Assembly: GCF_026191725.2 (NCBI RefSeq)
Contig: NZ_CP120863.1
Coordinates: 124,001-188,000 of the forward strand
Length of the DNA stretch: 64,000 nt
Origin: Roseibium porphyridii
GTDB lineage: Bacteria > Pseudomonadota > Alphaproteobacteria > Rhizobiales > Stappiaceae
Reading direction: 5' to 3'
Position 1 is the stretch's first letter. Each line of letters begins with the position of its first letter. Positions 1-64,000 of the stretch are shown here, piece after piece. The notes below the pieces were generated by a model. That model had not been told where the DNA came from, did not search any database, and saw only the letters and a program-made list of their open reading frames with translations. Position numbers and translations under genes: made by a program.

Positions 1-1
1 T

Positions 2-668
2 ATCGGGATGGAGACCTGTGCCCGTGCACACCACTGGGGTCGGGAGGTTATTGCTCTCGGCCATAAGGTCCGGTCGATGCCACCAGTATAGGTCAAACCC
101 AATGTGATACGAGAGAAGACAGATGCAGCTTTCGCCGAAGCGATCAGTGAAACGGTAACAAGGCCGACGATGAGGTTCGTCGCCGTCAAAAGCCGACAGC
201 AACAGGGCGTGCTCATCTGGCCCAATTGGGCTTGGACACTGCTACTGGACCTGGTGGCGTCAGAGCACTTACCGGTTTGTGCACAAGCTGCAGGACGATC
301 TCCCGTCCCATGCGTACACCGCTCTATTCTCGATCATCGAGCAACTTGAAAAGCTCGCTGAGGAGATCGAAAGATTTGAGAAGCAAATCCTGGCTTGGCA
401 TCGCTCCGATGACACCAGCCGCCGATTGGCTACTATACCAGGCATCGGACCGATCACGGCTTCTGCCATTGCAGCAACTGACCCGGACCCAGGACAATTC
501 CGGACGGGTCGTCAGTTCGGTACTTGGCTTGGCCTGACGCCGCGCCCCAACAGCTCAGGAGGAAAGGATCGATTTGGCGGCATCAGCAAACAAGGAGACG
601 GGTATCTCAGACGACTGCTGGTGGTTGGGGCAACCGCGATCGTGCGGAGGGTGGCCAAACGCGAAATT
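2..668 (+). pseudogene. Degraded IS110-family transposase
   Basis: Remnant of an IS110-type DEDD transposase. The 5' part, cut by the window edge, reads GMETCARAHHWGREVIALGH, a typical N-terminal stretch. An in-frame TAG at 89-91 stands where the family usually has a Tyr codon (PPxYVKP). The same frame then continues through VKPNVIREKTDAAFAEAI and VTRPTMRFVAVKS before homology is lost near 220. The C-terminal Transposase_20 part reappears in another frame from 279, with IPGIGPITASAIAA and WLGLTPRPNSSGGKDRFGGI. A nonsense codon plus an internal deletion/frameshift make this a dead element. The far C-terminus is replaced by unrelated sequence after VAKRE. Family assignment is firm; exact ends are approximate. 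Confidence 0.85.
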
Positions 669-829
669 CGCCTTGCCTACGGTATGCTGTTGCCGACGTT
701 TTTGATTGTTCTGTCCATCGTCTTGTTTCCACTGGCTGCCAAATTTGGATCAGCTTCAAGCCCGTTGGGCTTGGCGACCTAAAGTCCCCCGCTCCCACCG
801 TAAATGAGCGCATCAGAGGTGATGCAACG
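669..829 (+). pseudogene. Fragment of sugar ABC transporter permease (MalF-like), frameshifted
   Basis: In frame with the dying IS110 reading frame, the sequence changes to RLAYGMLLPTFLIVLSIVLF, a first membrane segment typical of MalF-type sugar permeases. Around 741 the homology jumps frame and continues as WISFKPVGLGDLKSPAPTV and then NERIRGD. The fragment therefore holds only the N-terminal permease part, broken by a frameshift. No other transporter gene lies beside it, so it is debris from a recombination event. The permease call rests on pattern memory of the WISFKPVGL and NERIRGD blocks; exact ends are uncertain. Confidence 0.5.
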
Positions 830-951
830 GCGGTCGTGGATATGGTGAGTGTTACATTTCGCGTTCACAACTCTTCCCGGCGTGGCGCTCTTTGCGACGT
901 GGTCACGAAAGACAACTTTCCGCCAAGAACCAATTTCTTCGAAACGGATCT

Positions 952-1194
952 CCGCTCAAGGATGCGCACCAGAAACTCGACAAAGCCGTGCGTCACGCGC
1001 AGGGCATGACGAAGTCAGATGATCCGCTAGAGTTCCTTCTCGATCTCAACCAAACCGTGGCAGCAAGGGACGTGGCTACTGAATCGGTAACTGGCCCAGG
1101 AATCCCTGCATCATTCAAAGCCAATTCCAAGCTATTGTCTGGTGACAGATTTTTGTTTGCCAAAACCCTAACGACCGAAAGTGCGTCACCTTAA
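952..1194 (+). pseudogene. Possible C-terminal remnant of a DNA methyltransferase
   Basis: An open frame contains LKDAHQKLDKAVRHAQGM, SDDPLEFLLDLNQTVAARD and VTGPGIPAS. This pattern resembles the extreme C-terminus of large class I SAM-dependent DNA methyltransferases of restriction or defence systems, which often end with a short helix (AHxxLDxAV), an LLxLN block and a GPGxP motif. No catalytic motif is present, and the upstream sequence does not continue the homology, so this is at best a tail fragment inside island debris. It could equally be a chance open frame. Confidence 0.3.
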
Positions 1195-1881
1195 ATGGGC
1201 CTGTCTATTTGTGTTACGAAAAGTGGGTTTTGCCCCCGAACTATAAGTTCGGCAAAACGAAGAATTTGCCACCGCAGTGAACGGCGGCTATGCAAGCTGC
1301 GGCTACAGCATCTTCGCCGATCAGTGAAGGGCAGATCTGGGACGAAAACAGCTTCGAACTTGTGCTGTGTGAACGTCCGCTTCAATGACTTTTCGAACGG
1401 AAACCGACGGTCTGTCTCCGGCCCCAAATCCGTCAGACTAGCCACCGACTTATGCTGCCAGCAGCAGAGAGAACAATCGGAGCCTGTAGCGTATATCCGG
1501 TGGATGTGTGGATCGGCGGCAGCGCTCCTTCGCTACCATCTTTGCATTGGCCAGCAATCGGGCGCCTCGTTTGAACGGAAAGCGTAAGAATTCCAGAGTG
1601 GTCGCCGCGCAAGTGCACTTACGCGCGCCCGGCAAACGGCACCATTGCGACAGCTTGGACAATGACTCAGTGCCAAAATCTGAGATTTCCAAGTTCTTCT
1701 TAACTCGCTTACATGACTGCAAACTGAAGAAGCGGGCCAGCGGGCTTCAGCGCAAGTGAAAGGGTGACAGTCCTTTCATTTCCAAGCGATTAAGCCGAAA
1801 GCCGCTACCGTCTTGGAAGGATTGACTGATCAATCAAGTCGACCCTAACGAAGCAGTGGCTTCCTATGGCCGAGGATTCGG
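1195..1881. other. Stretch without a recognisable gene (degraded island DNA)
   Basis: About 690 bases between the methylase-like tail and the integrase stop. Several short open frames exist on both strands, but none has a ribosome binding site, a recognisable motif or coding-like codon use. It most likely consists of eroded mobile-element DNA. Nothing else was seen in it. Confidence 0.5.
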
Positions 1882-3225
1882 TTATGAAACCTTGAAACTA
1901 TGTTCCTGACCACCATCAAGGCGTTCCGCCAGTATCCTGTTCATTGCAGCTGCACGAGCATGGCGATCCATTGCATAAGTTGTGCGCGTGAACTGCACTC
2001 CGTCTAGAAGGCCCTGAATGTAACCGGCAATCGTGTCTGCCGCCATGATCAGCGCCGTATCGACCGAGTGGATGTAGCGGCTAGTGATGGTGCCCTGCGC
2101 GTGGCCCAGAAGTGCCGCGATGGTCGACTCCGTAAATCCGAGATCATTCGCAATGCTGGCAAAGCTGTGACGCAGCACGTGAGGCGTGATATCAGCAAGT
2201 GGCGAGTCTCTTAGGATCTTACGCCAGTGCTTGGGGAAGCCAATGAAAGGCTTTCCTTCGACCGTTCCTTCAAACACGGCACCGGCAATCGCATCACCGT
2301 GACGAGCTTCAAGGAGTTCAACAATCGGCAATCCAATTGGACGAACAGACGCTCCCTCCTTGCTGTCGCGTAGCCAAAAACAGCTATTGGCGGCATCGAA
2401 TTCCCTCCAGTCGAGATTGATGATCTCCCCACGTCGGCAGCCTGTGAGCGCAAGAGCGCGAACCATTGCAGCTGCGGTCGAGAGTTGAGCGTCCTGGTCG
2501 GCATCACTGAGCAATCGACCAAGAAGCCGGTATTCATCTTCAGAAAGCCTGCGGTTGAGCTTCTGATCGGCGACCTTGCGGATTCCATGCGCCGGGTTGG
2601 TGTCGATAATGCCATTCTCGCGCGCATAGGTAAGGATAGCACCGAGCAAACCCAATGTGCGCGTACCCGTACCTACGCCACCTCGCACGATCGTTTTGCC
2701 GTGCTTTCTGGTTTTCTCGGTCATCTTCGTCCTCCCGGAAGCAACGTCACGCATGAAGCGCGTGATATCCGCAGATGTCAGGTCCTTGACCCTGCGGGAT
2801 CCAAGCAGAGGGACAATGTGGCGTTTGATCCGTCCCTCGTCGGTGTAGATCGTAGATTCCTTTTTAGGGCGGCGCTTCTTTCCGAGGATGAGCCCAGCCT
2901 TAGCATCCTCTAAATAACGCTGGCAGAGCTCCTTGACAGAGATCGCCTTGTGATCGAGCTCACGCTCCTCAGCTGGGTTCTCGCCCTGTGCGACACGCCC
3001 AAGCAACACGCGGGCTTCCTTGCGGGCAGTCTCGGGTGTCCAGACACCATGCGGACCGATGGTGAACCGGCGGGTGCGCCCCTTGGCACGGTACTGAACG
3101 ACATAGCTTCGTCTTCCGGAGGTGAAGACCCGGAGGCCAAAGCCTTGGAGGTCGTCGTCCCAAATGAAGTAGTCGGCTTTGCTCATTTTTGCCTGGTCGA
3201 CAATGCGCTTGGTGAGTTTCGGCAC
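1882..3225 (-). CDS. Tyrosine-type site-specific integrase (phage/island integrase)
   Basis: Tyrosine recombinase of the CP4-57/P4 kind, which integrates mobile elements into tRNA genes. The N-terminal DUF4102-type domain carries FIWDDDLQGFGLRV and SYVVQYR. A SAM-like core-binding domain follows, then the catalytic domain with Arg in TGCRRGEI, the HxxR box in ITPHVLRHSFAS, the second His in LLGHAQGT and the nucleophilic Tyr in SRYIHSVD. All catalytic residues are visible, so the enzyme is probably active. The GTG start at 3225 is chosen because AGGAGA sits six bases upstream and the protein then begins MPKLTKR, as usual for the family; a TTG at 3243 is also in frame. It lies 190 bases from a tRNA 3' half, as expected for an island integrase next to its att site. 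Confidence 0.93.
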   Translation of the reverse strand: MPKLTKRIVDQAKMSKADYFIWDDDLQGFGLRVFTSGRRSYVVQYRAKGRTRRFTIGPHGVWTPETARKEARVLLGRVAQGENPAEERELDHKAISVKELCQRYLEDAKAGLILGKKRRPKKESTIYTDEGRIKRHIVPLLGSRRVKDLTSADITRFMRDVASGRTKMTEKTRKHGKTIVRGGVGTGTRTLGLLGAILTYARENGIIDTNPAHGIRKVADQKLNRRLSEDEYRLLGRLLSDADQDAQLSTAAAMVRALALTGCRRGEIINLDWREFDAANSCFWLRDSKEGASVRPIGLPIVELLEARHGDAIAGAVFEGTVEGKPFIGFPKHWRKILRDSPLADITPHVLRHSFASIANDLGFTESTIAALLGHAQGTITSRYIHSVDTALIMAADTIAGYIQGLLDGVQFTRTTYAMDRHARAAAMNRILAERLDGGQEHSFKVS

Positions 3226-3416
3226 GTCATTTCTCCTGAACAAGAGTGGTTCCGGAGGCGCTATTTCGGAAGCACCACGGAAGCATCCGGAAGGAAACTG
3301 CGACGTGTTCCTGGATACTGACTTCGGTGTGTAGATCTAGAAAAATCTAATCTACGTAATGACTTAGCGTGCCATGGCGAACAATTAGAAACAACAGCGA
3401 AGACCGCCCAGACGCG

Positions 3417-3461
3417 CTCCGAAGGCAGAGGTCACAGGTTCGAATCCTGTCGGGTGCGCCA
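3417..3461 (+). other. Attachment site: 3' half of a tRNA-Arg gene
   Basis: The 45 bases contain an anticodon-loop-like CTCCGAA (anticodon CCG), the anticodon 3' stem GGCAG, the variable loop, a perfect T arm (ACAGG-TTCGAAT-CCTGT), the acceptor 3' strand CGGGTGC, discriminator G and encoded CCA. The bases upstream cannot form the matching anticodon 5' stem, D arm or acceptor 5' strand GCACCCG, so only the 3' half is present. Tyrosine integrases commonly cross over in the anticodon loop. With the integrase immediately to the left, this is best read as the att junction between the island (left) and the chromosome (right). The intact tRNA should lie beyond the left window edge. Confidence 0.8.
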
Positions 3462-4213
3462 AATCTCCAAGATTCAAAACACCGTTGTCTGGCAATGCCA
3501 CCTTCCCGAGAGTTGACAGGTTGCATGTCTTACTTGAAACCATCACGTTTTTGAACTGCCTCCTGCCAGAGTTGGTGCAAAATGTTGGTCGGAAGGTGCG
3601 AAATCGGGTGAAATTGAACTCTGGGGTCGGGGTTTCTCAAAAAAATGATCACGAAATCGCGACTTAAACTTATGCGATAGTAGGAGCGTGTGTTTTATTT
3701 ACTCAACCCTGCATGCTTTTTGGGCAGAATTTATTTCTTTTGTTCACAAGACTATTTTTGTAGCCGGTACCAATTGTTGTCGAAAGTATTTCATCCATTG
3801 CCGAACACTCGACTGGGCCATCGTATATTTGGAAGAATAACACTCGCATTGCACTGCAGCATTACTGCAAAATTCGACACCCCCTCCTGCAGCTCAGAGT
3901 TTAAGTGGTGGTTGTATTCGAATTTTCTTTAGATAACTGGGAACTAGACAAGTCCTTTTCCTGAAGATTTCAGCACTTTTGATGCAAATAAATCAAACAA
4001 ACTTGTAAACCATAATACATCTATGCCCAAATTTTGATGCAACTGCACCAAGACAAGAGCTGCAGCTTTGATCTATTAGTTTGTTAATACTTTTTTAACG
4101 CTCCGGCATCTGGGGCGTACTTATTCAAAAACAAAAATTATCAGTCGCCATACAGAAGCGACCACTTAGACAGACAACAGACTACGGCAGCTTTACTTAG
4201 GTGGGGGCACCAA
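3462..4213. other. AT-rich intergenic region upstream of the cellulose operon
   Basis: About 750 bases from the att junction to the LuxR-type gene, clearly more AT-rich than the operon that follows. The short open frames have no ribosome binding sites or motifs. The region must hold the promoter of the cellulose genes, and it contains the 11-bp direct repeats listed separately. No RNA gene was recognised. Confidence 0.5.
3977..4042 (+). repeat. Two 11-bp direct repeats TTTTGATGCAA upstream of cellulose operon
   Basis: The sequence TTTTGATGCAA occurs at 3977-3987 and again at 4032-4042, 55 bp apart, roughly five helical turns. Both copies lie 170-240 bp before the start of the LuxR-type regulator. 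Such phased copies would suit a dimeric or oligomeric DNA-binding protein, but no factor can be named. Chance recurrence in AT-rich DNA is possible. Confidence 0.35.
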
Positions 4214-5368
4214 ATGTATTTCGGTTCTCGGCATTTCGGAGAAGACATTGCCTATGGCGGCTTTTTACAGGACCGCCGTTCACGCGAAAAACTCGACTTT
4301 CCCTACATGCTCGCCAGACGATTTGAGTATCTCGTCTTCAGCGTCTTTGTTTTCGACTCCTTGCGAAAATCAGTGGAAGCACAGTTTACGACAGACGACC
4401 CGGGACGGCTCTGGGATGCAAGTTTCCTCATTGAACAAGAAAAAGAAACACTGGCTGCATTGAAACGGGATATCTGCGCACCGGTATATCACGATCCGGT
4501 TGTACTGCGCTGTATCCAGGAAAATGGCAGCGAAGACCCGGCAAAATCGGTTTTGGAGACTGATCGGGCTGCGGCCCTTTCCGTCGATCTTGGTAGCGGG
4601 TTACAGCTCTTTTTGACTGCGCACATTCCTTGCGGCTTCTCCGAGCAGCTCTTCCAAGGTGTTATTGCCTATATGGGAGATATTTTCGGGGGCTTTCGCA
4701 GTTATGCCGAAGAACTCGTTTTCGGCTTCAACAGGATAGACCTGAAAAGCTCTGATTATTGGATCAAGCACATCAAGCATGCTGCATTGGTCATCTATGG
4801 CAATGGATATCTTCTAACAAAAAACTCTGCTGCAGAAGCTTTGTTGCAAAGCGGTGAAGACCTGAGGGTCATTGATGGAAGGATCTCAGGACCCGCTGAC
4901 CTTCTTGCCCGGTTCTCCCCAGCAACAAGCGTCGACACATTGGCTGTCCGCGGACTTTTGCGAGGCTCGCCTTCAACCCAGCGGCACATTCTGCATACGG
5001 CGACAGGAACGCAGTTTTTGTTAGAGCCGGTGCCTTCATTTTCTGATGAAGACAAACACGACGACCCGGTTCGAAACTACTTCACCAAAAAAATTCTCGT
5101 TGCCTCGACTGATAGTCCCATCAACGCGGATCCGTTGCTGATCAAGGCAACCGCCGGTGTGACGCTGCAACAGGCGCGCCTCATACAGCAACTGATCGCC
5201 GGCAGGAGCGTCCGGCAGGCCGCCGAGGAAATCGGCATTCGCTACAACACTGCGCGCAATCACATCGCAATGGCGCAGCAAAGACTTGAAGTCAGTTCAC
5301 AGGCTGAGCTGATCAACGTCGTTCAAAGGGCAATTTCCATCGCCCCGGAACTCGAAATTAAACAATAA
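4214..5368 (+). CDS. LuxR-type HTH regulator next to cellulose genes
   Basis: A 384-residue protein with a C-terminal LuxR/FixJ-like helix-turn-helix at about residues 312-375 (GVTLQQARLIQQLIAGRSVR, then QAAEEIGIRYNTARNHI). The first 300 residues match no named domain I can identify; the middle (LVIYGNGYLLTKNSAAEALL) looks PAS-like. There is no receiver Asp pattern, so it is not a classical two-component regulator. It lies 18 bp upstream of bcsA on the same strand and is probably cotranscribed with it, so control of cellulose synthesis is the likely role. A purine-rich GGTGGGGG sits before the ATG. DNA binding is well supported; signal and target are inferred from position. Confidence 0.75.
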   Translation: MYFGSRHFGEDIAYGGFLQDRRSREKLDFPYMLARRFEYLVFSVFVFDSLRKSVEAQFTTDDPGRLWDASFLIEQEKETLAALKRDICAPVYHDPVVLRCIQENGSEDPAKSVLETDRAAALSVDLGSGLQLFLTAHIPCGFSEQLFQGVIAYMGDIFGGFRSYAEELVFGFNRIDLKSSDYWIKHIKHAALVIYGNGYLLTKNSAAEALLQSGEDLRVIDGRISGPADLLARFSPATSVDTLAVRGLLRGSPSTQRHILHTATGTQFLLEPVPSFSDEDKHDDPVRNYFTKKILVASTDSPINADPLLIKATAGVTLQQARLIQQLIAGRSVRQAAEEIGIRYNTARNHIAMAQQRLEVSSQAELINVVQRAISIAPELEIKQ

Positions 5369-5386
5369 AAGTATGGAGTTAGGACA

Positions 5387-7642
5387 ATGCTGAAGTTTCT
5401 GGCGTATTTGTTCGCCACTGTGGCTACCATTGCAATGTTTTTCATTGCGACCTTACCTTTGTCCGTAGAGGTGCAGCTGTTTCTCGGGCTGTTCCTACTG
5501 CTCGCGATGCAATTTACAAAGGCTATTCCCGGCACTCTTGGGAGGGTCATTTTTCTCTCCCTGGGCGGCATTATCGTTGGCCGCTACGTCTATTGGCGCG
5601 TTACTCAAACGGTACCACCAATCGAAAATCTGGCAGACTTCGTGCCCGGCGTTTTGCTTTTGGCCGCCGAGCTTTTCTGCATTCTCATGTTCTTTCTGTC
5701 CGCGCTTATCGTGTCGGATCGCTATCAACGGCCACGCAAGGTTCTGACAAGGGATGAAGACGCCCCGAGCGTTGATGTTTTCATTCCAAGTTACAATGAA
5801 GATCCCGGCTTGGTGGCCTGCACGATCGCTGCGGCCAAAAACATGGACTATCCGGCGGACAAATTCAGGGTCTTTCTGCTCGATGACGGTGCAACGGACC
5901 AGAAACTGAATGCCTACGACCCAGCTGCTGCGCGCGAAGCCCGGGATCGGGCGGAAACACTGAAACGCATTTGCGACGAACTCGGCGCAACTTATCTGGC
6001 CCGTGAAAGGAATGAACACGCAAAGGCGGGGAACCTGAACTACGGTTTGTCACGTTCCGAGGGTGATTTGGTTGTGGTCTTTGATGCCGACCATGCACCG
6101 GCTCGTGAATTCCTGCGCGAGACAGTGGCCTATTTCTCCGATCCCAAGCTTTTTCTGGTTCAGACACCGCACTTTTTCCTCAATCCCGATCCCGTTGAGC
6201 GCAACTTGCGCACCTTCAACTTCATGCCGTCCGAAAACGATATGTTCTACGGCATGATCCAGAAGGGTCTGGACAAATGGGACGCCACGTTCTTCTGCGG
6301 ATCTGGGGCAGTATTGCGCCGGTCTGCTCTCAATGAGGTCGGCGGGTTCTCCGGTGTCTCGATCACGGAAGACTGCGAAACCGCATTGGAACTGCACTCT
6401 CGTGGCTGGAAGAGCGCTTATGTAGACCGTCCAATGATCGCCGGCCTTCAACCAGACACGATTGCTTCCTTCATCGGTCAGCGGTCGCGCTGGTGCCGGG
6501 GAATGCTGCAAATACTCCTTCTCAAGAACCCGCTTTTCAAGCCGGGCCTGAACTTCATGCAGCGCGTCGCGTATGTTTCAAGCGCACTTTTTTGGCTGTT
6601 TCCCTTTCCGAGACTCGTCTTCCTGCTGGCACCCTTGCTCTTCATCCTATTCAGCATGAAGATCTACATTGCCTCGCCTCAGGAATTTCTCGCCTATACG
6701 CTCACCTACATACTGGCAGTTGTGACCATCCAGTCAGGCCTCTACGGCAAGCTGAGATGGCCCTGGATCTCCGAACTCTATGAGTACATCCAGTCGATCT
6801 TCCTGTTCCCGGCAATCATTTCGGTTTTGCTCAATCCCCGTAGCCCGAAATTCAACGTGACCACAAAAGGCGAAACGCTTGAAAAGGAACAACTGTCGGT
6901 CCTGGCATGGCCTTATGTCGTCGTGTTTGTGCTGATGCTGGCCACAACAGGTGTGCTGTTTTGGCGCCTTGAAAATGACCCTGGCCAAACAGCTCTCCTG
7001 TCCGTGGTGGGCATCTGGCATGTCTTCAACCTGATTGTTACCGGAGCAGCGTTGGGAGCCATTCTGGAACGCAAGGAAGTTAGGACAGCACCTCGTATAC
7101 GTGTTCAACGCAAAGGCATTTTGAAACTTGGCGAAGATACTGTTCCCGTCACTTTGGTGGAGGCCAACACCAACGGTGTTCTGATGCATTTCGACAAGGT
7201 GCCGCATAGCGGAAACATGCTAGGCGAACGGGGGCTCCTGAAGGTGCTTCCGGCTCAAAAACAAGGCCGAAACACCAGTACATCGACAGACATGGGTGAC
7301 TTTGGCCCGGAAGAAGGCATCAGCGTGAATATTGCTTCTCAACGGGCAAGTTCCACAGGCCTTCTCGTGGGGGCTGGTTACATCGACACAGTTGCCAAGT
7401 GTGCCCAGGCGTCGAGCGATCTGGTGTTTGCAGACCTTTCCATTCCAAGAGCACTGCACAACCGGAAACTAACCGGAGCCTCGCCTGTTGGGGGCATGCT
7501 CCGGCTTGTGCGCTGGTCGGTACACTACGGCGTACGTATTCCGGTGATCGCAATGTTTTCGCTCCTTGGCAGCGGTGCGCGTCGCAAACCCGCGCGCGTT
7601 GAGAACGACCTTCCCGAAACCTTTATGACTCCTGCAGAGTGA
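5387..7642 (+). CDS. bcsA: Cellulose synthase catalytic subunit (UDP-forming)
   Basis: Inner-membrane processive GT2 enzyme that polymerises UDP-glucose into beta-1,4-glucan and moves it across the membrane. N-terminal membrane helices (about 1-110) precede the GT-A domain with LLDDGATD (164-171), HAKAGN (211-216), the DxD as D233-A-D235, TED at 327-329 and QRSRW at 365-369. Further membrane helices (about 395-560) lead to a C-terminal PilZ region beginning RTAPR at 566-570, the RxxxR of c-di-GMP binding. The second PilZ motif, normally D/NxSxxG, reads EANTNG at 592-597, so Asp and Ser are replaced. At 751 residues it has normal family length. bcsB follows, with the stop of bcsA lying just before its ATG. 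A GGAG-like site (GGAGTTAGGACA) precedes the start. Confidence 0.96.
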   Translation: MLKFLAYLFATVATIAMFFIATLPLSVEVQLFLGLFLLLAMQFTKAIPGTLGRVIFLSLGGIIVGRYVYWRVTQTVPPIENLADFVPGVLLLAAELFCILMFFLSALIVSDRYQRPRKVLTRDEDAPSVDVFIPSYNEDPGLVACTIAAAKNMDYPADKFRVFLLDDGATDQKLNAYDPAAAREARDRAETLKRICDELGATYLARERNEHAKAGNLNYGLSRSEGDLVVVFDADHAPAREFLRETVAYFSDPKLFLVQTPHFFLNPDPVERNLRTFNFMPSENDMFYGMIQKGLDKWDATFFCGSGAVLRRSALNEVGGFSGVSITEDCETALELHSRGWKSAYVDRPMIAGLQPDTIASFIGQRSRWCRGMLQILLLKNPLFKPGLNFMQRVAYVSSALFWLFPFPRLVFLLAPLLFILFSMKIYIASPQEFLAYTLTYILAVVTIQSGLYGKLRWPWISELYEYIQSIFLFPAIISVLLNPRSPKFNVTTKGETLEKEQLSVLAWPYVVVFVLMLATTGVLFWRLENDPGQTALLSVVGIWHVFNLIVTGAALGAILERKEVRTAPRIRVQRKGILKLGEDTVPVTLVEANTNGVLMHFDKVPHSGNMLGERGLLKVLPAQKQGRNTSTSTDMGDFGPEEGISVNIASQRASSTGLLVGAGYIDTVAKCAQASSDLVFADLSIPRALHNRKLTGASPVGGMLRLVRWSVHYGVRIPVIAMFSLLGSGARRKPARVENDLPETFMTPAE

Positions 7643-7650
7643 GGTCCCTC

Positions 7651-9936
7651 ATGATGAAGAATTCAATCGTGTCGACTGGAAGCATGTGTCTGAAATCAGC
7701 GCTTCTGGCGGCAGCTGTACTCACAGTTCCCTTGGGAGCAAATGCCCAACAGCTCGATCTGTCTGTTCTGGAAACAAAAAAGGAAGAACGACGCACGATA
7801 CGCCGACTCACCGCCACGGCAGACCAGATGCGCCTTGAAGGTGAGTTCTCAGAATTGCGTCTTGCCCTCTATGCGCCACGTGACGAGGCTCTGCTTTATC
7901 GCAAGCTGCAGGTCGACTATCTGACGGCCGTCTCCGCAGCGCCGGAATATTCCAACCTGAGCGTCATGATCAATGGACAGCTTGTTGGTGACATTGAACT
8001 GACCTCCGGCGAGCAGGCTTCTTTGCGTAGCTTCGATCTTCCACCCGGACTGATCGTCGAGGGATTTAACGAAGTCCGCTTTGTTGCAAGACACAAGCAC
8101 CGGGTCGATTGCACTATCCCGGCAACCTATGAGCTTTGGACGGTGCTCAATCCGGCCAACACTGGGCTTGTCTTCGACCCTGGCCCCGACACTGCACCAA
8201 AACTCGTTTCCGGTCTTGAGGTTCTAAGAGCAATTCCCAACGACGTGACTGGGTCGACAAACTTCCGGCTGGTCCAGCCTGCAAACATGAGCACGTCCAA
8301 TCTGGATCGGTCTCTCGCCGTGGCACAGACAGTCGCGGTTTTCGGAAAGTACCAGAACCCGAATATCGAGATCCGGCCAGAACCGGGCACAAATGCCGGG
8401 ATGGACATTATTGTCGGCACGCGCGCGGAACTGTCGAAAGCCGGCTATGCAGTCGGGCGAACCCGGTCCGGAATTCAAGGGCTTGCGCTCATGCGCAATC
8501 CGGAGACAGGTCGTCTGTCGCTTTTGATCGCCGCAGACAGTCGACCGGCATTGGATCATGCCATCGCTCAATTGCAAGAGGCACTGGCAAAGCTGCCAAC
8601 CACCGGCACGAAGCGCGGGATTCAGGTTTTCACGAACAAGTTTGGCTACGAGATAACGCCAGGAACGCCCGTTTCACTTGCGGAACTGGGGGTCAGCAGC
8701 CAACGTTTCGACGGTCGTCTCATGCAAAGGGACTTTTCCATCAAATTGCCGGAAGATTATTTCGTTGGTGACTATGGAAAGGCGACATTGAGCCTTGATA
8801 TTGAAGCTCTTGCAGACCTTTCGAATGCGAACCGGCTTCAGGTGTTTGCAAATGGCGCTGCGCTTGCTTCAGCGGAGTTGACCCGAGACGGGATCACTTC
8901 CCGCTCACCGGTGAACATTCCGCTCGGTGGATTTTCGCCGGGTTTCAACGAGCTTCGAATTGAAGTGTCCTCTTTGACCTCCGAGGATGAGGTTTGCGAT
9001 GTTTCATCGCTCAACGGTCCAGATCGTTTGGCCTTCGAGGCAAGCACCTCCACGATTGAATTTGACTCTCTGGCCAGAATGCGTGTCACGCCAAGCGTCT
9101 CACCGGGTAATCTGCTGCCTCAAAGCACTGCGGATAATCGGCCGACTTACATTCAGGTGCCGTCAAATGACCGCAGCAGCCTCGAAGCCGCTGCACAACT
9201 TGCCGTCGCGACAGCAGCAATCAACCAGACTGTCCAGCCTGTCTCAATTGTCCTAGGCGCCGGCGACGTCGGTTCACAGCCAGGCTTGATCGTGGCACCT
9301 GTCAATCGTCTTTCCGGCCCGGCAAAGCAAGCTTATACGGACACGCTTCAAGATACCCGTCGCAGCGCCGCTCGTGGCCATGTCGCAAATTTCTTGGGCC
9401 TTGAAACTCCTGATGCAAATGAGCCGGGCCTTTGGGCTGATCTGAGAAGATATGCCAACTCGGCCTGGCGCAACATGGGCTTCAAATTAGGTTCTGAATT
9501 CCAGGCACAGCAAAGCTTCAAGCTTGAAAAGAACGATGTTCTCTTCTCACAGCGCACCACCGATCTCTCATCGCAAGAGAGTTGGGTTGCGTTTTTTGGA
9601 GCACCTGTGAAGCAGGACGTTTGGACCGTCGTGACAGGATTGACGGGCGACGATGTCAAGTCCGGAGTTGACACGCTTCTTCGGGAAGGCAGATTGGCCT
9701 GGCTCGGCGGTGACACGTCGCTTTACAAAACGTCTGACAACACCGTTTTGTCCGACCGTTTCTCTGAAGCGAACTATTTTGCGTCGCTCGCCAATCCTTC
9801 CGAACTCAGAAACAGCCGCTTGGTTGTTGCCGGTGTAATTTCACACAACATGCTCGACTTTGTTGTTTTCATGGTGCTGTTCGGCGTCGTTCTGGCGTTC
9901 AGCTACTATGTTGCGCTCAGAAAATCAGGGCGTTGA
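7651..9936 (+). CDS. bcsB: Cellulose synthase periplasmic subunit BcsB
   Basis: Partner of BcsA that guides the nascent glucan through the periplasm and activates the synthase. The protein has a signal peptide (MMKNSIVSTGSMCLKS, then ALLAAAVLTVPLGANAQ) and repeated carbohydrate-binding and flavodoxin-like segments (for example LSVMINGQLVGDIELTS and LQVFANGAALASAEL). It ends with a C-terminal membrane anchor (FVVFMVLFGVVLAFSYYVAL) and a basic tail, as in the family. The start is placed at the ATG at 7651 because GTGAGG lies seven bases upstream and the signal peptide then begins properly; the longer frame would overlap bcsA. At 761 residues its length is typical. The order bcsA-bcsB-bcsZ supports the call. 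Confidence 0.94.
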   Translation: MMKNSIVSTGSMCLKSALLAAAVLTVPLGANAQQLDLSVLETKKEERRTIRRLTATADQMRLEGEFSELRLALYAPRDEALLYRKLQVDYLTAVSAAPEYSNLSVMINGQLVGDIELTSGEQASLRSFDLPPGLIVEGFNEVRFVARHKHRVDCTIPATYELWTVLNPANTGLVFDPGPDTAPKLVSGLEVLRAIPNDVTGSTNFRLVQPANMSTSNLDRSLAVAQTVAVFGKYQNPNIEIRPEPGTNAGMDIIVGTRAELSKAGYAVGRTRSGIQGLALMRNPETGRLSLLIAADSRPALDHAIAQLQEALAKLPTTGTKRGIQVFTNKFGYEITPGTPVSLAELGVSSQRFDGRLMQRDFSIKLPEDYFVGDYGKATLSLDIEALADLSNANRLQVFANGAALASAELTRDGITSRSPVNIPLGGFSPGFNELRIEVSSLTSEDEVCDVSSLNGPDRLAFEASTSTIEFDSLARMRVTPSVSPGNLLPQSTADNRPTYIQVPSNDRSSLEAAAQLAVATAAINQTVQPVSIVLGAGDVGSQPGLIVAPVNRLSGPAKQAYTDTLQDTRRSAARGHVANFLGLETPDANEPGLWADLRRYANSAWRNMGFKLGSEFQAQQSFKLEKNDVLFSQRTTDLSSQESWVAFFGAPVKQDVWTVVTGLTGDDVKSGVDTLLREGRLAWLGGDTSLYKTSDNTVLSDRFSEANYFASLANPSELRNSRLVVAGVISHNMLDFVVFMVLFGVVLAFSYYVALRKSGR

Positions 9937-9937
9937 G

Positions 9938-11035
9938 ATGTTGAAAACGCTCATTTCGGCACTGCTTGCACTTGTTGTTGTCTCAAGCGGCGCCGTCTCC
10001 GAACCGGTGTTCGGAGACGGTGCTCGCGAGAAAGATGCCCTATCGCTGTGGCTGCGTTCAGCATGGCGTGACTACAAGAGCCGCTTCGTCACGGATGCTG
10101 GTGCTGTCATTGACGACGCCAACAAGGGCATCAGTCACAGTGAAAGCCAGGGCTACGGTATGGTTCTGGCTGTTGCGGCTGATGATCTTGACGCATTTCG
10201 GCTCATTCGTGACTACACGTTTGAAACGCTTCAGGTCCGGAACGACAGCCTTTTCGCCTGGAAAGTCGAACACACGGACCAAGGTCCCAGCATTGCGGAT
10301 ATGAACAATGCAACGGATGGGGATCTGCTCGTTGCTTGGGCGCTTTTAGAAGCCTACAAGCAGTGGAACGATCCTGAAAACCTAGCCTCGGCACGTAAAA
10401 TCCTGCGGGACGTTGCCACTCTTCTCGTACACGAAACAGGCCTAGGTCCGGTTCTTCTGCCCGGTGCGAAGGGGTTTGTTGACGAGGATGGAAAGACCTT
10501 GACGGTCAACCCATCCTATTGGGTGTTTCCCGCCCTGGAGAGCATTGCCCAATTCGACAGATCGGCCAATTGGGCAGAAATCGCTGTTGTCGGCGAGGAA
10601 ATTCTGGATCTTTCCCAAAGGGCCCCCACCTACCTTCCGCCAGACTGGGTTGACATCAGCGGTTTCAAACTCGTGCCTTCTGACAAATTCCCGCCGGAGT
10701 TCGGGTACAATGCCGTTCGCATTCCGCTTTATCTCGCGTTTTCCAACAATGCATTTCGCGAGAAGAAAGCAGCCGATTTTTCAACACTGCACGGTTTCAG
10801 CAATCCAGAAGGGCCGGCGGTCACTCATGTTGTGACCGGCGCGATACAGTCGACAATGAGTGAGACCGGATTTCGATCCATCGCCGCATTGTCGCGCTGT
10901 ATCGACACCTCTGAACCTTTTCCGACCTCACTGCTGCAGTTCGGATCAGACTCTTATTACTCCTCAACACTTCAAATTTTTACAGTTCTCGCACTTGCAG
11001 AGAGGAACCCAAAATGTCTTTCTCCAGAATGGTGA
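9938..11035 (+). CDS. bcsZ: Cellulase, glycoside hydrolase family 8 (BcsZ)
   Basis: Periplasmic endo-beta-1,4-glucanase that trims or edits cellulose during export. After a signal peptide (MLKTLISALLALVVVSSGAV) the GH8 features are visible: Glu in SESQGYGM (general acid) and the family signature NNATDGDLLVAWALLEA with its Asp. NPSYWVFPALE and the PPEFGYNAVRIPLYLAF region also fit GH8. It starts one base after the bcsB stop. The ATG at 9938 is chosen over an upstream in-frame ATG inside bcsB because it gives a clean signal peptide. Its 3' end overlaps the next gene by 22 bp, so translation is coupled. Confidence 0.93.
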   Translation: MLKTLISALLALVVVSSGAVSEPVFGDGAREKDALSLWLRSAWRDYKSRFVTDAGAVIDDANKGISHSESQGYGMVLAVAADDLDAFRLIRDYTFETLQVRNDSLFAWKVEHTDQGPSIADMNNATDGDLLVAWALLEAYKQWNDPENLASARKILRDVATLLVHETGLGPVLLPGAKGFVDEDGKTLTVNPSYWVFPALESIAQFDRSANWAEIAVVGEEILDLSQRAPTYLPPDWVDISGFKLVPSDKFPPEFGYNAVRIPLYLAFSNNAFREKKAADFSTLHGFSNPEGPAVTHVVTGAIQSTMSETGFRSIAALSRCIDTSEPFPTSLLQFGSDSYYSSTLQIFTVLALAERNPKCLSPEW

Positions 11036-12801
11036 TTGCTACCCTTGCGCTAACGCTCGCCACAAAGGGCGTCGATGCGCAATCCGCCCCATGGGAAGCC
11101 GCGCCGAGCCAAACGCCCGGAAGCCTTCCCCTAACGCTCAATCTGCAAAGCGACAATCAACCTACAGTGAAATCGGCGAGCGTTTCACCCTTTTCACTCA
11201 CAGTTGACCAGGCCTCTGTGCCTTCGAACGGGCAGGCCATCGTCACCGCTGAGCCGGAGGTGGATGAGTCCGCGCTACGCTACTATGCCAAGAATGGTGA
11301 AATCGGACGTGTCTCGGCGGAAATCAAGAGGCTCAAGAGCCTTCACCCTGAATGGGAACCACCGGAGAATATCTTCGACACCAATCGGATCGAAGTAAAC
11401 GAGCAACCTCTTTGGGATCTGTTTGCTGCCAAAAAAACGCAGGCGCTTTATGCCAAGATCCGAGAGTACATAAAGCTGTATCCTGGTTATGGACCCTCCC
11501 CTGAACTGCGCCGACAAATTGTCAACGCAGAGGTGCGCAAGTCGCTGATTCAGGCGTCAAACAACGAAAACAATGGAGAAGTGATCAGACTTGCAGTGGA
11601 GAACCCTGACCTGCTCGTATGCCGCGAGATCGATGTCATCTGGCGGACCGCCAAAGCGCTGTTGAACGCCGGTCAGGAGCTGAAGGCCCTTGAGGCCTAC
11701 AAGTACATTCTGGCCAATTGCAGCGATGAACAAGAACGCATCGCAACAGTTCAAAAGGCAGCTGAACTGTTGCCGCGCAATGCCGTCGAGCAACTGGTAC
11801 AGATGGGCAGAACCCGACTGGATGGGCAATCGGAGTTCAATCAGGTTTATCTGAACATTTTGCGCGGAGAAATTGGCAACGGAGCAGCAGACATCACTGC
11901 GCTCGTTGACACCTCTGACCTGGAGGCGCTCGGCCGCGCGGCCAAATCGCTCAAGAACCCGGAAGATGCTGAACTTCTCGGCTGGTACTTCTATTCAAGA
12001 GAAGACTACAAAGTCGCCGAAACCTGGTTCCGCACCGCCCACAAGATGAAGCCCACGGTCAAATCCATTGAAGGAATAGTGGTTTCTCTCAAGGAGGCTG
12101 GGAGCTACGAGGAAGCGGAAGAGTTGGCCTACAAAAACCGCAGGAGAGATCCTCTCATCCTCAAGGCCTACCTTGAAGTGGTTGCGATTGCGCTTATCGA
12201 GGGATACGGCGAGGAAATGGAATTCAAGCGGCTTTCACGCTTTGCCAACGTTATCCAGGATGCTGAATCGCCAATTGCCGCACAGGTTCTCGGTTGGCAC
12301 TTCTATGAGATGCACGAATTCGAAGAAGCGGAAATCTGGTTCGACAAGTCGATGCAGTACCAGCCCAATGAAGCAGCGGTGCTTGGCCTTGTTGTCGTCG
12401 CCCAGCGCACGAAGCAAAAAATCCGTGAACGGCAGCTTGTTGCTGAATGGTCGGGTGACTTTCCTGCACTCAGAACAGTTGCCACCAAAAGCAGTAAATC
12501 AACCGTAGTAACCAGCCGAAAGAAACGGCCAACGGCGTCCCGTTCAAACTCTGCTATCCGTTCTGCGGAACGTGAAATGGGTGATGGTGATTGGCGCGGT
12601 GCGCTCACCTATCTTGAAAGAAACGCAGCCGGCGGCAGGGAAAGCCGCAAGGCAAAGCTCATGCGGGCCTGGTCGCTATATCACACCGGCAAGAGCAAGG
12701 AAGCTCACAGGCTCTTTGCTGAGGCAGACAAGGCTCGGTCCACAAAAGAGACACGGCAAGGCAAATGGTTCTCCGAAAAGAAGATGTACAAGTACCAGTA
12801 G
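11014..12801 (+). CDS. Exported TPR-repeat protein of the cellulose operon
   Basis: A 595-residue protein with a signal peptide (MSFSRMVIATLALTLATKG, cleavage near VDAQ) and helical tetratricopeptide/Sel1-like repeats. Two related units stand out: LLGWYFYSREDYKVAETWF and VLGWHFYEMHEFEEAEIWFD. A basic Ser/Thr-rich linker (about 500-520) precedes a final repeat-like segment. BcsC normally combines TPRs with an outer-membrane beta-barrel, but no barrel-like C-terminus is seen; the protein ends in a basic helix. It may be a periplasmic scaffold replacing the TPR half of BcsC, with the pore encoded elsewhere. GAGAGG precedes the ATG, which overlaps the bcsZ end. The cellulose role is inferred from the operon. 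Confidence 0.7.
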   Translation: MSFSRMVIATLALTLATKGVDAQSAPWEAAPSQTPGSLPLTLNLQSDNQPTVKSASVSPFSLTVDQASVPSNGQAIVTAEPEVDESALRYYAKNGEIGRVSAEIKRLKSLHPEWEPPENIFDTNRIEVNEQPLWDLFAAKKTQALYAKIREYIKLYPGYGPSPELRRQIVNAEVRKSLIQASNNENNGEVIRLAVENPDLLVCREIDVIWRTAKALLNAGQELKALEAYKYILANCSDEQERIATVQKAAELLPRNAVEQLVQMGRTRLDGQSEFNQVYLNILRGEIGNGAADITALVDTSDLEALGRAAKSLKNPEDAELLGWYFYSREDYKVAETWFRTAHKMKPTVKSIEGIVVSLKEAGSYEEAEELAYKNRRRDPLILKAYLEVVAIALIEGYGEEMEFKRLSRFANVIQDAESPIAAQVLGWHFYEMHEFEEAEIWFDKSMQYQPNEAAVLGLVVVAQRTKQKIRERQLVAEWSGDFPALRTVATKSSKSTVVTSRKKRPTASRSNSAIRSAEREMGDGDWRGALTYLERNAAGGRESRKAKLMRAWSLYHTGKSKEAHRLFAEADKARSTKETRQGKWFSEKKMYKYQ

Positions 12802-12833
12802 GTAGCGACTGCTTCCCTGCGCCTGCCAATTCC

Positions 12834-12857
12834 TCCCCGGGTACTGTTACCCGGGGA
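12834..12857 (+). terminator. Rho-independent terminator after cellulose operon
   Basis: A perfect 10-bp stem, TCCCCGGGTA and TACCCGGGGA, closes a CTGT loop 33 bp after the TPR-gene stop and is followed by CTTTCT. It is a strong GC hairpin with a short pyrimidine tail, and is the end of the bcs transcript. Confidence 0.8.
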
Positions 12858-12975
12858 CTTTCTACTTCAAGGAAGCGCTTTTCAAAAACTCTTCTGCGGC
12901 ATCTTCGATGCAACACTGATCGCGCACAATAATGTCCGCGCAATTTTCAGGCGGTTCTTCAATCTGCCCTTAAGT

Positions 12976-12990
12976 TCAACAAGTTGTTGA
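12976..12990. promoter_or_regulatory. 15-bp palindrome upstream of the cyclase/YcaO operon
   Basis: TCAACAAGTTGTTGA is a perfect 7-1-7 inverted repeat about 135 bp upstream of the cyclase-ATPase ATG, in the only intergenic space before that operon. It has the size of a dimeric repressor operator. No regulator is identified; the call rests on symmetry and position alone. Confidence 0.35.
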
Positions 12991-13124
12991 TTGCCTATCA
13001 TTCGGTTTACATTAAAAAGAAATAGGTTGCTTGCTTTATGGCAAAGGTCGGTGCAACCCTTCCATCATAGTGGAACCGAAAGCGTTCTATCGGTCAAACA
13101 GCAGGGGCCGGTCAAAGGCAGATC

Positions 13125-16100
13125 ATGACCCAGAACAACGCAGGGGATCTTGGGATACAAAAGGGGGAGCGCCGCCAGCTCACTGCCCTCTTCTATGATC
13201 TGGTCGGTTCGACCTCCATGGTCACGAATATGGACCTGGAAGACTACCGGGAAGTGCAGCAGGCGCTGCACCAGGCTGCCCACCATGCCATCGCAGGGCA
13301 TGGCGGCCATCTCGATCTTTTGATGGGCGATGGCGGATCGGCCTATTTCGGCTATCCGATTGCAGACGAAGACGCCCCTCAACGCGCCGTGGCTGCGGGT
13401 CTCGCGATCCTGAAAGAGCGTGCCGACATCCAAAAACGCTTTGATTGCGATATTCAGGTCAGGGTTGGTGTCGCCACGGGACCAGCTGTTTCAGGACCCG
13501 CGGGAAGCGGGGCGCTGGCGGACCGGGAGGAAATCATCGGCATTGCGCCCACGCTTGCCGCCCGCATTCAAGGCATCGCACAAGTTGGGACCGTAGCCGT
13601 TTCAAACGCCACCTACCGGGCAACGCGGCGCATCTACCATTATGAAAGTCTCGGTGCCCATTCCCTGAAGGGGTTCGATCAACCGCAAAGCCTCTGGCAA
13701 CCTCTTGGGCGCCGCGAGACAGTTGACCGGTTTGAGAAACTTCGGGACGCCGGACAACCATTTCTGGCAAGACGAGATGAGCTGGAGGAAGCGACCGACC
13801 GGTGGCAACAAGCTTCCCACGGCGAGGGCCAGGTGCTCTACGTTCATGGCGAACCCGGGATTGGAAAGTCCCGGCTGTCGTTTCAGGTTGCACAGCAGGC
13901 CCGGGATGAAGGAGCACATCTTCTGGATTTCCAGTGCGAACCTGAGTGCCGTGACATTCCGTTTTCGCCCTTTGTCAAAAGTCTGCGTGCCGAAATCAGA
14001 AGGTACGACCCTTCATTTGATTTTGAAACGCCTTCAGCTGAGGCCATTGCAGACGTTCTGTCCCTTCCAGGAAATCAGTCGCCAGAGTTTTATAAAGCAC
14101 TTGCGTTTCTGCTGTCGCCTTCACCTCAGCAAGATGATGCTGACCCGCATCCTGCCTCTTCTGTCGACACGCTGGTTGATGCAGTTATGGCCATTGCCAG
14201 TGCAAAGCCCTGTGTCATCAAACTTGAAGACCTGCACTGGGCCGACAGCCAGACGATTGAGGTGCTGGAACACCTCCTCGACCGGATTGCATCAGCTCCG
14301 GTCTTCATCGTGGTGACATCGCGCGAGCGGCCCGAAACCAAGTGGACCGAACTTCCTCACTTTTCCAAGCTGCGCCTGTCGCGACTGGGTGAAGACAGCA
14401 TCATTGAATTGATCGGAAACGTTGCAGGGGCTGCAGCATTGTCACCGCGCCTGGCCCACGCCATTGCTGCGCGTTGTGAGGGCGTACCCTTGTTTGCCGA
14501 AGAACTGACGCGCTTCGTGGTAGACCGCGGCGCGGAAAAAATGTCGGACGAGAGTGCCTGGGAGTCCCTCTTTGATTCAGAAGAGACCGCCAGCCTTCAA
14601 GATCTGCTGGCTGCGCGGCTAGCAGCGTTGGGCAAAGCCAAGATCGTCGCCCAGGCCGCAAGCGTGATCGGCAGAAGTTTCAATATTCTGACGCTTGTTG
14701 CTCTGCTGGCATCTACCGGCACACCGGCTTCTGCGGACGAAAGCCTCAACCAGCTCATGGCGGGCGGTTTCATCGAAAAGCATTCAAACGAGGCGGAACC
14801 GGCATACCGTTTCCGGCACATGTTGCTGCAGCAGGCCGCATATGCCGGACTGTTGCGCGCGAACCGACGCACATTGCACACAGCGCTCTACAGAATTGCG
14901 ACAGGTAACGAAGCCAGCGGGCAACCGTTTACCAGTGCTGAGCTTGCGGTTCACGCAGAGCAAGCCAGAATGCCTGTCGCGGCGGCCCGGCACTACATTG
15001 ACGCCGCCCGCTCTGCATCTTCCCAGTCTGCACTCAAGGAAGCGCGAACACATTTGACCCGTGCCCGCTCAATTGCGGAAAAGATCAGTGACAAGGCCGT
15101 TGCCGCTGAGCTTGAGCTGGAAATCGTCAAACTGCTCGGTCCAGTTGTTGCCACGATGGATGGAACCGGTTCGGAGGAAGCATCAGCTCTCTACCAACGC
15201 GGCGTGGAGCTTTTGCATGAAACGCCCGAGACCCATCGTGCGACCGGGTTTCCGCTCTATTGGGGTTGGTGGTTCACAGCCGCAAATTTCAAGGAACAAC
15301 GCGAACGGGCTGAAACCATTCTGAGCGATCTGACGGGTGTCAACGACAAGGAAATCGAGCTACAGGCCCACCATTGCCGATGGGCTACCGCGTTCAATCT
15401 TGGCAATCACAATGATTGCCTGGAGGCCATATCCAAAGGGCTTGATCTTTATAGCGAAGATGAAGCGCTGGAACACAGAACCCGATATGGTGGCCACGAT
15501 GCCCGAGTTTGTGGTCTCGGCGAAAAAGCCTTGTCCTCCTGGTTCATTGGGCAAACGGAATCTGCCGTTTCTCATATGGAACAATCGGACGCCTGGGCCA
15601 GGCACATTGACCATGTCGGCAGCAACTGTCACGCGCTTGATATCGGCATCATGCTTCATCGTTACAGGGGTGATGTCGACCGGGTGGCAAGTCTTGCAAG
15701 GCGTATGAAAACAGCAGCCGTGGAGCACGACCTCAAATCACTGGAGGCCAAGAGCCTGATCTTTGCAGGCTGGTCACAGGGAATGTCGGGAGACCCCGAA
15801 CGTGGTCGCGCCAACCTGACAGAAGGTTTGTCCATACAACAGGAAATCGGCACGGAAGAAGATTTTCCCGTTTATCTTGAGATGGCAGGCGAACTCGACG
15901 CAATGCTGGGCCGGTTTGACAACGGCTTGGCCGTTTTGAGCTCCGCGATTGAACGCGCTGAAGCAACGGGCCATGCCTTCTGGCTTGCAGAACTCTACAG
16001 GCGCCGCGCCCGCCTTGGCGCCAGAGCCGGATCGGGAGCAGACCAGATTCTGACAGACCTCGCCAAGGCCGAAGATGTCGCCTTGAACCAGAATGCAAAA

Positions 16101-16256
16101 GTACTGGTCTTACGGGCCTTGGCAGACTTGGTGATGCTGCAGCCTGACAAAGCAACACCAGGACATTTGGAGCGGGCGCGGCGCATTCTGCAGGAATTGG
16201 AACAAGGTAGCGAAAAAGCTCGCATATCAGCCCTTTTGGCGAGCCGCCTGAGCTGA
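13125..16256 (+). CDS. Class III cyclase-like/AAA ATPase/TPR regulatory protein
   Basis: A 1043-residue multidomain protein. Residues 15-195 form a class III nucleotidyl cyclase domain with the metal Asp residues in FYDLVGST (D25) and MGDGGSAYFGYP (D69). The transition-state pair, usually N-x3-R in PNLAARL, reads PTLAARI (T143, R147), so the Asn is missing and activity is doubtful. A STAND-type AAA ATPase follows, with Walker A GEPGIGKSR (242-250) and Walker B VIKLEDLHWAD (365-374). The C-terminal half (about 600-1043) is helical and TPR-like. It lies four bases before the ycaO-like gene and is probably the operon's first gene. The architecture is common among signalling ATPases; a regulatory or sensing role for the YcaO/TfuA genes is inferred. 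Confidence 0.88.
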   Translation: MTQNNAGDLGIQKGERRQLTALFYDLVGSTSMVTNMDLEDYREVQQALHQAAHHAIAGHGGHLDLLMGDGGSAYFGYPIADEDAPQRAVAAGLAILKERADIQKRFDCDIQVRVGVATGPAVSGPAGSGALADREEIIGIAPTLAARIQGIAQVGTVAVSNATYRATRRIYHYESLGAHSLKGFDQPQSLWQPLGRRETVDRFEKLRDAGQPFLARRDELEEATDRWQQASHGEGQVLYVHGEPGIGKSRLSFQVAQQARDEGAHLLDFQCEPECRDIPFSPFVKSLRAEIRRYDPSFDFETPSAEAIADVLSLPGNQSPEFYKALAFLLSPSPQQDDADPHPASSVDTLVDAVMAIASAKPCVIKLEDLHWADSQTIEVLEHLLDRIASAPVFIVVTSRERPETKWTELPHFSKLRLSRLGEDSIIELIGNVAGAAALSPRLAHAIAARCEGVPLFAEELTRFVVDRGAEKMSDESAWESLFDSEETASLQDLLAARLAALGKAKIVAQAASVIGRSFNILTLVALLASTGTPASADESLNQLMAGGFIEKHSNEAEPAYRFRHMLLQQAAYAGLLRANRRTLHTALYRIATGNEASGQPFTSAELAVHAEQARMPVAAARHYIDAARSASSQSALKEARTHLTRARSIAEKISDKAVAAELELEIVKLLGPVVATMDGTGSEEASALYQRGVELLHETPETHRATGFPLYWGWWFTAANFKEQRERAETILSDLTGVNDKEIELQAHHCRWATAFNLGNHNDCLEAISKGLDLYSEDEALEHRTRYGGHDARVCGLGEKALSSWFIGQTESAVSHMEQSDAWARHIDHVGSNCHALDIGIMLHRYRGDVDRVASLARRMKTAAVEHDLKSLEAKSLIFAGWSQGMSGDPERGRANLTEGLSIQQEIGTEEDFPVYLEMAGELDAMLGRFDNGLAVLSSAIERAEATGHAFWLAELYRRRARLGARAGSGADQILTDLAKAEDVALNQNAKVLVLRALADLVMLQPDKATPGHLERARRILQELEQGSEKARISALLASRLS

Positions 16257-16260
16257 TGGG

Positions 16261-17454
16261 ATGGATGAAGTCAGCCCAAATCTGGAACTGTTTGACGAAA
16301 TCAGCGCGATATGCCGCAATTCGCCGACTTCGAAGCTCTCGCGGCGCTTTAGCGCTGACGAGTATCTCTCCCGTTTAAAGCCTCATCTGACGTCCTTCGG
16401 CATTTCGCGGCTGGCAGACGTCACCGGTCTTGATCGTATTGGTGTTCCGGTTGTCCAGGCCGTCCGACCGTTGGCGCGATCGAACGCCGTCAACCAGGGC
16501 AAAGGTTTGACCCTTTCGGAGGCTGCCGTCAGCGCAATCATCGAAGCTCTTGAAACCTTTGCCTGCGAATCGCCTGATCAAATCGGTGGCAGAGCATCTC
16601 CAAACGAGATTTATGGGCACGCGGCAATCCACAAGCTTTCCTGTCACTTACCGCCAGAGATGGCTGAAGAGTGGATGGAGAACCCAATTGCGTTTATGCG
16701 CGGAATTGAACCGATGTCGCAGGATATCGTCAGCGTGCCCGCTGCCCTGATCAGTACGGATTATACGCCATCCTCATCTCATGCAGTGTCGCCTTTCGTC
16801 CGCACCACGACCGGACTGGGGGGTGGCGGAAGTCTGGAGGAAGCAATTCAGCATGGGTTCCTCGAGGTTCTGGAGCGGATAAGCACCGAAAAGGCCATGA
16901 CAACGCATGGGTTCTTTGAGAAAAACCGCATTGCGCCCGACACGAATGTCGACGCCTGCACAGACGAGCTCATAATGCAGGTTCAAGATGCCGGTCTGTT
17001 GTTTGCTGCCTATGAGTGCCCACCGGTTGGGCGCTTTCCCGTCGTCTGGGTCAGACTTCTCGATGAGCGTGCTTCAGCAACTTCTCTTCCATTTGCCGCG
17101 GACGGTTTTGCCTGCCGCCCCACCTTTAGCGGAGCACTGCGAGCAGCGCTTTTGGAAAGCATTCAGACACGCGCGTCAGTGATATCAGGCTCCCGCGAAG
17201 ACATAACCCGCCGTTCCTATCCAAGAAATCACGATGATCAACTGATCGCCTTCGAACGGCGGCAAATGAGTAAGACGCCTGCCAATAGTCCATCATTTGC
17301 CGGGAACAATTCAGCAGTGAGTGTGAAGGATTTTACCGAAGCGCTGGCAGAGGCAGGTTTGACCTCGGCTATTGTGCCCGTCCTTGCTCTTGAAGACGTT
17401 CCGCTGTTCATCGTCCGGGTGGTGCCGCTGGTCGGCCAGCGTTGGAGGGCATGA
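16261..17454 (+). CDS. YcaO-domain cyclodehydratase/thioamidation-type enzyme
   Basis: YcaO enzymes use ATP to activate peptide backbone amides, giving azolines, thioamides or amidines. The 397-residue protein shows the ATP-site pattern: SAIIEALE (91-98), TTGLGGGGSLEEA (183-195) followed by FLEVLERIS with E202, E205 and R206, and ALLESIQTR (296-304) with SGSRED (309-314). There is no proline-rich PxPxP end as in azoline-forming YcaO proteins; it stops at VGQRWRA. The stop overlaps the start of tfuA (TGATG), and YcaO-TfuA pairs are known from thioamide formation (McrA, thioviridamide) and trifolitoxin-type clusters. A thioamidation-like or related backbone modification is the best guess; the substrate is unknown. 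The ATG or a nearby start follows the cyclase stop closely. Confidence 0.9.
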   Translation: MDEVSPNLELFDEISAICRNSPTSKLSRRFSADEYLSRLKPHLTSFGISRLADVTGLDRIGVPVVQAVRPLARSNAVNQGKGLTLSEAAVSAIIEALETFACESPDQIGGRASPNEIYGHAAIHKLSCHLPPEMAEEWMENPIAFMRGIEPMSQDIVSVPAALISTDYTPSSSHAVSPFVRTTTGLGGGGSLEEAIQHGFLEVLERISTEKAMTTHGFFEKNRIAPDTNVDACTDELIMQVQDAGLLFAAYECPPVGRFPVVWVRLLDERASATSLPFAADGFACRPTFSGALRAALLESIQTRASVISGSREDITRRSYPRNHDDQLIAFERRQMSKTPANSPSFAGNNSAVSVKDFTEALAEAGLTSAIVPVLALEDVPLFIVRVVPLVGQRWRA

Positions 17455-18212
17455 TGCAGGCTAAGCGTCCTCTCGTCGTTTTCATCGGCCCGAGTTTACC
17501 CCCCGAAGGCCTTCCTGAGGCACTCCAGGCCGATGTACGGCCACCGGCAGCCCAGGGAGACATTGCTGCCGTATCGCTTGAGGCAAAGGACTGCGTCATT
17601 GCTCTGATCGACGGTGTCTTTCAAGGAGCTCCGGCCGTCAGGCACAAGGAGATCCTCTGGGCGATCGATCGCGGCGCCACCATTTTTGGTGCGGCCAGCA
17701 TGGGCGCTCTCAGAGCCGCTGAATTATCGAGCTTTGGGATGCACGGGCGAGGGCTCATCTATCGGTGGTTCCGGCGAAATGCCCTTGCACCAGATGACGC
17801 GGTCGCGGTCCTTCACACGCCAGAAGAACTCGGTGCGGTCGCGATCACCGATTCCCTTGTCGATTTGCGCATTCGTTTCAAGCAATCGCGAAAGGAAGGC
17901 CAAATCACAGCGTGTCAGGAAAGCGCTCTGGTGACTGCGGCTTTTCAGCTTCACTACACGGAACGGCACCTGAAAGCCGTGTTGGCTACCGCTCGGGATA
18001 ATGGGGCGAACATTACGATTTCAGATCTGGCGAAGCCCGATTGCACTCAGAAGCAACTTGATGCGCAACTTCTACTAGATGAACTTACTGATCGCCAGAA
18101 ATCCGGCCTCTGGCCTCTTCCCACACCTGGAGCGGCGTTCGTGCCAACAGACGCGTTTCTGCAGGATCTCGCAGACGCGGGATTTTCATTGGACAGCTTC
18201 TCAGGTGCTTGA
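17454..18212 (+). CDS. TfuA-like protein, partner of YcaO
   Basis: TfuA proteins accompany YcaO enzymes and are thought to deliver sulfur or otherwise enable thioamidation. The family blocks are clear: VVFIGPSLP near the N-terminus, then RGATIFGAASMGALRAAEL and FGMHGRGLIYRWF. The ATG at 17454 is preferred because GGAGGG lies five bases upstream and the start overlaps the YcaO stop as TGATG; two other in-frame ATGs lie up to 12 bases earlier. At 252 residues it is close to usual TfuA length. Tight coupling to YcaO implies equimolar production and a shared reaction. After it comes a 168-bp spacer before the metallopeptidase. Confidence 0.88.
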   Translation: MQAKRPLVVFIGPSLPPEGLPEALQADVRPPAAQGDIAAVSLEAKDCVIALIDGVFQGAPAVRHKEILWAIDRGATIFGAASMGALRAAELSSFGMHGRGLIYRWFRRNALAPDDAVAVLHTPEELGAVAITDSLVDLRIRFKQSRKEGQITACQESALVTAAFQLHYTERHLKAVLATARDNGANITISDLAKPDCTQKQLDAQLLLDELTDRQKSGLWPLPTPGAAFVPTDAFLQDLADAGFSLDSFSGA

Positions 18213-18380
18213 TAGTCTTTTAATAATTCCCCTGCGGAAGGTTCAAACAGTACGGCAAAAACATCTTTTTTGATGCTGTGCGGGAAGTGGAGAAACAATT
18301 TAGGCGCGCGCGCAACAAGAGATTGTGACCAACACCGGTTTCCAGGCCGGTTGTAAAAATACCGGATTTCAGAGGTTGAA

Positions 18381-19589
18381 TTGAGTATCTATCTCGACCA
18401 GGAAACCATCTCACCTGAAACGGGCCGTCTCGGCACCCGGTTTCTTCTGTATCCGCAGGTGCCGCACCTGGCCGGTTATGAAAAACCGGAAACCGTCTGG
18501 ATCAGCACGTCGCCGAACGAGATTCAGCCAGGACCGGCTGACCGCCGCATGTATGTGGCAGATCCGCTTTTTGAAAAGCCTGTTTACGAGTATCCCTTCC
18601 AGCCTCCTTTTACGGGCGAACAACACCCGCCGGCAGAAGCGGGGCCAGACGGACATTTCGATCATCTGGACCCATCAAGCCGCCAATTTGTCTGCGCCCA
18701 TGTGTTTGCTTCACTCAGACGCGTGCTCGACATCTGGGAAAGCTATCTCGGGCATGAGGTTGTCTGGCATTTCTCGCAAACCTATGAACGGCTTGAGATC
18801 ATTCCATTCGTAAGTTGGAATAATGCCCAGTCGGGATATGGCTACATGGAGTTCGGTACCGAGTTGAGTGACCGGGAAACGGTCTATCCATATGCCTTGA
18901 ACTTCGATGTCATCGCGCATGAATTCGGTCATGCGCTCATTTTTGCGGAAATGGGGACACCCGTCGGCGGGAACGCCAACCGTGAATATTTCGGTTATCA
19001 CGAGAGCGTATCGGACCTGATCGCACTCATTTCGCTTCTTCATTTCGACAGCGTGCTCGACCGGCTGCTGCGCTCGACCCGCGGCAACCTTCTGACCATG
19101 AACGAACTAAACCGGATAGCGGAGTTGTCCGGTGACCGACAGATTCGGACTGCCAGCAACGACCGGAAAATGAGCACCGTCACAGACGCCGTGCACGATC
19201 TGTCTAAGCCCTTTACCGGCGCGATATTCGATACCCTTGTAGAGATCTATCACCACAATGCCGTAGACGGAAACTTGGTCGATCTTCCGGAAAGTATTTC
19301 GCATGACCGGCTGTTCGAGCTCGGCCATCATGAAATCGAGCTGATTGGACACCGGTTTGCCGATGCCTTCAACGCACGTGAATTTTTGCTGAAATCCGCG
19401 CTTGCAAATGCGCGAGACCTCATGGGATCCGCAATCGCACGATCCTGGAGCGCACTCAATCCCGACACACTCAACTATGCACTGGCCGGCGCTGCAATTG
19501 CCGACCAGTTGGATGCGCTTGGCAATTCTGCTGCCGGGGACATCTTGATGGAAAACCTGGCATGGCGGGAAATTCTGGTGAGAACCTGA
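18381..19589 (+). CDS. Zinc metallopeptidase of gluzincin (thermolysin-like) type
   Basis: A 402-residue protein with the zinc motif HEFGH at 180-184 and a likely third ligand Glu208 in YHESVSDLIAL, the ExxxD arrangement of M4-like gluzincins. No signal peptide or membrane segment is evident, so it seems cytoplasmic. The TTG start at 18381 has AGAGG five bases upstream. It follows ycaO-tfuA on the same strand. In RiPP clusters a peptidase commonly removes the leader peptide, so that role is possible, but degradation of another target is equally open. The subfamily is not one I can name; catalytic residues are clear. Confidence 0.75.
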   Translation: MSIYLDQETISPETGRLGTRFLLYPQVPHLAGYEKPETVWISTSPNEIQPGPADRRMYVADPLFEKPVYEYPFQPPFTGEQHPPAEAGPDGHFDHLDPSSRQFVCAHVFASLRRVLDIWESYLGHEVVWHFSQTYERLEIIPFVSWNNAQSGYGYMEFGTELSDRETVYPYALNFDVIAHEFGHALIFAEMGTPVGGNANREYFGYHESVSDLIALISLLHFDSVLDRLLRSTRGNLLTMNELNRIAELSGDRQIRTASNDRKMSTVTDAVHDLSKPFTGAIFDTLVEIYHHNAVDGNLVDLPESISHDRLFELGHHEIELIGHRFADAFNAREFLLKSALANARDLMGSAIARSWSALNPDTLNYALAGAAIADQLDALGNSAAGDILMENLAWREILVRT

Positions 19590-19630
19590 CATGCCGTCGA
19601 CAACCTGAATTCCCAAAGGGGGGAAGATAA

Positions 19631-20104
19631 ATGAGCGATCAACTGCCGACCATCCTATCCATACCGCCGTATGATCCTGCGGAAATTATTCTCATTGGAA
19701 GCAACATTGCCGGCAGCGGCAGCAAGACGGTGGCCGAGGTCAAGATCGAGTCCGGCGGCAGCCCGGATAGTCGGCTGACCATCCAGTTGATGGACACGGG
19801 CGCTGATCAGCAGATCGCATTGATACGGGCCTATGTTTATGAAGGCAACTATTACGAGTTGCCGAAGCCTAAGATCATGGTGGTCACGGGTGACGCAACC
19901 GATATCCCAGGCGACTACGTTCCCAAAAACCGCAAGCTTCAGTTCTGGCGTATGAACAAGCTCAACAGAACGACGGAAATCTCGGTAGAAGACGGATTGC
20001 TTGAAACACTTGTTCTGGAAGCCAACATGCCTGGTCGAAGGTCGCCAAATTCCTATGCCGCCAACATGCAAATGGCGCATAAATCTGGAAGGCTGACGTC
20101 ATAA
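19631..20104 (+). CDS. Unrecognised 157-residue acidic beta-rich protein
   Basis: No family recognised. The protein starts MSDQLPTILSIPPYDPAEI, has no Cys, signal peptide or membrane helix, and alternates short hydrophobic strands (IILIGSNIAGSG, SRLTIQLMDTG, QIALIRAYVYEG, KIMVVTGDATDIPG), which suggests a compact beta-sandwich. A very strong ribosome binding site (AAAGGGGGGAAG) lies six bases before the ATG, so it may be made in quantity. It is 41 bp after the metallopeptidase and probably in the same transcript. It may be the substrate, carrier or inhibitor of the modifying enzymes; nothing in the sequence decides this. Confidence 0.7.
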   Translation: MSDQLPTILSIPPYDPAEIILIGSNIAGSGSKTVAEVKIESGGSPDSRLTIQLMDTGADQQIALIRAYVYEGNYYELPKPKIMVVTGDATDIPGDYVPKNRKLQFWRMNKLNRTTEISVEDGLLETLVLEANMPGRRSPNSYAANMQMAHKSGRLTS

Positions 20105-20167
20105 GCCCTGCCCTGTAGACACGAATTGCCAAATCGCGCTGAGGTCATCGCAGAAAGCCCAAAGGGC

Positions 20168-20281
20168 ATGGCTACCGATGGCTGTTCGGCAAACAAGATA
20201 GCAATGCCAAAAACGTCTTCTGGTAAGTGCGTGTGCTCTTTGACGCTGACACTACCGCCCGCACCGGCCCAGAAGCATTGA
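20168..20281 (+). CDS. Possible 37-residue Cys/Ser/Thr-rich peptide
   Basis: A short frame between the two unrecognised proteins begins ATGGCTACCGATGGC and encodes 37 residues. The second half is dense in modifiable residues: PKTSSGKCVCSLTLTL, then a Pro-Ala end. There is a further Cys near the N-terminus. It ends 22 bp before the next gene. The upstream sequence AAAGCCCAAAGGGC gives only a poor ribosome binding site. Composition and position suit a RiPP precursor of the YcaO/TfuA enzymes, but a frame this short can arise by chance, so this is a candidate rather than a call. Confidence 0.2.
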   Translation: MATDGCSANKIAMPKTSSGKCVCSLTLTLPPAPAQKH

Positions 20282-20303
20282 GGACGAGGAGGATCAAGTC
20301 GCG

Positions 20304-20711
20304 ATGTCCGATGACAAAAAGCCTTTTTGCGGAACCTATGAAGTCGGTCAGATCAGGATCACGGCACTCGACGGCCAGGAAAGCCTTGCCAAAGGCGTTG
20401 TGCCAGGCGAGATGACCGTGACGTCGGCTGAATTCTCCTATGTACCCAACACCCCTGACGAAACCGCTCTCGACGTTTCCATCGAGGAGTTTGCGACCTT
20501 CAACAGCTCAGGTGACAGGATCGTTCATATCGAGGACCTGAAGCTGCTCTTACAAAGCGACACCAGCTATTGGGCAACTGAAGACGTCAAAGCAGCCTTC
20601 ACAGTCGAAGACGCTTTCGAAATGTCCGTCAAGATGCGTGCGGATAAGTTGTCTCTAGCCCCAGGCCGTCTTTACGTCCGTTTCCATTGCGAAAAAGGCA
20701 GCGAGGGGTAA
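20304..20711 (+). CDS. Unrecognised 135-residue acidic protein
   Basis: No family recognised. It begins MSDDKKPFCGTYEVGQIRIT, is strongly acidic and appears rich in beta strands (MTVTSAEFSYVPN, RLYVRFHC). There are two Cys, one near each end (C9, C129), and no signal peptide or membrane segment. GAGGAGG about ten bases upstream supports the ATG. It is the last gene of the plus-strand cluster and converges on the STAS gene with a 72-bp gap. Like the 157-residue protein two frames upstream it starts with MSD and is cytoplasmic; the two may form a pair. Confidence 0.65.
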   Translation: MSDDKKPFCGTYEVGQIRITALDGQESLAKGVVPGEMTVTSAEFSYVPNTPDETALDVSIEEFATFNSSGDRIVHIEDLKLLLQSDTSYWATEDVKAAFTVEDAFEMSVKMRADKLSLAPGRLYVRFHCEKGSEG

Positions 20712-20783
20712 GAACGCTCACCAGGGCGGACGGAAACTGACCGGTGTTGCATTGCGCTCCGTCGGTCAAATGCCGGACTGCTG

Positions 20784-21122
20784 TCAGGAAATCGTCAGTT
20801 CGAGCGCGGGGTGCAGGCGTTGAAGGTTGCGGAGGGACTTGGATTGCCAGGGGATGCTCTTGGAGCCAAGAACGCGGACGCCGACTTCCGGTTGTTTCCG
20901 GATCTCGATGGTGAATTTCGCAAAGAGGTTGATGCCGGAGCTGTTCAAGAACTCAAGTCCGGTCAGGTCAAGCGTGATGAGATCGGGTTTGGACCCGAGT
21001 ACGGAGTTCATGATTTCAAGTATCGGCGCATAGGCTTCCGTGCCTGAAAGCCGCATGGTGCCTTCATAGTGGATGGACGCACCTTCAGTCCAAACGCGGT
21101 AATCGTTGGTGCTGATTTCCAT
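20784..21122 (-). CDS. STAS-domain anti-sigma-antagonist-like protein (slr1659 type)
   Basis: A small single-domain STAS protein (112 residues) like SpoIIAA, the phosphorylatable partner in partner-switching circuits. The phosphoacceptor loop reads LEFLNSSGINLFAKF with Ser61/Ser62 intact. The protein should be phosphorylated by the adjacent HATPase kinase and dephosphorylated by the SpoIIE phosphatase. The pairing with the preceding HATPase gene matches the slr1658/slr1659 pair described from cyanobacteria. It is the last gene of a five-gene minus-strand operon, 31 bp downstream of the HATPase. No sigma factor is encoded nearby, so the final target is unknown. Confidence 0.85.
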   Translation of the reverse strand: MEISTNDYRVWTEGASIHYEGTMRLSGTEAYAPILEIMNSVLGSKPDLITLDLTGLEFLNSSGINLFAKFTIEIRKQPEVGVRVLGSKSIPWQSKSLRNLQRLHPALELTIS

Positions 21123-21153
21123 GTTGGTATCTTCCTTTGGAATAAGTCAGCGA

Positions 21154-21699
21154 TCAGGAAAGTCGCAATGAGGCAAACGTAGTCAGCTTTACGCCTTCAC
21201 TTACATGCTCGCGGTGGAAAGACCAGCCCAATTTGGCTTCGTAATCGCTCATGAGCGTAAGCAGGCCCAGGCCTGAGCCGGTCGAGTCGGGATTAAGGGC
21301 ATTTTCTTCGATTTTCTCCAACAAGAGCTCACCGGGTTCGCGCTCCAGAAGTTCGCGCAGAAGCTCCTGGAAACGAGACGCGGTTTCTTTGTCGATCTTG
21401 TTGATAATTTGAATCTCAAACGTTTCACCCTGGAGGCTGCTGTCGATGGCAATGTCACCGCCATATCGAAATTTGACCGCGTTCTCGAGGATCTCGTTGA
21501 TCATGTAGCTGATGCTGTGGCGTGCATCCACCGGATCAACTTCTCCGGGGCATGCCCGGCTGAAATACTCGCCAATGAAATCCGATGTCACGCCGCAATG
21601 ATGCCAGCTGAGTTCCAATGGCTCGGCCATCAGCGTCAGGCAAAACCGCGTCGCGTCGCCACCGTTTGAAGAGTGAGTATGTCCAAAATCTTCAGCCAT
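21154..21699 (-). CDS. HATPase-domain serine-kinase-like regulator (slr1658 type)
   Basis: Bergerat-fold ATP-binding protein of 181 residues, similar to RsbW/SpoIIAB-like kinases. The N box NEILENAVKF at 68-77 keeps the Glu and the Mg-binding Asn73, and the G box is GSGLGLLTLMSDYEAKLG. It most likely phosphorylates the STAS protein encoded just downstream. It starts three bases after the stop of the SpoIIE phosphatase gene, so the phosphatase, kinase and substrate are translated in sequence. An acidic helix around 120-150 is extra to the minimal fold. The kinase role is inferred from family and context. Confidence 0.82.
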   Translation of the reverse strand: MAEDFGHTHSSNGGDATRFCLTLMAEPLELSWHHCGVTSDFIGEYFSRACPGEVDPVDARHSISYMINEILENAVKFRYGGDIAIDSSLQGETFEIQIINKIDKETASRFQELLRELLEREPGELLLEKIEENALNPDSTGSGLGLLTLMSDYEAKLGWSFHREHVSEGVKLTTFASLRLS

Positions 21700-21702
21700 G
21701 AC

Positions 21703-24111
21703 CTACCTGTGCTTCAAAACCACGAGCGTGATATCGTCAAACACCTTGTATTCCCCGATATGCATCTTGACGTCATCGATGACGGCTTCAGCGATGCCCT
21801 TGGCCGATTTGTGGCGATTGCTGTGGGCACTGTCGCTCAACCGGTCCAGGCCAAACATGTTTCCGGCCGCGTTTTCAGCTTCCGTGATACCATCGGTGTG
21901 AAGGATCAGAATATCGTCCGGACCGAAACTCAAATCCAATGTTGCGACAAATGCGGAGATATCTGCTTCCAAACCGACCGGGAACCCGAGATCCATAGTG
22001 TCGATGCGTTCGGTCTCGCCGGTTGATCGGATGATCAGCACTTCTTCATGCTGACCGGACAACGTCACCTTGCCATCAACGTAGTCGACAAATGCAAGGG
22101 TCAGATGTTTGTCGGATTTGGTCCGCGTGATGTTCTTGTAGACGGCCCGGTTGAGCACATCCAGAAACGCGATCGGGTCCTTGTCACCCTTTTCCTGCAA
22201 GGCGCGGGCAACTGACTGAACCATCAGCATCAGCACGCCACTCTCCAAGCCGTGGCCGGTCACATCGCCGATACCCACCTTGATGTGTTCACCATCAAAG
22301 AGAACATCGTAGTAATCGCCGCCCACCTCATCGGCCGGTTCCATGAAGGCGGCAATCTCGATTTGCGGAATGATCTCGAGCTCGCTGCGACGTGGCAGCA
22401 CCATCTCCTGAATGCGTTTGGCGACATCCAGTTCTGCGCCCAGACGCACATTCTCCGACTTGAGCCGCTTGTTAAGCGCACCAATTTCCTTGTTCGCGGT
22501 TTCGAGCTTTTTCGTTCGCTCCTCGACCAGGTTCTCAAGGTTTTCGGTATGGAAACTGATTTCTTCGGCCATGCGGTTGAACGCAAGACCGGCAGCTGCC
22601 ACCTCATCGCGGGTCGGGATATCAACCCGGACGGAATAGTCCTTGTTCTGCAGCGCACGTGCTGCGCCGGCCAGCTGTGACAGGCCTTTGGTGATCCGAC
22701 CGGAAATGGCGTAAACGGCAACAGTCACGATTACCAGACTGATCAGAAGCGCCGCGATCTGCCAATAAACGATCCGCTCCGTCGCCTCGGACAATTCATG
22801 CTGTACAGCCGTCAACGGTGCATAGATTTCGTCCTTGGCAACCATGAAACCAAGGGTCAGATTTTCAGAGACAATCGTTTCGCCATTCCAAAGATTGATG
22901 GGCGAAAGTTCCTTCAGAACAACGATATATCCTTCACCCGTTTCTTCGTTGAAATCGCCATCGCCGCCGAGCGTTATGGAATCGATTACTGTGCCTGTAT
23001 TGTGCGGCAGTTCAAGATTTGCGACCTCGGGGAAACGGCTCTTCCCGAGGAGCCGATCGATCCCGGTCACACCCTGACCTTCACCACCTACAGAGACAAG
23101 ACCAAGCGTTTCGGCACCGGCCTCACTCACGGCAATGACGTTTCCTGCCGACGACGTAAGAAAGCCGAACCCGGTCTCAGCGATCTTTACATTCTCAACC
23201 AGATTGGAGAGCTGATCGAGCGTGATGTCGACAGCCGCCATGCCTGCGACATCCGAACGGTCAGCTGTCCAGAGCGGGTAAAAGAAGCTGACTATGCGAG
23301 CGCCGGTGATTGCATCGATATATGGATCCGTGCCAACGATATCGCGGTCAACCGGCCGATTGGCCGGGTCCTTGATCCAGCTTTGCCAGCCTTCATAGAC
23401 GCCAGGAAAGAAGAAATCCCAGAAGTTGTCTTCGTTGTGGCCGGGATAAAGCTTGTCGAATGTCTGCGCCTGATCCGTATAAGGCGTCGTGCGCATGATC
23501 GGCTTGTCTTTTGGGCCGACATAATACATCTGCAGTTTCGGCGACCCGGTCTTGAGGATACCGGGTGCAATCAGGTTGAAAGCGGAGCTGTCAGAAATCT
23601 GTGCCTCGACCTCAGGCAGCGGATTGCCGTCGTCATCCAGCAGATACCCCCAGACACTGACAACGGATTCTCCCGGTGAATTCTGTGACCAGCCAGCTTG
23701 CGGATTAAAAACAAGTTTGTCGCCAAGCTTGGGGTCTGCTTCGACAGTCCTGCCGACATTGGTGCCGGTCTGAGGATTGTCAATCAAAGTCTGCATGGCA
23801 CCGCCAAGCGCTTCAACTTCGGAAAATACCTGATCGAGCAGCAGATCGGTTCTGAGCGCCGTCGTGTCGATATATGTCCTCAGGTACTCTTCCGTGGCGC
23901 TGGTGAGACCGGTCGCGACCTTCTCGGTCGCGTCGTTGGACAAACGTTGCACATTCCAGATGGCAACGCCGCCGGCCAGCATGAGATCGAACAGAACCGC
24001 CGCGCCGACGACCGCAATGAATTTGGCCCGAAAACTGTGCCTCGAAAACCGGCCAACTGACTGCCCGTCCTGCGGCTCCGGAGTTTCGGTCCCTACATGC
24101 GTGACACTCAT
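21703..24111 (-). CDS. SpoIIE-type PP2C phosphatase with extracytoplasmic sensor and HAMP
   Basis: Membrane receptor of about 802 residues. A first membrane helix lies near 30-55 (AVLFDLMLAGGVAIW). A large extracytoplasmic Cache-like sensor spans about 60-445, and a second helix near 450-470 (IAALLISLVIVTVAVYAI). These are followed by a HAMP region, a coiled coil (about 530-565) and a SpoIIE/PP2C phosphatase with GGDYYDV, GDVTGHG, LHTDGITEA and DDITLVV carrying the metal-binding Asp residues. It should dephosphorylate STAS partners when a ligand binds outside. The start at 24111 overlaps the upstream stop (ATGA); an in-frame ATG at 24138 would lie inside the previous gene. It sits between the two HATPase/STAS pairs. 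Confidence 0.9.
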   Translation of the reverse strand: MSVTHVGTETPEPQDGQSVGRFSRHSFRAKFIAVVGAAVLFDLMLAGGVAIWNVQRLSNDATEKVATGLTSATEEYLRTYIDTTALRTDLLLDQVFSEVEALGGAMQTLIDNPQTGTNVGRTVEADPKLGDKLVFNPQAGWSQNSPGESVVSVWGYLLDDDGNPLPEVEAQISDSSAFNLIAPGILKTGSPKLQMYYVGPKDKPIMRTTPYTDQAQTFDKLYPGHNEDNFWDFFFPGVYEGWQSWIKDPANRPVDRDIVGTDPYIDAITGARIVSFFYPLWTADRSDVAGMAAVDITLDQLSNLVENVKIAETGFGFLTSSAGNVIAVSEAGAETLGLVSVGGEGQGVTGIDRLLGKSRFPEVANLELPHNTGTVIDSITLGGDGDFNEETGEGYIVVLKELSPINLWNGETIVSENLTLGFMVAKDEIYAPLTAVQHELSEATERIVYWQIAALLISLVIVTVAVYAISGRITKGLSQLAGAARALQNKDYSVRVDIPTRDEVAAAGLAFNRMAEEISFHTENLENLVEERTKKLETANKEIGALNKRLKSENVRLGAELDVAKRIQEMVLPRRSELEIIPQIEIAAFMEPADEVGGDYYDVLFDGEHIKVGIGDVTGHGLESGVLMLMVQSVARALQEKGDKDPIAFLDVLNRAVYKNITRTKSDKHLTLAFVDYVDGKVTLSGQHEEVLIIRSTGETERIDTMDLGFPVGLEADISAFVATLDLSFGPDDILILHTDGITEAENAAGNMFGLDRLSDSAHSNRHKSAKGIAEAVIDDVKMHIGEYKVFDDITLVVLKHR

Positions 24112-25286
24112 TTTGGTTTCCGTCCCGAAGCGACCCAAATCGGCCAGCCTGCATATCCCCGTGGATGCTTGGCCGCGAAGATATGGTCCTGGAAACCCTG
24201 CCTGAATTCGCGGATCTGCTCTTCACTGTCACCACGCTCGACAGCCATCTTGCCGGCGTAGACATCTTCCCAGGACTGGATAATATCGGCGAAATCCTGG
24301 GGATCGCCGTCCAGGTTGGTCACCATGAACGATTCCATCTGAATGTCTTCAAGGCCTGCATCGATCAGGTATCGCCGGCTCTTGGGGCCAAGCTCGATAT
24401 CCATGTTGAAATGGGCCCAAAGCCGCGCAACTTCATTGTAGGTGCGCTGGATTGATTCCGACCTCGGCTCACCCAGACAATGGGAGTTTTTCTCGTTGGT
24501 GATGTAGATGCGGCCGCCCGGCTTGCAGATACGCAGCAGCTCCTGAAGGATCAGTTCAGGCCGATCGAACACCTGAAGGGAATGGCGGCAGGTGACGAAG
24601 TCGAACTGGTCGCTTTCCAACAGCATTTCGGACGCATCACCAAACACATAGTCGATGCCGCGAATGCCGAAATCCGTCGCGACCTTGCGCGCATAGTCGA
24701 GACTGGACCGACTGTGATCCAGAGCCACCAGCCGATCGGGCTGAAATTCCTTTTGCAAGAGAACCGCGAAATCCCCGATACCGCAGCAGATGTCTGCCAC
24801 CTGCAATCCGGGTTCCAGGCCATGGCGCTGCAAGATGGCCCGTTCATGGCGCCATGTCAGTTTGGTCTGCGTGCGCAAAATCGGGATAAAGCCACCCTCT
24901 TCAAGGAATGTCTGGCCTGGATAAAACTCGTTATCGTATTCCCCGACGGTGATATTTTCGGACATGGTCTCAAGCACCGCGAATTTGCGGGTGGCCCAAC
25001 CGACCACGCTCGAGGTTGTCACGTGAACTTTCAGATCGCTGCGCCCGCGCACCAGGTCCAGAATCTTGCCGGCGAAGGCATGAAAAGCGACATTGTTCAT
25101 GCGCACCAAGCGGCGAACATTGACATAGAAGCGCCCACTGACGCTGGAAACGGAGCTTTCAAGCGCGGAAATGCAGCTGTTCATTTCCTCGCTGCGCTGC
25201 GGCCTCAAGCTGCCGTGCAATGAAAATTCCTGGTCGTTTTCGTTGAAGTTCCACTGAAACCCTTGCGAAATACTGTCAGCAATCAT
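24108..25286 (-). CDS. Degenerate STAS domain fused to SAM-dependent methyltransferase
   Basis: A two-domain protein of 392 residues. Residues 1-115 resemble the STAS protein of the same operon, but the loop reads RMNNVAFHAF (N65-V66 where the intact copy has Ser-Ser), so the phosphoacceptor is gone. Residues about 150-300 are a class I methyltransferase with VADICCGIGDFAVLL (SAM motif I), VALDHS (acidic loop), FVTCRHSLQVF and LLRICKPGGRIYITNE. The substrate is unknown; UbiE-like small-molecule methylation or protein methylation are both possible. Its start overlaps the stop of the preceding HATPase-like gene (ATGA) and its stop overlaps the phosphatase start. Fusion of partner-switching and methylation domains is the notable feature. 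Confidence 0.8.
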   Translation of the reverse strand: MIADSISQGFQWNFNENDQEFSLHGSLRPQRSEEMNSCISALESSVSSVSGRFYVNVRRLVRMNNVAFHAFAGKILDLVRGRSDLKVHVTTSSVVGWATRKFAVLETMSENITVGEYDNEFYPGQTFLEEGGFIPILRTQTKLTWRHERAILQRHGLEPGLQVADICCGIGDFAVLLQKEFQPDRLVALDHSRSSLDYARKVATDFGIRGIDYVFGDASEMLLESDQFDFVTCRHSLQVFDRPELILQELLRICKPGGRIYITNEKNSHCLGEPRSESIQRTYNEVARLWAHFNMDIELGPKSRRYLIDAGLEDIQMESFMVTNLDGDPQDFADIIQSWEDVYAGKMAVERGDSEEQIREFRQGFQDHIFAAKHPRGYAGWPIWVASGRKPK

Positions 25287-25804
25287 TCTGTTTCGTCCTC
25301 AAGCGCCAATTCAGCGACCAGACACATGCGACCATTTTCAAGCCTGTCGATTGTCAAACGCGCACCGTAGTCGACGCCCAGCTCCAGCAGCCCCAGGCCA
25401 GCATCCGGTTCGTCTTCTGTGAACAAAGCTTCCAGATAAAGGGCTTCCGCATCAGAGGCCTGCACCTTTTCGATAGCCTTCCGGTAAGTCTCGAATGTTG
25501 GTTGATCTGCAGGAAAGGTCAGCTCTATCCGGTCGTGGTTGCCCTGGCGGTGCACGGCGCATTCAAGCTTGCCGTCTTCTCCATGAACGCGAAATACAGT
25601 TTCCAGGAGTTCGTTCAACGCGGATGAATAAAGATTTGAAAAAAGCAGAGAATCCAGCCGATTGTGGCTGACCATTCGAGCCAGATACCCCGACATCAGA
25701 TCGCAATGCGCCCAGTCAGAGCAAAAATCCTTGATATCCAAATCCATATGGAGCATCTGCGGCACGTCGGAATTCAATGACATGCCTTCAGAAGTCGCCT
25801 GCAT
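25283..25804 (-). CDS. Degenerate HATPase-like regulator, first gene of the partner-switching operon
   Basis: A 173-residue protein resembling the second HATPase of the operon. The N box NELLETVFRV aligns with NEILENAVKF, but the Mg/ATP-binding Asn is Thr69, and the G box is reduced to DAGLGLLELGVDYGARLT. It probably no longer hydrolyses or transfers phosphate and may serve as a binding partner. The strong GGGGGAA five bases before the ATG supports this start. The promoter region upstream holds a TGACAC-GT-GTGTCA inverted repeat. Homology is inferred from alignment by eye to its neighbour, so the call is moderate. Confidence 0.65.
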   Translation of the reverse strand: MQATSEGMSLNSDVPQMLHMDLDIKDFCSDWAHCDLMSGYLARMVSHNRLDSLLFSNLYSSALNELLETVFRVHGEDGKLECAVHRQGNHDRIELTFPADQPTFETYRKAIEKVQASDAEALYLEALFTEDEPDAGLGLLELGVDYGARLTIDRLENGRMCLVAELALEDETE

Positions 25805-25887
25805 TTCTATTCCCCCGTTGGCATAGTCCCTTGCACCCTTATGCGGAGTGTTCGCTGTTTTACACTTTGCACGGAAAAACGCTCTGG

Positions 25888-25901
25888 TGACACGTGTGTC
25901 A
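25888..25901. promoter_or_regulatory. Inverted repeat TGACAC-GT-GTGTCA upstream of partner-switching operon
   Basis: A perfect 6-2-6 palindrome about 85 bp before the first gene of the minus-strand operon, in its only upstream spacer. The size and symmetry suit a dimeric regulator. No binding factor can be named. Confidence 0.4.
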
Positions 25902-26053
25902 TCAGTAATTCACTTATTTAATAATAGGGTTTCGCTCATTGTCGGCGATATAGCAACAGCAATCGCGTGGAAGGTTTCATGAAATCACGAGGTTAAGCCT
26001 TTTTGGTTTTCTCCCAAGGTTCCAAGTTGCTGCTTCGCCTGTCATCATCAAAC

Positions 26054-26092
26054 CCGAAAACAAGAAAACCCGCCCGGAAATATCCGGACGGG
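26054..26092 (-). terminator. Rho-independent terminator after livK
   Basis: On the minus strand a 10-bp stem with one mismatch (CCCGTCCGGA and TCCGGGCGGG around a TATT loop, 26069-26092) is followed directly by the T-rich TTTTCTTGTTTT. It lies 36 bp after the livK stop and ends the liv transcript. Confidence 0.85.
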
Positions 26093-26127
26093 CTCAATCG
26101 GGTCACCCCGAACAGTGTGTCAGCAAC

Positions 26128-27228
26128 TTACTTGTAGTCGTACTGACCGTCTTTCCACTCATACCAGACATAACCAGGCAGAGAGACGTCGCCCTTGTCG
26201 TCGAAGGACAGGTCGCCGAGAACGGTTGCGAAATCACCGGCGTTCAGAGCACCAACGACAGCATCATAGTCCGTGGACTTTGCAGTCGTTGCAGCAGCCG
26301 CCCATGCCTGGATCGCCGCATAGGTGTACAGAGAGTAGCCTTCTGCGGTTTTGCCGGCATCTTCAAGCGATTTCACGACGGGTGCCGCAATCGGGTTCTT
26401 GCGTGGGTCCGGAGAGAAGGTCATCAATGTGCCTTCGCCGGCCGGGCCGGTGATTGACCAATACTCGTCGGTGACGAGTGCATCGCCGGAAACGAGGATG
26501 GTGTCCATACCCTGGTCAACCATCTGACGCTTCATCAGGCCTGCTTCCGTGTGATAGCCGCCGACATAAAGAACGTCGATGTTTTCCTGCTTCAGCTTGG
26601 AGACCAGCGCGGTGTAGTCCTTTTCACCAGCGGTGTAGGCTTCGTAAAGAGTTTCGTCTTTACCAAGGCTGTTCATCACACCTTTGGTTGCGTCGGCCAG
26701 GCCCTTGCCGTAGGCAGTCTTGTCGTGAACAACGGCAATGTTCTTGTCGCCGAATTCCTCAGCCAGATAAGTACCTGCGACCTGACCCTGCTGGTCGTCA
26801 CGACCGCACACGCGATAGACACCCGGACCAGGACGCTCATCGGTGAATTTCGGGTTGGTAGATGCCGGAGAAATCTGAATGATCCCCTCTTCAGCATAGA
26901 CAGCGGACGCCGGGATGGACGAACCAGAGCAGAAGTGACCCGCCATGAACACGACACCCTTGCCGACCATCTGGTTTGCAACAGCAACGGCCTGTTTCGG
27001 ATCGCAGGCATCGTCGCCCACTTCCAGAACGAGCATTTCGCCATTGACGCCACCGGCGGCATTGATGTCAGCAACTGCTTGCTCGGCACCAGCTTTCATC
27101 TGCGCACCAAAGGACGCGTACTGACCGGTCATCGGACCGGCTGTTGCAATCACGATGTCCGCAATAGCGGCAGTGGACATGGCCACACCGGCAACAGCAG
27201 CAACACTCGCCAATAGATATTTTTTCAT
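26128..27228 (-). CDS. livK: Branched-chain amino acid ABC transporter, periplasmic binding protein
   Basis: Solute-binding protein of the LivJ/LivK type (Leu/Ile/Val-binding). A signal peptide (MKKYLLASVAAVAGVAMSTA, cleaved near AIADI) is followed by the mature start DIVIATAGPMTGQYASFGAQ, typical of the family. GKGVVFMAGHFCSGSSIPAS and FTDERPGPGVYRVCGRDDQQ are characteristic ligand-site blocks. The second ATG of an ATGATG pair is chosen because GGGGAG lies six bases before it; a longer frame upstream would spoil the signal peptide. It lies at the distal end of the liv genes, with a 165-bp gap before it that may carry its own promoter. Confidence 0.94.
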   Translation of the reverse strand: MKKYLLASVAAVAGVAMSTAAIADIVIATAGPMTGQYASFGAQMKAGAEQAVADINAAGGVNGEMLVLEVGDDACDPKQAVAVANQMVGKGVVFMAGHFCSGSSIPASAVYAEEGIIQISPASTNPKFTDERPGPGVYRVCGRDDQQGQVAGTYLAEEFGDKNIAVVHDKTAYGKGLADATKGVMNSLGKDETLYEAYTAGEKDYTALVSKLKQENIDVLYVGGYHTEAGLMKRQMVDQGMDTILVSGDALVTDEYWSITGPAGEGTLMTFSPDPRKNPIAAPVVKSLEDAGKTAEGYSLYTYAAIQAWAAAATTAKSTDYDAVVGALNAGDFATVLGDLSFDDKGDVSLPGYVWYEWKDGQYDYK

Positions 27229-27393
27229 CATTAACTCCCCTGGTTCCAGTTTTCTGGACCATTTTGGACACGAAGCCTGCGCTTCCCAAAACGCCTGCTT
27301 CAATTTTGGCCGCGGTCAGAACGATTCTTATCTTATTTCGCCCAAAACCCAGCCGGTTCCCCATGGGCACACAATATGCGCCCCTGGAATTCT

Positions 27394-27762
27394 TCAGCCC
27401 TCAGCGTAGCGGTCAGATTGTCCTTCACGCAACCGCCAAGTGAACGGACCTGTTTTTTGGTAAAGCCAAACATACTGTGTTGTCATTTGGTTAGTCCGCG
27501 TATAGCGCCAGCCCCCGAGACCGAAGGCAAGCACAACCAGATAGTCCACAATCAAATAGTGCACGGACAACAGCGAGCCTTCAAAAAGGGCAAAGGTCAG
27601 GAACCTGATTGCCAGCGTCAACAGGAACAGGAACCACAACAACACCAAAATCGGACGCCAGGTGTTGGCGCAGGCACGTCCCGTCATCCAGGCCGCACCG
27701 CCTCCGAGCCCGCACAGCAGGATCAAAAAGACGCCTATGTTCGTTTCGTAGAGAATACCCAT
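27394..27762 (-). CDS. Small membrane protein of liv operons (DUF6867-like)
   Basis: A 122-residue protein with about three membrane helices (NIGVFLILLCGLGGGAAWMT, then PILVLLWFLFLLTLAIRFL, then VHYLIVDYLVVLAFGLGGW) and a short basic tail ending in WRLREGQSDRYAEG. It lies 10 bp after livF. AGGAGG six bases before the ATG at 27762 fixes the start. Proteins of this size and topology are common after livF in alphaproteobacteria, but their function in transport is not known. A role in assembling or regulating the permease is inferred from position. Confidence 0.75.
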   Translation of the reverse strand: MGILYETNIGVFLILLCGLGGGAAWMTGRACANTWRPILVLLWFLFLLTLAIRFLTFALFEGSLLSVHYLIVDYLVVLAFGLGGWRYTRTNQMTTQYVWLYQKTGPFTWRLREGQSDRYAEG

Positions 27763-27772
27763 GTCGCGCCTC

Positions 27773-28504
27773 CTAGTGCCTCCCGCCTTCAAGGTAAGCT
27801 GCCTGCACGTCTTCACGCGCCAGCAGTTCCTTGCCGGTTCCGGACATGGTGATCTTGCCGTTCACCATCACATATCCACGGTGCGCCAGTTTCAAGGCAT
27901 GATAGGCATTCTGTTCCACCAGAAACACCGTCAGACCGTCGCTCTGGTTGAGATCCCTGATCGCATCGAAAATCTGCTTCACAATGATCGGTGCCAGACC
28001 CAGGGAAGGCTCATCGAGCAGAAGCAAACGCGGCTTGGACATGAGTGCCCGCGCAATGGCGAGCATCTGCTGCTCACCACCCGATAGTGTGCCGCCGCGC
28101 TGGTTGCGTCTTTCCTTCAGGCGTGGAAACAGGTCAAATGCCCGGTCCAGGCTGCCGTCAACGTCCTCGTTGCCGGCCATTTCCGCACCCATGACAAGAT
28201 TCTCCATCACACTCATGCGCGGGAAAATCCTGCGGCCTTCAGGTGACTGCGCAATGGACTTTCGCATGATTTCATGCGTCGGCATGTGTGTAATGTTTTC
28301 GCCGTCATAAAGAACCTCGCCTGACGAGGCATGAGGCGTTCCGCAAATGGTCATCATCAGGGTGGACTTGCCCGCCCCGTTGGCTCCGATCAGGGAGACG
28401 ATCTCTCCATTGTCAACCGTCAGGTCGACACCGCGCAGAGCGATAATCTTGCCGTAATGGGTTTCAACATTGCGGACTTCAAGCAAATGGCTCGGAGCTG
28501 TCAT
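27773..28504 (-). CDS. livF: Branched-chain amino acid ABC transporter ATP-binding protein LivF
   Basis: One of the two ATPases of the liv transporter. Walker A is LIGANGAGKSTLMMTI, the signature is GTLSGGEQQMLAIARAL, and Walker B is RLLLLDEPSLGLAP followed by the switch His region FLVEQNAYHAL. At 243 residues it has LivF length. Its ATG overlaps the livG stop (ATGA), so the two ATPases are translationally coupled and probably work as a heterodimer. Confidence 0.95.
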   Translation of the reverse strand: MTAPSHLLEVRNVETHYGKIIALRGVDLTVDNGEIVSLIGANGAGKSTLMMTICGTPHASSGEVLYDGENITHMPTHEIMRKSIAQSPEGRRIFPRMSVMENLVMGAEMAGNEDVDGSLDRAFDLFPRLKERRNQRGGTLSGGEQQMLAIARALMSKPRLLLLDEPSLGLAPIIVKQIFDAIRDLNQSDGLTVFLVEQNAYHALKLAHRGYVMVNGKITMSGTGKELLAREDVQAAYLEGGRH

Positions 28505-29346
28505 ATGCCGACCTCCTCTTCCACTGCATCTACTTCTTCATCCGGAACGCCGAGGTAGGCGGCAATCACCTTGGGATCATCCTTCACTTCTGGCGCTGTG
28601 CCATCAGAAATCTTTTCACCGTAATCCAGCACCACGACGTGATCGGAAATTTCCATGACAACGCTCATGTCATGCTCGATCAGGAGGATCGAGGTGTCGT
28701 GCTCCTTTCGGATATACTGAAGCAAGGAATTCAGTTCAGCACTTTCCTTGGGGTTCAGGCCGGCGGCCGGCTCGTCAAGGCAAAGTAGTTCCGGACCGGA
28801 ACACATGGCCCTTGCGATCTCAAGACGGCGTTGATCACCGTAGGGCAAATCAGCTGCAGGCGCGTCGGCACGATCAATCAGAGCTGTTTTTTCCAGCCAG
28901 TAGCGAGCCTTGTCGACAGCCTCGCGTTCAGCGCTCCGGAACGATGACAGGCCGAAGATGCCCGCCACCGAATACCCCGAAGCCACCATGAGTGGATTGT
29001 GCTGTGCCACCATCAGGTTTTCCAGCAACGTCATCCCGCCGAATAGGCGAATGTTCTGGAACGTCCGGGCAACCTTTGCACGCGCGGAGATCTGAAAATC
29101 GGGCATGCGCTCCAGGAGATAGTGCTCCCCGTTGGAACGGTTCATCACCACCCGGCCTTCCGTCGGCTTGTAAAAGCCCGTGACGCAGTTGAACACCGTC
29201 GTCTTGCCGGCGCCGTTCGGTCCGATCAGGGCCGTGATATCCCCACGGCCGACATTGAAGGACAGATCGTCCACCGCAACCAATCCACCGAAGCGCATGG
29301 TCAGGTGCTCGATTGTCAGGACGGGGTTGTTGTCCCAGGAGCTCAT
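28501..29346 (-). CDS. livG: Branched-chain amino acid ABC transporter ATP-binding protein LivG
   Basis: Second liv ATPase. Walker A is LIGPNGAGKTTVFNCVTGFY, the LivG-specific insert around RTFQNIRLFGGMTLLENLMV is present, the signature region reads DLPYGDQRRLEIARAM, and Walker B is LLCLDEPAAGLNP, followed by LIEHDMSVVMEI. It overlaps livM at its start and livF at its end by four bases each. It is slightly longer (281 residues) than many homologues because of an acidic C-terminal tail (DEEVDAVEEEVGI). Confidence 0.95.
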   Translation of the reverse strand: MSSWDNNPVLTIEHLTMRFGGLVAVDDLSFNVGRGDITALIGPNGAGKTTVFNCVTGFYKPTEGRVVMNRSNGEHYLLERMPDFQISARAKVARTFQNIRLFGGMTLLENLMVAQHNPLMVASGYSVAGIFGLSSFRSAEREAVDKARYWLEKTALIDRADAPAADLPYGDQRRLEIARAMCSGPELLCLDEPAAGLNPKESAELNSLLQYIRKEHDTSILLIEHDMSVVMEISDHVVVLDYGEKISDGTAPEVKDDPKVIAAYLGVPDEEVDAVEEEVGI

Positions 29347-30677
29347 CCGTGACCCTCCTGCACCAGATCGGAACTGATCCCCTTGCCTTTCTTGCCACTC
29401 AACGTGATCGAAGGATTACGGGTGGAGATCAGGCCGCGAGGTTTCCAGACCATGATGATGACCATCAAGAGACCGAAAACGAGCATGCGGTATTCTTCCA
29501 GGCCGCGGAAAAACTCAAACCCGCCAATCATCACGATCGCGGCAATGACAACGCCGATCTGGCTGCCAAGGCCGCCCAGCACGACGATTGCGAGGATCAC
29601 CGCCGATTCGATGAAGGTGAAACTCTCCGGGGAAATGAACCCCTGGCGTGTCGCAAAGAAAGATCCGGCAAAACCACCGAACATCGCACCGAGAGCAAAT
29701 GCGGTCAGCTTGGTGTTGGTGGTGTTGATGCCGAGCGAGCGACAGGCAATTTCATCTTCGCGCAAAGCTTCCCAGGCGCGTCCAACCGGCAGTTTGCGAA
29801 GCCGCATCGTCACGAAGTTCGTGATCAGCGCCATCAGCAGGATGAGGTAATAAAGGAAGATGATGCGGTGGATCGAGCTGAATTCCAGTCCGAACGTGTC
29901 CGCGAACCCGCCTTCCCCTCGTGTGAATTCGATGCCGAAGAAGCTCGGGCGCGGGATGCCGGAGATGCCGTCAGGACCACCGGTGAACTCATACCAGTTG
30001 AGCAGCACGACCCGAATAATTTCACCGAATGCCAAGGTTACGATAGCGAGATAATCACCGCGCAATCGCAACACCGGAAACCCGAGAATGATGCCCCAGA
30101 ATGCCGCCAGAATGCCGGCGAGCGGGAGGCAGATCCAGAAGGAGAAGCCAAAGTACTCCGCCAACAACGCATACGAATAAGCTCCGACTGCGTAGAATGC
30201 GACGTAACCAAGGTCGAGCAACCCGGCCAGTCCGACGACGATATTCAATCCCCAGCCAAGCATGACATAAGTTGTCACCAGAATGGCGAGGTCGAGATAT
30301 TGCCTTGAGCCGCGTGCGCCATAAGCGGACATCAGCAGGAACGGCAGAACCACCGCCAGCACCAGGAAGATCGGCATGGCGTATTTGCCGAGCGGCGCAA
30401 GCGACTGCAAATTCGGCATCAGGCTGCCGGCCGTCTGAGTCACGGGTGTTTCCGCTTTCCAGACGAAGAGGTTCAGAAGCAGACGACCGCCAAAAACGAT
30501 GGCCACCGCAACTGCAACAGCTCCCCAGCGGTAGACGATGCCGAGCTGACCCCCAAGGCCGCTGGCGACTTCAGCCTTCATGCCGATGAGGACTGCAAAG
30601 AGTGCGAGCGCAATCAAACCACCCGCCGCTGCATCCTTCACCGAATCCATGAAGAAGTTATCGGATTTCACTGACAT
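29343..30677 (-). CDS. livM: Branched-chain amino acid ABC transporter permease LivM
   Basis: Integral membrane permease with many hydrophobic helices and the LivM hallmark stretch GLNIVVGLAGLLDLGYVAFY. GRAWEALREDEIACRSLGIN is the cytoplasmic loop that contacts the ATPases. At 444 residues it is a long LivM: an extra N-terminal segment of about 100 residues (two helices and a linker) precedes the conserved core. It starts four bases after the livH stop. A cytoplasmic tail rich in basic residues ends the protein. Confidence 0.94.
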   Translation of the reverse strand: MSVKSDNFFMDSVKDAAAGGLIALALFAVLIGMKAEVASGLGGQLGIVYRWGAVAVAVAIVFGGRLLLNLFVWKAETPVTQTAGSLMPNLQSLAPLGKYAMPIFLVLAVVLPFLLMSAYGARGSRQYLDLAILVTTYVMLGWGLNIVVGLAGLLDLGYVAFYAVGAYSYALLAEYFGFSFWICLPLAGILAAFWGIILGFPVLRLRGDYLAIVTLAFGEIIRVVLLNWYEFTGGPDGISGIPRPSFFGIEFTRGEGGFADTFGLEFSSIHRIIFLYYLILLMALITNFVTMRLRKLPVGRAWEALREDEIACRSLGINTTNTKLTAFALGAMFGGFAGSFFATRQGFISPESFTFIESAVILAIVVLGGLGSQIGVVIAAIVMIGGFEFFRGLEEYRMLVFGLLMVIIMVWKPRGLISTRNPSITLSGKKGKGISSDLVQEGHG

Positions 30678-30680
30678 GGA

Positions 30681-31616
30681 TCAGACCTTCTCCACTTCCG
30701 GCTTGCCGAGCAGACCTTCGGGCATGAAGATCAGAACGATTGCAAGGATGGAGAAAGCGGCGACGTCCTTGTATTCGACCGAGAAGTAGCCGGACCAGAA
30801 CGTTTCGATCAGGCCAATCAACAAACCGCCCAGCATTGCACCAGGAAGCGATCCGATCCCGCCAAGCACCGCTGCGGTGAAGGCTTTAACGCCTGCAAGA
30901 AAGCCAATGTAGAAGTCGATCACACCGTAGTAGAGCAGGAACATCAAGCCGGCGACCGAGGCGAGGCCAGCCCCCATGACGAAGGTCAGCGAAATCGTGC
31001 GGTCAACATTGATACCAAGCAAGGACGCCATTTTGCGGTCCTGTTCGCAAGCCCGCTGCGCGCGCCCGAGAGACGTTTTGTTGATGAGCAGCGTGAAACC
31101 GATCATCAGAGCCACGGTGACAACAATGATCAGGATCTGGGTATAAGACAGCTGAACAATAAAACCGGATCCGTCGGCACCGCCATCAGTCAGTGTGAAA
31201 CCGCCGGAAATCAACGGCTGCAACGGCTTGTTGCGTGCGCCTTGAGAGATCTGGACGAAGTTTTGCAGGGCAATGGACGCACCGATCGCGGTGATTAGCG
31301 GCGCCAGGCGGAACGAGCCGCGCAAGGGCCGATAGGCAATGCGTTCAACCGTCCAGCCCCAGGCAGCCGTCAGCGCCATGGATACGATCAGGACACCGAT
31401 CAGTGCCAGAATCAAAAGCGCCACGGGCAAGGATGCCGTAATGCCGAGGGTTACAATAAAAATCAGCGCGATAAACGCGCCGACCATGAAGATATCACCA
31501 TGAGCAAAGTTGATCATTCCGATGATGCCGTACACCATCGTGTAACCGATGGCGATCAGGCCATAGATCGAACCCAGCGTCACGCCATTGATCAGCTGCT
31601 GAAGAAAGTATTCCAT
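30681..31616 (-). CDS. livH: Branched-chain amino acid ABC transporter permease LivH
   Basis: First gene of the liv operon. The 311-residue membrane protein carries the LivH hallmark GSIYGLIAIGYTMVYGIIG followed by MINFAHGDIFMVGAF, the ATPase-contact loop RAQRACEQDRKMASLLGINV, and a second copy of the fold near FLAGVKAFTAAVLGGIGSLP. All match the canonical permease. It forms a heterodimer with LivM. The upstream spacer is shared with the divergent HTH gene. Confidence 0.95.
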   Translation of the reverse strand: MEYFLQQLINGVTLGSIYGLIAIGYTMVYGIIGMINFAHGDIFMVGAFIALIFIVTLGITASLPVALLILALIGVLIVSMALTAAWGWTVERIAYRPLRGSFRLAPLITAIGASIALQNFVQISQGARNKPLQPLISGGFTLTDGGADGSGFIVQLSYTQILIIVVTVALMIGFTLLINKTSLGRAQRACEQDRKMASLLGINVDRTISLTFVMGAGLASVAGLMFLLYYGVIDFYIGFLAGVKAFTAAVLGGIGSLPGAMLGGLLIGLIETFWSGYFSVEYKDVAAFSILAIVLIFMPEGLLGKPEVEKV

Positions 31617-31930
31617 ATTGTTCTTGTTACCCCCGGAGGCTATTGCCGCTTTTTTAGCGAGGCCTTTTTTGCCTTCATGAAGAAATCATTACCAAGACCA
31701 ATTTGGCGTGACAATTCCTCTCGCGATAACCGCTTGAGAAAAACACATTTCTCCGTTTTTTGCGCAAATCAGGAAAATTTTCTCGGCAAAGACCCATTCT
31801 TGCCTTTAAAAGCCCAGCTCGGTGCCGCGCAAGGTCTGAGCTGCGCAACCTCACAACACAGGCTGCCTTCGCTGTTAGGCTTGTGCGATGCGCTGATTGA
31901 CCGTTAGTGTTCCGACAAAAAGCAGGACAG
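31617..31930. promoter_or_regulatory. Divergent promoter region between livH and the HTH-regulator gene
   Basis: About 310 bases that must contain promoters for both divergent units. T- and A-rich runs lie on the livH side (around 31650-31670 and 31740-31800). I found no clear operator, riboswitch or small gene in it. An in-frame GTG at 31907 would extend the HTH gene into this region. Confidence 0.5.
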
Positions 31931-32812
31931 ATGTTGCCGGAAAACGAACCCTCCGCCCCCCAGTTCTTGACCACCAAGGAAGTGGCCGACCTGTTGCGGG
32001 TCAAAGAGCGCAAGGTCTATGATCTTGCAGCTGCAGATGAAATTCCCCACCGGCGGATCACCGGGAAACTTTTGTTTCCATCTGTCGAACTTCATGCCTG
32101 GATCGAAGGATCCGGCGAAATCAAGCCTGCTGTGCGGCCCGATGTGCTGGCAGGATCTCATGACCCCCTTTTGGATTGGGCAATCCGGGCCTGCGGATGC
32201 GGTTTGGCAACGCTGTGCAACGGAAGCCGAGACGGCCTGATAAAATTCGAGGCCGGCACAGCCGCGCTCGCAGGCATTCATCTGCCGGAAGAGAATGGCT
32301 GGAACATTGCTTCGGTGGAGACACTTGGCGTTTCCGACACCGTTCTGATCGCCTGGGCTGTACGAAAACGTGGTCTTCTTGTTTCGACCGACGACGAAGC
32401 CAGTGTTCCGTCCATCGCCAGCTTAAGGGGCAAGCGATTTGCCATGCGGCAACCAGGGGCAGGCGCTGCATTGCTGTTCTCCAGACTTCTTGACGATGAA
32501 GGACTGAGTGAAAACGACCTTGCCTGCAGCAAGGATTACGCTCACACGGAAAACGAGGCTGCGGCCATGGTGGCTGCCGGGGAGGCAGACGCCGCCCTTG
32601 GGCTCCAGTCCATGGCTCGGCAATTCAAGCTTGCTTTCATACCGCTGATCGACGAACGATTTGATCTTCTCATCGACAGGCGCTCTTTTTTCACCGCGCC
32701 TGTTCAGACGCTTTTCGCATTTGCACGCTCGCAGGACTTTCAAGACAAGGCTGAAGCGCTTGGCGGGTATTCCCTTGAAGAGACGGGTACCGTGCGCTGG
32801 CTGTCGGCATAA
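31931..32812 (+). CDS. Excisionase-type HTH fused to periplasmic-binding-like ligand domain
   Basis: One-component regulator of about 293 residues. A MerR/excisionase-like winged helix at the N-terminus (FLTTKEVADLLRVKERKVYD, then IPHRRITGKLLFP) is joined to a type 2 periplasmic-binding-like domain (LGVSDTVLIAWAVRKRGLLV, LRGKRFAMRQPGAGAALLF, AGEADAALGLQSMARQF). Related fusions are annotated as molybdate- or tungstate-type sensors, but ligand residues cannot be judged here. The ATG at 31931 is preferred; a GTG eight codons upstream is possible. trmO follows 17 bp later, and liv genes are divergent, so it may regulate either. Confidence 0.75.
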   Translation: MLPENEPSAPQFLTTKEVADLLRVKERKVYDLAAADEIPHRRITGKLLFPSVELHAWIEGSGEIKPAVRPDVLAGSHDPLLDWAIRACGCGLATLCNGSRDGLIKFEAGTAALAGIHLPEENGWNIASVETLGVSDTVLIAWAVRKRGLLVSTDDEASVPSIASLRGKRFAMRQPGAGAALLFSRLLDDEGLSENDLACSKDYAHTENEAAAMVAAGEADAALGLQSMARQFKLAFIPLIDERFDLLIDRRSFFTAPVQTLFAFARSQDFQDKAEALGGYSLEETGTVRWLSA

Positions 32813-32829
32813 CAAACAGGCAATACAAG

Positions 32830-33303
32830 ATGAGCGACGTCCGTCCCCACGAAATCATGGTTCCCACGACCGCCCCCGATGATGCCCGACTTCGTTTCAT
32901 CGGTAAAATCCACACACCCTGGAGCGATCGCAAGGACTGTCCAAGGCAGGGAAAGATCGATGGACCGGAATGCCGGATCGAGATCTTTGAGCCTTGGGTT
33001 CCGGCACTGAAAGGCATTGAGGACTACGACCGGATCGAAATCCTTTATTGGCTCGACAAGGCGCGGCGTGACCTCGTGGTACAGAATCCGGGCCATAGTG
33101 ACAGTGTTTTCGGCACGTTTGCCCTCAGATCTCCAGTAAGACCCAATCCGATAGGTACGGTCCTGGCGAAACTCGTATCAGTTGACGGAGCAACCTTGGT
33201 TGTGCGGGGTCTTGATTGTCTCGACGGCACACCATTGCTGGATCTGAAACCGGACCGATGCGCCTTCTCACCCAAAGCTTCGCCAAAGCCTGCAGCAACT
33301 TAA
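32830..33303 (+). CDS. trmO: tRNA (t6A37) N6-methyltransferase TrmO (TsaA/YaeB family)
   Basis: Beta-barrel SAM enzyme that methylates N6-threonylcarbamoyladenosine 37 of tRNA-Thr. The family core is clear: FIGKIHTPWSDRKDCPRQG, YWLDKARRD and the signature FGTFALRSPVRPNPIG, then LDCLDGTPLLDLKP. At 157 residues it is the single-domain short form, lacking the C-terminal domain of E. coli TrmO. It sits 17 bp after the HTH/binding-protein regulator. The family also includes uncharacterised members, so tRNA as substrate is by homology. Confidence 0.88.
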   Translation: MSDVRPHEIMVPTTAPDDARLRFIGKIHTPWSDRKDCPRQGKIDGPECRIEIFEPWVPALKGIEDYDRIEILYWLDKARRDLVVQNPGHSDSVFGTFALRSPVRPNPIGTVLAKLVSVDGATLVVRGLDCLDGTPLLDLKPDRCAFSPKASPKPAAT

Positions 33304-33392
33304 GCGATTCCCTTTGGTCAACTTGACAAGTTTCACGCGGGACCGACAATCCCGCCAAAAGCCGTTCGGGTGAGCGGCGACGGGAGGTATTT

Positions 33393-35498
33393 ATGCAGTC
33401 AGGTTCGCAGACCGGTGTGAATGACGTTGTTTCAATCGAGCGGCATGGACAGACCGCTCTGATTGCCATCCACAATCCACCGGTAAACGCGGCCTCGCAC
33501 GCCGTGAGGTCAGGTCTTTGTCAAGCACTTGCAACGCTTCAAAACGAGCCGGACATAAAAGCGATCGCCATTTACGGCCGGGGCCGGACTTTCATCGCAG
33601 GTGCTGACATCAGAGAGTTCGGCAAACCGCCTCAAGACCCCTGGCTGCCCGAAGTCTGCAACATTCTCGAAAACAGTCCGGTGCCGATCGCCTGTATTCT
33701 CCATGGAACCACTCTGGGTGGCGGCCTGGAAGTCGCGCTTTCCTGTCATGCGCGCGTTGCGCTGAAAGGGACAAGGGTTGGCTTTCCGGAGGTCAATCTC
33801 GGCATCCTGCCAGGCGCAGGGGGCACCCAACGCGCCCCTCGTCTGGCCGGTATCGGCGCGGCCTTAAACCTTGTGACCAGCGGCAAACCCATTTCAGCCG
33901 ATGAAGCTCTCGAAATCGGGCTCATCGACCGAATTCAGGACGGAGATCCGCACGAAGTTGCTATGCAAGCTGCTGAAGAGATTGTCGGCAATATTCTCAA
34001 AACCAGGAAAACAGGAACGTTGGCCGTTGAAGCAGACGACAGGGCTCTTGATGACATGCGCGAAACCCTTCGCAAACGACAGCCTCACTTGTTTTCGCCG
34101 CACAAATGCGTCGATGCCATCGCCGCTTGCCTGCTGCCAATTGAACAGGGGCTCAAGGAAGAGCGACGGCTTTACAATCAATGCATGGACAGTCCCCAAC
34201 GCGCCGGGCTCATCCATGCCTTTTTCGCAGAACGCGCCGTCGCAAAGGTTCCGGAAGCCGCTGCGACACCATCAGAGATCACCGAAATTGGCGTGATTGG
34301 TGGTGGCACCATGGGCTCAGGTATTGCGACCGCCGCGCTGCTTGCAGGGTTTCCGGTCACACTGACAGAACGAGATGGAGCCGGGCTCGAGCGAGCCAGA
34401 ACGACGATTGCCGGAAATCTTGAAGGCGCGGTCAAACGCGGCAAGCTTTCAGCCGAGGCACGAGACAAGATCTTTGCGGAGAAACTTAAAACCGACACCG
34501 ACTACGCAGCCCTCAGCAATGCCGATATGGTCATTGAAGCCGCGTTTGAAGACATGAGCGTAAAGCAGGACATATTCGGAAGGCTCGACGACGTCGCAAA
34601 ACCTGGGGCCGTTCTGGCCTCCAACACCTCCTATCTCGATATCAACCAGATTGCTGCCGCGACCCGGCGACCTGAAAGCGTTCTCGGACTGCATTTCTTT
34701 TCACCGGCCCACATCATGCGACTGATGGAAATCGTCGTCGCCGACAAGACAAGTGCCGAAACGGCTGCGACGGGTTTCTCCCTTGCCAAGAAACTCAAGA
34801 AAATCGCCGTACGTTCGGGTGTTTGTGACGGCTTTATCGGCAACCGCATCATGACGTTTTACAAGAAAGCGGCCGATTACATGATGATGGATGGCGCTGC
34901 ACCTGACGCAATCGACAAGGCCATGACCGGTTTCGGGTTTGCCATGGGCCCCTACCAGGTTGCCGATCTTGCCGGCCTTGATATCAGCTGGGCAGCCAAC
35001 AAACGTCGCGCGGCAACACGTCCATCCGAGGAAAGATACATCCCGATTGCCGACAGTCTTTGCGAAAAAGGGTGGTTTGGCCGAAAAACCGGAAAGGGTT
35101 TCTATCTCTACGGGCCCGAAGGTCCACACCCCAACCCGGATGCGCTTGCAATCATTGACGCGGAACGCGGCAAGGCCGGTGTGACGCCACGCCCGTTTGC
35201 GGCTGAGGAAATCACCGACCGCTTCATGACCGCGATGATCCTGGAAGCAAACCGGGTTTTGGAAGAAGGAATCGCCCTGCGCCCTATCGACATTGATGCC
35301 GTGTTTCTGTTCGGATATGGCTTTCCGCGTTTCCGCGGCGGCCCAATGCACACGGCAGACCAGATAGGAGCGGCAGAAATCGTCAAACGGATTGAGGCCT
35401 ATGCGCTGGAAGACAGCTATTATTGGCAGGTACCGGAGCTTCTCCGCAAACTGGCAATAGACGGCGGCACTTTCGCGGAGATGAACGGCAAGGCCTGA
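33393..35498 (+). CDS. Bifunctional enoyl-CoA hydratase/3-hydroxyacyl-CoA dehydrogenase (FadB/FadJ-like)
   Basis: Trifunctional-type beta-oxidation enzyme of 701 residues. The crotonase domain (about 10-190) has the oxyanion-hole blocks GRTFIAGADIREF and GTTLGGGLEVALSCHAR plus FPEVNLGILPGAGGTQR with both catalytic Glu residues. The NAD-binding domain starts near 293 with IGVIGGGTMGSGIATAALLA and contains VLGLHFFSPAHIMRLMEIV, including the catalytic His. Two C-terminal 3HCDH domains follow (GFIGNRIMTFYKKAADY and FRGGPMHTAD). It hydrates enoyl-CoA and oxidises the 3-hydroxy product. It is convergent with the acyl-CoA operon; a thiolase is not in the window. Confidence 0.93.
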   Translation: MQSGSQTGVNDVVSIERHGQTALIAIHNPPVNAASHAVRSGLCQALATLQNEPDIKAIAIYGRGRTFIAGADIREFGKPPQDPWLPEVCNILENSPVPIACILHGTTLGGGLEVALSCHARVALKGTRVGFPEVNLGILPGAGGTQRAPRLAGIGAALNLVTSGKPISADEALEIGLIDRIQDGDPHEVAMQAAEEIVGNILKTRKTGTLAVEADDRALDDMRETLRKRQPHLFSPHKCVDAIAACLLPIEQGLKEERRLYNQCMDSPQRAGLIHAFFAERAVAKVPEAAATPSEITEIGVIGGGTMGSGIATAALLAGFPVTLTERDGAGLERARTTIAGNLEGAVKRGKLSAEARDKIFAEKLKTDTDYAALSNADMVIEAAFEDMSVKQDIFGRLDDVAKPGAVLASNTSYLDINQIAAATRRPESVLGLHFFSPAHIMRLMEIVVADKTSAETAATGFSLAKKLKKIAVRSGVCDGFIGNRIMTFYKKAADYMMMDGAAPDAIDKAMTGFGFAMGPYQVADLAGLDISWAANKRRAATRPSEERYIPIADSLCEKGWFGRKTGKGFYLYGPEGPHPNPDALAIIDAERGKAGVTPRPFAAEEITDRFMTAMILEANRVLEEGIALRPIDIDAVFLFGYGFPRFRGGPMHTADQIGAAEIVKRIEAYALEDSYYWQVPELLRKLAIDGGTFAEMNGKA

Positions 35499-35522
35499 GG
35501 AGGCGGGCTCCCCCTCCCTCAG
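35495..35522. terminator. Hairpin between convergent genes
   Basis: CTGAGGAGG pairs with CCTCCCTCAG (one bulge) at the junction of the plus-strand FadB-like gene and the minus-strand phosphotransferase gene, overlapping both stops. A bidirectional terminator is plausible, but no clear T-run follows on either side. Confidence 0.45.
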
Positions 35523-36550
35523 ACAGTCCGAGCAGCTGCAAGACCGCCAGACGCATAATCCGGGACACTGGCCCCGAGTTTCAGGCCAAGTGCCGGGTTG
35601 GAGGCGTTGCCGTCCAACGCCCGTTTCTTGACACCTTGCAAGATGGCCCCCATCCGGAAAAAGCAGAAGGCAAGGTAGAAGCCAAAACCGGGGATGCCAG
35701 GCAATCCCATGCGTTCGCAATACCTGTCGATGAAGGCCTGATCCTCCGGCAGGCCCAATGCTGACCTGTCAACGCCTTCAAGACCGCGCCCTTCCACACC
35801 GGGCGGACGCTGCCATTGCATGATCAATGCCGCCAGATCGGCAAACGGGTGCCCGATCGTCGAGAGCTCCCAATCAAGAACTGCAACACAGGCAGAACCA
35901 TTTTCATCAAACAACAGATTGTCGATGCGATAGTCGCCATGGACCAGCGTCCGGATTCCATCGTCGTCCGGAACGTTGTTGTCCAACCAGCTCATCAACG
36001 CGTCCATCGCGGCAATGGGTTCTGTCTCGCTGGCACGATACTGCTTGCTCCACCGGTCGATCTGCCGACGGTAATAGTTTCCTTCAGGGCCGAAGTCCGA
36101 AAGGCCGCGCGCCGACAAATCAATTGTGTGTATGGCGGCCAGAACCCGATTCATCTCACCATAAATACCAGCCCGGGTTTCACGATCCAGCTCTGGCAAA
36201 CGCGGATCGTCGAAATTTCGCCCCCTGACACATTCCATCACGTAGAAAGCTGAGCCGATAATGTCGCGATCCTCGCACAGAATATGCATGTTCGCGACCG
36301 GCACATCCGATCCGGCAAGCGCTCTTTGGACCCTGAATTCACGATCAACAGCATGTGCCGACTTGAGCAGCTCACCTGGAGGTTTTCGGCGCAAGACATA
36401 GTGTCCAGACGACGCTTTGAGGTGAAACGTCGGATTGGATTGCCCGCGATTGAACTTTTCTGCCTGGACCGGACCCGCAAAGCCTGGCAAATGCTGCTCC
36501 AGCCAGAGGGCAGCTGCATCGATATCCAGGTCACTTTCCTTGCCTGACAC
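35519..36550 (-). CDS. APH-family phosphotransferase (ACAD10/11 N-terminal-like)
   Basis: Aminoglycoside-phosphotransferase-fold kinase of 343 residues. The catalytic loop is LVHGDYRIDNLLFDENG with the Brenner-type HxDxxxxN, and the metal motif is AVLDWELSTIGHPFADLA. The N-terminal nucleotide site reads NPTFHLKASSGHYVLRRKPP. Such proteins lie beside acyl-CoA dehydrogenases, as here (3 bp after the ACAD gene); in animals the two are fused in ACAD10/11, which handle 4-hydroxyacyl-CoAs by phosphorylation. A similar role for hydroxyacyl-CoA is therefore likely, and aminoglycoside resistance unlikely. It is the last gene of the operon. Confidence 0.85.
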   Translation of the reverse strand: MSGKESDLDIDAAALWLEQHLPGFAGPVQAEKFNRGQSNPTFHLKASSGHYVLRRKPPGELLKSAHAVDREFRVQRALAGSDVPVANMHILCEDRDIIGSAFYVMECVRGRNFDDPRLPELDRETRAGIYGEMNRVLAAIHTIDLSARGLSDFGPEGNYYRRQIDRWSKQYRASETEPIAAMDALMSWLDNNVPDDDGIRTLVHGDYRIDNLLFDENGSACVAVLDWELSTIGHPFADLAALIMQWQRPPGVEGRGLEGVDRSALGLPEDQAFIDRYCERMGLPGIPGFGFYLAFCFFRMGAILQGVKKRALDGNASNPALGLKLGASVPDYASGGLAAARTV

Positions 36551-36553
36551 CGG

Positions 36554-37798
36554 TCACACCTTGCTGTTGGTGTGTTTCTTCAATTCCGCTCGGGCAACCT
36601 GACGGCGATGAATAGCATCCGGACCGTCGGCAAATCGCAATGTCCTCAGATTGGTCCACATGCCGGCGAGCGGAAAATCCTGGCTGATGCCGGCAGCGCC
36701 GTGCATCTGCATGGCTTCATCGACAACTTTGAGTGCCATCAGGGGCGCGACAACCTTGATCTGACTGATCCAGGGTTGGGCCGCACGGGTGCCTTCCGTA
36801 TCCATCTTCCAGGCCGCCTTCAGGCACAAAAGTCTGGCCATTTCGATTTCCATGCGCGCATTGGCGATGATGTCGTAATTCGCGCCCAGATCGACCAGTT
36901 TCTTGCCAAAGGCTTCGCGTCCCAAGGCACGTTTGCACAAAAGTTCCAGAGCCTTTTCTGCTTGGCCAATCGCCCGCATGCAATGATGAATTCGGCCCGG
37001 ACCTAGACGCCCCTGCGCCACTTCAAAGCCGCGCCCCTGTCCCAGGACCAGATCGGTTTCAGGCACCCGCACATCGGTAAAACGAATATGCATATGGCCG
37101 TGAGGGGCGTCGTCCGCCCCAAAAACCCGCATGGGGCGCAGGATTTCAATGCCCGCTGCATCAGCGGGCACAAGAAACATGGAATGACGGGAGTGCTTTT
37201 GTGCTTCCTGATCAGTTTTGGCCATCACGATATAGAGGCTGCATCGCGGGTCGCCTGCGCCCGTCGCCCACCATTTTTCGCCATTGAGCACCCACGCTTC
37301 ACCGTCGTGCACCGCCTCAAGCGCCACATTGACGGCGTCGGAGGAAGCGACGTTTGGTTCCGTCATCAGATAAGCCGACCGTATCTCCCCTTCCAGCAGC
37401 GGCTTCAGCCAACGCTGTTTGTGAGCGTCGGAACCATATCGTTCCAGAACCTCCATGTTGCCGGTATCGGGTGCGTTGCAGTTGAATACTTCTGCCGCGA
37501 TTCCGGCTTTTCCCATCTCTTCTGCCAGATAGGCATATTCCACCGTCGTCAGCCCGAAACCTCGCTCGCTGTCGGTGAGCCAGAAATTCCAAAGTCCACG
37601 TTGTTTCGCCAAAGCTTTCAGATGGTCGAGGATTTCCAGTTGCCGCTCTGTCATCAAAAAACGGTTGCCGCTCGGATGGCGACCGACCTCTTCATGATAT
37701 TCCTGATCGAGTGGCGCAATTTCGGTTTCAACCATTAGCCGAACGTTTTCGATCAACGGGCGCACCCGGTCAGAGATACCCAGATCCATGTTGGTCAA
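36554..37798 (-). CDS. Acyl-CoA dehydrogenase
   Basis: FAD-dependent dehydrogenase of 414 residues. FAD and substrate blocks include SAYLMTEPNVASSDAVNVAL, VLNGEKWWATGAGDPRCSLY and a C-terminal MQMHGAAGISQDFPLAGMW, with LRTLRFADGPDAIHRRQVAR at the end. The latter (RxxDGPDxIH) is typical of the long-chain/ACAD10-11-like group, where catalytic Asp or Glu placement differs from medium-chain enzymes. It is adjacent to the APH-type kinase, supporting action on hydroxylated or branched acyl-CoAs. The ATG at 37798 follows the NMO stop by 12 bp. Confidence 0.93.
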   Translation of the reverse strand: MTNMDLGISDRVRPLIENVRLMVETEIAPLDQEYHEEVGRHPSGNRFLMTERQLEILDHLKALAKQRGLWNFWLTDSERGFGLTTVEYAYLAEEMGKAGIAAEVFNCNAPDTGNMEVLERYGSDAHKQRWLKPLLEGEIRSAYLMTEPNVASSDAVNVALEAVHDGEAWVLNGEKWWATGAGDPRCSLYIVMAKTDQEAQKHSRHSMFLVPADAAGIEILRPMRVFGADDAPHGHMHIRFTDVRVPETDLVLGQGRGFEVAQGRLGPGRIHHCMRAIGQAEKALELLCKRALGREAFGKKLVDLGANYDIIANARMEIEMARLLCLKAAWKMDTEGTRAAQPWISQIKVVAPLMALKVVDEAMQMHGAAGISQDFPLAGMWTNLRTLRFADGPDAIHRRQVARAELKKHTNSKV

Positions 37799-37810
37799 TA
37801 TCTCTCTCCC

Positions 37811-38797
37811 TCACATCAAATCTGCACGCAACCGGGCCAGGGCGGCGCGAAACTCCGTCTCCAGCCTGTCGACCACTTCAGACGCAGGACCGACGGACTT
37901 TATCGAGCCGATGCCCTGTCCCGCACCCCAGATCTCGCGCCAGGCTTTGGGCAGCTCGCTGTCATCGGGCATCACGCTGACTTCCCAGGATCCGGGAAGC
38001 GCTTCCGGATCGAGCCCCACTTTCCGAATGGACTCTTTCAGGTAGTTTGCAGGATGCCCGGTGAAGAGCTTTGACGTCATTACGTCTTCTGCGCCGCCGG
38101 ACACCATCATGTCCTTGTAGTCCTGTTCGGCATTGGCTTCGTCTGTCGCCACAAACGGCGATCCGACGTAACCCAAATCAGCACCCAGGACCTTTGCCGC
38201 CAAAAGCGCTTCGCCGGTCGAGACAGCGCCGCCCAAGAGCAACGGGCCGTCGAACCACTCTCGAATTTCCCGCACGAGCGCAAATGGCGATTGAGGCCCG
38301 CCATGACCGCCGGCACCCGCGCAAACCGCGATCAGACCATCGGCTCCTTTGTCGACTGCCTTGCGCGCGTAGGTGTTGTTGATAACGTCGTGCAAGGCAA
38401 TGCCACCACAAGAATGGGCAGCGTCGTTAACCTCCACACGCGCGCCCATGGAGGTGATCCAGATCGGCACCTTCCAGCGCGCACAGATTTCAACATCTCT
38501 TGCCAATCGTTCATTGGACCGGTGAACAATCTGGTTGACTGCAAATGGCGCTGCGGGACGGTCGGGGTTCGCCTGATTGTGTCGGTCCAGTGCTTCGGTG
38601 ATCTTTTGAAGCCAGACCTCGAGCATCACCGGCCCTCCCGGCTCATCCCGTGCATTCAAAGCCGGGAAGCTACCGACAATGCCCGATGTGCATTGTGCAA
38701 CAACCAACTCGGGACAGGACACAATGAAAAGAGGGGCTGCCACTGCAGGCAATCGCAAGTTTTGCAGCACAGCTGGCAATCGCCGGTCCTTCAGCAT
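37811..38797 (-). CDS. Nitronate monooxygenase-like flavoprotein (2-nitropropane dioxygenase family)
   Basis: TIM-barrel FMN enzyme of about 328 residues. Family blocks: LPAVAAPLFIVSCPELVVAQ near the start, FAVNQIVHRSNERL, IAVCAGAGGHGGPQSPFALV (phosphate-binding Gly-rich loop) and LLLGGAVSTGEALLAAKVLGA followed by GYVGSPFVAT. Related enzymes oxidise propionate-3-nitronate or reduce enoyl-thioesters. The start is set at 38797, with GGAGG eight bases upstream; the start overlaps the MaoC stop by seven bases, so it is cotranslated. Its place in an acyl-CoA operon suggests a lipid-linked role rather than nitronate detoxification, but that is inference. Confidence 0.85.
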   Translation of the reverse strand: MLKDRRLPAVLQNLRLPAVAAPLFIVSCPELVVAQCTSGIVGSFPALNARDEPGGPVMLEVWLQKITEALDRHNQANPDRPAAPFAVNQIVHRSNERLARDVEICARWKVPIWITSMGARVEVNDAAHSCGGIALHDVINNTYARKAVDKGADGLIAVCAGAGGHGGPQSPFALVREIREWFDGPLLLGGAVSTGEALLAAKVLGADLGYVGSPFVATDEANAEQDYKDMMVSGGAEDVMTSKLFTGHPANYLKESIRKVGLDPEALPGSWEVSVMPDDSELPKAWREIWGAGQGIGSIKSVGPASEVVDRLETEFRAALARLRADLM

Positions 38798-39291
38798 GCT
38801 GCGACCTCCGGATCCTTCGTGAGGTAGAACCGATTGAGCCAACTCGCGACCAGCGCCGGGCGCCGGGCGTTTGCAATCTCCACTGTAGCATCCCACACAA
38901 CATCGATTTCGCCGGTCTTTGGCCGTGACAATCCGGCAAGCACAAACCGTCCGCGCACGCTGTCTCCACTACGAACTGGTGTCAGAAAGCGGACCTTGTC
39001 GAATCCGTAGTTAATGCCGATCTGCGAACCGATGATTTTCGGTTGCGCTTCCTGCGCCATTGAGGAGAGCAGCGAGAGCGTGAGAAAGCCATGCGCAATT
39101 GTTCCACCAAAGGGTGTTTTCTCCGCTCTTTCCGGATCGACATGGATGAACTGGTGATCGTTCGTGACACTTGCGAAAGCATCAATCGTCGCTTGATCGA
39201 TCTGCTGCCAGTTGGAAACACCGACTTCCTGACCGATCTTCTCTTCCAGTTCCTCGACCGTGAGTGCCTGAGTGGACAACATTCCAGTCAC
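38791..39291 (-). CDS. MaoC-like hydratase (R-specific enoyl-CoA hydratase fold)
   Basis: Hot-dog-fold protein of 166 residues with the hydratase-2 motif: ASVTNDHQFIHVDPERA and FGGTIAHGFLTLSLLSSMAQ provide the catalytic Asp/His pair. Such enzymes hydrate trans-2-enoyl-CoA to (R)-3-hydroxyacyl-CoA. Its ATG overlaps the SDR stop (ATGA), and its stop overlaps the next gene's start region. An SDR next door could oxidise the (R)-hydroxy product, which would make a small hydratase-dehydrogenase pair. Confidence 0.9.
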   Translation of the reverse strand: MTGMLSTQALTVEELEEKIGQEVGVSNWQQIDQATIDAFASVTNDHQFIHVDPERAEKTPFGGTIAHGFLTLSLLSSMAQEAQPKIIGSQIGINYGFDKVRFLTPVRSGDSVRGRFVLAGLSRPKTGEIDVVWDATVEIANARRPALVASWLNRFYLTKDPEVAAC

Positions 39292-40109
39292 TCATACGCC
39301 TCCTGGAAAAGGTCCGGTCCCGTTTCGACATTGATGCCGCCGCTGATTGGCAGAATAGCCCCGGTCACGTAAGAGCCGCCTGGCCCGCACAGATACTGCA
39401 ATGCCGCGGCAATATCCTCCGGCCGCCCGACACGGCCCAGCGGGACCTGCGCCCCGACCCGGTTGCGGATTTCCTCGTCCGCAGTGGCGAATGCTGTCAT
39501 GTTGCTGATGAAAGGACCGGGCGCCAGCGCATTCACCGTGATGCGCTTTTCGGCAAGCTCCTTGGCCAGGATACGCGTCAAATGATGTACAGCCGCCTTG
39601 GAAGCCGCGTAGCTGTAGGCCCTGTCTCCGTGTGCCGTTTCGCCCATCACAGAACCCACATTGACAACGCGCGCAGGGTCGTCGTCGCTTGCCGAGGCTT
39701 CCAGCAGCGGAAGCATCGATTGCGTTAGATGGAAAAGGCCGGTGACATTGACCCGCATCACCCGGTCCCAGGCGTGATAGGGGAACGCTCCCAGCGGCGT
39801 GCCCCAACTGGTGCCCGCATTATTCATCAAAATGTTCAGCCTGTCCGTTCTGTCGTCGAGCAGTTTTACAAGTGCGTCAATGCCTTCTTCGCTCGAGACA
39901 TCTCCACCAAATCCGATTGCCTTTCCTGAATACCCCAGCGCATTCAAAGCATCGGCTGCCGCCGTGCACGCTTCTTCCTTGCGGCTGGCGATAAAAACCT
40001 TTGCACCGGCGGCCATCAATCCTTCGGCAGCCATTCTGCCGATGCCTGTTGCCCCACCGGTAACAAGAGCAATCCGTCCTTCCAGGCCGAACACGCTGTC
40101 AGGCCTCAT
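39288..40109 (-). CDS. Short-chain dehydrogenase/reductase (SDR)
   Basis: Classical SDR of 273 residues. Cofactor motif ALVTGGATGIGRMAAEGLM, NNAG at the LMNNAGTSWG block, catalytic Ser in VGSVMGETA, and YSYAASKAAVHHL with Tyr-x3-Lys. ASRKEEA after the first fold suggests NADP preference. The start overlaps the ligase stop (ATGA). The likely substrate is a 3-hydroxyacyl-CoA or related alcohol, judged from its neighbours only. Confidence 0.92.
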   Translation of the reverse strand: MRPDSVFGLEGRIALVTGGATGIGRMAAEGLMAAGAKVFIASRKEEACTAAADALNALGYSGKAIGFGGDVSSEEGIDALVKLLDDRTDRLNILMNNAGTSWGTPLGAFPYHAWDRVMRVNVTGLFHLTQSMLPLLEASASDDDPARVVNVGSVMGETAHGDRAYSYAASKAAVHHLTRILAKELAEKRITVNALAPGPFISNMTAFATADEEIRNRVGAQVPLGRVGRPEDIAAALQYLCGPGGSYVTGAILPISGGINVETGPDLFQEAYE

Positions 40110-41728
40110 GACGTCTCCTCAGAATAGTGTTTTCTCAACGTGAGTTTTGAGACCTTGCCTGTTGCGGTTAGCGGAAGTGAATCCACAAATACGACATCGT
40201 CCGGCAGCTGCCATTTGGCGACACGTTCGGCGAGCCGGTCCAAGATATCCTGTTTTTGAGGCTGCGCGTCCTCACGGGCTTGCACAATAAGCAGCGGGCG
40301 CTCATCCCATTTCGGGTCGGGCACAGCAATAACGGCACAGTTGGCGATGCCAGGATGCGACATGACGATGTTTTCAAGATCCAGCGAACTGATCCATTCA
40401 CCGCCCGACTTGATCAAATCCTTGGAACGATCGGTAATCTGCAAGAAACCATCGGGATTAATGGATGCAATGTCGCCAGTGCAAAACCAGCCTTCGGCGT
40501 CAAAAACAGGCTTGGACGCTTCCTCGTTTTCAAAATATCCGGAGGTGATCGTGTTGCCCCTCACATAAAGATGGCCGGGAGTTGAGCCGTCATGCGGCAG
40601 ACGATTGCCATTGTCGTCAACGATTTTGAGATCAACCCCGAACACACGCCTGCCCTGAGACTGTTTTCGGTCGACGCGCCGATCAAGCGGCATTTCATCC
40701 ATGGACGGAGGCAGATTGCACTGCGTGCCAAGCGGACTCATCTCCGTCATTCCCCAGGCATGACAGACGTTGACGTTTTTCTGTTCGAAGGCCTCAATCA
40801 AGGACCGGGAGGCGGCGGACCCGCCCACCACAATATCCGAGAACCCGTCCGGTAAGTGACCGCGCTGGTTGATCTCGTTCAAGAGCCCGAGCCAAACCGT
40901 CGGCACACCCCAGGCCGACACAACCTTTTCACCATCCATCAGATCGAACAGGCTTTTGCCATCGAGCGCCCCTCCTGGAAAAATAAGGCTGGCGCCTGCC
41001 AGAGGCGCTGCATAGGGAAGCCCCCAGGCATTGACATGAAACAGGGGAACGACAGGCAGAATACGAACGCCTTCGCGCAAGACCTTGGGGATCGTCACGC
41101 ACAGACTTAACGCATGCAAGACCGTTGAACGGTGCGAAAACAGCGTGCCTTTTGGGTTTCCCGTTGTGCCGGAGGTATAACAAAGACCGGCAGCCTGATC
41201 TTCTGGAAAGTCCGGCCAGTCGATTTCCTGCGGTTGTCCGTCCAGAAGCTCTTCATAGCATAGCGCGCCTTGAAGTGTTGTCTCAGGCATGTGCGCCCGG
41301 TCTGTCATCACGACGATTTGCAGATTGTCCGGCAGATGCGCGCGCAGCTTTTCAACAATCGGCACAAAGGTCAGGTCCACAAAGAGAACCCGATCCTGGG
41401 CATGACCGACAATGTAGGTCATCTGTTCGGCCGACAGCCGCGGATTTATGGTGTGGCAAACAGCACCTGATCCGGATATGGCGTAGTAAAGCTCAAAATG
41501 CCGATAACCGTTCCAGGCGAGCGTTGCCACCCGGTCTCCTTCTGTCACACCAAGCGCTTTCAAAGCATGCGCAAGCTGTGCAATCCGGCCGGCAGTTTCC
41601 CGGTAGGTCGTCCGATGGATATCACCTTCGGTCCGCACGGAAACGAGCTCTGCAGACGGGTGATTTTCCGCTGCGAACGTGATGAGGTCCGCGATTTTCA
41701 GCGGACGGTGCATCATCATGCCCTTCAT
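40106..41728 (-). CDS. Medium/long-chain fatty acid-CoA ligase
   Basis: AMP-forming acyl-CoA synthetase of 540 residues, first gene of the operon. Motifs: [20 protein letters not shown] (P-loop), [13 protein letters not shown] (A5), [20 protein letters not shown] (A7) and [20 protein letters not shown] (A8). The catalytic Lys is in [11 protein letters not shown] near the C-terminus. The start is set at 41728 because GGGAGG lies six bases before it; the upstream in-frame ATG at 41851 lacks a site and adds unrelated residues. It activates a fatty acid for the enzymes encoded downstream. Confidence 0.93.
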
Positions 41729-41911
41729 GTGTTTCCTCCCAGAACACGCCCACGATTTTCGCGGTGCTTTTAAAGGGTTAGACATGAAACCTAGCGCGGC
41801 TTGGAGCACATAGAAAGGGGCGAAGACCGGAAACCCTTTGACAGCGGTCACCAGTTACGCCAAACCCTGCCCGAACACATCCAACCCTGATGGAATGATC
41901 GCGCTTTTCTC

Positions 41912-42859
41912 ATGACCCAGAAACTGGTCATTGCCGTTTGCACCGCGCAGCGGCCCAAGATGCTGATGTCCTGCCTTGAAAGCCTTGAAAGGCTGGTCAG
42001 GCCGGCGGGGACCGAATTGTCGGTGGTTGTCGTTGAAAACGAAACCAAGCCGCATTTTACCGGCAACACGGCAGAAGAAGTGCGGGAAAAACTTAGCGTG
42101 CCTGTCCATTTTTCTGCCGAGAAACGCAAAGGCATTCCGTTCGCGCGCAACAGCGCCCTGGAAGCTGCACTTGAGCAGGAACCAGACTGGATTGCCCTCA
42201 TCGATGACGATGAACGTGCCGAACCGGACTGGATCGAGAAACTGCTTTCCGCTTGCACGGCGTTTGATGCTGAGGTCGCCAATGGTCCGGTTCGCCGGAT
42301 CTACGAAAAACCTGCGCCGCACTGGTGGAAGTCGCAGCTGCTCAAGCCACGGCCGACCGGTACGGAAATAACAGAGGCGCCGACCAACAACATATTGATG
42401 AGCGCTCGCATTGTCGCCAACAGCGGCCTTGGCCTTCGCTTTGACGAACGCCTGACATTCGGCAGCGAGGACATCGACTTTTTTCGCCGCACACACGCAG
42501 CTGGTGTCAAAATGATCTGGGTGGACGATGCCTTTGTGGAAGAAGACATTCCAGCCTCACGTGTCACCACCGGGCGGCTTCTCAGCCGCATGCACATGGC
42601 TGCAACCTCCGGCGCATTCAACATAGTTTTGCGCGAAGGACGGCTGAAAGCAGCGCTGCATTTCATCCCCAAAAGCTTCAGACGCATGTTCCTTGGGTCG
42701 CTGGCAACAGTTGTTGGCTTCACATTGAAACCCTTTGCCAAGAAGCGTGGTGAAAAACTTTACTATTATGGCCTGATCCGGTTGATGAAAGGGTCCGGCA
42801 ATTTGCGTGGCCTGCTTGGCCGTGCCCACAACTATTATGATGTGATCGATGGCCACTGA
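41912..42859 (+). CDS. Glycosyltransferase family 2
   Basis: GT-A enzyme of 315 residues: AVCTAQRPKMLMSCLESLER (nucleotide-binding start), VVVENE, and WIALIDDDERAEPDWIEKLL with the DDD metal motif. ARNSALEAALE and FGSEDIDFFRRTHAAG fit the acceptor side and catalytic ED. Residues about 250-270 (FRRMFLGSLATVVGFTL) could touch the membrane. It is the first gene of the polysaccharide region and overlaps the next glycosyltransferase by 11 bp. Donor and acceptor are unknown. Confidence 0.88.
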   Translation: MTQKLVIAVCTAQRPKMLMSCLESLERLVRPAGTELSVVVVENETKPHFTGNTAEEVREKLSVPVHFSAEKRKGIPFARNSALEAALEQEPDWIALIDDDERAEPDWIEKLLSACTAFDAEVANGPVRRIYEKPAPHWWKSQLLKPRPTGTEITEAPTNNILMSARIVANSGLGLRFDERLTFGSEDIDFFRRTHAAGVKMIWVDDAFVEEDIPASRVTTGRLLSRMHMAATSGAFNIVLREGRLKAALHFIPKSFRRMFLGSLATVVGFTLKPFAKKRGEKLYYYGLIRLMKGSGNLRGLLGRAHNYYDVIDGH

Positions 42860-43916
42860 TGCGCCGCTGCAACTGAAGAAGCTTGCCCATATTCACCTTG
42901 GCGTTGACGGCGGTGCGGAGAGGTTTTTCGTGCGCCTTACGCGGGCATTTGCCAAACGGGGTGTCGAACAGATCGCCTTCATTCGCAAGGATCGGCCCTG
43001 GCGGGACGAGCTCGCAGAACACTGCCAGGTGCGCGAGATGACTTTCAGCCGATCACACATCAAGCGCCATGTCATTCGCTGGAACATCGCGCGTCAGATC
43101 AAAGGCTTCGGAGCGCGCGTGACCATGGGCTGGATGAGCCCCGCCAGCAAATGGCTGCCGAAGCCCGGCCCAGACATGCGCACGTTCCTGCGTCTTGGCG
43201 ACTGGCCGGACGGCTTTCACACATACGGCAATGTGGAGCAACTCATTGGCAACACGCCTGAGATCGTCCGCCAGGCTGTAGAAATGGGCTGGCCCGAGGA
43301 ACGGGCACACGTGATCAGCAACTTTGTCGATCCGCTGCCGGAAAACCTCCAGCCCGTGAACCGGGCGGATTACAACACGCCGAACAATGCGACCGTGCTG
43401 ATCCATCTGGGCCGCTTCGTGCAACGCAAGCGGTTCGACCTTGCCATTGAGGCTGTCGCGAGACTTCCAGAGACTGTCCACGCCTGGCTGATCGGCGATG
43501 GTGAGCTTTTGGACGACATGAAGGAACTCGCCAAAAAGCGCGGCGTCACAGATCGGGTCCATTTCCTTGGTTGGCAACGCGATCCGGCCTCTTTCTTGAA
43601 GGCCGCCGATATTCTTCTCTGTCCCACGGACGAAGAACCCCTCGGCAACGTCGTCCTAGAAGGCTGGAACGCCGGCTTACCCGTCGTTGCCACCACGTCA
43701 CCCGGCCCGAGCTGGTTGATTGAACATGGGAAGACGGGACTGCTCAGTCCGTGTGGGGATGTGGATGGATTGACAGATGCAATCAGTCAAATCTCACGAT
43801 CTCCAAACTTAGGAGTAACGCTGGTGAACAAGGGAAAAAAAACTCTAGTTCAGCAACATCTAGAAAGTACTATTTCGCGGCGCTACGTTGAACTGCTAGG
43901 TGACAACGCCACTTAG
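42849..43916 (+). CDS. Glycosyltransferase family 4
   Basis: GT-B enzyme of 355 residues. The N-terminal half begins LAHIHLGVDGGAERFFVRLT; the C-terminal donor half has LIHLGRFVQRKRFDLAIEAV, RVHFLGWQRDPASFLKAAD and the E-x7-E motif DEEPLGNVVLEGWNAGLPVV. It is translationally coupled to the preceding GT2. From about 43800 base composition shifts to AT-rich and the end of the protein (KGKKTLVQQHLESTIS) may already belong to the inserted segment. The sugar transferred is unknown. Confidence 0.88.
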   Translation: MATDAPLQLKKLAHIHLGVDGGAERFFVRLTRAFAKRGVEQIAFIRKDRPWRDELAEHCQVREMTFSRSHIKRHVIRWNIARQIKGFGARVTMGWMSPASKWLPKPGPDMRTFLRLGDWPDGFHTYGNVEQLIGNTPEIVRQAVEMGWPEERAHVISNFVDPLPENLQPVNRADYNTPNNATVLIHLGRFVQRKRFDLAIEAVARLPETVHAWLIGDGELLDDMKELAKKRGVTDRVHFLGWQRDPASFLKAADILLCPTDEEPLGNVVLEGWNAGLPVVATTSPGPSWLIEHGKTGLLSPCGDVDGLTDAISQISRSPNLGVTLVNKGKKTLVQQHLESTISRRYVELLGDNAT

Positions 43917-44752
43917 TTTTTCGCTCATCCTAGCTATTCATCGAAACGATTTGCGACGCTTCCTAGCACTGTCATATGAAGGCGTATGGATACGACGCAT
44001 TTTCAGAAGTATCCATCGGCTACTTCTACATGCCTGCCAAGTGCCGGAATCACAAGTAAGCAAAACGTTACCCGCCGAAAGAAAGTCCCTACAAGCCTTG
44101 TCAGAAGCTTACCAGTCTGTGCCAAGTCTTCGAATCGTTACCAGCGAGTCTAACTGCAGATCTCGCAATTTTTTCTACTTCATTTTTTACTTATTGAATG
44201 TTTGCAAGGTCAATTCTAGGCTCTTAGAGTTATCCTCAACCCGCTTGTTTGTGTATCTATGCACAGACAACAACCTGCCTCTAGAAGTATCGAACAAATA
44301 GCATTGTTGCTTTTACCTAATGCAACCAAAGTGAAGACTGTCGCTCCTATGCGGCCTTACTCCCAGATGCCACATGCAGTGTTCTCAACTAGAAATTCAT
44401 TTTCAACTGCATAACGTCTAACGTTGACCAGAAAGTGTAGTCACTCTCTATAGACCATAGTAGATTTTTTTCTTCTATCGTGCCAAATATTTGAGAAGGC
44501 ACGGTGTTAAGAATGAAGTAAAATGTCATACCCTTGGCAAATTTCCAAGAATGTCTTTGTTCGGATCCCTTTTGAGATCAAATCGGTTTTTGACATTTTT
44601 TGCCCTAGCTATCTCGTCTGCCAGATCGAGAATCATTCGCAATTTTGATCTGCGGAAGCTATAGCTTCCGATGAGTGTGAGCCAACCCACGAAGCTACAC
44701 ACGTGAGCCGTTCTCCATTGGATGGAAAGCAAACTTCTTTGTTGGAGCAGAT
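43917..44752. other. AT-rich intergenic segment, no gene recognised
   Basis: About 835 bases with a distinctly lower GC content than the flanking genes. A plus-strand frame at 43900-44301 lacks a ribosome binding site and any motif. A weak hairpin (CGTGCC ... GGCACG) lies near 44480-44503. The segment marks the left edge of an inserted polysaccharide island and is probably eroded DNA plus the promoter of the next gene. Confidence 0.45.
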
Positions 44753-45907
44753 ATGAAAAAAGTGTGCATTTTCACTTATTCGTTTATGCACAAGCATCAT
44801 ACGATGGTGAATTTTCACATCGAGAATCTTTTCGATGGAAACTCGTGTGTTTGCGTTGAAAATGAAACGGACTATCAAACAGTTCAAAGACCAATTCTGG
44901 TGCGCAATGAAATTAAGCTCGGCATCAAGGACCGGCTTCTTGGCCCCTTGAAAAAAATGTCGAATAAGGCCCGAAAACTGCCTGCCAAGTCTATATTCGG
45001 CACGGAGCGCAAAGAAATTCTTGAATTCCTACGACGCGAGAAGGTTGACGTCATACTTTGTGAATTCGGTTGCGTCGGCGTGGACATCACTGAAGCAATT
45101 TCAGACTATGGAATACCGATTTACACCTATTATCGAGGCTATGATGCTACGATGCGTATTCGCTCAAGGAGGCAGCAAAACCTCATCAGGAAAACGCTAC
45201 CCAAAATGGCCGGCGTCTTTTTTGTCTCGGGTTTTTTAAAAGACAATTTGTCAGCGCTTGGCCTAGAACATCCCAATAGTTATGTCGTCCCGAGTGGTGT
45301 CAACACCCAGAAATTCTGCCCCGCAGAAAAATCTGAGAGGAGCTTTGTGGCCGTTGGCCGTCTCATTGAAAAAAAGAGACCCGACTTAACCGTACGGGCA
45401 TTTTGCCAAGAAGCGAAATTCTTTCCAGAAGCTGTGCTAAATGTTTTGGGTGGCGGTCCAATGCTGGATATGTGCGGAAAAATCGTGCACGAAGCTGGAA
45501 TGGAAAACCAGGTAAAACTACACGGAGAGCAGCATCACGATGTGGTCTTGAAATATGTACGAGAAGCAGAGTTTTTCCTGCAACACTCAGTTACAAGTCC
45601 TAGTGGGGACGCTGAAGGTGCACCGACTTCCATTCAGGAAGCTATGGCCTGCGGTTGCGTCGTCATTGCAACCAGACATGCAGGAATCCCTGACCTGATC
45701 GAAGAAGGTAAAACTGGCTATCTGATCGATGAACTGGCAATGGAAGACTATCGCAAACACATCAAATCAGCGCTATCAGGTGAAATAAATTCAGACAAAA
45801 TTGCTCAAGCTGCGCGGGACCACGCTGTAACTAACCTGGACAATCGAATGCTCATCGAACATGTTGAAAGCATCCTTACAGCTACGGACACAAAAAACGG
45901 GAACTGA
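44753..45907 (+). CDS. Glycosyltransferase family 4 in AT-rich segment
   Basis: GT-B enzyme of 384 residues. C-terminal motifs: VAVGRLIEKKRPDLTVRAF, LNVLGGGPMLDM, VKLHGEQHHDVVLKYVREAE and the E-x7-E region EGAPTSIQEAMACGCVVIAT followed by RHAGIPDLIEEGKTGYL. It resembles colanic-acid-type (WcaL-like) transferases that elongate exported polysaccharides. A weak GGAGCAG precedes the ATG. Codon use is more AT-rich than that of the neighbouring GT genes, pointing to acquisition by transfer. It converges on the FkbM gene. Confidence 0.88.
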   Translation: MKKVCIFTYSFMHKHHTMVNFHIENLFDGNSCVCVENETDYQTVQRPILVRNEIKLGIKDRLLGPLKKMSNKARKLPAKSIFGTERKEILEFLRREKVDVILCEFGCVGVDITEAISDYGIPIYTYYRGYDATMRIRSRRQQNLIRKTLPKMAGVFFVSGFLKDNLSALGLEHPNSYVVPSGVNTQKFCPAEKSERSFVAVGRLIEKKRPDLTVRAFCQEAKFFPEAVLNVLGGGPMLDMCGKIVHEAGMENQVKLHGEQHHDVVLKYVREAEFFLQHSVTSPSGDAEGAPTSIQEAMACGCVVIATRHAGIPDLIEEGKTGYLIDELAMEDYRKHIKSALSGEINSDKIAQAARDHAVTNLDNRMLIEHVESILTATDTKNGN

Positions 45908-45939
45908 ATCACTAAGGACTGGCACCGAATCGGGAACTC

Positions 45940-46824
45940 TCACGAAAAGGCCCTGTTCCTGAAGAGAGCACAGATCCTGTCGTGCCGAATGCTTTCCAAT
46001 TCGAAACCATTTCGAAGCAAATAGTTCATCACGGGTACTAACGTGCTTTCAGACTTTTTACCACGTTCGAATCCGAGGTCTGCGGAAATGTATTCAATTT
46101 GGTCGAGTTTATCACCAATTCCCTCGAGAATTTCCGGTTCCGCCCCTTCTGCTTCAAGTTTGAGGAATTTGATCTCATTTTCGATTAGAGCATCAAGACG
46201 TTTTGTTTGAACTGTAATTACTTCGTCGAATTGAGAGGGCTCGATCAGGCTGGAATCCGCGCCTTGAGAACTAACATAGAATTGAAGCTCATCGTCGCGA
46301 TTCCAAAGTCCAAGATTGTAAACGAGATGCGGAGCAACATTTTGTTCGGCGCATTTGAATTCCACCGGACTGGGCTCAAACCCTATATATTCGATTTCCA
46401 AATTTTTGTGATCAAACCAAAGAAACAGATCACCAAGATTGGCTCCACAGTCAAAAACAATGTCACCGTCTTGAAAATTCACGTTCTCCAAAAAGTAGGC
46501 TGACCCTAAATTTTCTGCCCGTGCGACCAACCCATCGGAATAGGCCAGAAGCCCTTGTTTTTCATGTCGAAAAACGTATTCACGACGGGGCATTTCAGGG
46601 TCGGAAACAATATAAACACTGCCGTCCCACACCACTCGGGCGGAGGTGCCGCGTAACTTTGAGGTTTCATTGAATAATTGCGCATAAGCGGCGCCTGTTG
46701 ATCTTCGCAGGGCTCTCTTGCTCTGCCTCAATCGGCGGGCTTTAAGTTTTTCAAGAATTTCCAATGCGTCACCATCTTGGTTGCGACTAGTTGGGTCTTT
46801 GAATTCTTGGTCTAAATAACACAA
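45940..46824 (-). CDS. FkbM-family SAM-dependent methyltransferase
   Basis: Methyltransferase of 294 residues. The FkbM core is visible: DIVFDCGANLGDLFLWF (motif I), IEYIGFEPSPVEFKCAEQNV, VQTKRLDALIENEIKFLKLE and AEGAEPEILEGIGD. FkbM enzymes O-methylate sugars or polyketides; within a polysaccharide region, sugar methylation is likely. A basic N-terminal helix (about 25-45) precedes the domain. The start at 46824 is a TTG and is uncertain. AT-rich codon use matches its neighbours in this segment. Confidence 0.85.
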   Translation of the reverse strand: MCYLDQEFKDPTSRNQDGDALEILEKLKARRLRQSKRALRRSTGAAYAQLFNETSKLRGTSARVVWDGSVYIVSDPEMPRREYVFRHEKQGLLAYSDGLVARAENLGSAYFLENVNFQDGDIVFDCGANLGDLFLWFDHKNLEIEYIGFEPSPVEFKCAEQNVAPHLVYNLGLWNRDDELQFYVSSQGADSSLIEPSQFDEVITVQTKRLDALIENEIKFLKLEAEGAEPEILEGIGDKLDQIEYISADLGFERGKKSESTLVPVMNYLLRNGFELESIRHDRICALFRNRAFS

Positions 46825-46927
46825 TCATTTGCTGAATTGTCGATCATTCTTCCAAAGTGCTAAACTGAACGCGGACGCGTGGAGGACGCTGAGGCTCGGG
46901 CCGAATTCCAGAAACTACTCACAATGA

Positions 46928-48328
46928 CTATCGCTGTTTCCAAAAACGCAACTTCCTAACAAAGCGTCTCAGGACAGACTTTTTCTTAGTCTTCTTCTTG
47001 AAACCAAACCCGATCTTTTCATTTTTCTTGACTGAAAAATGTCGTCGATCAAGATAGTCGCTGATGACCGATTTATAGACTTTGTTCTTTACATCAGCGC
47101 TCAAGCTCAAGAACTCCTGAACAACGTCAACATCCAGAAAAGGGTAGCGGGCCTCCATTCCGAACGAGCCTGCCACCATTTCTTCTTTCGCCAAGTAGGC
47201 GGCCTGCGTGCTGCCGAAGAATGACGCCCATGGAAATCGACCCAGCAGATTATTTGGAAACATGCCACCGAAGTTACTGTGAGCAAAGTACTTTTGCCCG
47301 CCAAAGCCATAGTCCGATACTATTTCATCAGCTCCACTACCGGAAAGATATACAAGTGCTCCTTCTTCCTTCGCCCGGGCGCAGACACCCGCCAAGATTA
47401 ACGCCGCATTGTCTCTATGCACGCTCTTGCCAATCTCAACCCTTTCTCCCGCGTCGTTGATGATGAAATATGGTTGATCTTCAACATTCTCATTGAACCA
47501 AGTCCTCAGGTCATCGATGTTCAAGCTGTCATCGGGGATTGTAATCGCGGTGTTTCCTGAATTACGTACGCTGGCTAGGCGATCGCGGACAACGTCGTTG
47601 TCTTCACGTCCTTCAACGGTGACGCTGATAAAGTCCTTGTTTTGAAAAATCAGTGAAGCAGCAATTGCACCGCTGTCATAGCCGCTTGAAAGTCCGACGA
47701 ATACCTTACCCTTTACGTGGCGCACTCGCTTTTCGACCGCGCGATCAAACGCCCGAGCCCAATCCGACATATCTGTCTTGTATTGGGCGAGATTGAACCT
47801 AAAAATCTCCTGCTCGAGAATGCTCTGTCCGTCAAGCTGATATGCGATAGCGTGATTTGGTTTCAATGCTCTGATGCCTTCAAAATTTAGGGCAGCCAAA
47901 GCATCACGATAACTTGCAAAGCCGAATTGTCCGTTCCTGGAACCAAAAAACAGTGGTTTTGTACCAAAGCAGTCTCGAGCAACGTGAACCACGGATTTCC
48001 CGAAGTCCACAATAACAATAGCAAATTCACCATCCAGGCGCGAAAAACACTCAGCACCTACTTCTTTGTATAGGTCAAAAAGATAATTCGCTTCGCTCTC
48101 ATAGGTTTCAGGACAGCTGTAGATTTCGCCATTGAACATCACCACGACATCATTTGCGTCGGATACATACGGCTGACTAACGTAGTCCCCGCGCATCGAC
48201 AACAAATTATGGCAAAAGAAGCAATTGTTTAGTACTTTACTTTCGGTGTAATCTGGTCCACGCAACGCCATAATTCGATTAAAATCGTCCGTGGTTGGCT
48301 CGAAAGTGGAAAAGAGGAAACTACACAT
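46928..48328 (-). CDS. Asparagine synthase-like glutamine amidotransferase
   Basis: Two-domain amidotransferase of 466 residues, shorter than E. coli AsnB (554). Cys2 after the initiator Met is the expected glutaminase nucleophile (MCSFLFST), followed by MALRGPDYTE, VVVMFNGEIYS and LDGEFAIVIVD. The synthetase half has the PP-loop VFVGLSSGYDSGAIAAS and YLSGSGADEIVSDYGF. A strongly basic C-terminus (KKKTKKKSVLRRFVRKLR) is unusual. In polysaccharide loci such proteins often amidate uronic acid residues, which is the likely role here; asparagine synthesis is less likely. Codon use is AT-rich like its neighbours. Confidence 0.85.
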   Translation of the reverse strand: MCSFLFSTFEPTTDDFNRIMALRGPDYTESKVLNNCFFCHNLLSMRGDYVSQPYVSDANDVVVMFNGEIYSCPETYESEANYLFDLYKEVGAECFSRLDGEFAIVIVDFGKSVVHVARDCFGTKPLFFGSRNGQFGFASYRDALAALNFEGIRALKPNHAIAYQLDGQSILEQEIFRFNLAQYKTDMSDWARAFDRAVEKRVRHVKGKVFVGLSSGYDSGAIAASLIFQNKDFISVTVEGREDNDVVRDRLASVRNSGNTAITIPDDSLNIDDLRTWFNENVEDQPYFIINDAGERVEIGKSVHRDNAALILAGVCARAKEEGALVYLSGSGADEIVSDYGFGGQKYFAHSNFGGMFPNNLLGRFPWASFFGSTQAAYLAKEEMVAGSFGMEARYPFLDVDVVQEFLSLSADVKNKVYKSVISDYLDRRHFSVKKNEKIGFGFKKKTKKKSVLRRFVRKLRFWKQR

Positions 48329-48792
48329 TTTGCGTCATTGCATCTTGATTAGAATTGATAAGCTTAACAGCGGCTCTGGTGGCAACAGTCGAAATCTTCG
48401 AAGCAGATTTCAAACGCTACTTAAGGAAGTTACTTTAAGGGTTGGAATTAGTTTAAGCAGTTCATGATCAAGTCATTTTGCCACGTTTCAACTCCAACGA
48501 ATTTAGCCGCTTCGACAGCGTCAACCAAGTGAGAAATCTGCTTTTTCTTTGTTCGGTGGTTAGTTTGAGACTTTTTTTTTGGAAAATCATTGAAACTTTT
48601 TGTTTCTTGCTCAAAGGTTCGTGGTCGATTGTAAGACTTTCCGAATTCAAACCTCAGGGAATATTATGGCCCAGCTGAAAGGCAATTCGGTCGCGAGTTG
48701 AATGCCTATCATGCTCTATGAGTTATGAATCGGTCGCAAATACGGTTTTTGCACACTCAAATCAACCCAGAACCAGAAACGCGTCCCACCGA
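48329..48792. other. AT-rich intergenic segment, no gene recognised
   Basis: About 460 bases with runs of T and A (for example TTTTTTTTGG near 48570). Short open frames on both strands show no motif or ribosome binding site. It includes the promoter region of the amidotransferase gene and the right edge of the AT-rich insert. Nothing else was seen. Confidence 0.45.
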
Positions 48793-49944
48793 CTAATTCA
48801 AACGAGAAACCCAGTTTCTTAGAGCAGGTGTTTCGCGCATGAGGCCGCAGTCTATCAGTGTCTCCACGCTGTCGAACCTGAGACTGCAGAATGAACGCAA
48901 ACCTTTTTCCATCAAGCTCTCAATTTGAGAATTATAGTCCCGGTAATGACCAGCATTATCGGTGTGCTGCTTGCGTGTGATCGCCTCGGCGACCTTGCTT
49001 TTGAAATCGTCAAGATATTTGAAGTGGAGCAAGACGCCCCAGTCAGGAGCGACGGGGACCTCCCTGTCAATGCCGTGTACGCCGCCGGAAAAACAAATGC
49101 CGGCTTGCCATTTGAGTAGCGGGATCTTGCTTTGAACGGCCGCAGGGCTCGGCAAGGCATTTTTAACGAGCTTGAACAGCAGATGATCCAGTTTACGGCC
49201 AAACGCCGTAACACTTGCTTTGGCCCGCAAGGAGAAGACAGAGCCCAACAGCCAGCGGTCGAGTGCGGTTGTGGGCCGTTTGGCATGTTGGTGGAAAAGA
49301 CGCTCGCGTGTGCCGCCGAATACATGGCGCGCGGGCGTCTTGTAGCGCTTGCCGTGAGAGCCTTTCAATGGATTGTAACGGTAACCATCGCCGTCGAACC
49401 AGGGGCAGCAATCCAGAAAGCGCTCGCCTGGCTTGTAGGTTAAATTGTTCAATGGTCCGTCCGGATACATGTCGACCATCGGCGTGAACAGAGCCTGGTA
49501 TCCTCCCGAGTCGAGATAAAGCGTCAGGTCATTTATTGAAAGATCCGGCCAGCCTGGATAAACCAGCAATTCATCGACATCCGGGAACAGCACCCAGCGG
49601 TCTTGAAGATAGCGGTCACAGAGGAGCTGCCGCCAGACGGATTTGTAGTCCCGGTAGGGCTTGTGCGTTTCAACGACGCTAACATCCGTCTGACCGTTAA
49701 GAAACGCACCCGTACCGTCGTCTGAGCCGTTGTCGATCACAATAAAATGCCTCACGCCTAAGGTGCGATAATGATCCAGAAAATGCGGAAACCTCAAAGC
49801 TTCATTGTAAGCAAGAATCACGGCTACAACGCCGTCGCGCGGAAGGACAAGTTTATCCGCGACCGGCGTGCCGAAAGCGTCCAGCAACTGGTGGCTGAGC
49901 GACGTGGAAACACGTGTCTTCTCAGTAATATCAGGTCTCGGCAT
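48793..49944 (-). CDS. Glycosyltransferase, GT2/GT92-like
   Basis: A protein of 383 residues. The N-terminal part has VVAVILAYNEALRFPHFLDH and FIVIDNGSDDGTGAFL, and the metal motif is WVLFPDVDELLVYPGW (DxDE), as in the GT92-like Glyco_tranf_2_4 group. HGKRYKTPARHVFGGTRERL and GVLLHFKYLDDF follow. The start is placed at the ATG at 49944 because the conserved region begins soon after, and the longer frame runs deep into the upstream sulfotransferase gene. It overlaps that gene by 14 bp. It probably adds a sugar to a surface glycan; donor unknown. Confidence 0.82.
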   Translation of the reverse strand: MPRPDITEKTRVSTSLSHQLLDAFGTPVADKLVLPRDGVVAVILAYNEALRFPHFLDHYRTLGVRHFIVIDNGSDDGTGAFLNGQTDVSVVETHKPYRDYKSVWRQLLCDRYLQDRWVLFPDVDELLVYPGWPDLSINDLTLYLDSGGYQALFTPMVDMYPDGPLNNLTYKPGERFLDCCPWFDGDGYRYNPLKGSHGKRYKTPARHVFGGTRERLFHQHAKRPTTALDRWLLGSVFSLRAKASVTAFGRKLDHLLFKLVKNALPSPAAVQSKIPLLKWQAGICFSGGVHGIDREVPVAPDWGVLLHFKYLDDFKSKVAEAITRKQHTDNAGHYRDYNSQIESLMEKGLRSFCSLRFDSVETLIDCGLMRETPALRNWVSRLN

Positions 49945-50671
49945 AAAGGACGCTCTTTGTTGCCGGTGTGTCGAAGTCAAAGCCGAATCGCTCAATATCG
50001 GCTGCGTACCAATCGGCAACGATCTGAATGGTTTTCTCGGTGTAGAGATCGCGGTAGTCAGCGCGCGACTTTGTGCTGATGTTCCGGCGCTTGAGCTCGC
50101 TTGCGAACCCGAGATAGGTCTGCATCTCGGCACTCAGGTTTTCTTGACGCAAAATGTCGGCCGCCAAGCGGCCTTTTTCATCAAGAACGTAGTCTTCTTG
50201 AGCGTACCAGCCAGCCACTGCCCGGTGCCAAAAATATTCGACGCCACCCCACTTGTGCCGTTCTTCCAGAAATGTCTCGAATTCGGCCACGGTGGCCTCT
50301 GGCGATGTATCTTTGTAGGTTCTTGTTTGCAGAGCAAATTTGAATCTAGAAACAGTGCGTGACCAGGGATTGCGAACAATTGCGAAGGCGCGCGCTGCCT
50401 GGCGCACGGAAAGATCAACATCACGTAGCCTTGCATGTTCATAACCCGGATTGCCACCACGTTCACCCATGAAGGCTTTCAGCTTGTCCGCATAGGCCTT
50501 GCTTTTCAGACGACGGCGATTGGCGATCACGAGCCTGTCCTGCAACTGCGGCGCTTCGCGAATAGCCATGCCACCATTTTTAGGAATGTGAATAAACAGA
50601 TGCATTTTCGGCGCCAGCCCCAATCGGGACGGAGCGAATTTCAAAAAATTCCTGATCTGATATTCGTCCAT
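49931..50671 (-). CDS. Sulfotransferase-family protein
   Basis: PAPS-dependent sulfotransferase-like protein of about 246 residues. The 5'-phosphosulfate loop is LFIHIPKNGGMAIREA and the 3'-phosphate block is FAIVRNPWSRTVSRFKFAL, both characteristic of carbohydrate sulfotransferases. The start at 50671 has AAGGACA before it; a longer frame from 50746 is possible. It may sulfate a surface polysaccharide made by neighbouring glycosyltransferases, which would suit a marine bacterium. Divergent from the next GT2 gene. Confidence 0.85.
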   Translation of the reverse strand: MDEYQIRNFLKFAPSRLGLAPKMHLFIHIPKNGGMAIREAPQLQDRLVIANRRRLKSKAYADKLKAFMGERGGNPGYEHARLRDVDLSVRQAARAFAIVRNPWSRTVSRFKFALQTRTYKDTSPEATVAEFETFLEERHKWGGVEYFWHRAVAGWYAQEDYVLDEKGRLAADILRQENLSAEMQTYLGFASELKRRNISTKSRADYRDLYTEKTIQIVADWYAADIERFGFDFDTPATKSVLYAET

Positions 50672-50897
50672 TCTGTCCTTGTCCGAACCCGGTGGCAAAA
50701 ACCTGCCGACCGCAATTGCGTCGCACCTGTCGACCGCAGCTGCCATATCCGAAACCGCGAGAACTGTCCAATTCAGCTGTCACCACCAGAACCAGCTTTG
50801 CGCGTTGACGGACAAGGCTTGCGGGTCTAAGTAACGCCGGCTTCGAGTGGCCTGGCAACTTCGCTCCTGGCTGCGATCAGCAGAACGGACGGCAAAG

Positions 50898-51767
50898 GTG
50901 ACAAAACCTAGGGTCTTGGTCCTGTTCCCGATCTATAATGGCGAACGGACCATGCGTAACAGCCTCGATTGCATCGCCAATCAGGATTATCAAGATTTCC
51001 GGGCCGTTATCGTCGACAACAAATCGACAGATGGCACCGCCGAGATTGCACGTGCCTATTGCGAACAAGACCCGCGTTTTGAGGTTCTGACCCAGGAAAC
51101 CCACCTGTCCGCCGTGGAGAATTTCGTTTTTTGCATGGAATATGGGCAGGACCATTCCGACTATTTCTGTCTGCGCGCCTGTGACGACCTGTCGAGCCCC
51201 AACTATTTGTCTCTGTTGATCAGTGCGTTGGAGCAAAATCCTGACAAATTATTGGCGGCTCCAACCGTCCGCAGGGTGAGTGAAGTCGGAGAACGTGTCC
51301 TGCACCCGGACCCGATCATTTTCGGTTACCCCCAGTCGCTTGCAGCCGGCATCGTGCCGTACGCACTCGCCTATCCGTCTGAATGGTGCTACGGCTTGGT
51401 GCGCGCTGATGGCGGTGCCGAGATTCTGATCCGGCGCTGGAGCGGGTATCCACATGCCTGGTGCGTGGCGTCCTATGTGGTTGCCGAATTCGTCATGCGC
51501 GACCTGGCGATCTGGGTCGAAGACGCCGAGTTTGTTTTCATGGAGGGCTCGGGGTCTTTCGAAAAATATGGAGCAAAGTCGTTTTTCGATAAGCTCCGGC
51601 AGCGCCTGAACTACACGCTCGGCTGCTACAAAGTGATCCGCAAACTGCGGCGGGTGTCCCTTGCAACCCGGATCAGATTGTTCCGAAGGCTATGGCGCGT
51701 ATCCCGTATCAAGACTCGCTATGACCTAGAAGACCACATACTGAAAGCACTTCGGTTCAGAAAGTAG
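50898..51767 (+). CDS. Glycosyltransferase family 2
   Basis: GT-A enzyme of about 289 residues: RVLVLFPIYNGERTMRNSLD, AVIVDNKSTDGTAEIARAY and YFCLRACDDLSSPNYLSLL with the DD metal motif. The C-terminal half is basic and helical (KLRRVSLATRIRLFRRLW) and may lie on the membrane. The GTG at 50898 places the start right before the conserved region; the frame is open from 50847, so the start is uncertain. It lies 190 bp before the CDP-sugar operon and likely uses a product of it, though this is only positional. Confidence 0.83.
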   Translation: MTKPRVLVLFPIYNGERTMRNSLDCIANQDYQDFRAVIVDNKSTDGTAEIARAYCEQDPRFEVLTQETHLSAVENFVFCMEYGQDHSDYFCLRACDDLSSPNYLSLLISALEQNPDKLLAAPTVRRVSEVGERVLHPDPIIFGYPQSLAAGIVPYALAYPSEWCYGLVRADGGAEILIRRWSGYPHAWCVASYVVAEFVMRDLAIWVEDAEFVFMEGSGSFEKYGAKSFFDKLRQRLNYTLGCYKVIRKLRRVSLATRIRLFRRLWRVSRIKTRYDLEDHILKALRFRK

Positions 51768-51957
51768 CTTGAAAGCAGTTTGCAGCCAGAGTGGCCTTTG
51801 CTAGATAGTCGTCGAAACAACAAGACGTAGCGGCTTAACCGTGTCCGGATATGCGGAGGGTCAGCCGTGGCAGAAGCTTGGCTCATTCGTGCCTATGCAG
51901 CCCGGTCACCGACCAGCAGTTCGGCTCCGATCCCGTCAGGCGATTCAGGTGTGTGAT

Positions 51958-52722
51958 ATGAAAGCAGTTATTCTGGCAGGAGGTCTCGGGACGCGGATCA
52001 GCGAAGAATCCCATCTGAAACCCAAGCCAATGATCGAGATTGGTGGTCGACCGATCCTCTGGCACATCATGAAGATCTATGCCGCCAACGGTATTACAGA
52101 CTTTATCATCTGCTGCGGCTACAAGGGTTATGTGATCAAGGAGTATTTCGCCAATTACTTCCTGCACATGTCCGACGTTACTTTCCACATGGACGAGAAC
52201 CGCATGGAAGTTCATCGACAACAGGCTGAGCCTTGGAAGGTGACTTTGGTGGATACCGGCGAAAACACCATGACCGGCGGCCGTATCAAGCGCGTGTCGG
52301 ATTACATCGACAACACCTTCTGCCTGACCTATGGCGACGGCGTCGCCGATGTTCGCATCGATCAACTTGTCGAGCAACACAAGGTTAGCGGGCTGGATGC
52401 CACAGTGACCGCCATTCAGCCACCCGGTCGATTTGGCGCTCTAGACATCCAGGACAACCGGGTGACGAATTTCCTGGAGAAACCTCAGGGTGACGGCCAG
52501 TGGATCAACGGCGGATTTTTTGTTTGCGAACCCGAGGTGATCGACCGGATTGCCAGTGATGATATGCCTTGGGAGACTGAACCGTTGCAGGGCTTGGCCA
52601 GGGATGGCCAGCTTGGCGTTTACCGGCATGACGGGTTTTGGGCGGCGATGGACACGCTCCGGGAAAAGAACCAGCTGGAACAACTCTGGCAAACCGGCAA
52701 TGCACCCTGGAAAGTCTGGTAG
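51958..52722 (+). CDS. rfbF: Glucose-1-phosphate cytidylyltransferase
   Basis: Makes CDP-glucose from CTP and glucose-1-phosphate, the first step to CDP-6-deoxy sugars. The nucleotide-binding start [18 protein letters not shown] and [18 protein letters not shown] are diagnostic, with [20 protein letters not shown] specific to Rfb[13 protein letters not shown] holds the metal Asp. The ATG at 51958 is chosen because it begins the conserved motif; the longer frame has no homology. At 254 residues it has normal length. Six bases separate it from rfbG. Confidence 0.95.
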
Positions 52723-52728
52723 GCGGCA

Positions 52729-53775
52729 ATGGGTTTCTGGCAAAACAAAAAGGTTCTGATCACAGGGCATACCGGTTTCAAAGGGGCCTGGCTTAGTGAA
52801 ATGCTGCTCGCTCGCGGCGCCCGGATCTTCGGAGTTGCCCTACCCCCAGAGGGCGACAAGAGCCTTTTTCAGCAACTCAAGCTGCACGAGCGCATGCAGG
52901 GTGCCTTTGTCGACATCCGCGATGCCGCGGCCTTGACAGCCGAAATCCGATCCTTTGACCCCGAAATCGTGCTTCATCTGGCAGCCCAGGCTCTGGTGCG
53001 ACGGTCCTACCGAGACCCTGTCGGCAACTGGGCCACCAATGTTATGGGCACCGTGCATCTGCTTGATACTTTGCGTCAACTGGACAAGCACGTCACTGCG
53101 GTGATCGTGACCACCGACAAGGTCTATGAAAACAACGAACGGGACTACGCCTATCACGAGAGCGATCCGCTTGGTGGTTATGACCCTTACTCGGCGTCGA
53201 AGGCTGCCTGCGAGCTTGTCTCGGCCAGCTGGCGCCGTTCCTTCGGCGGCGATAAGTTGAAGATCGCGACAGCACGCGCCGGCAATGTCATTGGCGGTGG
53301 TGACTGGTCGGAAGACCGGCTGGTTCCGGACATCATCCGCGCGCTCGAAAGCGGCAAGACCATCGAAATTCGCAATCCGGCTTCGATCCGACCTTGGCAA
53401 CATGTGCTTGATCCATTGGAGGGCTACCTGACGCTTGCCGAGAAGGTTGATCTGGCGACTGACGGGGCCTTTCAGACAGGCTATAATTTCGGTCCCGAAC
53501 CGGCTGACATTCACACTGTGGGCGCTCTGGCTGACACTATGATCCGCCATTGGCCCGGACACTGGATCGATGCCTCCGATCCCGATGCGGTGCATGAAGC
53601 AGGACGGCTCAACCTTTCGATCAACAAAGCCCGCAGCGAGCTTGGCTGGACACCCGTCTGGCAGTTTGAAGACGCCATCGACAAGACGGTGCGCTGGTAT
53701 CAAAAGGTGGCGTTGGGCGCAGATGCGCTAGAATTGACACAAGCTCAGATTGTTGCCTTTGAGGCCGCCAGATGA
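52729..53775 (+). CDS. rfbG: CDP-glucose 4,6-dehydratase
   Basis: NAD-dependent SDR-type dehydratase giving CDP-4-keto-6-deoxyglucose. The Rossmann motif VLITGHTGFKGAWLSEMLLA with the RfbG-typical TGFKGxWL, VTTDKVYENNERDYAYHESD, and the catalytic YDPYSASKAACELV (Tyr-x3-Lys) are present. NVIGGGDWSEDRLVPDIIRA and IRNPASIRPWQHVLDPLEGY are further family blocks. At 348 residues it has normal length. Its stop overlaps the next start (ATGA). Confidence 0.96.
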   Translation: MGFWQNKKVLITGHTGFKGAWLSEMLLARGARIFGVALPPEGDKSLFQQLKLHERMQGAFVDIRDAAALTAEIRSFDPEIVLHLAAQALVRRSYRDPVGNWATNVMGTVHLLDTLRQLDKHVTAVIVTTDKVYENNERDYAYHESDPLGGYDPYSASKAACELVSASWRRSFGGDKLKIATARAGNVIGGGDWSEDRLVPDIIRALESGKTIEIRNPASIRPWQHVLDPLEGYLTLAEKVDLATDGAFQTGYNFGPEPADIHTVGALADTMIRHWPGHWIDASDPDAVHEAGRLNLSINKARSELGWTPVWQFEDAIDKTVRWYQKVALGADALELTQAQIVAFEAAR

Positions 53776-54317
53776 TTTTCACACCTCTTGCGCTCGATGG
53801 CGCTTATCGCATCGACCTGGAGCGCCGTGGCGATAAACGCGGCTCCTTCGCTCGAATGTTCTGCCAGGAAGAGTTTCGGCGACATGGGCTGACAAGCATC
53901 TGGTCCCAGTGCAACGTCTCTCACAGCAAATTATCGGGTACGCTGCGCGGTATGCACTTTCAACGCCCTCCGAAAGCCGATGCGAAACTGGTCAAATGCA
54001 TGGCCGGCTCTGTCTTCGATGTCATTGTCGATTTACGACAGGGCTCTGAAACTTATGGGAATTGGGCTTCAGTCACGCTGACGGCAGATGGCGGTGAGAT
54101 GATCTATATTCCGAAAGGCTTTGCCCATGGCTTCCAGACCCTGGCGGAGAACGCACAGTTGCTGTATTTCCACTCCGACAGCTACAGCCCGGGCGACGAA
54201 GGCGGTCTTCACCATGCCGATGACCAAATCGGAATCGCATGGCCGCTGGAGGTCACCAGCCTCTCCGAACGCGACAAGACGCTGCCGACCCTTGCCAAGG
54301 TAAAGCCAATCTCATGA
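53772..54317 (+). CDS. RmlC-like nucleotide-sugar epimerase
   Basis: Cupin of the dTDP-4-dehydrorhamnose 3,5-epimerase family, 181 residues. RGSFARMFCQEEF, SGTLRGMHFQRPPKADAKLV (catalytic His), VFDVIVDLRQGSETYGNW and IYIPKGFAHGFQTL are family blocks, with Tyr-equivalents present. In this operon the substrate must be CDP-4-keto-6-deoxyglucose, so it probably epimerises C3 and/or C5. Four-base overlaps on both sides show translational coupling with rfbG and the methyltransferase gene. Confidence 0.9.
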   Translation: MIFTPLALDGAYRIDLERRGDKRGSFARMFCQEEFRRHGLTSIWSQCNVSHSKLSGTLRGMHFQRPPKADAKLVKCMAGSVFDVIVDLRQGSETYGNWASVTLTADGGEMIYIPKGFAHGFQTLAENAQLLYFHSDSYSPGDEGGLHHADDQIGIAWPLEVTSLSERDKTLPTLAKVKPIS

Positions 54318-55546
54318 CCCAGACTTGCCGCCACTGCGAAGCCGAACTGACCCGGCAATTTCTCGATCTTGGCTATGCCCCGCCATCAAATGCCTATCTC
54401 GAGGCCAGCGATCTGAGGGCACCAGAGACTACCTACCCGCTGCGCCTGATGGTCTGCGACAGCTGTTTTCTGGTACAAACGCAGGACTACACAGCAGCCG
54501 ACAGCCTGTTCGACAAGGACTATGCATATTTTTCTTCGACTTCAAAAGGATGGCTTGCCCACGCCGCCGCCTATGTAGAAATGATCCGGCAACGGCTTGA
54601 TCTGTCTCAGAACAGTTTTGTTGTCGAAGTAGCTTCGAATGACGGCTATCTGCTAAAAAATTTCGTCCAGGCTGGCATTCCGTGCCTGGGCATCGAGCCA
54701 ACGATATCTACGGCGAAAGCAGCTGAAACCCTCGGGATTCCGGTGGAACGACGGTTTTTTGGCGAAGCTTTAGCCCAAGAGCTTGCAGCGGTTGGCAAGA
54801 GGGCCGATCTGATCATCGGAAACAATGTCTATGCGCATGTACCAGAAATCAACGACTTCAGCCGCGGCTTGGCTAGCCTTTTGAAGCCGGAAGGCGTTGT
54901 TACTCTAGAATTTCCCCATCTGATGCGACTGGTTGAGTTCAGTCAGTTTGATACGGTCTATCATGAGCATTTTTCTTACCTGTCGCTGGGAACCGTTGCA
55001 CGTATCTTTGAAGCGGCGGGCCTGAAACTGTTTGACGTCGAAGAGCTGACCACCCATGGCGGCAGCCTTCGGGTCTATGGCTGCCGAGCAGAGAGCAGCT
55101 GGACCGTTACAGCCTCCGTGGAAGGCCTTTTGGAGGAAGAAAAACGGCGAGGCATGGACACCCCAGGCTATTACGCCGATTTCCAGGGTCGTGCAGAAGA
55201 GGTCAAGAACCGGGCATTGTCCTTCCTGCTCGAGGCCAAGCGTGAAGGCAAGAGCGTTGCCGGATATGGCGCGGCAGCCAAGGGCAACACTTTGTTGAAT
55301 TTTGCTGGCGTTGGACCAGACCTTTTACCGTTTGTGTGCGACGCTGCCCCGGCCAAACAGGGCAAGTTTCTGCCCGGGAGCCACATTCCTGTGCTGCCTC
55401 CCGAAGTGCTGACGGACAAAAGGCCGGACTACCTTATCATTCTGCCATGGAACATCGCCGAGGAAGTCCGGAAACAGAACGCTCTGCTCACGGAGAAAGG
55501 CACTCAGTTCGTGACCTTTGTTCCCGAAACCCATATTGTCGGATGA
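54314..55546 (+). CDS. Sugar C-methyltransferase (zinc-binding, TylC3/NovU-like)
   Basis: Three-part SAM methyltransferase of 410 residues: an N-terminal zinc-binding domain (CRHCEAEL and MVCDSCFLVQ), a central methyltransferase domain with VVEVASNDGYLLKNFVQAG (motif I), and a C-terminal C-methyltransferase domain (VAGYGAAAKGNTLLNFAGVG, DYLIILPWNIAEEV). This architecture belongs to enzymes that C-methylate keto-deoxy nucleotide sugars at C3 or nearby. The start overlaps the epimerase stop (ATGA). It implies that the operon makes a branched, C-methylated CDP sugar. Confidence 0.9.
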   Translation: MTQTCRHCEAELTRQFLDLGYAPPSNAYLEASDLRAPETTYPLRLMVCDSCFLVQTQDYTAADSLFDKDYAYFSSTSKGWLAHAAAYVEMIRQRLDLSQNSFVVEVASNDGYLLKNFVQAGIPCLGIEPTISTAKAAETLGIPVERRFFGEALAQELAAVGKRADLIIGNNVYAHVPEINDFSRGLASLLKPEGVVTLEFPHLMRLVEFSQFDTVYHEHFSYLSLGTVARIFEAAGLKLFDVEELTTHGGSLRVYGCRAESSWTVTASVEGLLEEEKRRGMDTPGYYADFQGRAEEVKNRALSFLLEAKREGKSVAGYGAAAKGNTLLNFAGVGPDLLPFVCDAAPAKQGKFLPGSHIPVLPPEVLTDKRPDYLIILPWNIAEEVRKQNALLTEKGTQFVTFVPETHIVG

Positions 55547-55589
55547 GCGCTTTGAAGTTGTTTTTTCAATTTACCGACACTGAGACTCG

Positions 55590-56081
55590 ATGACACTTCA
55601 GATCGATCCAACCGCACGTATTTCCACGCTGGCAGACATAGAGGACAGCGTACGCGGCACCGTCATTCGCATAGGTGCACGTTCGGTTGTCGACAGTTTC
55701 GTCAAGATCAAACCAGCCGGTGGCTCAGGAGATGTGGTCATCGGGGAAAGCGTGACCCTCAATTCGGGTTGTGTGATCTATACCGGCAACGGTCTGACAA
55801 TCGGCGACAACGTGGCCGTAGCGGCCAATTGCACTTTTGCACCCGTCAATCATGCCTTTGAAGATCGTGAAAGGCTAATTGTCGATCAAGGCTTCCAGCC
55901 CAGCAGGGGTGGTATCACCATCGGCGACGATGTCTGGATCGGAGCCAATTGCGTTTTTCTGGACGGAGCCGTCGTCAACACCGGCTGCGTCATTGCCGCC
56001 GGGACGGTGGTGAAAGGAAACGTCCCGGCCTATACGGTGATAGCCGGCAATCCCTGGCGTCAGATGGGAAAGCGGTCATGA
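55590..56081 (+). CDS. Hexapeptide-repeat acyltransferase (left-handed beta-helix)
   Basis: A 163-residue protein of hexapeptide repeats, for example VVIGESVTLNSGCVIYTGNG and ITIGDDVWIGANCVFLDGAV, then VIAAGTVVKGNVPAYTVIAG with a conserved NPWRQMGK end. PVNHAFEDRE carries the catalytic His typical of O-acetyltransferases. It probably acylates the deoxy sugar made by this operon or a glycan. The stop overlaps the next start (ATGA). Confidence 0.88.
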   Translation: MTLQIDPTARISTLADIEDSVRGTVIRIGARSVVDSFVKIKPAGGSGDVVIGESVTLNSGCVIYTGNGLTIGDNVAVAANCTFAPVNHAFEDRERLIVDQGFQPSRGGITIGDDVWIGANCVFLDGAVVNTGCVIAAGTVVKGNVPAYTVIAGNPWRQMGKRS

Positions 56082-56914
56082 AGGCAACTGTTCTCGGCTC
56101 AAGCGGGTTTGTCGGCAGCAATCTGACGAAATATCTACGGGGTATCGGCTATGACGTCGCGACACCAGGCCGATCTGAGGTAGCCAATCTGAAAGGCTCT
56201 CTCGGGCGGGTTTTCTATTGCATCGGCATGACCGGAAATTTCCGCGCACAGCCGATGGCTACAGTCGATGCACATGCGAGCGTCTTGGCGAGGTTTCTGG
56301 AAACCTGCGAATTCGAGTCCTTCGTGTATTTCTCCAGTACCCGGATCTATGCGAAAGCCGAGGGCCCTGAAGAAACCCATGAGGAAGCGCTGATCAAAGT
56401 CTGCCCTTCTGCGAACACGACCTACGATCTGTCCAAGATGCTGGGTGAAGCCCTTTGTCTCTCGCTCGAACGACCCTCTGTCAAGGTGATCCGGTTGTCC
56501 AACGTTTATGGCCCGAACCAAAGCAGAGCGACGTTTCTGGGGTCTCTACTTGAAGACCTGTCTCTGTCTGGCAAGGCCTCCATTCAGGAAAGCTCAGATT
56601 CGTCCAAGGACTATGTTGCCGTCTCCGACGTCGTCAAAATGGCTGAGAAGATCGCGCGCAGTGGCATTCACAGGATCTATAATGTTGCCAGCGGTCACCC
56701 GCTCAGCCACATTGAAATCGCCAGGACCGTTTTGGGAGAAGGTCTAGATTGCACCTTTTTGCCAGGCGGCGCGCGCAGGGTCTTTCCCAAGATCAACATT
56801 TCCAGACTAAAAAAAGAATTCGGCTTTAACCCGCGTCCCTTGCTTGACGATCTGCCGCAGCTGCTGCGCGCGGCCGGTGACGGGAGCGCGGCCCAATCAG
56901 GAGCAATTTTGTGA
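56078..56914 (+). CDS. NAD(P)-dependent epimerase/reductase
   Basis: Extended SDR of 278 residues with MKATVLGSSGFVGSNLTKYL, Ser in FVYFSSTRIY and TTYDLSKMLGEALCLS (Tyr-x3-Lys). VIRLSNVYGPNQSRATFLGS and IYNVASGHPLSHIEIAR are substrate-side blocks. In a deoxy-sugar operon a C4 keto-reductase is the most likely function, finishing the CDP sugar after methylation. The ATG at 56078 overlaps the acyltransferase stop; the longer frame has no homology. Confidence 0.88.
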   Translation: MKATVLGSSGFVGSNLTKYLRGIGYDVATPGRSEVANLKGSLGRVFYCIGMTGNFRAQPMATVDAHASVLARFLETCEFESFVYFSSTRIYAKAEGPEETHEEALIKVCPSANTTYDLSKMLGEALCLSLERPSVKVIRLSNVYGPNQSRATFLGSLLEDLSLSGKASIQESSDSSKDYVAVSDVVKMAEKIARSGIHRIYNVASGHPLSHIEIARTVLGEGLDCTFLPGGARRVFPKINISRLKKEFGFNPRPLLDDLPQLLRAAGDGSAAQSGAIL

Positions 56915-57702
56915 CCAATTCCAACGACCCGATCCGGCAATTCGAGATCGAACGTGAAACTCGCATCACGACTTACCGCGACCAGGAGGCCTGGCGAGCC
57001 CAGTCCAGGGATTGGATGAAGACTGCTTTCGACCAAAAGTACATGTACAACTTCGCTTGGGGTGGTCGACCGATTATCCAGCTGCCGACCGACATGGCGG
57101 TGTTTCAGGAAATCGTCTGGGAAACGAAGCCAGACCTGATCATCGAGACTGGCATCGCACATGGCGGCTCGCTGATCATGAGTGCATCGCTGTTGGCCAT
57201 GCTCGACTATTGTGATGCGGTCAAAAGCGGTGGTGTGGTGGATCCAAAGACGGCACGACGTCGTGTGCTCGGCATCGATATCGACATCCGTGCTCACAAC
57301 CGCGACGCCCTGACCAGCCATCCAATGTCGGCCAAGATCGATATGTTCGAAGGATCTTCGGTCGCCGACGAAATGATCAAGCGGGTGCATGATTACGCCA
57401 GGGACTACGAACGCATACTGGTGTGCCTAGACAGCAATCACACCCACGAACACGTCTTGGCAGAACTTAACGCTTATGCCGCGCTCGCGTCCAAGGACAG
57501 TTATTGCCTTGTCTTTGACACTGTGATCGAGGATCTGCCGGAGGATACGTTCCCGGACAGGCCATGGGCACCCGGCAACAATGCCAAGACTGCTGTTCAC
57601 GAATTCCTGAAATCCCATCCGGAATTCGCGATCGACCAGGAAATCAACAACAAGCTCCTGATTTCAGCTGCACCGGATGGCTGGCTAAAACGGGTAAGTT
57701 AA
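56911..57702 (+). CDS. CmcI/RhmK-like SAM-dependent protein (cephalosporin hydroxylase family)
   Basis: A 263-residue protein of the CmcI family, whose members are SAM-dependent O-methyltransferases in antibiotic and polysaccharide loci. LIIETGIAHGGSLIMSASLL is the SAM-binding loop; VLGIDIDIRAHNR, VLVCLDSNHTHEHVLAEL and YCLVFDTVIEDLPEDTFP carry metal-binding acids. The GTG start overlaps the previous stop (GTGA). As last gene of the CDP-sugar operon it likely O-methylates the sugar. Confidence 0.88.
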   Translation: MTNSNDPIRQFEIERETRITTYRDQEAWRAQSRDWMKTAFDQKYMYNFAWGGRPIIQLPTDMAVFQEIVWETKPDLIIETGIAHGGSLIMSASLLAMLDYCDAVKSGGVVDPKTARRRVLGIDIDIRAHNRDALTSHPMSAKIDMFEGSSVADEMIKRVHDYARDYERILVCLDSNHTHEHVLAELNAYAALASKDSYCLVFDTVIEDLPEDTFPDRPWAPGNNAKTAVHEFLKSHPEFAIDQEINNKLLISAAPDGWLKRVS

Positions 57703-57721
57703 CTCGTCAAGCATCAGAACC

Positions 57722-58630
57722 TCACCGCCGCATGTCGATGCAGTGATGCCTTATCGCAATCTGCCAGGACTGTCCATTTCTGGGTTCGCCGTCGAGATTG
57801 AACTGGACCGATTTTTCGGTTTCGATCTGAACATGGCGAACTCTTCGCATGATTAGACCATGCGTCAGATCGTCAGCTCCTCTGTCGAGGAGAGTTTGGA
57901 GGAGGTCGATGGCCTTTCCCGATTTTGGGAAAGGCAGGATTGTCAGGTCGAGGAAACCGTCATCCAGTTTGGCACGGGGGCAGAGGCGAATGCCGCCTCC
58001 GGCGCGGCGGCCGTTGCCGATGGCAAGCGCAAGAAAAGCGCCTTCCCACTCAAACCCTTCTGCCTCGATCCGTGCCTGACAGGCTGCAAGCTCGGAAAAG
58101 CGGTTGAGACCGGTAAATAGATAGGCAGCCCCGCCCAGCACGCGCTTCAGGTTGGGATCGGTCTGTGCCGTGACCTGCGTGCCGAACCCTCCAGTTGCCA
58201 TATTGACGAAGGAACAACCGTTGACCTCTCCGATATCCATCGGTTTGGCGCTGGCCCTTGCGGCAAATCGCAGACAGGAAGTGATGTCTGAAGGGTCAAG
58301 GCGAATGTGCCGTGCAAAATCATTGGCGGTACCAAGTGGCAAAACGGCAAAGGCGAAAGGGGGGCTTTCACCCACCGGCACGCTGTGCAGAACGGCATCC
58401 ACGACCTCGTGAAGCGTTCCATCGCCGCCACCACTGACCAGTGTGTCGATCTTTTGATCTTCATGATCCCTGAGGGCTTCCTGAGCCAACCGGGTGATAT
58501 CTCCGGCTTCGAAGGTGACCCGAACGGATACCACGTGTCCCATGGCCCGCACCGCCTCAACAGCAGAACGTACGTCGCTCCGGCCAGCAGATTTACCGTT
58601 TAGGATCAGACGCAGATGCTGTTTGTCCAA
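57722..58630 (-). CDS. YegS/DAGK-family lipid kinase
   Basis: Diacylglycerol-kinase-fold lipid kinase of 302 residues. LVSGGGDGTLHEVVDAVL is the nucleotide-binding motif, followed by AVLPLGTANDFARHIRL, VNMATGGFGTQVTAQTDPN and LDDGFLDLTILPFPK. LNLDGE-like end: VQFNLDGEPRNGQSWQI. It phosphorylates a membrane lipid, possibly diacylglycerol or phosphatidylglycerol. The start is a TTG with AAAGGAC before it. It converges on the CDP-sugar operon with 19 bases between stops. Confidence 0.9.
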   Translation of the reverse strand: MDKQHLRLILNGKSAGRSDVRSAVEAVRAMGHVVSVRVTFEAGDITRLAQEALRDHEDQKIDTLVSGGGDGTLHEVVDAVLHSVPVGESPPFAFAVLPLGTANDFARHIRLDPSDITSCLRFAARASAKPMDIGEVNGCSFVNMATGGFGTQVTAQTDPNLKRVLGGAAYLFTGLNRFSELAACQARIEAEGFEWEGAFLALAIGNGRRAGGGIRLCPRAKLDDGFLDLTILPFPKSGKAIDLLQTLLDRGADDLTHGLIMRRVRHVQIETEKSVQFNLDGEPRNGQSWQIAIRHHCIDMRR

Positions 58631-58825
58631 GGTTCTGTCCTTTCTGCCCGGGTGTTCGCGGTGATGTCTTCAGATCCGGTTCAGATAACCGATTGCACGG
58701 CGCATGTGGAGATGTTTCGAGCCAGATCAAGCGGCAGTCCAGTTTCAAGGTGCAGCACTCCGACCGTTGAGACGCGGCGGCAACGTCGTGCCCGGAACAT
58801 TCGCAAGCATAGCCGTCTTTGAAGG

Positions 58826-59749
58826 TCAACCAGGGAGCATGGTGTCCCGTGCGGTACGCGCAGCACGGGCTTCTTCCATCAACCATTGGCGAAATGCGGA
58901 AACAACCGGTCGCATGGTGCGCCCTTCCGGATAGACAAAATAATAAGCGCTTTGTTGCTGCACAGAAAGGTCGAACAGGCGCACCAGACGGCCGGAAGAG
59001 AGTTCCGCCTCGACGAAAAAGCGGGGAATGAGCGCAGCACCCGCATGATGGATGGCGGCCTCCGAGATCATGACAAACTGTTCGAAACGCGCGCCTTGGA
59101 ACGCTGCATCGGTTTCCACACCGGCAAGGTCGAACCATTGCCTCCAGGCAAACGGTCTCGTCGCCAGTTGCAGTCGCGGCACGCGGACAAGGTCCATGGG
59201 CGACCGAATCTCGTGCCTGTCCCGAAATGCCCGGGACGCGACCGGAATAACCTCTTCGTCGAACAAGTGTTCGGCGATCGCTCCGGCCCAGACCGGATCT
59301 CCATGATGAATTGCTCCATCGAACGGTTCTTCACCAAAATCGAAAGGCTGCAGGCGAACACTCAAGTTCAATCCGGCATCCGGATAACGGCGCGCAAAGC
59401 CTGCGAGCCGGGGAGCAAGCCATCGTGTGCCGAAGGTCGGCAGAACGGCAAGGTTCAGGACGTCTGCGCTACCGGCATAGGACATGACCTGGCGCGTGGC
59501 AGCAGTCATCTGCTCCAGGGCGCCGCGGATGTCGTGCAGATAAAGCCGGCCGGCGTCAGTCAGCACTATGCGCTGCCGCACACGGCGAAACAGCTCCACG
59601 CCAAGTCTGTCTTCCAGTTGGCGCACCTGTTTTGAGATCGCGCCCTGTGTCAGGTGCAGCTCTTCTGCGGCACGCGTGAAACTCAAATGTCGAGCTGCGC
59701 ATTCGAAGGCGATCAGCGTATCGGCAGGCGGGACGAATGCACGGCGCAT
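58826..59749 (-). CDS. LysR-family transcriptional regulator (GcvA-like), divergent from gcdH
   Basis: LysR regulator of about 307 residues. The N-terminal HTH reads LIAFECAARHLSFTRAAEEL and LTQGAISKQVRQLEDRLGVE, followed by the effector domain (LNLAVLPTFGTRWLAPRLAG), of the GcvA group. The ATG at 59749 follows GAAGG by about eight bases; an ATG at 59782 is also in frame. It is divergent from the glutaryl-CoA dehydrogenase gene, and an inverted repeat lies between them, so it probably controls glutarate/lysine breakdown. Confidence 0.9.
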   Translation of the reverse strand: MRRAFVPPADTLIAFECAARHLSFTRAAEELHLTQGAISKQVRQLEDRLGVELFRRVRQRIVLTDAGRLYLHDIRGALEQMTAATRQVMSYAGSADVLNLAVLPTFGTRWLAPRLAGFARRYPDAGLNLSVRLQPFDFGEEPFDGAIHHGDPVWAGAIAEHLFDEEVIPVASRAFRDRHEIRSPMDLVRVPRLQLATRPFAWRQWFDLAGVETDAAFQGARFEQFVMISEAAIHHAGAALIPRFFVEAELSSGRLVRLFDLSVQQQSAYYFVYPEGRTMRPVVSAFRQWLMEEARAARTARDTMLPG

Positions 59750-59796
59750 AGCAATTGCCTTCAGATCATTCCATTTTGTCATGAATGATGGAGCAG

Positions 59797-59820
59797 GTTT
59801 CGCTTTTCTGCAAACGAAAC
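59797..59820. promoter_or_regulatory. Candidate LysR-type operator GTTTCG-N12-CGAAAC
   Basis: A perfect 6-bp inverted repeat spaced by 12 bases, containing the T-N11-A pattern expected for LysR regulators. It lies 48 bp upstream of the LysR gene start and 87 bp upstream of gcdH, in the divergent spacer. Confidence 0.5.
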
Positions 59821-59906
59821 TGCACTAAAACCAGAGGAAACAGAATGAACACCGGTACGAGACACCGAATTCAGCAGCCTCGACAGCCCCGCGGGAGAAC
59901 ACAGTC

Positions 59907-61124
59907 ATGAATGCACCGGCTCAAATTAAATCCTCGCCAGCAGGCGGCGGCACATTCGATTGGCAGGATCCGTTCCAGCTGAGAAGCCAGCTAAACGAAG
60001 ATGAACAGCTGATCCAGGACACGGCGCGCGCCTTTGCGCAAGACAAACTTCAGCCGCGCATCATTGAGGCCTACCGGGAAGAAAAGACCGACCGGGAAAT
60101 CTTCAATGAAATGGGTGAACTTGGCCTGCTCGGCGTAACGTTACCGGAAGACTACGGTTGCGCAGGGGCATCTTACGTTTCTTATGGTGTTGTCGCGCGG
60201 GAAATTGAACGTGTCGACAGCGGTTACCGATCCATGATGAGCGTTCAATCATCGTTGGTCATGTATCCAATCTACGCTTATGGTTCGGAAGAACAGCGGC
60301 AGAAATACCTGCCAAAGCTTGCCACCGGCGAATATGTTGGATGTTTCGGCCTAACCGAACCTGACGCCGGTTCAGACCCTGCCGGTATGCGCACGCGTGC
60401 GGAAAAGACAGATGGCGGTTACCGGTTGACTGGCACCAAAATGTGGATCTCCAACGCTCCGATCGCCGATGTCTTTGTTGTGTGGGCAAAGTCTGAAGCG
60501 CATGACGGCGCCATCCGCGGGTTTGTGCTCGACAAGGGCACGAAAGGCCTCAGCGCTCCGAAAGTCGGCGGCAAACTCTCCCTGCGCGCTTCGATCACGG
60601 GCGAAATCGTCATGGACGGCGTAGACGTTGGCGAAGATGCCCTGTTGCCGAATGTTTCGGGTCTGAAAGGGCCGTTTGGTTGCTTGAATCGGGCTCGCTA
60701 CGGCATTGCGTGGGGTTCCATGGGCGCAGCTGAAGACTGTTGGACCCGTGCCCTGCAATATGGCCTCGACAGGGAACAGTTTGGCAGACCGCTGGCCCAG
60801 ACACAGCTTTTTCAGAAAAAACTAGCGGATATGCAGACCGAGATAACGCTCGGCCTTCAGGCAGCTCTCCGCGTCGGTCGTCTGTTCGACGCTGGCAATG
60901 TTGCTCCGGAGATGATCTCGCTCATCAAGCGCAACAATTGCGGCAAGGCGCTGGATATTGCCCGTCAGGCTCGCGACATGCACGGCGGCAACGGTATCCA
61001 GGAAGAGTATCATGTCATGCGCCATGCACAGAACCTGGAAACGGTGAACACCTATGAAGGAACGCATGACATCCATGCGCTGATCCTCGGTCGGGCACAG
61101 ACCGGCCTGCAGGCTTTCTTCTAA
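59907..61124 (+). CDS. gcdH: Glutaryl-CoA dehydrogenase
   Basis: FAD enzyme that oxidatively decarboxylates glutaryl-CoA to crotonyl-CoA in lysine and tryptophan breakdown. Diagnostic blocks: [40 protein letters not shown] (Arg binding the glutaryl carboxylate), [20 protein letters not shown], and [20 protein letters not shown] with the catalytic Glu in YEGTHD. At 405 residues it has normal length. It is preceded by a divergent LysR gene and a candidate operator. Function is well supported by these motifs. Confidence 0.95.
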
Positions 61125-61321
61125 CGACGTCGAACATCTAAACTTTGCCATCGGCGTCTTGCCGGATGCTCCGATACGCAGATTGCTTCGAGGAATGCTT
61201 CATTCCCCTTCACTCAAGGATGCGAGCTGAAGCATGCAACGATTGAGAGCCGGAAAGGCGCTGATCAGTGCAACGGCGATGGTTCGTTGGTCTGCCTCAA
61301 TCGTTTGGCGGAGTGACGGTG

Positions 61322-62338
61322 CTATTCAGCAACCAGAAGCGGTTTTTCCGGCAGTTCGTCGGATACGCCGCTTTCCGGTTCGCCACTGTCATTTGAAGTC
61401 GACTGCGAGGCATCTACCGGATCCACCTCGATTTCTGCTTCCTGACGATGCTCCGTCTCTTCAGCATTTGGTGCAACGACCTCATCGTCAGACATCTCGC
61501 CAGATGGATCGCTGTCAGCCTCCGGTTCTTGGCTGACTTCGCCGGAACTTGCCTCATTCCCATTTTTGTCCGGAAGTGCTGTCCAGTCGATCAGTCTGGT
61601 TAACATGTCCTGGAGTACTTCACGCAAACGTTCAACGCGGGTCTTGTCAGGTTCAAATGGCGGCGATTCATGTCGCAGGTAGGCCCGTTGCGCCAGAAGG
61701 AGCGACATGGCGTGCACACCACGATCCGGCTGCCCTAAAGTGCGCGTTATCAAGCCACCTTTTGCGTGTTCGTCAACGCTGATTGTGAAGCCTGGAAGCC
61801 CTTGAAACGACCCCACCAGAAGATTGCGCAGGTCGGGGTCGGTCGATTTGCCGTCCATGCTGCCGACGCTGACCAGCGGCAGACCTTTGCCGGTAACACC
61901 CTTGATATGGGAGCGCATGGATTGGCAATCCAGAAGAATGACCTTGCCATGCTTCTTAGTCAACCGATCCAGTTGGTGTCTCAAAGCCTTGTGGAACGGA
62001 TCATAAAACAACAGTTCACGTTGCTCAATCTCGGTTGGACCAGGCTCCTCGCCTTCCTGATAAATCCGTTTTCCATCAAGTGTCGTGACGGGACAATGTT
62101 CGCCGTCACCATTTCCAACGGGCTTGTCCAGATCGATCACATATCGAGACACAGTCGAACGGATCACCGTTACGTTCAAGATATGGTGAAAGTCAAAAAC
62201 GCGGTCCAGCTGCCAGGACAAATCGGCCTGCAGGCGTCCAGTTGCATTCAGCCGTTTTGACACAGCTTCGGGCATGTCCGTACCGCTGTGAGGCAGGCAC
62301 AGAATAACAGGGCTTTCACCTTCATTCACCAGGATCAT
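61322..62338 (-). CDS. N-formylglutamate amidohydrolase (HutG type) with acidic tail
   Basis: Zinc amidohydrolase of the N-formylglutamate deformylase family, the last step of one histidine-utilisation route. VILCLPHSGTDMPEAV holds the first metal His, SRYVIDLDKPVGNGDGEHC the Arg/Asp block, VILLDCQSMRSHI the Asp-x-His-like site, and FTISVDEHAKGGLITRTLGQ the second His. The catalytic domain ends near residue 255. The last 75-80 residues are acidic, low-complexity sequence (EPEADSDPSGEMSDDEVV, then EAEIEVDPVDASQSTSND), absent from standard family members. No hut genes lie nearby. Confidence 0.87.
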   Translation of the reverse strand: MILVNEGESPVILCLPHSGTDMPEAVSKRLNATGRLQADLSWQLDRVFDFHHILNVTVIRSTVSRYVIDLDKPVGNGDGEHCPVTTLDGKRIYQEGEEPGPTEIEQRELLFYDPFHKALRHQLDRLTKKHGKVILLDCQSMRSHIKGVTGKGLPLVSVGSMDGKSTDPDLRNLLVGSFQGLPGFTISVDEHAKGGLITRTLGQPDRGVHAMSLLLAQRAYLRHESPPFEPDKTRVERLREVLQDMLTRLIDWTALPDKNGNEASSGEVSQEPEADSDPSGEMSDDEVVAPNAEETEHRQEAEIEVDPVDASQSTSNDSGEPESGVSDELPEKPLLVAE

Positions 62339-62721
62339 GCTGCAACGCCTAACTGACGATACCGACCGGTTGTAACTTGAAGAAATTGCTTTGCGGAGAC
62401 AAGGTGTTTTCTGTTCAACCGCAGGGCGCAGCCTCTTTCATTATTTCAACCAGCTATCTAATCAATTGTTTTTTCAGTGTGTTAACCCCTGGCGGCGCTC
62501 GCGGACGCAAATTGCTCCGTCGAGATGCTCCTATCACAATTGCTCCATCCTCTTGTTCGCAATTGCAGCAAGGTAGCGATTGAGCCGACATTCGACGTTC
62601 AGTCCCAGAGGTGTTGCAGTCTTGACGGATCGGTCCGTAGCGACAATTTTGGCATCCGGCTACATACCAATCCCTCCGACAAGTCCGTTCTGATCTCCAC
62701 TGGAAAAACAAGGATCTCCCC
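62339..62721. other. Intergenic region before the aminotransferase gene
   Basis: About 380 bases between divergent genes. It contains two copies of AATTGCTCC (around 62513 and 62539) and a nearby GCAATTGC, but no ribosome binding sites for the short open frames. It presumably carries both promoters. No RNA gene or riboswitch was recognised. Confidence 0.45.
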
Positions 62722-63900
62722 GTGACGCTGCGCAATGGCAAAGAGTTTTTGATGATCCCCGGTCCAACGAATGTGCCCGACGAGGTGCTGCGCGCCATGC
62801 ACCGCCCCGCCGTGGACATTTACGAAGGTCCTCTGTTGGAAACCACAGATTATTGCCTTGCCAAGCTCAAGGAAACATTCCGAACCAATGGCAAGACCTA
62901 CATTTACGCTTCCAACGGCCATGGAGCCTGGGATGCTGCCCTGTGCAACACACTTCGTCGGGGCGACAAGGTATTGGTTCTGGAGTCCGGCCGTTTTGCA
63001 CTCGGCTGGGGCGAGGCCGGGCAGATCAATGGGCTGAATGTCGAAGTCCTGCCGGGGTCTTGGGAGAAGAGCGTCGATCCCAAACGCCTTGAGGACCGTC
63101 TTGCCATGGACAAGTCGCACGAAATTCGGGCCGTACTGGTGGTGCAAGTCGACACAGCGTCTGGTGTCTGGAATGACATCGCGGCACTGAGGCAAGCAAT
63201 TGATGCCGCCGGACACCCCGCTCTTTTCATGGTCGATACCATTGCATCGCTTGGCTGCATGCCGTTTGAAATGGATGCCTGGGGCGTCGATGTGGCACTC
63301 ACCGGATCCCAAAAAGGTCTGATGTGCCCTCCCGGGCTCTCCTTTGTTGCCGCTGGTCCGAAAGCAGACGAGGCGCACAAGACCGCGGACCTAAGGACAA
63401 ACTACACTGACTGGACATTCCGTCAGGGAGCAGAACACTACCAGAAATACTGCGGCACCCCACCAGAGCACCTCCTGTTCGGATTCCGAAAGGCTCTGGA
63501 GCTCCTTTTTGAAGAAGGTCTGGAAAAAGCCTGGCGCAGGCATGCACTTCTAGGTGAAGCGACGCGCCGAGCGATTGAGGTGTGGTCGGAAGGTGGCGTC
63601 GTCAGCTTCAACGTCAGCGAGCCGCATGCCCGCTCCAACAGCGTCACGGTGCTGAAGATTGGTGAAGGAAATGCAGCCGCGTTGCGCGATTTCACCAAGG
63701 AGGTCTGCGGTGTGACTGTTGGCGGCACCATAGGAGACTTGTCCGGGAAAGGCATCCGGATCGCGCATATGGGTCATGTCAATGCGGTCATGCTGCTTGG
63801 CACACTTTCGGCTGTGGAACTCGGTTTCCAAAGACTTGGAATGCCGCACGGCAAAGGTGGCGCACAGGCAGCCATGGACTATCTGGCGCAGTCGCTTTGA
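62722..63900 (+). CDS. PLP-dependent aminotransferase, serine/alanine-glyoxylate class
   Basis: Class V aminotransferase of 392 residues. The N-terminal FLMIPGPTNVPDEVLRAMHR is diagnostic of serine/alanine-glyoxylate aminotransferases. TYIYASNGHGAWDAALCNTL binds the cofactor phosphate, FMVDTIASLGCMPFEMDAW holds the PLP Asp, and VALTGSQKGLMCPPGLSFVA contains the Schiff-base Lys. FGFRKALELLFEEGLEKAWR and TVGGTIGDLSGKGIRIAHMG follow. It likely transfers an amino group to glyoxylate. GTG start with AAGGA seven bases before. Donor amino acid (Ser, Ala or Asp) is not decided by sequence; about 100 bases of window remain after it. Confidence 0.9.
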   Translation: MTLRNGKEFLMIPGPTNVPDEVLRAMHRPAVDIYEGPLLETTDYCLAKLKETFRTNGKTYIYASNGHGAWDAALCNTLRRGDKVLVLESGRFALGWGEAGQINGLNVEVLPGSWEKSVDPKRLEDRLAMDKSHEIRAVLVVQVDTASGVWNDIAALRQAIDAAGHPALFMVDTIASLGCMPFEMDAWGVDVALTGSQKGLMCPPGLSFVAAGPKADEAHKTADLRTNYTDWTFRQGAEHYQKYCGTPPEHLLFGFRKALELLFEEGLEKAWRRHALLGEATRRAIEVWSEGGVVSFNVSEPHARSNSVTVLKIGEGNAAALRDFTKEVCGVTVGGTIGDLSGKGIRIAHMGHVNAVMLLGTLSAVELGFQRLGMPHGKGGAQAAMDYLAQSL

Positions 63901-64000
63901 CCCTATTCGTGCAGTTCGATCGTTCCCCTGCTGGTCTACCAAAATTCCCAAATGCAACGCACGCCCAGCTGGTCAGGCCTCAAGCCGGTCTTCCAGCCGT

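Follow-up and report, generated by a model that had tools for sequence, protein, structure and literature searches.

Thiovarsolin clusters of Streptomyces varsoviensis are built on the minimal gene set varAYT and a repeating core; related clusters carry from zero up to five repeats, and the thioamide links Pro to Arg (PMC6511847, available sections). Malit et al. (2021) mined YcaO–TfuA clusters, over 500 of them in Rhizobium, and the accessible part of the paper describes precursors that are Nif11-, CCRG-2-, albusnodin- and thiopeptide-like (PMC8120280). A large Ser/Thr kinase adjoins the NHLP-Burk TOMM precursors of Burkholderia (PMC2887384, excerpts), and we infer that this kinase corresponds to TIGR03903, the TOMM kinase/cyclase family. 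The first-pass annotation of a YcaO–TfuA locus in Roseibium porphyridii knew of no described system with its combination of genes, which was too strong a statement: TIGR03903 ties the cyclase–ATPase family to TOMM, and both this family and the Rhizobium clusters are already known. Here we analyse the locus in its window, the whole stretch of 64,000 nucleotides of DNA studied. Five of its genes, encoding a cyclase–ATPase–TPR protein, YcaO, TfuA, a gluzincin metallopeptidase and the small protein SP1, form a conserved module that is widespread, recurring as a unit in numerous bacteria of soil and sea. We think it rather likely that this module produces SP1 and alters the chemistry of its C-terminal tail, a flexible and basic segment.

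Gene layout and enzyme active sites

Six open reading frames lie on the same (+) strand at the positions first assigned to them, and their common direction, the YcaO/TfuA overlap and the four-base spacing between cyclase and YcaO genes described in the first-pass annotation are all borne out. The first gene (13125..16256) encodes a 1,043-residue protein that joins a class III nucleotidyl cyclase, an AAA_16/STAND ATPase and a TPR-like region (Pfam Guanylate_cyc 2.3e-10, AAA_16 2e-21; NCBIfam), and its stop codon stands four bases before the start of YcaO (16261..17454; PF02624, 1.4e-42), an ATP-dependent backbone amide activator. The TfuA gene (17451..18212; PF07812, 1.3e-39) begins at an ATG at 17451 that overlaps the YcaO stop as ATGA. 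It is followed by the gluzincin (18381..19589), by SP1 (19631..20104; 157 residues) and by SP2 (20304..20711). Shine–Dalgarno pairing is strongest at the two small proteins (SP1 −11.2 and SP2 −11.7 kcal/mol, the other four genes −1.9 to −9.8).

Both metal Asp and the Arg of the class III cyclase residue set are kept in the cyclase–ATPase. Asp25 and Asp69, which we take to be the metal Asp residues, are each present in 71/72 homologues, and Arg147 and Lys248, the latter presumably the Walker Lys, in 72/72. Position 143, which we assume to be the transition-state Asn site, is Thr in the window and Ala in 42, Asn in 14 and Thr in 9 of the 72 homologues, and Asn is thus replaced in the window and in most relatives.

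The active-site residues of the gluzincin and YcaO are intact. The thermolysin-like gluzincin carries HExxH as HEFGH, together with a downstream Glu ligand and a catalytic His, and His180, Glu181, His184, Glu208, Asp212 and His272 are all found in 79/79 homologues, as expected of gluzincins; its match to Peptidase_M4 is weak (PF01447, E 0.0067, 17.3 bits) and stays below the gathering threshold of 22.4. A simple scan found no obvious N-terminal hydrophobic stretch in any of the six genes, which makes the label cytoplasmic reasonable for this enzyme.

In YcaO, Glu95, Glu98, Glu202, Glu205, Glu299, Arg304 and Arg312 are each kept in 75/75 homologues, and a YcaO with conserved ATP-binding residues adjoining TfuA is the arrangement of clusters for thioamidated YcaO–TfuA RiPPs. 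Among solved structures, the only chain matched by YcaO is 6pe3 (MJ1094) and the only one matched by TfuA is 6xp8, a TfuA-domain protein. Scores of YcaO and TfuA against the thioamidation equivalogs TIGR03266 (111.8 against 365) and NF033432 (167.1 against 235.2) miss both cut-offs. TfuA-associated YcaO proteins favour Met, His and Ala in ATP motifs 1, 2 and 3, respectively (PMC8120280, in the part available). By our own mapping, the window YcaO has the His (His198; 68/75 homologues), Ile at the Met position (94; Met in 37/75) and Ser at the Ala position (300; Ala in 73/75).

SP1 and its C-terminal tail

No Pfam family matches SP1 or SP2. The AlphaFold2 model of SP1 comprises a beta domain at about residues 18–120 and a low-confidence C-terminal tail at about 131–157, ANMPGRRSPNSYAANMQMAHKSGRLTS, encoded at 20021..20101 (+). 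Residues 141–157 have a pLDDT below 50, suggesting that the tail is probably disordered, and its pI is 11.7 compared with 4.6 for the remainder of the protein. In distant relatives the tail consists of tandem repeats, (SGARV)n in loci L036, L037, L125 and L138, (SGGKAY)n in L042, (SRMAMA)n in L103 and L108, (SKMAAR)n in L110, or (AMMQSR)n; in L041 an 18-base unit is repeated in 28 copies. In the YcaO tree these forms with repeats fall on a single side, together with single-copy tails (Microvirga L102, L104 and L105) and a repeat-free, Arg-rich one (L126, which L139 resembles). The main clade, which includes the window, has a tail of just one stretch that is strongly conserved, in contrast to the variable cores of most RiPPs.

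Across loci, the SP1 Shine–Dalgarno sequence is stronger than that of the cyclase gene in 57/70 loci, of YcaO in 60/65, of TfuA in 60/75 and of the gluzincin in 47/73; an initial ribosome-binding-site test across loci gave the opposite result, which we attribute to misplaced SP1 starts. Together, the structural model, the alignment, the repeat tails of relatives and the strong ribosome-binding site indicate that SP1 is best read as the precursor or substrate of YcaO–TfuA, with residues 131–157 as the predicted modified segment. As a RiPP precursor it would consist of a beta domain and a tail, with repeat cores in relatives only; the absence of an RRE-type domain from the Pfam matches of the six proteins counts against this reading, as do the low equivalog scores, the invariable tail of the main clade and the tails without repeats on the repeat side of the YcaO tree.

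YcaO and TfuA probably modify the tail backbone by thioamidation. The beta domain of SP1 would dock on YcaO–TfuA in the role of a large leader; YcaO would activate tail amides with ATP, and sulfide from TfuA would turn them into thioamides. The likeliest site is the bond preceding the Arg or Lys of each tail unit, as the Pro–Arg thioamide of thiovarsolin suggests. The gluzincin would afterwards trim or free the tail, and the cyclase–ATPase–TPR protein would sense a signal and time production, either by way of a cyclic nucleotide or by acting as a switch with bound nucleotide.

Strong conservation of the tail in the main clade would also suit an SP1 that binds the gluzincin or the cyclase–ATPase through its tail, whether as adaptor or as inhibitor, with YcaO–TfuA acting on another protein as E. 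coli YcaO does on uL16. Thioamidation of proteins outside RiPPs has precedents in uL16 (PMC13063428) and McrA (PMC5589413), as far as the available text of each extends. We nevertheless hold a binding role to be rather unlikely: SP1 in the class sample occurs only beside gluzincin and TfuA (4/4), the YcaO tree gathers the repeat-tailed forms on one side, and tandem expansion of short units is easier to reconcile with modification at repeated sites than with one binding tail.

Were the tail the substrate of a different chemistry, YcaO would form azolines or amidines in it, or trim it, in place of making thioamides. The Ser and Gly frequent in tail units and the missed equivalog cut-offs are compatible with this, yet Ser is not constant, no Cys occurs in the last 28 residues of SP1 relatives (sets of 76 and 120), MJ1094 is the sole solved YcaO matched, and TfuA has a reported link to the delivery of sulfide (PMC8939145, available sections). 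We consider another chemistry unlikely, and thioamidation of the SP1 tail remains our preferred reading.

Distribution of the five-gene module

Synteny counts place the module far beyond a chance arrangement. Among the best 80 gluzincin loci, all five genes are present in 75 (cyclase in 75; YcaO, TfuA and SP1 in 76 each), and co-conservation across Alphaproteobacteria, proposed earlier as a check, holds. YcaO, TfuA, gluzincin and SP1 occur together in 87 of 93 loci, all chosen by likeness to the gluzincin or YcaO, and a class III cyclase gene adjoins every one of these 87 four-gene loci in one of three arrangements. For comparison, such a cyclase is found in 4 of 23 YcaO–TfuA loci without gluzincin and SP1, and because of these four the cyclase–ATPase is not exclusive to the module. 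In two evenly drawn genome samples, both including the window genome, a strong gluzincin adjoins TfuA in 5/5 and 7/7 cases, with three genomes common to both counts. Four lone gluzincins in distant genomes and two weak ones in the class sample have no TfuA.

These patterns support the initial proposal of a protein- or peptide-modifying system with a built-in cyclase/NTPase component. Set against the refuting condition named in the first-pass annotation, wide occurrence of the peptidase and small proteins apart from YcaO/TfuA or a cyclase never linked to them, they speak for a system in the case of the cyclase, SP1 and the peptidase, the four lone peptidases excepted. Of the two small proteins first taken for orphans, SP1 is a likely substrate or precursor with repeat-tailed relatives, whereas HMM matches to SP2 are limited to Roseibium loci among the 98 loci searched. 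SP2, modelled by AlphaFold2 as a jelly-roll beta protein (pLDDT 85.9), thus appears to be an accessory specific to Roseibium among these loci.

Occurrence of the module is patchy (14/45 Roseibium genomes), as would befit a conflict or defence system. In such a system the STAND-like ATPase/cyclase would detect infection and set the peptidase to work, and SP1, once modified by YcaO–TfuA, would be the guard or antitoxin. A cytoplasmic peptidase, an NTPase and a cyclase do stand in one set, the cyclase domain has a weak Pycsar-cyclase likeness in PADLOC (3.5e-10; no Pycsar effector among the six proteins scanned), and the cyclase–ATPase matches a family of unknown function from a phage collection (1.5e-111). 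However, PADLOC matches none of the other five proteins, the window neighbours resemble regulatory and cellulose-synthesis genes (the latter recognised by eye), and the SP1 tail is conserved, not diversifying; we regard a defence role as quite improbable. A chance neighbourhood of six unrelated genes, to which the differing flanks in most strains might point, is refuted: five of them stay together in many alphaproteobacterial genera and in gammaproteobacterial bins even as those flanks change. In our neighbourhood survey the module had no transporter or immunity family as a travelling companion, so the product of SP1 tail modification probably acts inside the cell or exits by way of a general exporter.

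Comparison with described systems

It is possible, though doubtful, that the module represents a distinct class, found widely among Alphaproteobacteria such as Rhizobium leguminosarum and Sinorhizobium meliloti. A folded carrier would there present a basic tail of one to about 28 tandem copies for YcaO–TfuA thioamidation, with a class III cyclase as a regular partner exchanged between architectures, and the mature tail might serve inside the cell as a signal or cofactor and not as an antibiotic. SP1 offers a concrete candidate substrate and a predicted site for many uncharacterised YcaO–TfuA clusters of rhizobia and marine alphaproteobacteria, making their chemistry directly testable. The results also suggest that one type of machinery for modifying peptides regularly includes a cyclase, and that a folded protein can carry a core peptide that grows by tandem repetition. 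The thiovarsolin precursor is short and is not known to have a folded domain.

The McrA thioamidation system (TIGR03266, NF033432) uses the same two enzyme families as the window, but its substrate is an enzyme subunit and the window proteins score far under both cut-offs. The clusters mined by Malit et al. probably include modules of this type; the available part of the paper names no SP1-type precursor, module peptidase or cyclase among them, and the terms 'cyclase' and 'repeat' are absent from its main text (PMC8120280). Like the TIGR03903 fusion, the window cyclase–ATPase accompanies a YcaO system and shares an architecture that aligns over its residues 7–1003 (profile positions 275–1265 of 1267). 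Unlike that family, it lacks the N-terminal kinase domain and scores 321.8 bits against a cut-off of 705.75, which leaves it outside TIGR03903, and the Burkholderia TOMM precursors, as far as excerpted, are nitrile-hydratase-like, which SP1 is not. The thiovarsolin cluster, from Actinobacteria, differs in having the heme oxygenase VarO, of which Pfam and NCBIfam find no counterpart among the six window proteins, and the available account of it names neither gluzincin nor cyclase (PMC6511847). Within the same account, varAYT resembles the module in having YcaO and TfuA with a precursor whose core is repeated; here SP1 is the predicted precursor, and repeats are carried by its relatives only.

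Module composition and co-conservation

All six open frames called by the first-pass annotation were recovered at unchanged positions in one direction on the + strand. Pfam and NCBIfam searches confirm the cyclase, AAA_16, YcaO and TfuA domains and give the gluzincin a weak M4 match and nothing stronger; the small proteins SP1 and SP2 have zero matches to families in either library. SP2, predicted by modelling to be a jelly-roll protein, is confined to Roseibium among 98 loci searched, and another small protein takes its position in L042. Convergent to SP2, STAS, HATPase and SpoIIE-like phosphatase genes (window 20784-24138, - strand; phosphatase recognised by eye) look like a partner-switching set. 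The 5.9-Mb window genome carries a second YcaO gene distant from the module (L044:9209-10660, - strand), and no TfuA was found in it apart from the window's own.

A YcaO search matched 23/87 genomes of the family, and larger stretches were compared for 17 of these 23 and for the second YcaO of the window genome. Nine loci (L027-L035; L030 gluzincin in two pieces) preserve the order of the first five module genes, with SP2 recognised by BLAST in seven of them, and the order YcaO-TfuA-gluzincin-SP1 recurs in three further loci (L036, L037 and L042). Close relatives of the window genome carry the names Roseibium and Labrenzia, and the gluzincin is present in 14/45 Roseibium genomes. In Labrenzia sp. 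DG1229 (L030/L050), gluzincin and SP2 are each split over two frames, which is decay or sequencing error.

Scanning named genomes with a gluzincin alignment yielded 268 relatives. In the best 80 of these, a set skewed to close relatives and containing near-copies, YcaO, TfuA and SP1 were each present in 76/80 loci and the cyclase in 75/80, one locus being a 3.2-kb contig without cyclase. Four of the 80 hold the peptidase alone (L107, L113, L123 and L124; Actinoplanes, a cyanobacterial bin, Fibrisoma and Anaerophilus), and the gluzincin family therefore also lives outside the module. Three Microvirga loci (L102, L104 and L105) have a gluzincin gene convergent to the rest of the module, and their SP1 tail is single-copy.

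To avoid close-relative bias we used two evenly drawn genome samples, from the class (n = 190) and the phylum (n = 299), with three genomes common to both. Strong gluzincins occur in 5/190 class-sample genomes, the window's included, and TfuA, itself found in 11/190 genomes (14 places), adjoins all five. SP1 adjoins the gluzincin in four of these five and turned up in no other genome of the class sample; the fifth gluzincin, for which no SP1 was found, sits at the edge of its contig. Two further matches to the gluzincin, both weak, lack TfuA. In the phylum sample, TfuA (12/299 genomes, 18 places) adjoins 7/7 strong gluzincins. Hypergeometric values for gluzincin-TfuA co-occurrence are 2.4e-7 (class) and 2.0e-11 (phylum), or 4.1e-6 and 5.0e-10 without the window genome, all only rough because the genomes are related. 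The grouping proposed at first reading holds for cyclase, YcaO, TfuA, gluzincin and SP1. Among flank-compared loci, the window's flanking genes were matched on both sides in a same-species genome, on the downstream side in genome G069, where the TPR gene of the upstream flank is some 6 kb more distant, and in no other locus. We read the five genes as an accessory module moving as a unit.

The cyclase partner

A first impression that some relatives lack the cyclase was overturned by a cyclase-domain profile search. Seven loci (L036, L037, L042, L125, L126, L138 and L139) encode a different class III cyclase of 597-866 codons, convergent to SP1, with cyclase and TPR but no AAA domain (Pfam, four of seven loci scanned); three others (L103, L108 and L110) carry the ATPase type in convergent orientation. 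We counted cyclases across 93 loci, comprising the 80 and 13 more chosen by gluzincin or YcaO likeness, near-copies included. All four core genes (YcaO, TfuA, gluzincin and SP1) are present in 87/93, and a cyclase gene lies within 4.5 kb in 87/87 of these; of the other six loci, four are the lone peptidases and two lie on truncated contigs. By contrast, a cyclase accompanies 4/23 control YcaO-TfuA loci that lack gluzincin and SP1 (0/4 and 4/19 in two sets).

At the transition-state Asn position the ATPase type has Thr in the window and Ala in 42/72 homologues, and judged from this replacement it is uncertain whether the protein is an active cyclase. In one repeat-tail cluster the cyclase-ATPase is spread over two overlapping frames (L041:10519-13838, - strand). 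Four alphaproteobacterial loci (L144, L145, L147 and L148) have a cousin layout of cyclase-ATPase, YcaO and TfuA in which gluzincin and SP1 are absent. L145 has a long-repeat ORF (DADAGRWAISP/TP-like units) between cyclase and YcaO, and L147 a short ORF ending in a similar motif. A Crp-like regulator, recognised by eye, adjoins TfuA in L147 and L148 and hints at cyclic-nucleotide control.

SP1 and the predicted chemistry

SP1 is predicted to be the module's substrate. A profile search found 228 relatives, and the 120 listed include one Sinorhizobium meliloti and one Rhizobium leguminosarum protein. The model (mean pLDDT 74.9) combines a beta domain with a tail whose pLDDT is <50 from residue 141. 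Across 79 main-clade sequences, tail residues N132, P134, G135, R137 and Y142 are kept in 87-92%, and no residue between positions 27 and 60 is conserved above 54%. Second-clade proteins carry tandem repeats at the tail position (SGARV-type, SGGKAY, SRMAMA and SKMAAR units), in one case an 18-base AMMQSR unit present in 28 copies. Each repeat unit contains Arg or Lys. The eight tails tested are basic (pI 9.7-12); window SP1 outside its tail is acidic (pI 4.6). The SP1 ribosome binding site is stronger than that of each enzyme gene in most loci, a first comparison having given the opposite outcome.

We built a YcaO tree from 60 of 86 labelled rows: 22 picked randomly out of the 48 main-type rows, and every row of the other types. 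A supported split has all seven repeat-labelled rows on the same side, and the 19 Rhizobium-type APQR tails group as a single clade, a pattern helped by near-copies; the repeat side also contains L126, with its Arg-rich tail, and the single-copy tails of the three Microvirga loci.

Key residues of YcaO and gluzincin are intact. Intact residues, solved relatives (6pe3 for YcaO, 6xp8 for TfuA) and the one ThiS gene in the window genome fit thioamidation by YcaO and TfuA, both of which score below the equivalog cut-offs. For thiovarsolin B, precursor, YcaO and TfuA genes are sufficient, and in thiovarsolins the repeating core has its thioamide at the Pro-Arg bond (PMC6511847). The modified bond in SP1 would be one preceding a basic residue of each tail unit, and in window SP1 we predict the bonds before K151 and R154 as foremost candidate sites.

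Relation to known systems

TIGR03903 ties the cyclase-ATPase to TOMM systems, and Haft et al. describe Burkholderia TOMM precursors that have a large kinase next to them (PMC2887384). Malit et al. describe >500 YcaO-TfuA clusters in Rhizobium, and the sections consulted name no SP1-type precursor (PMC8120280). The gluzincin matched in 144 plasmid records. In two plasmid records that were inspected its annotation is 'hypothetical protein', with a 'YcaO-like family protein' nearby; one of the two also lists an 'AAA family ATPase' and a 'TfuA-like protein'. Within open-licence PubMed Central literature we found no description of this module's predicted substrate and regular cyclase partner. The enzyme pair is of a known kind; the system built around it, with SP1 as predicted substrate and a cyclase as regular partner, is apparently a new variation on that kind.
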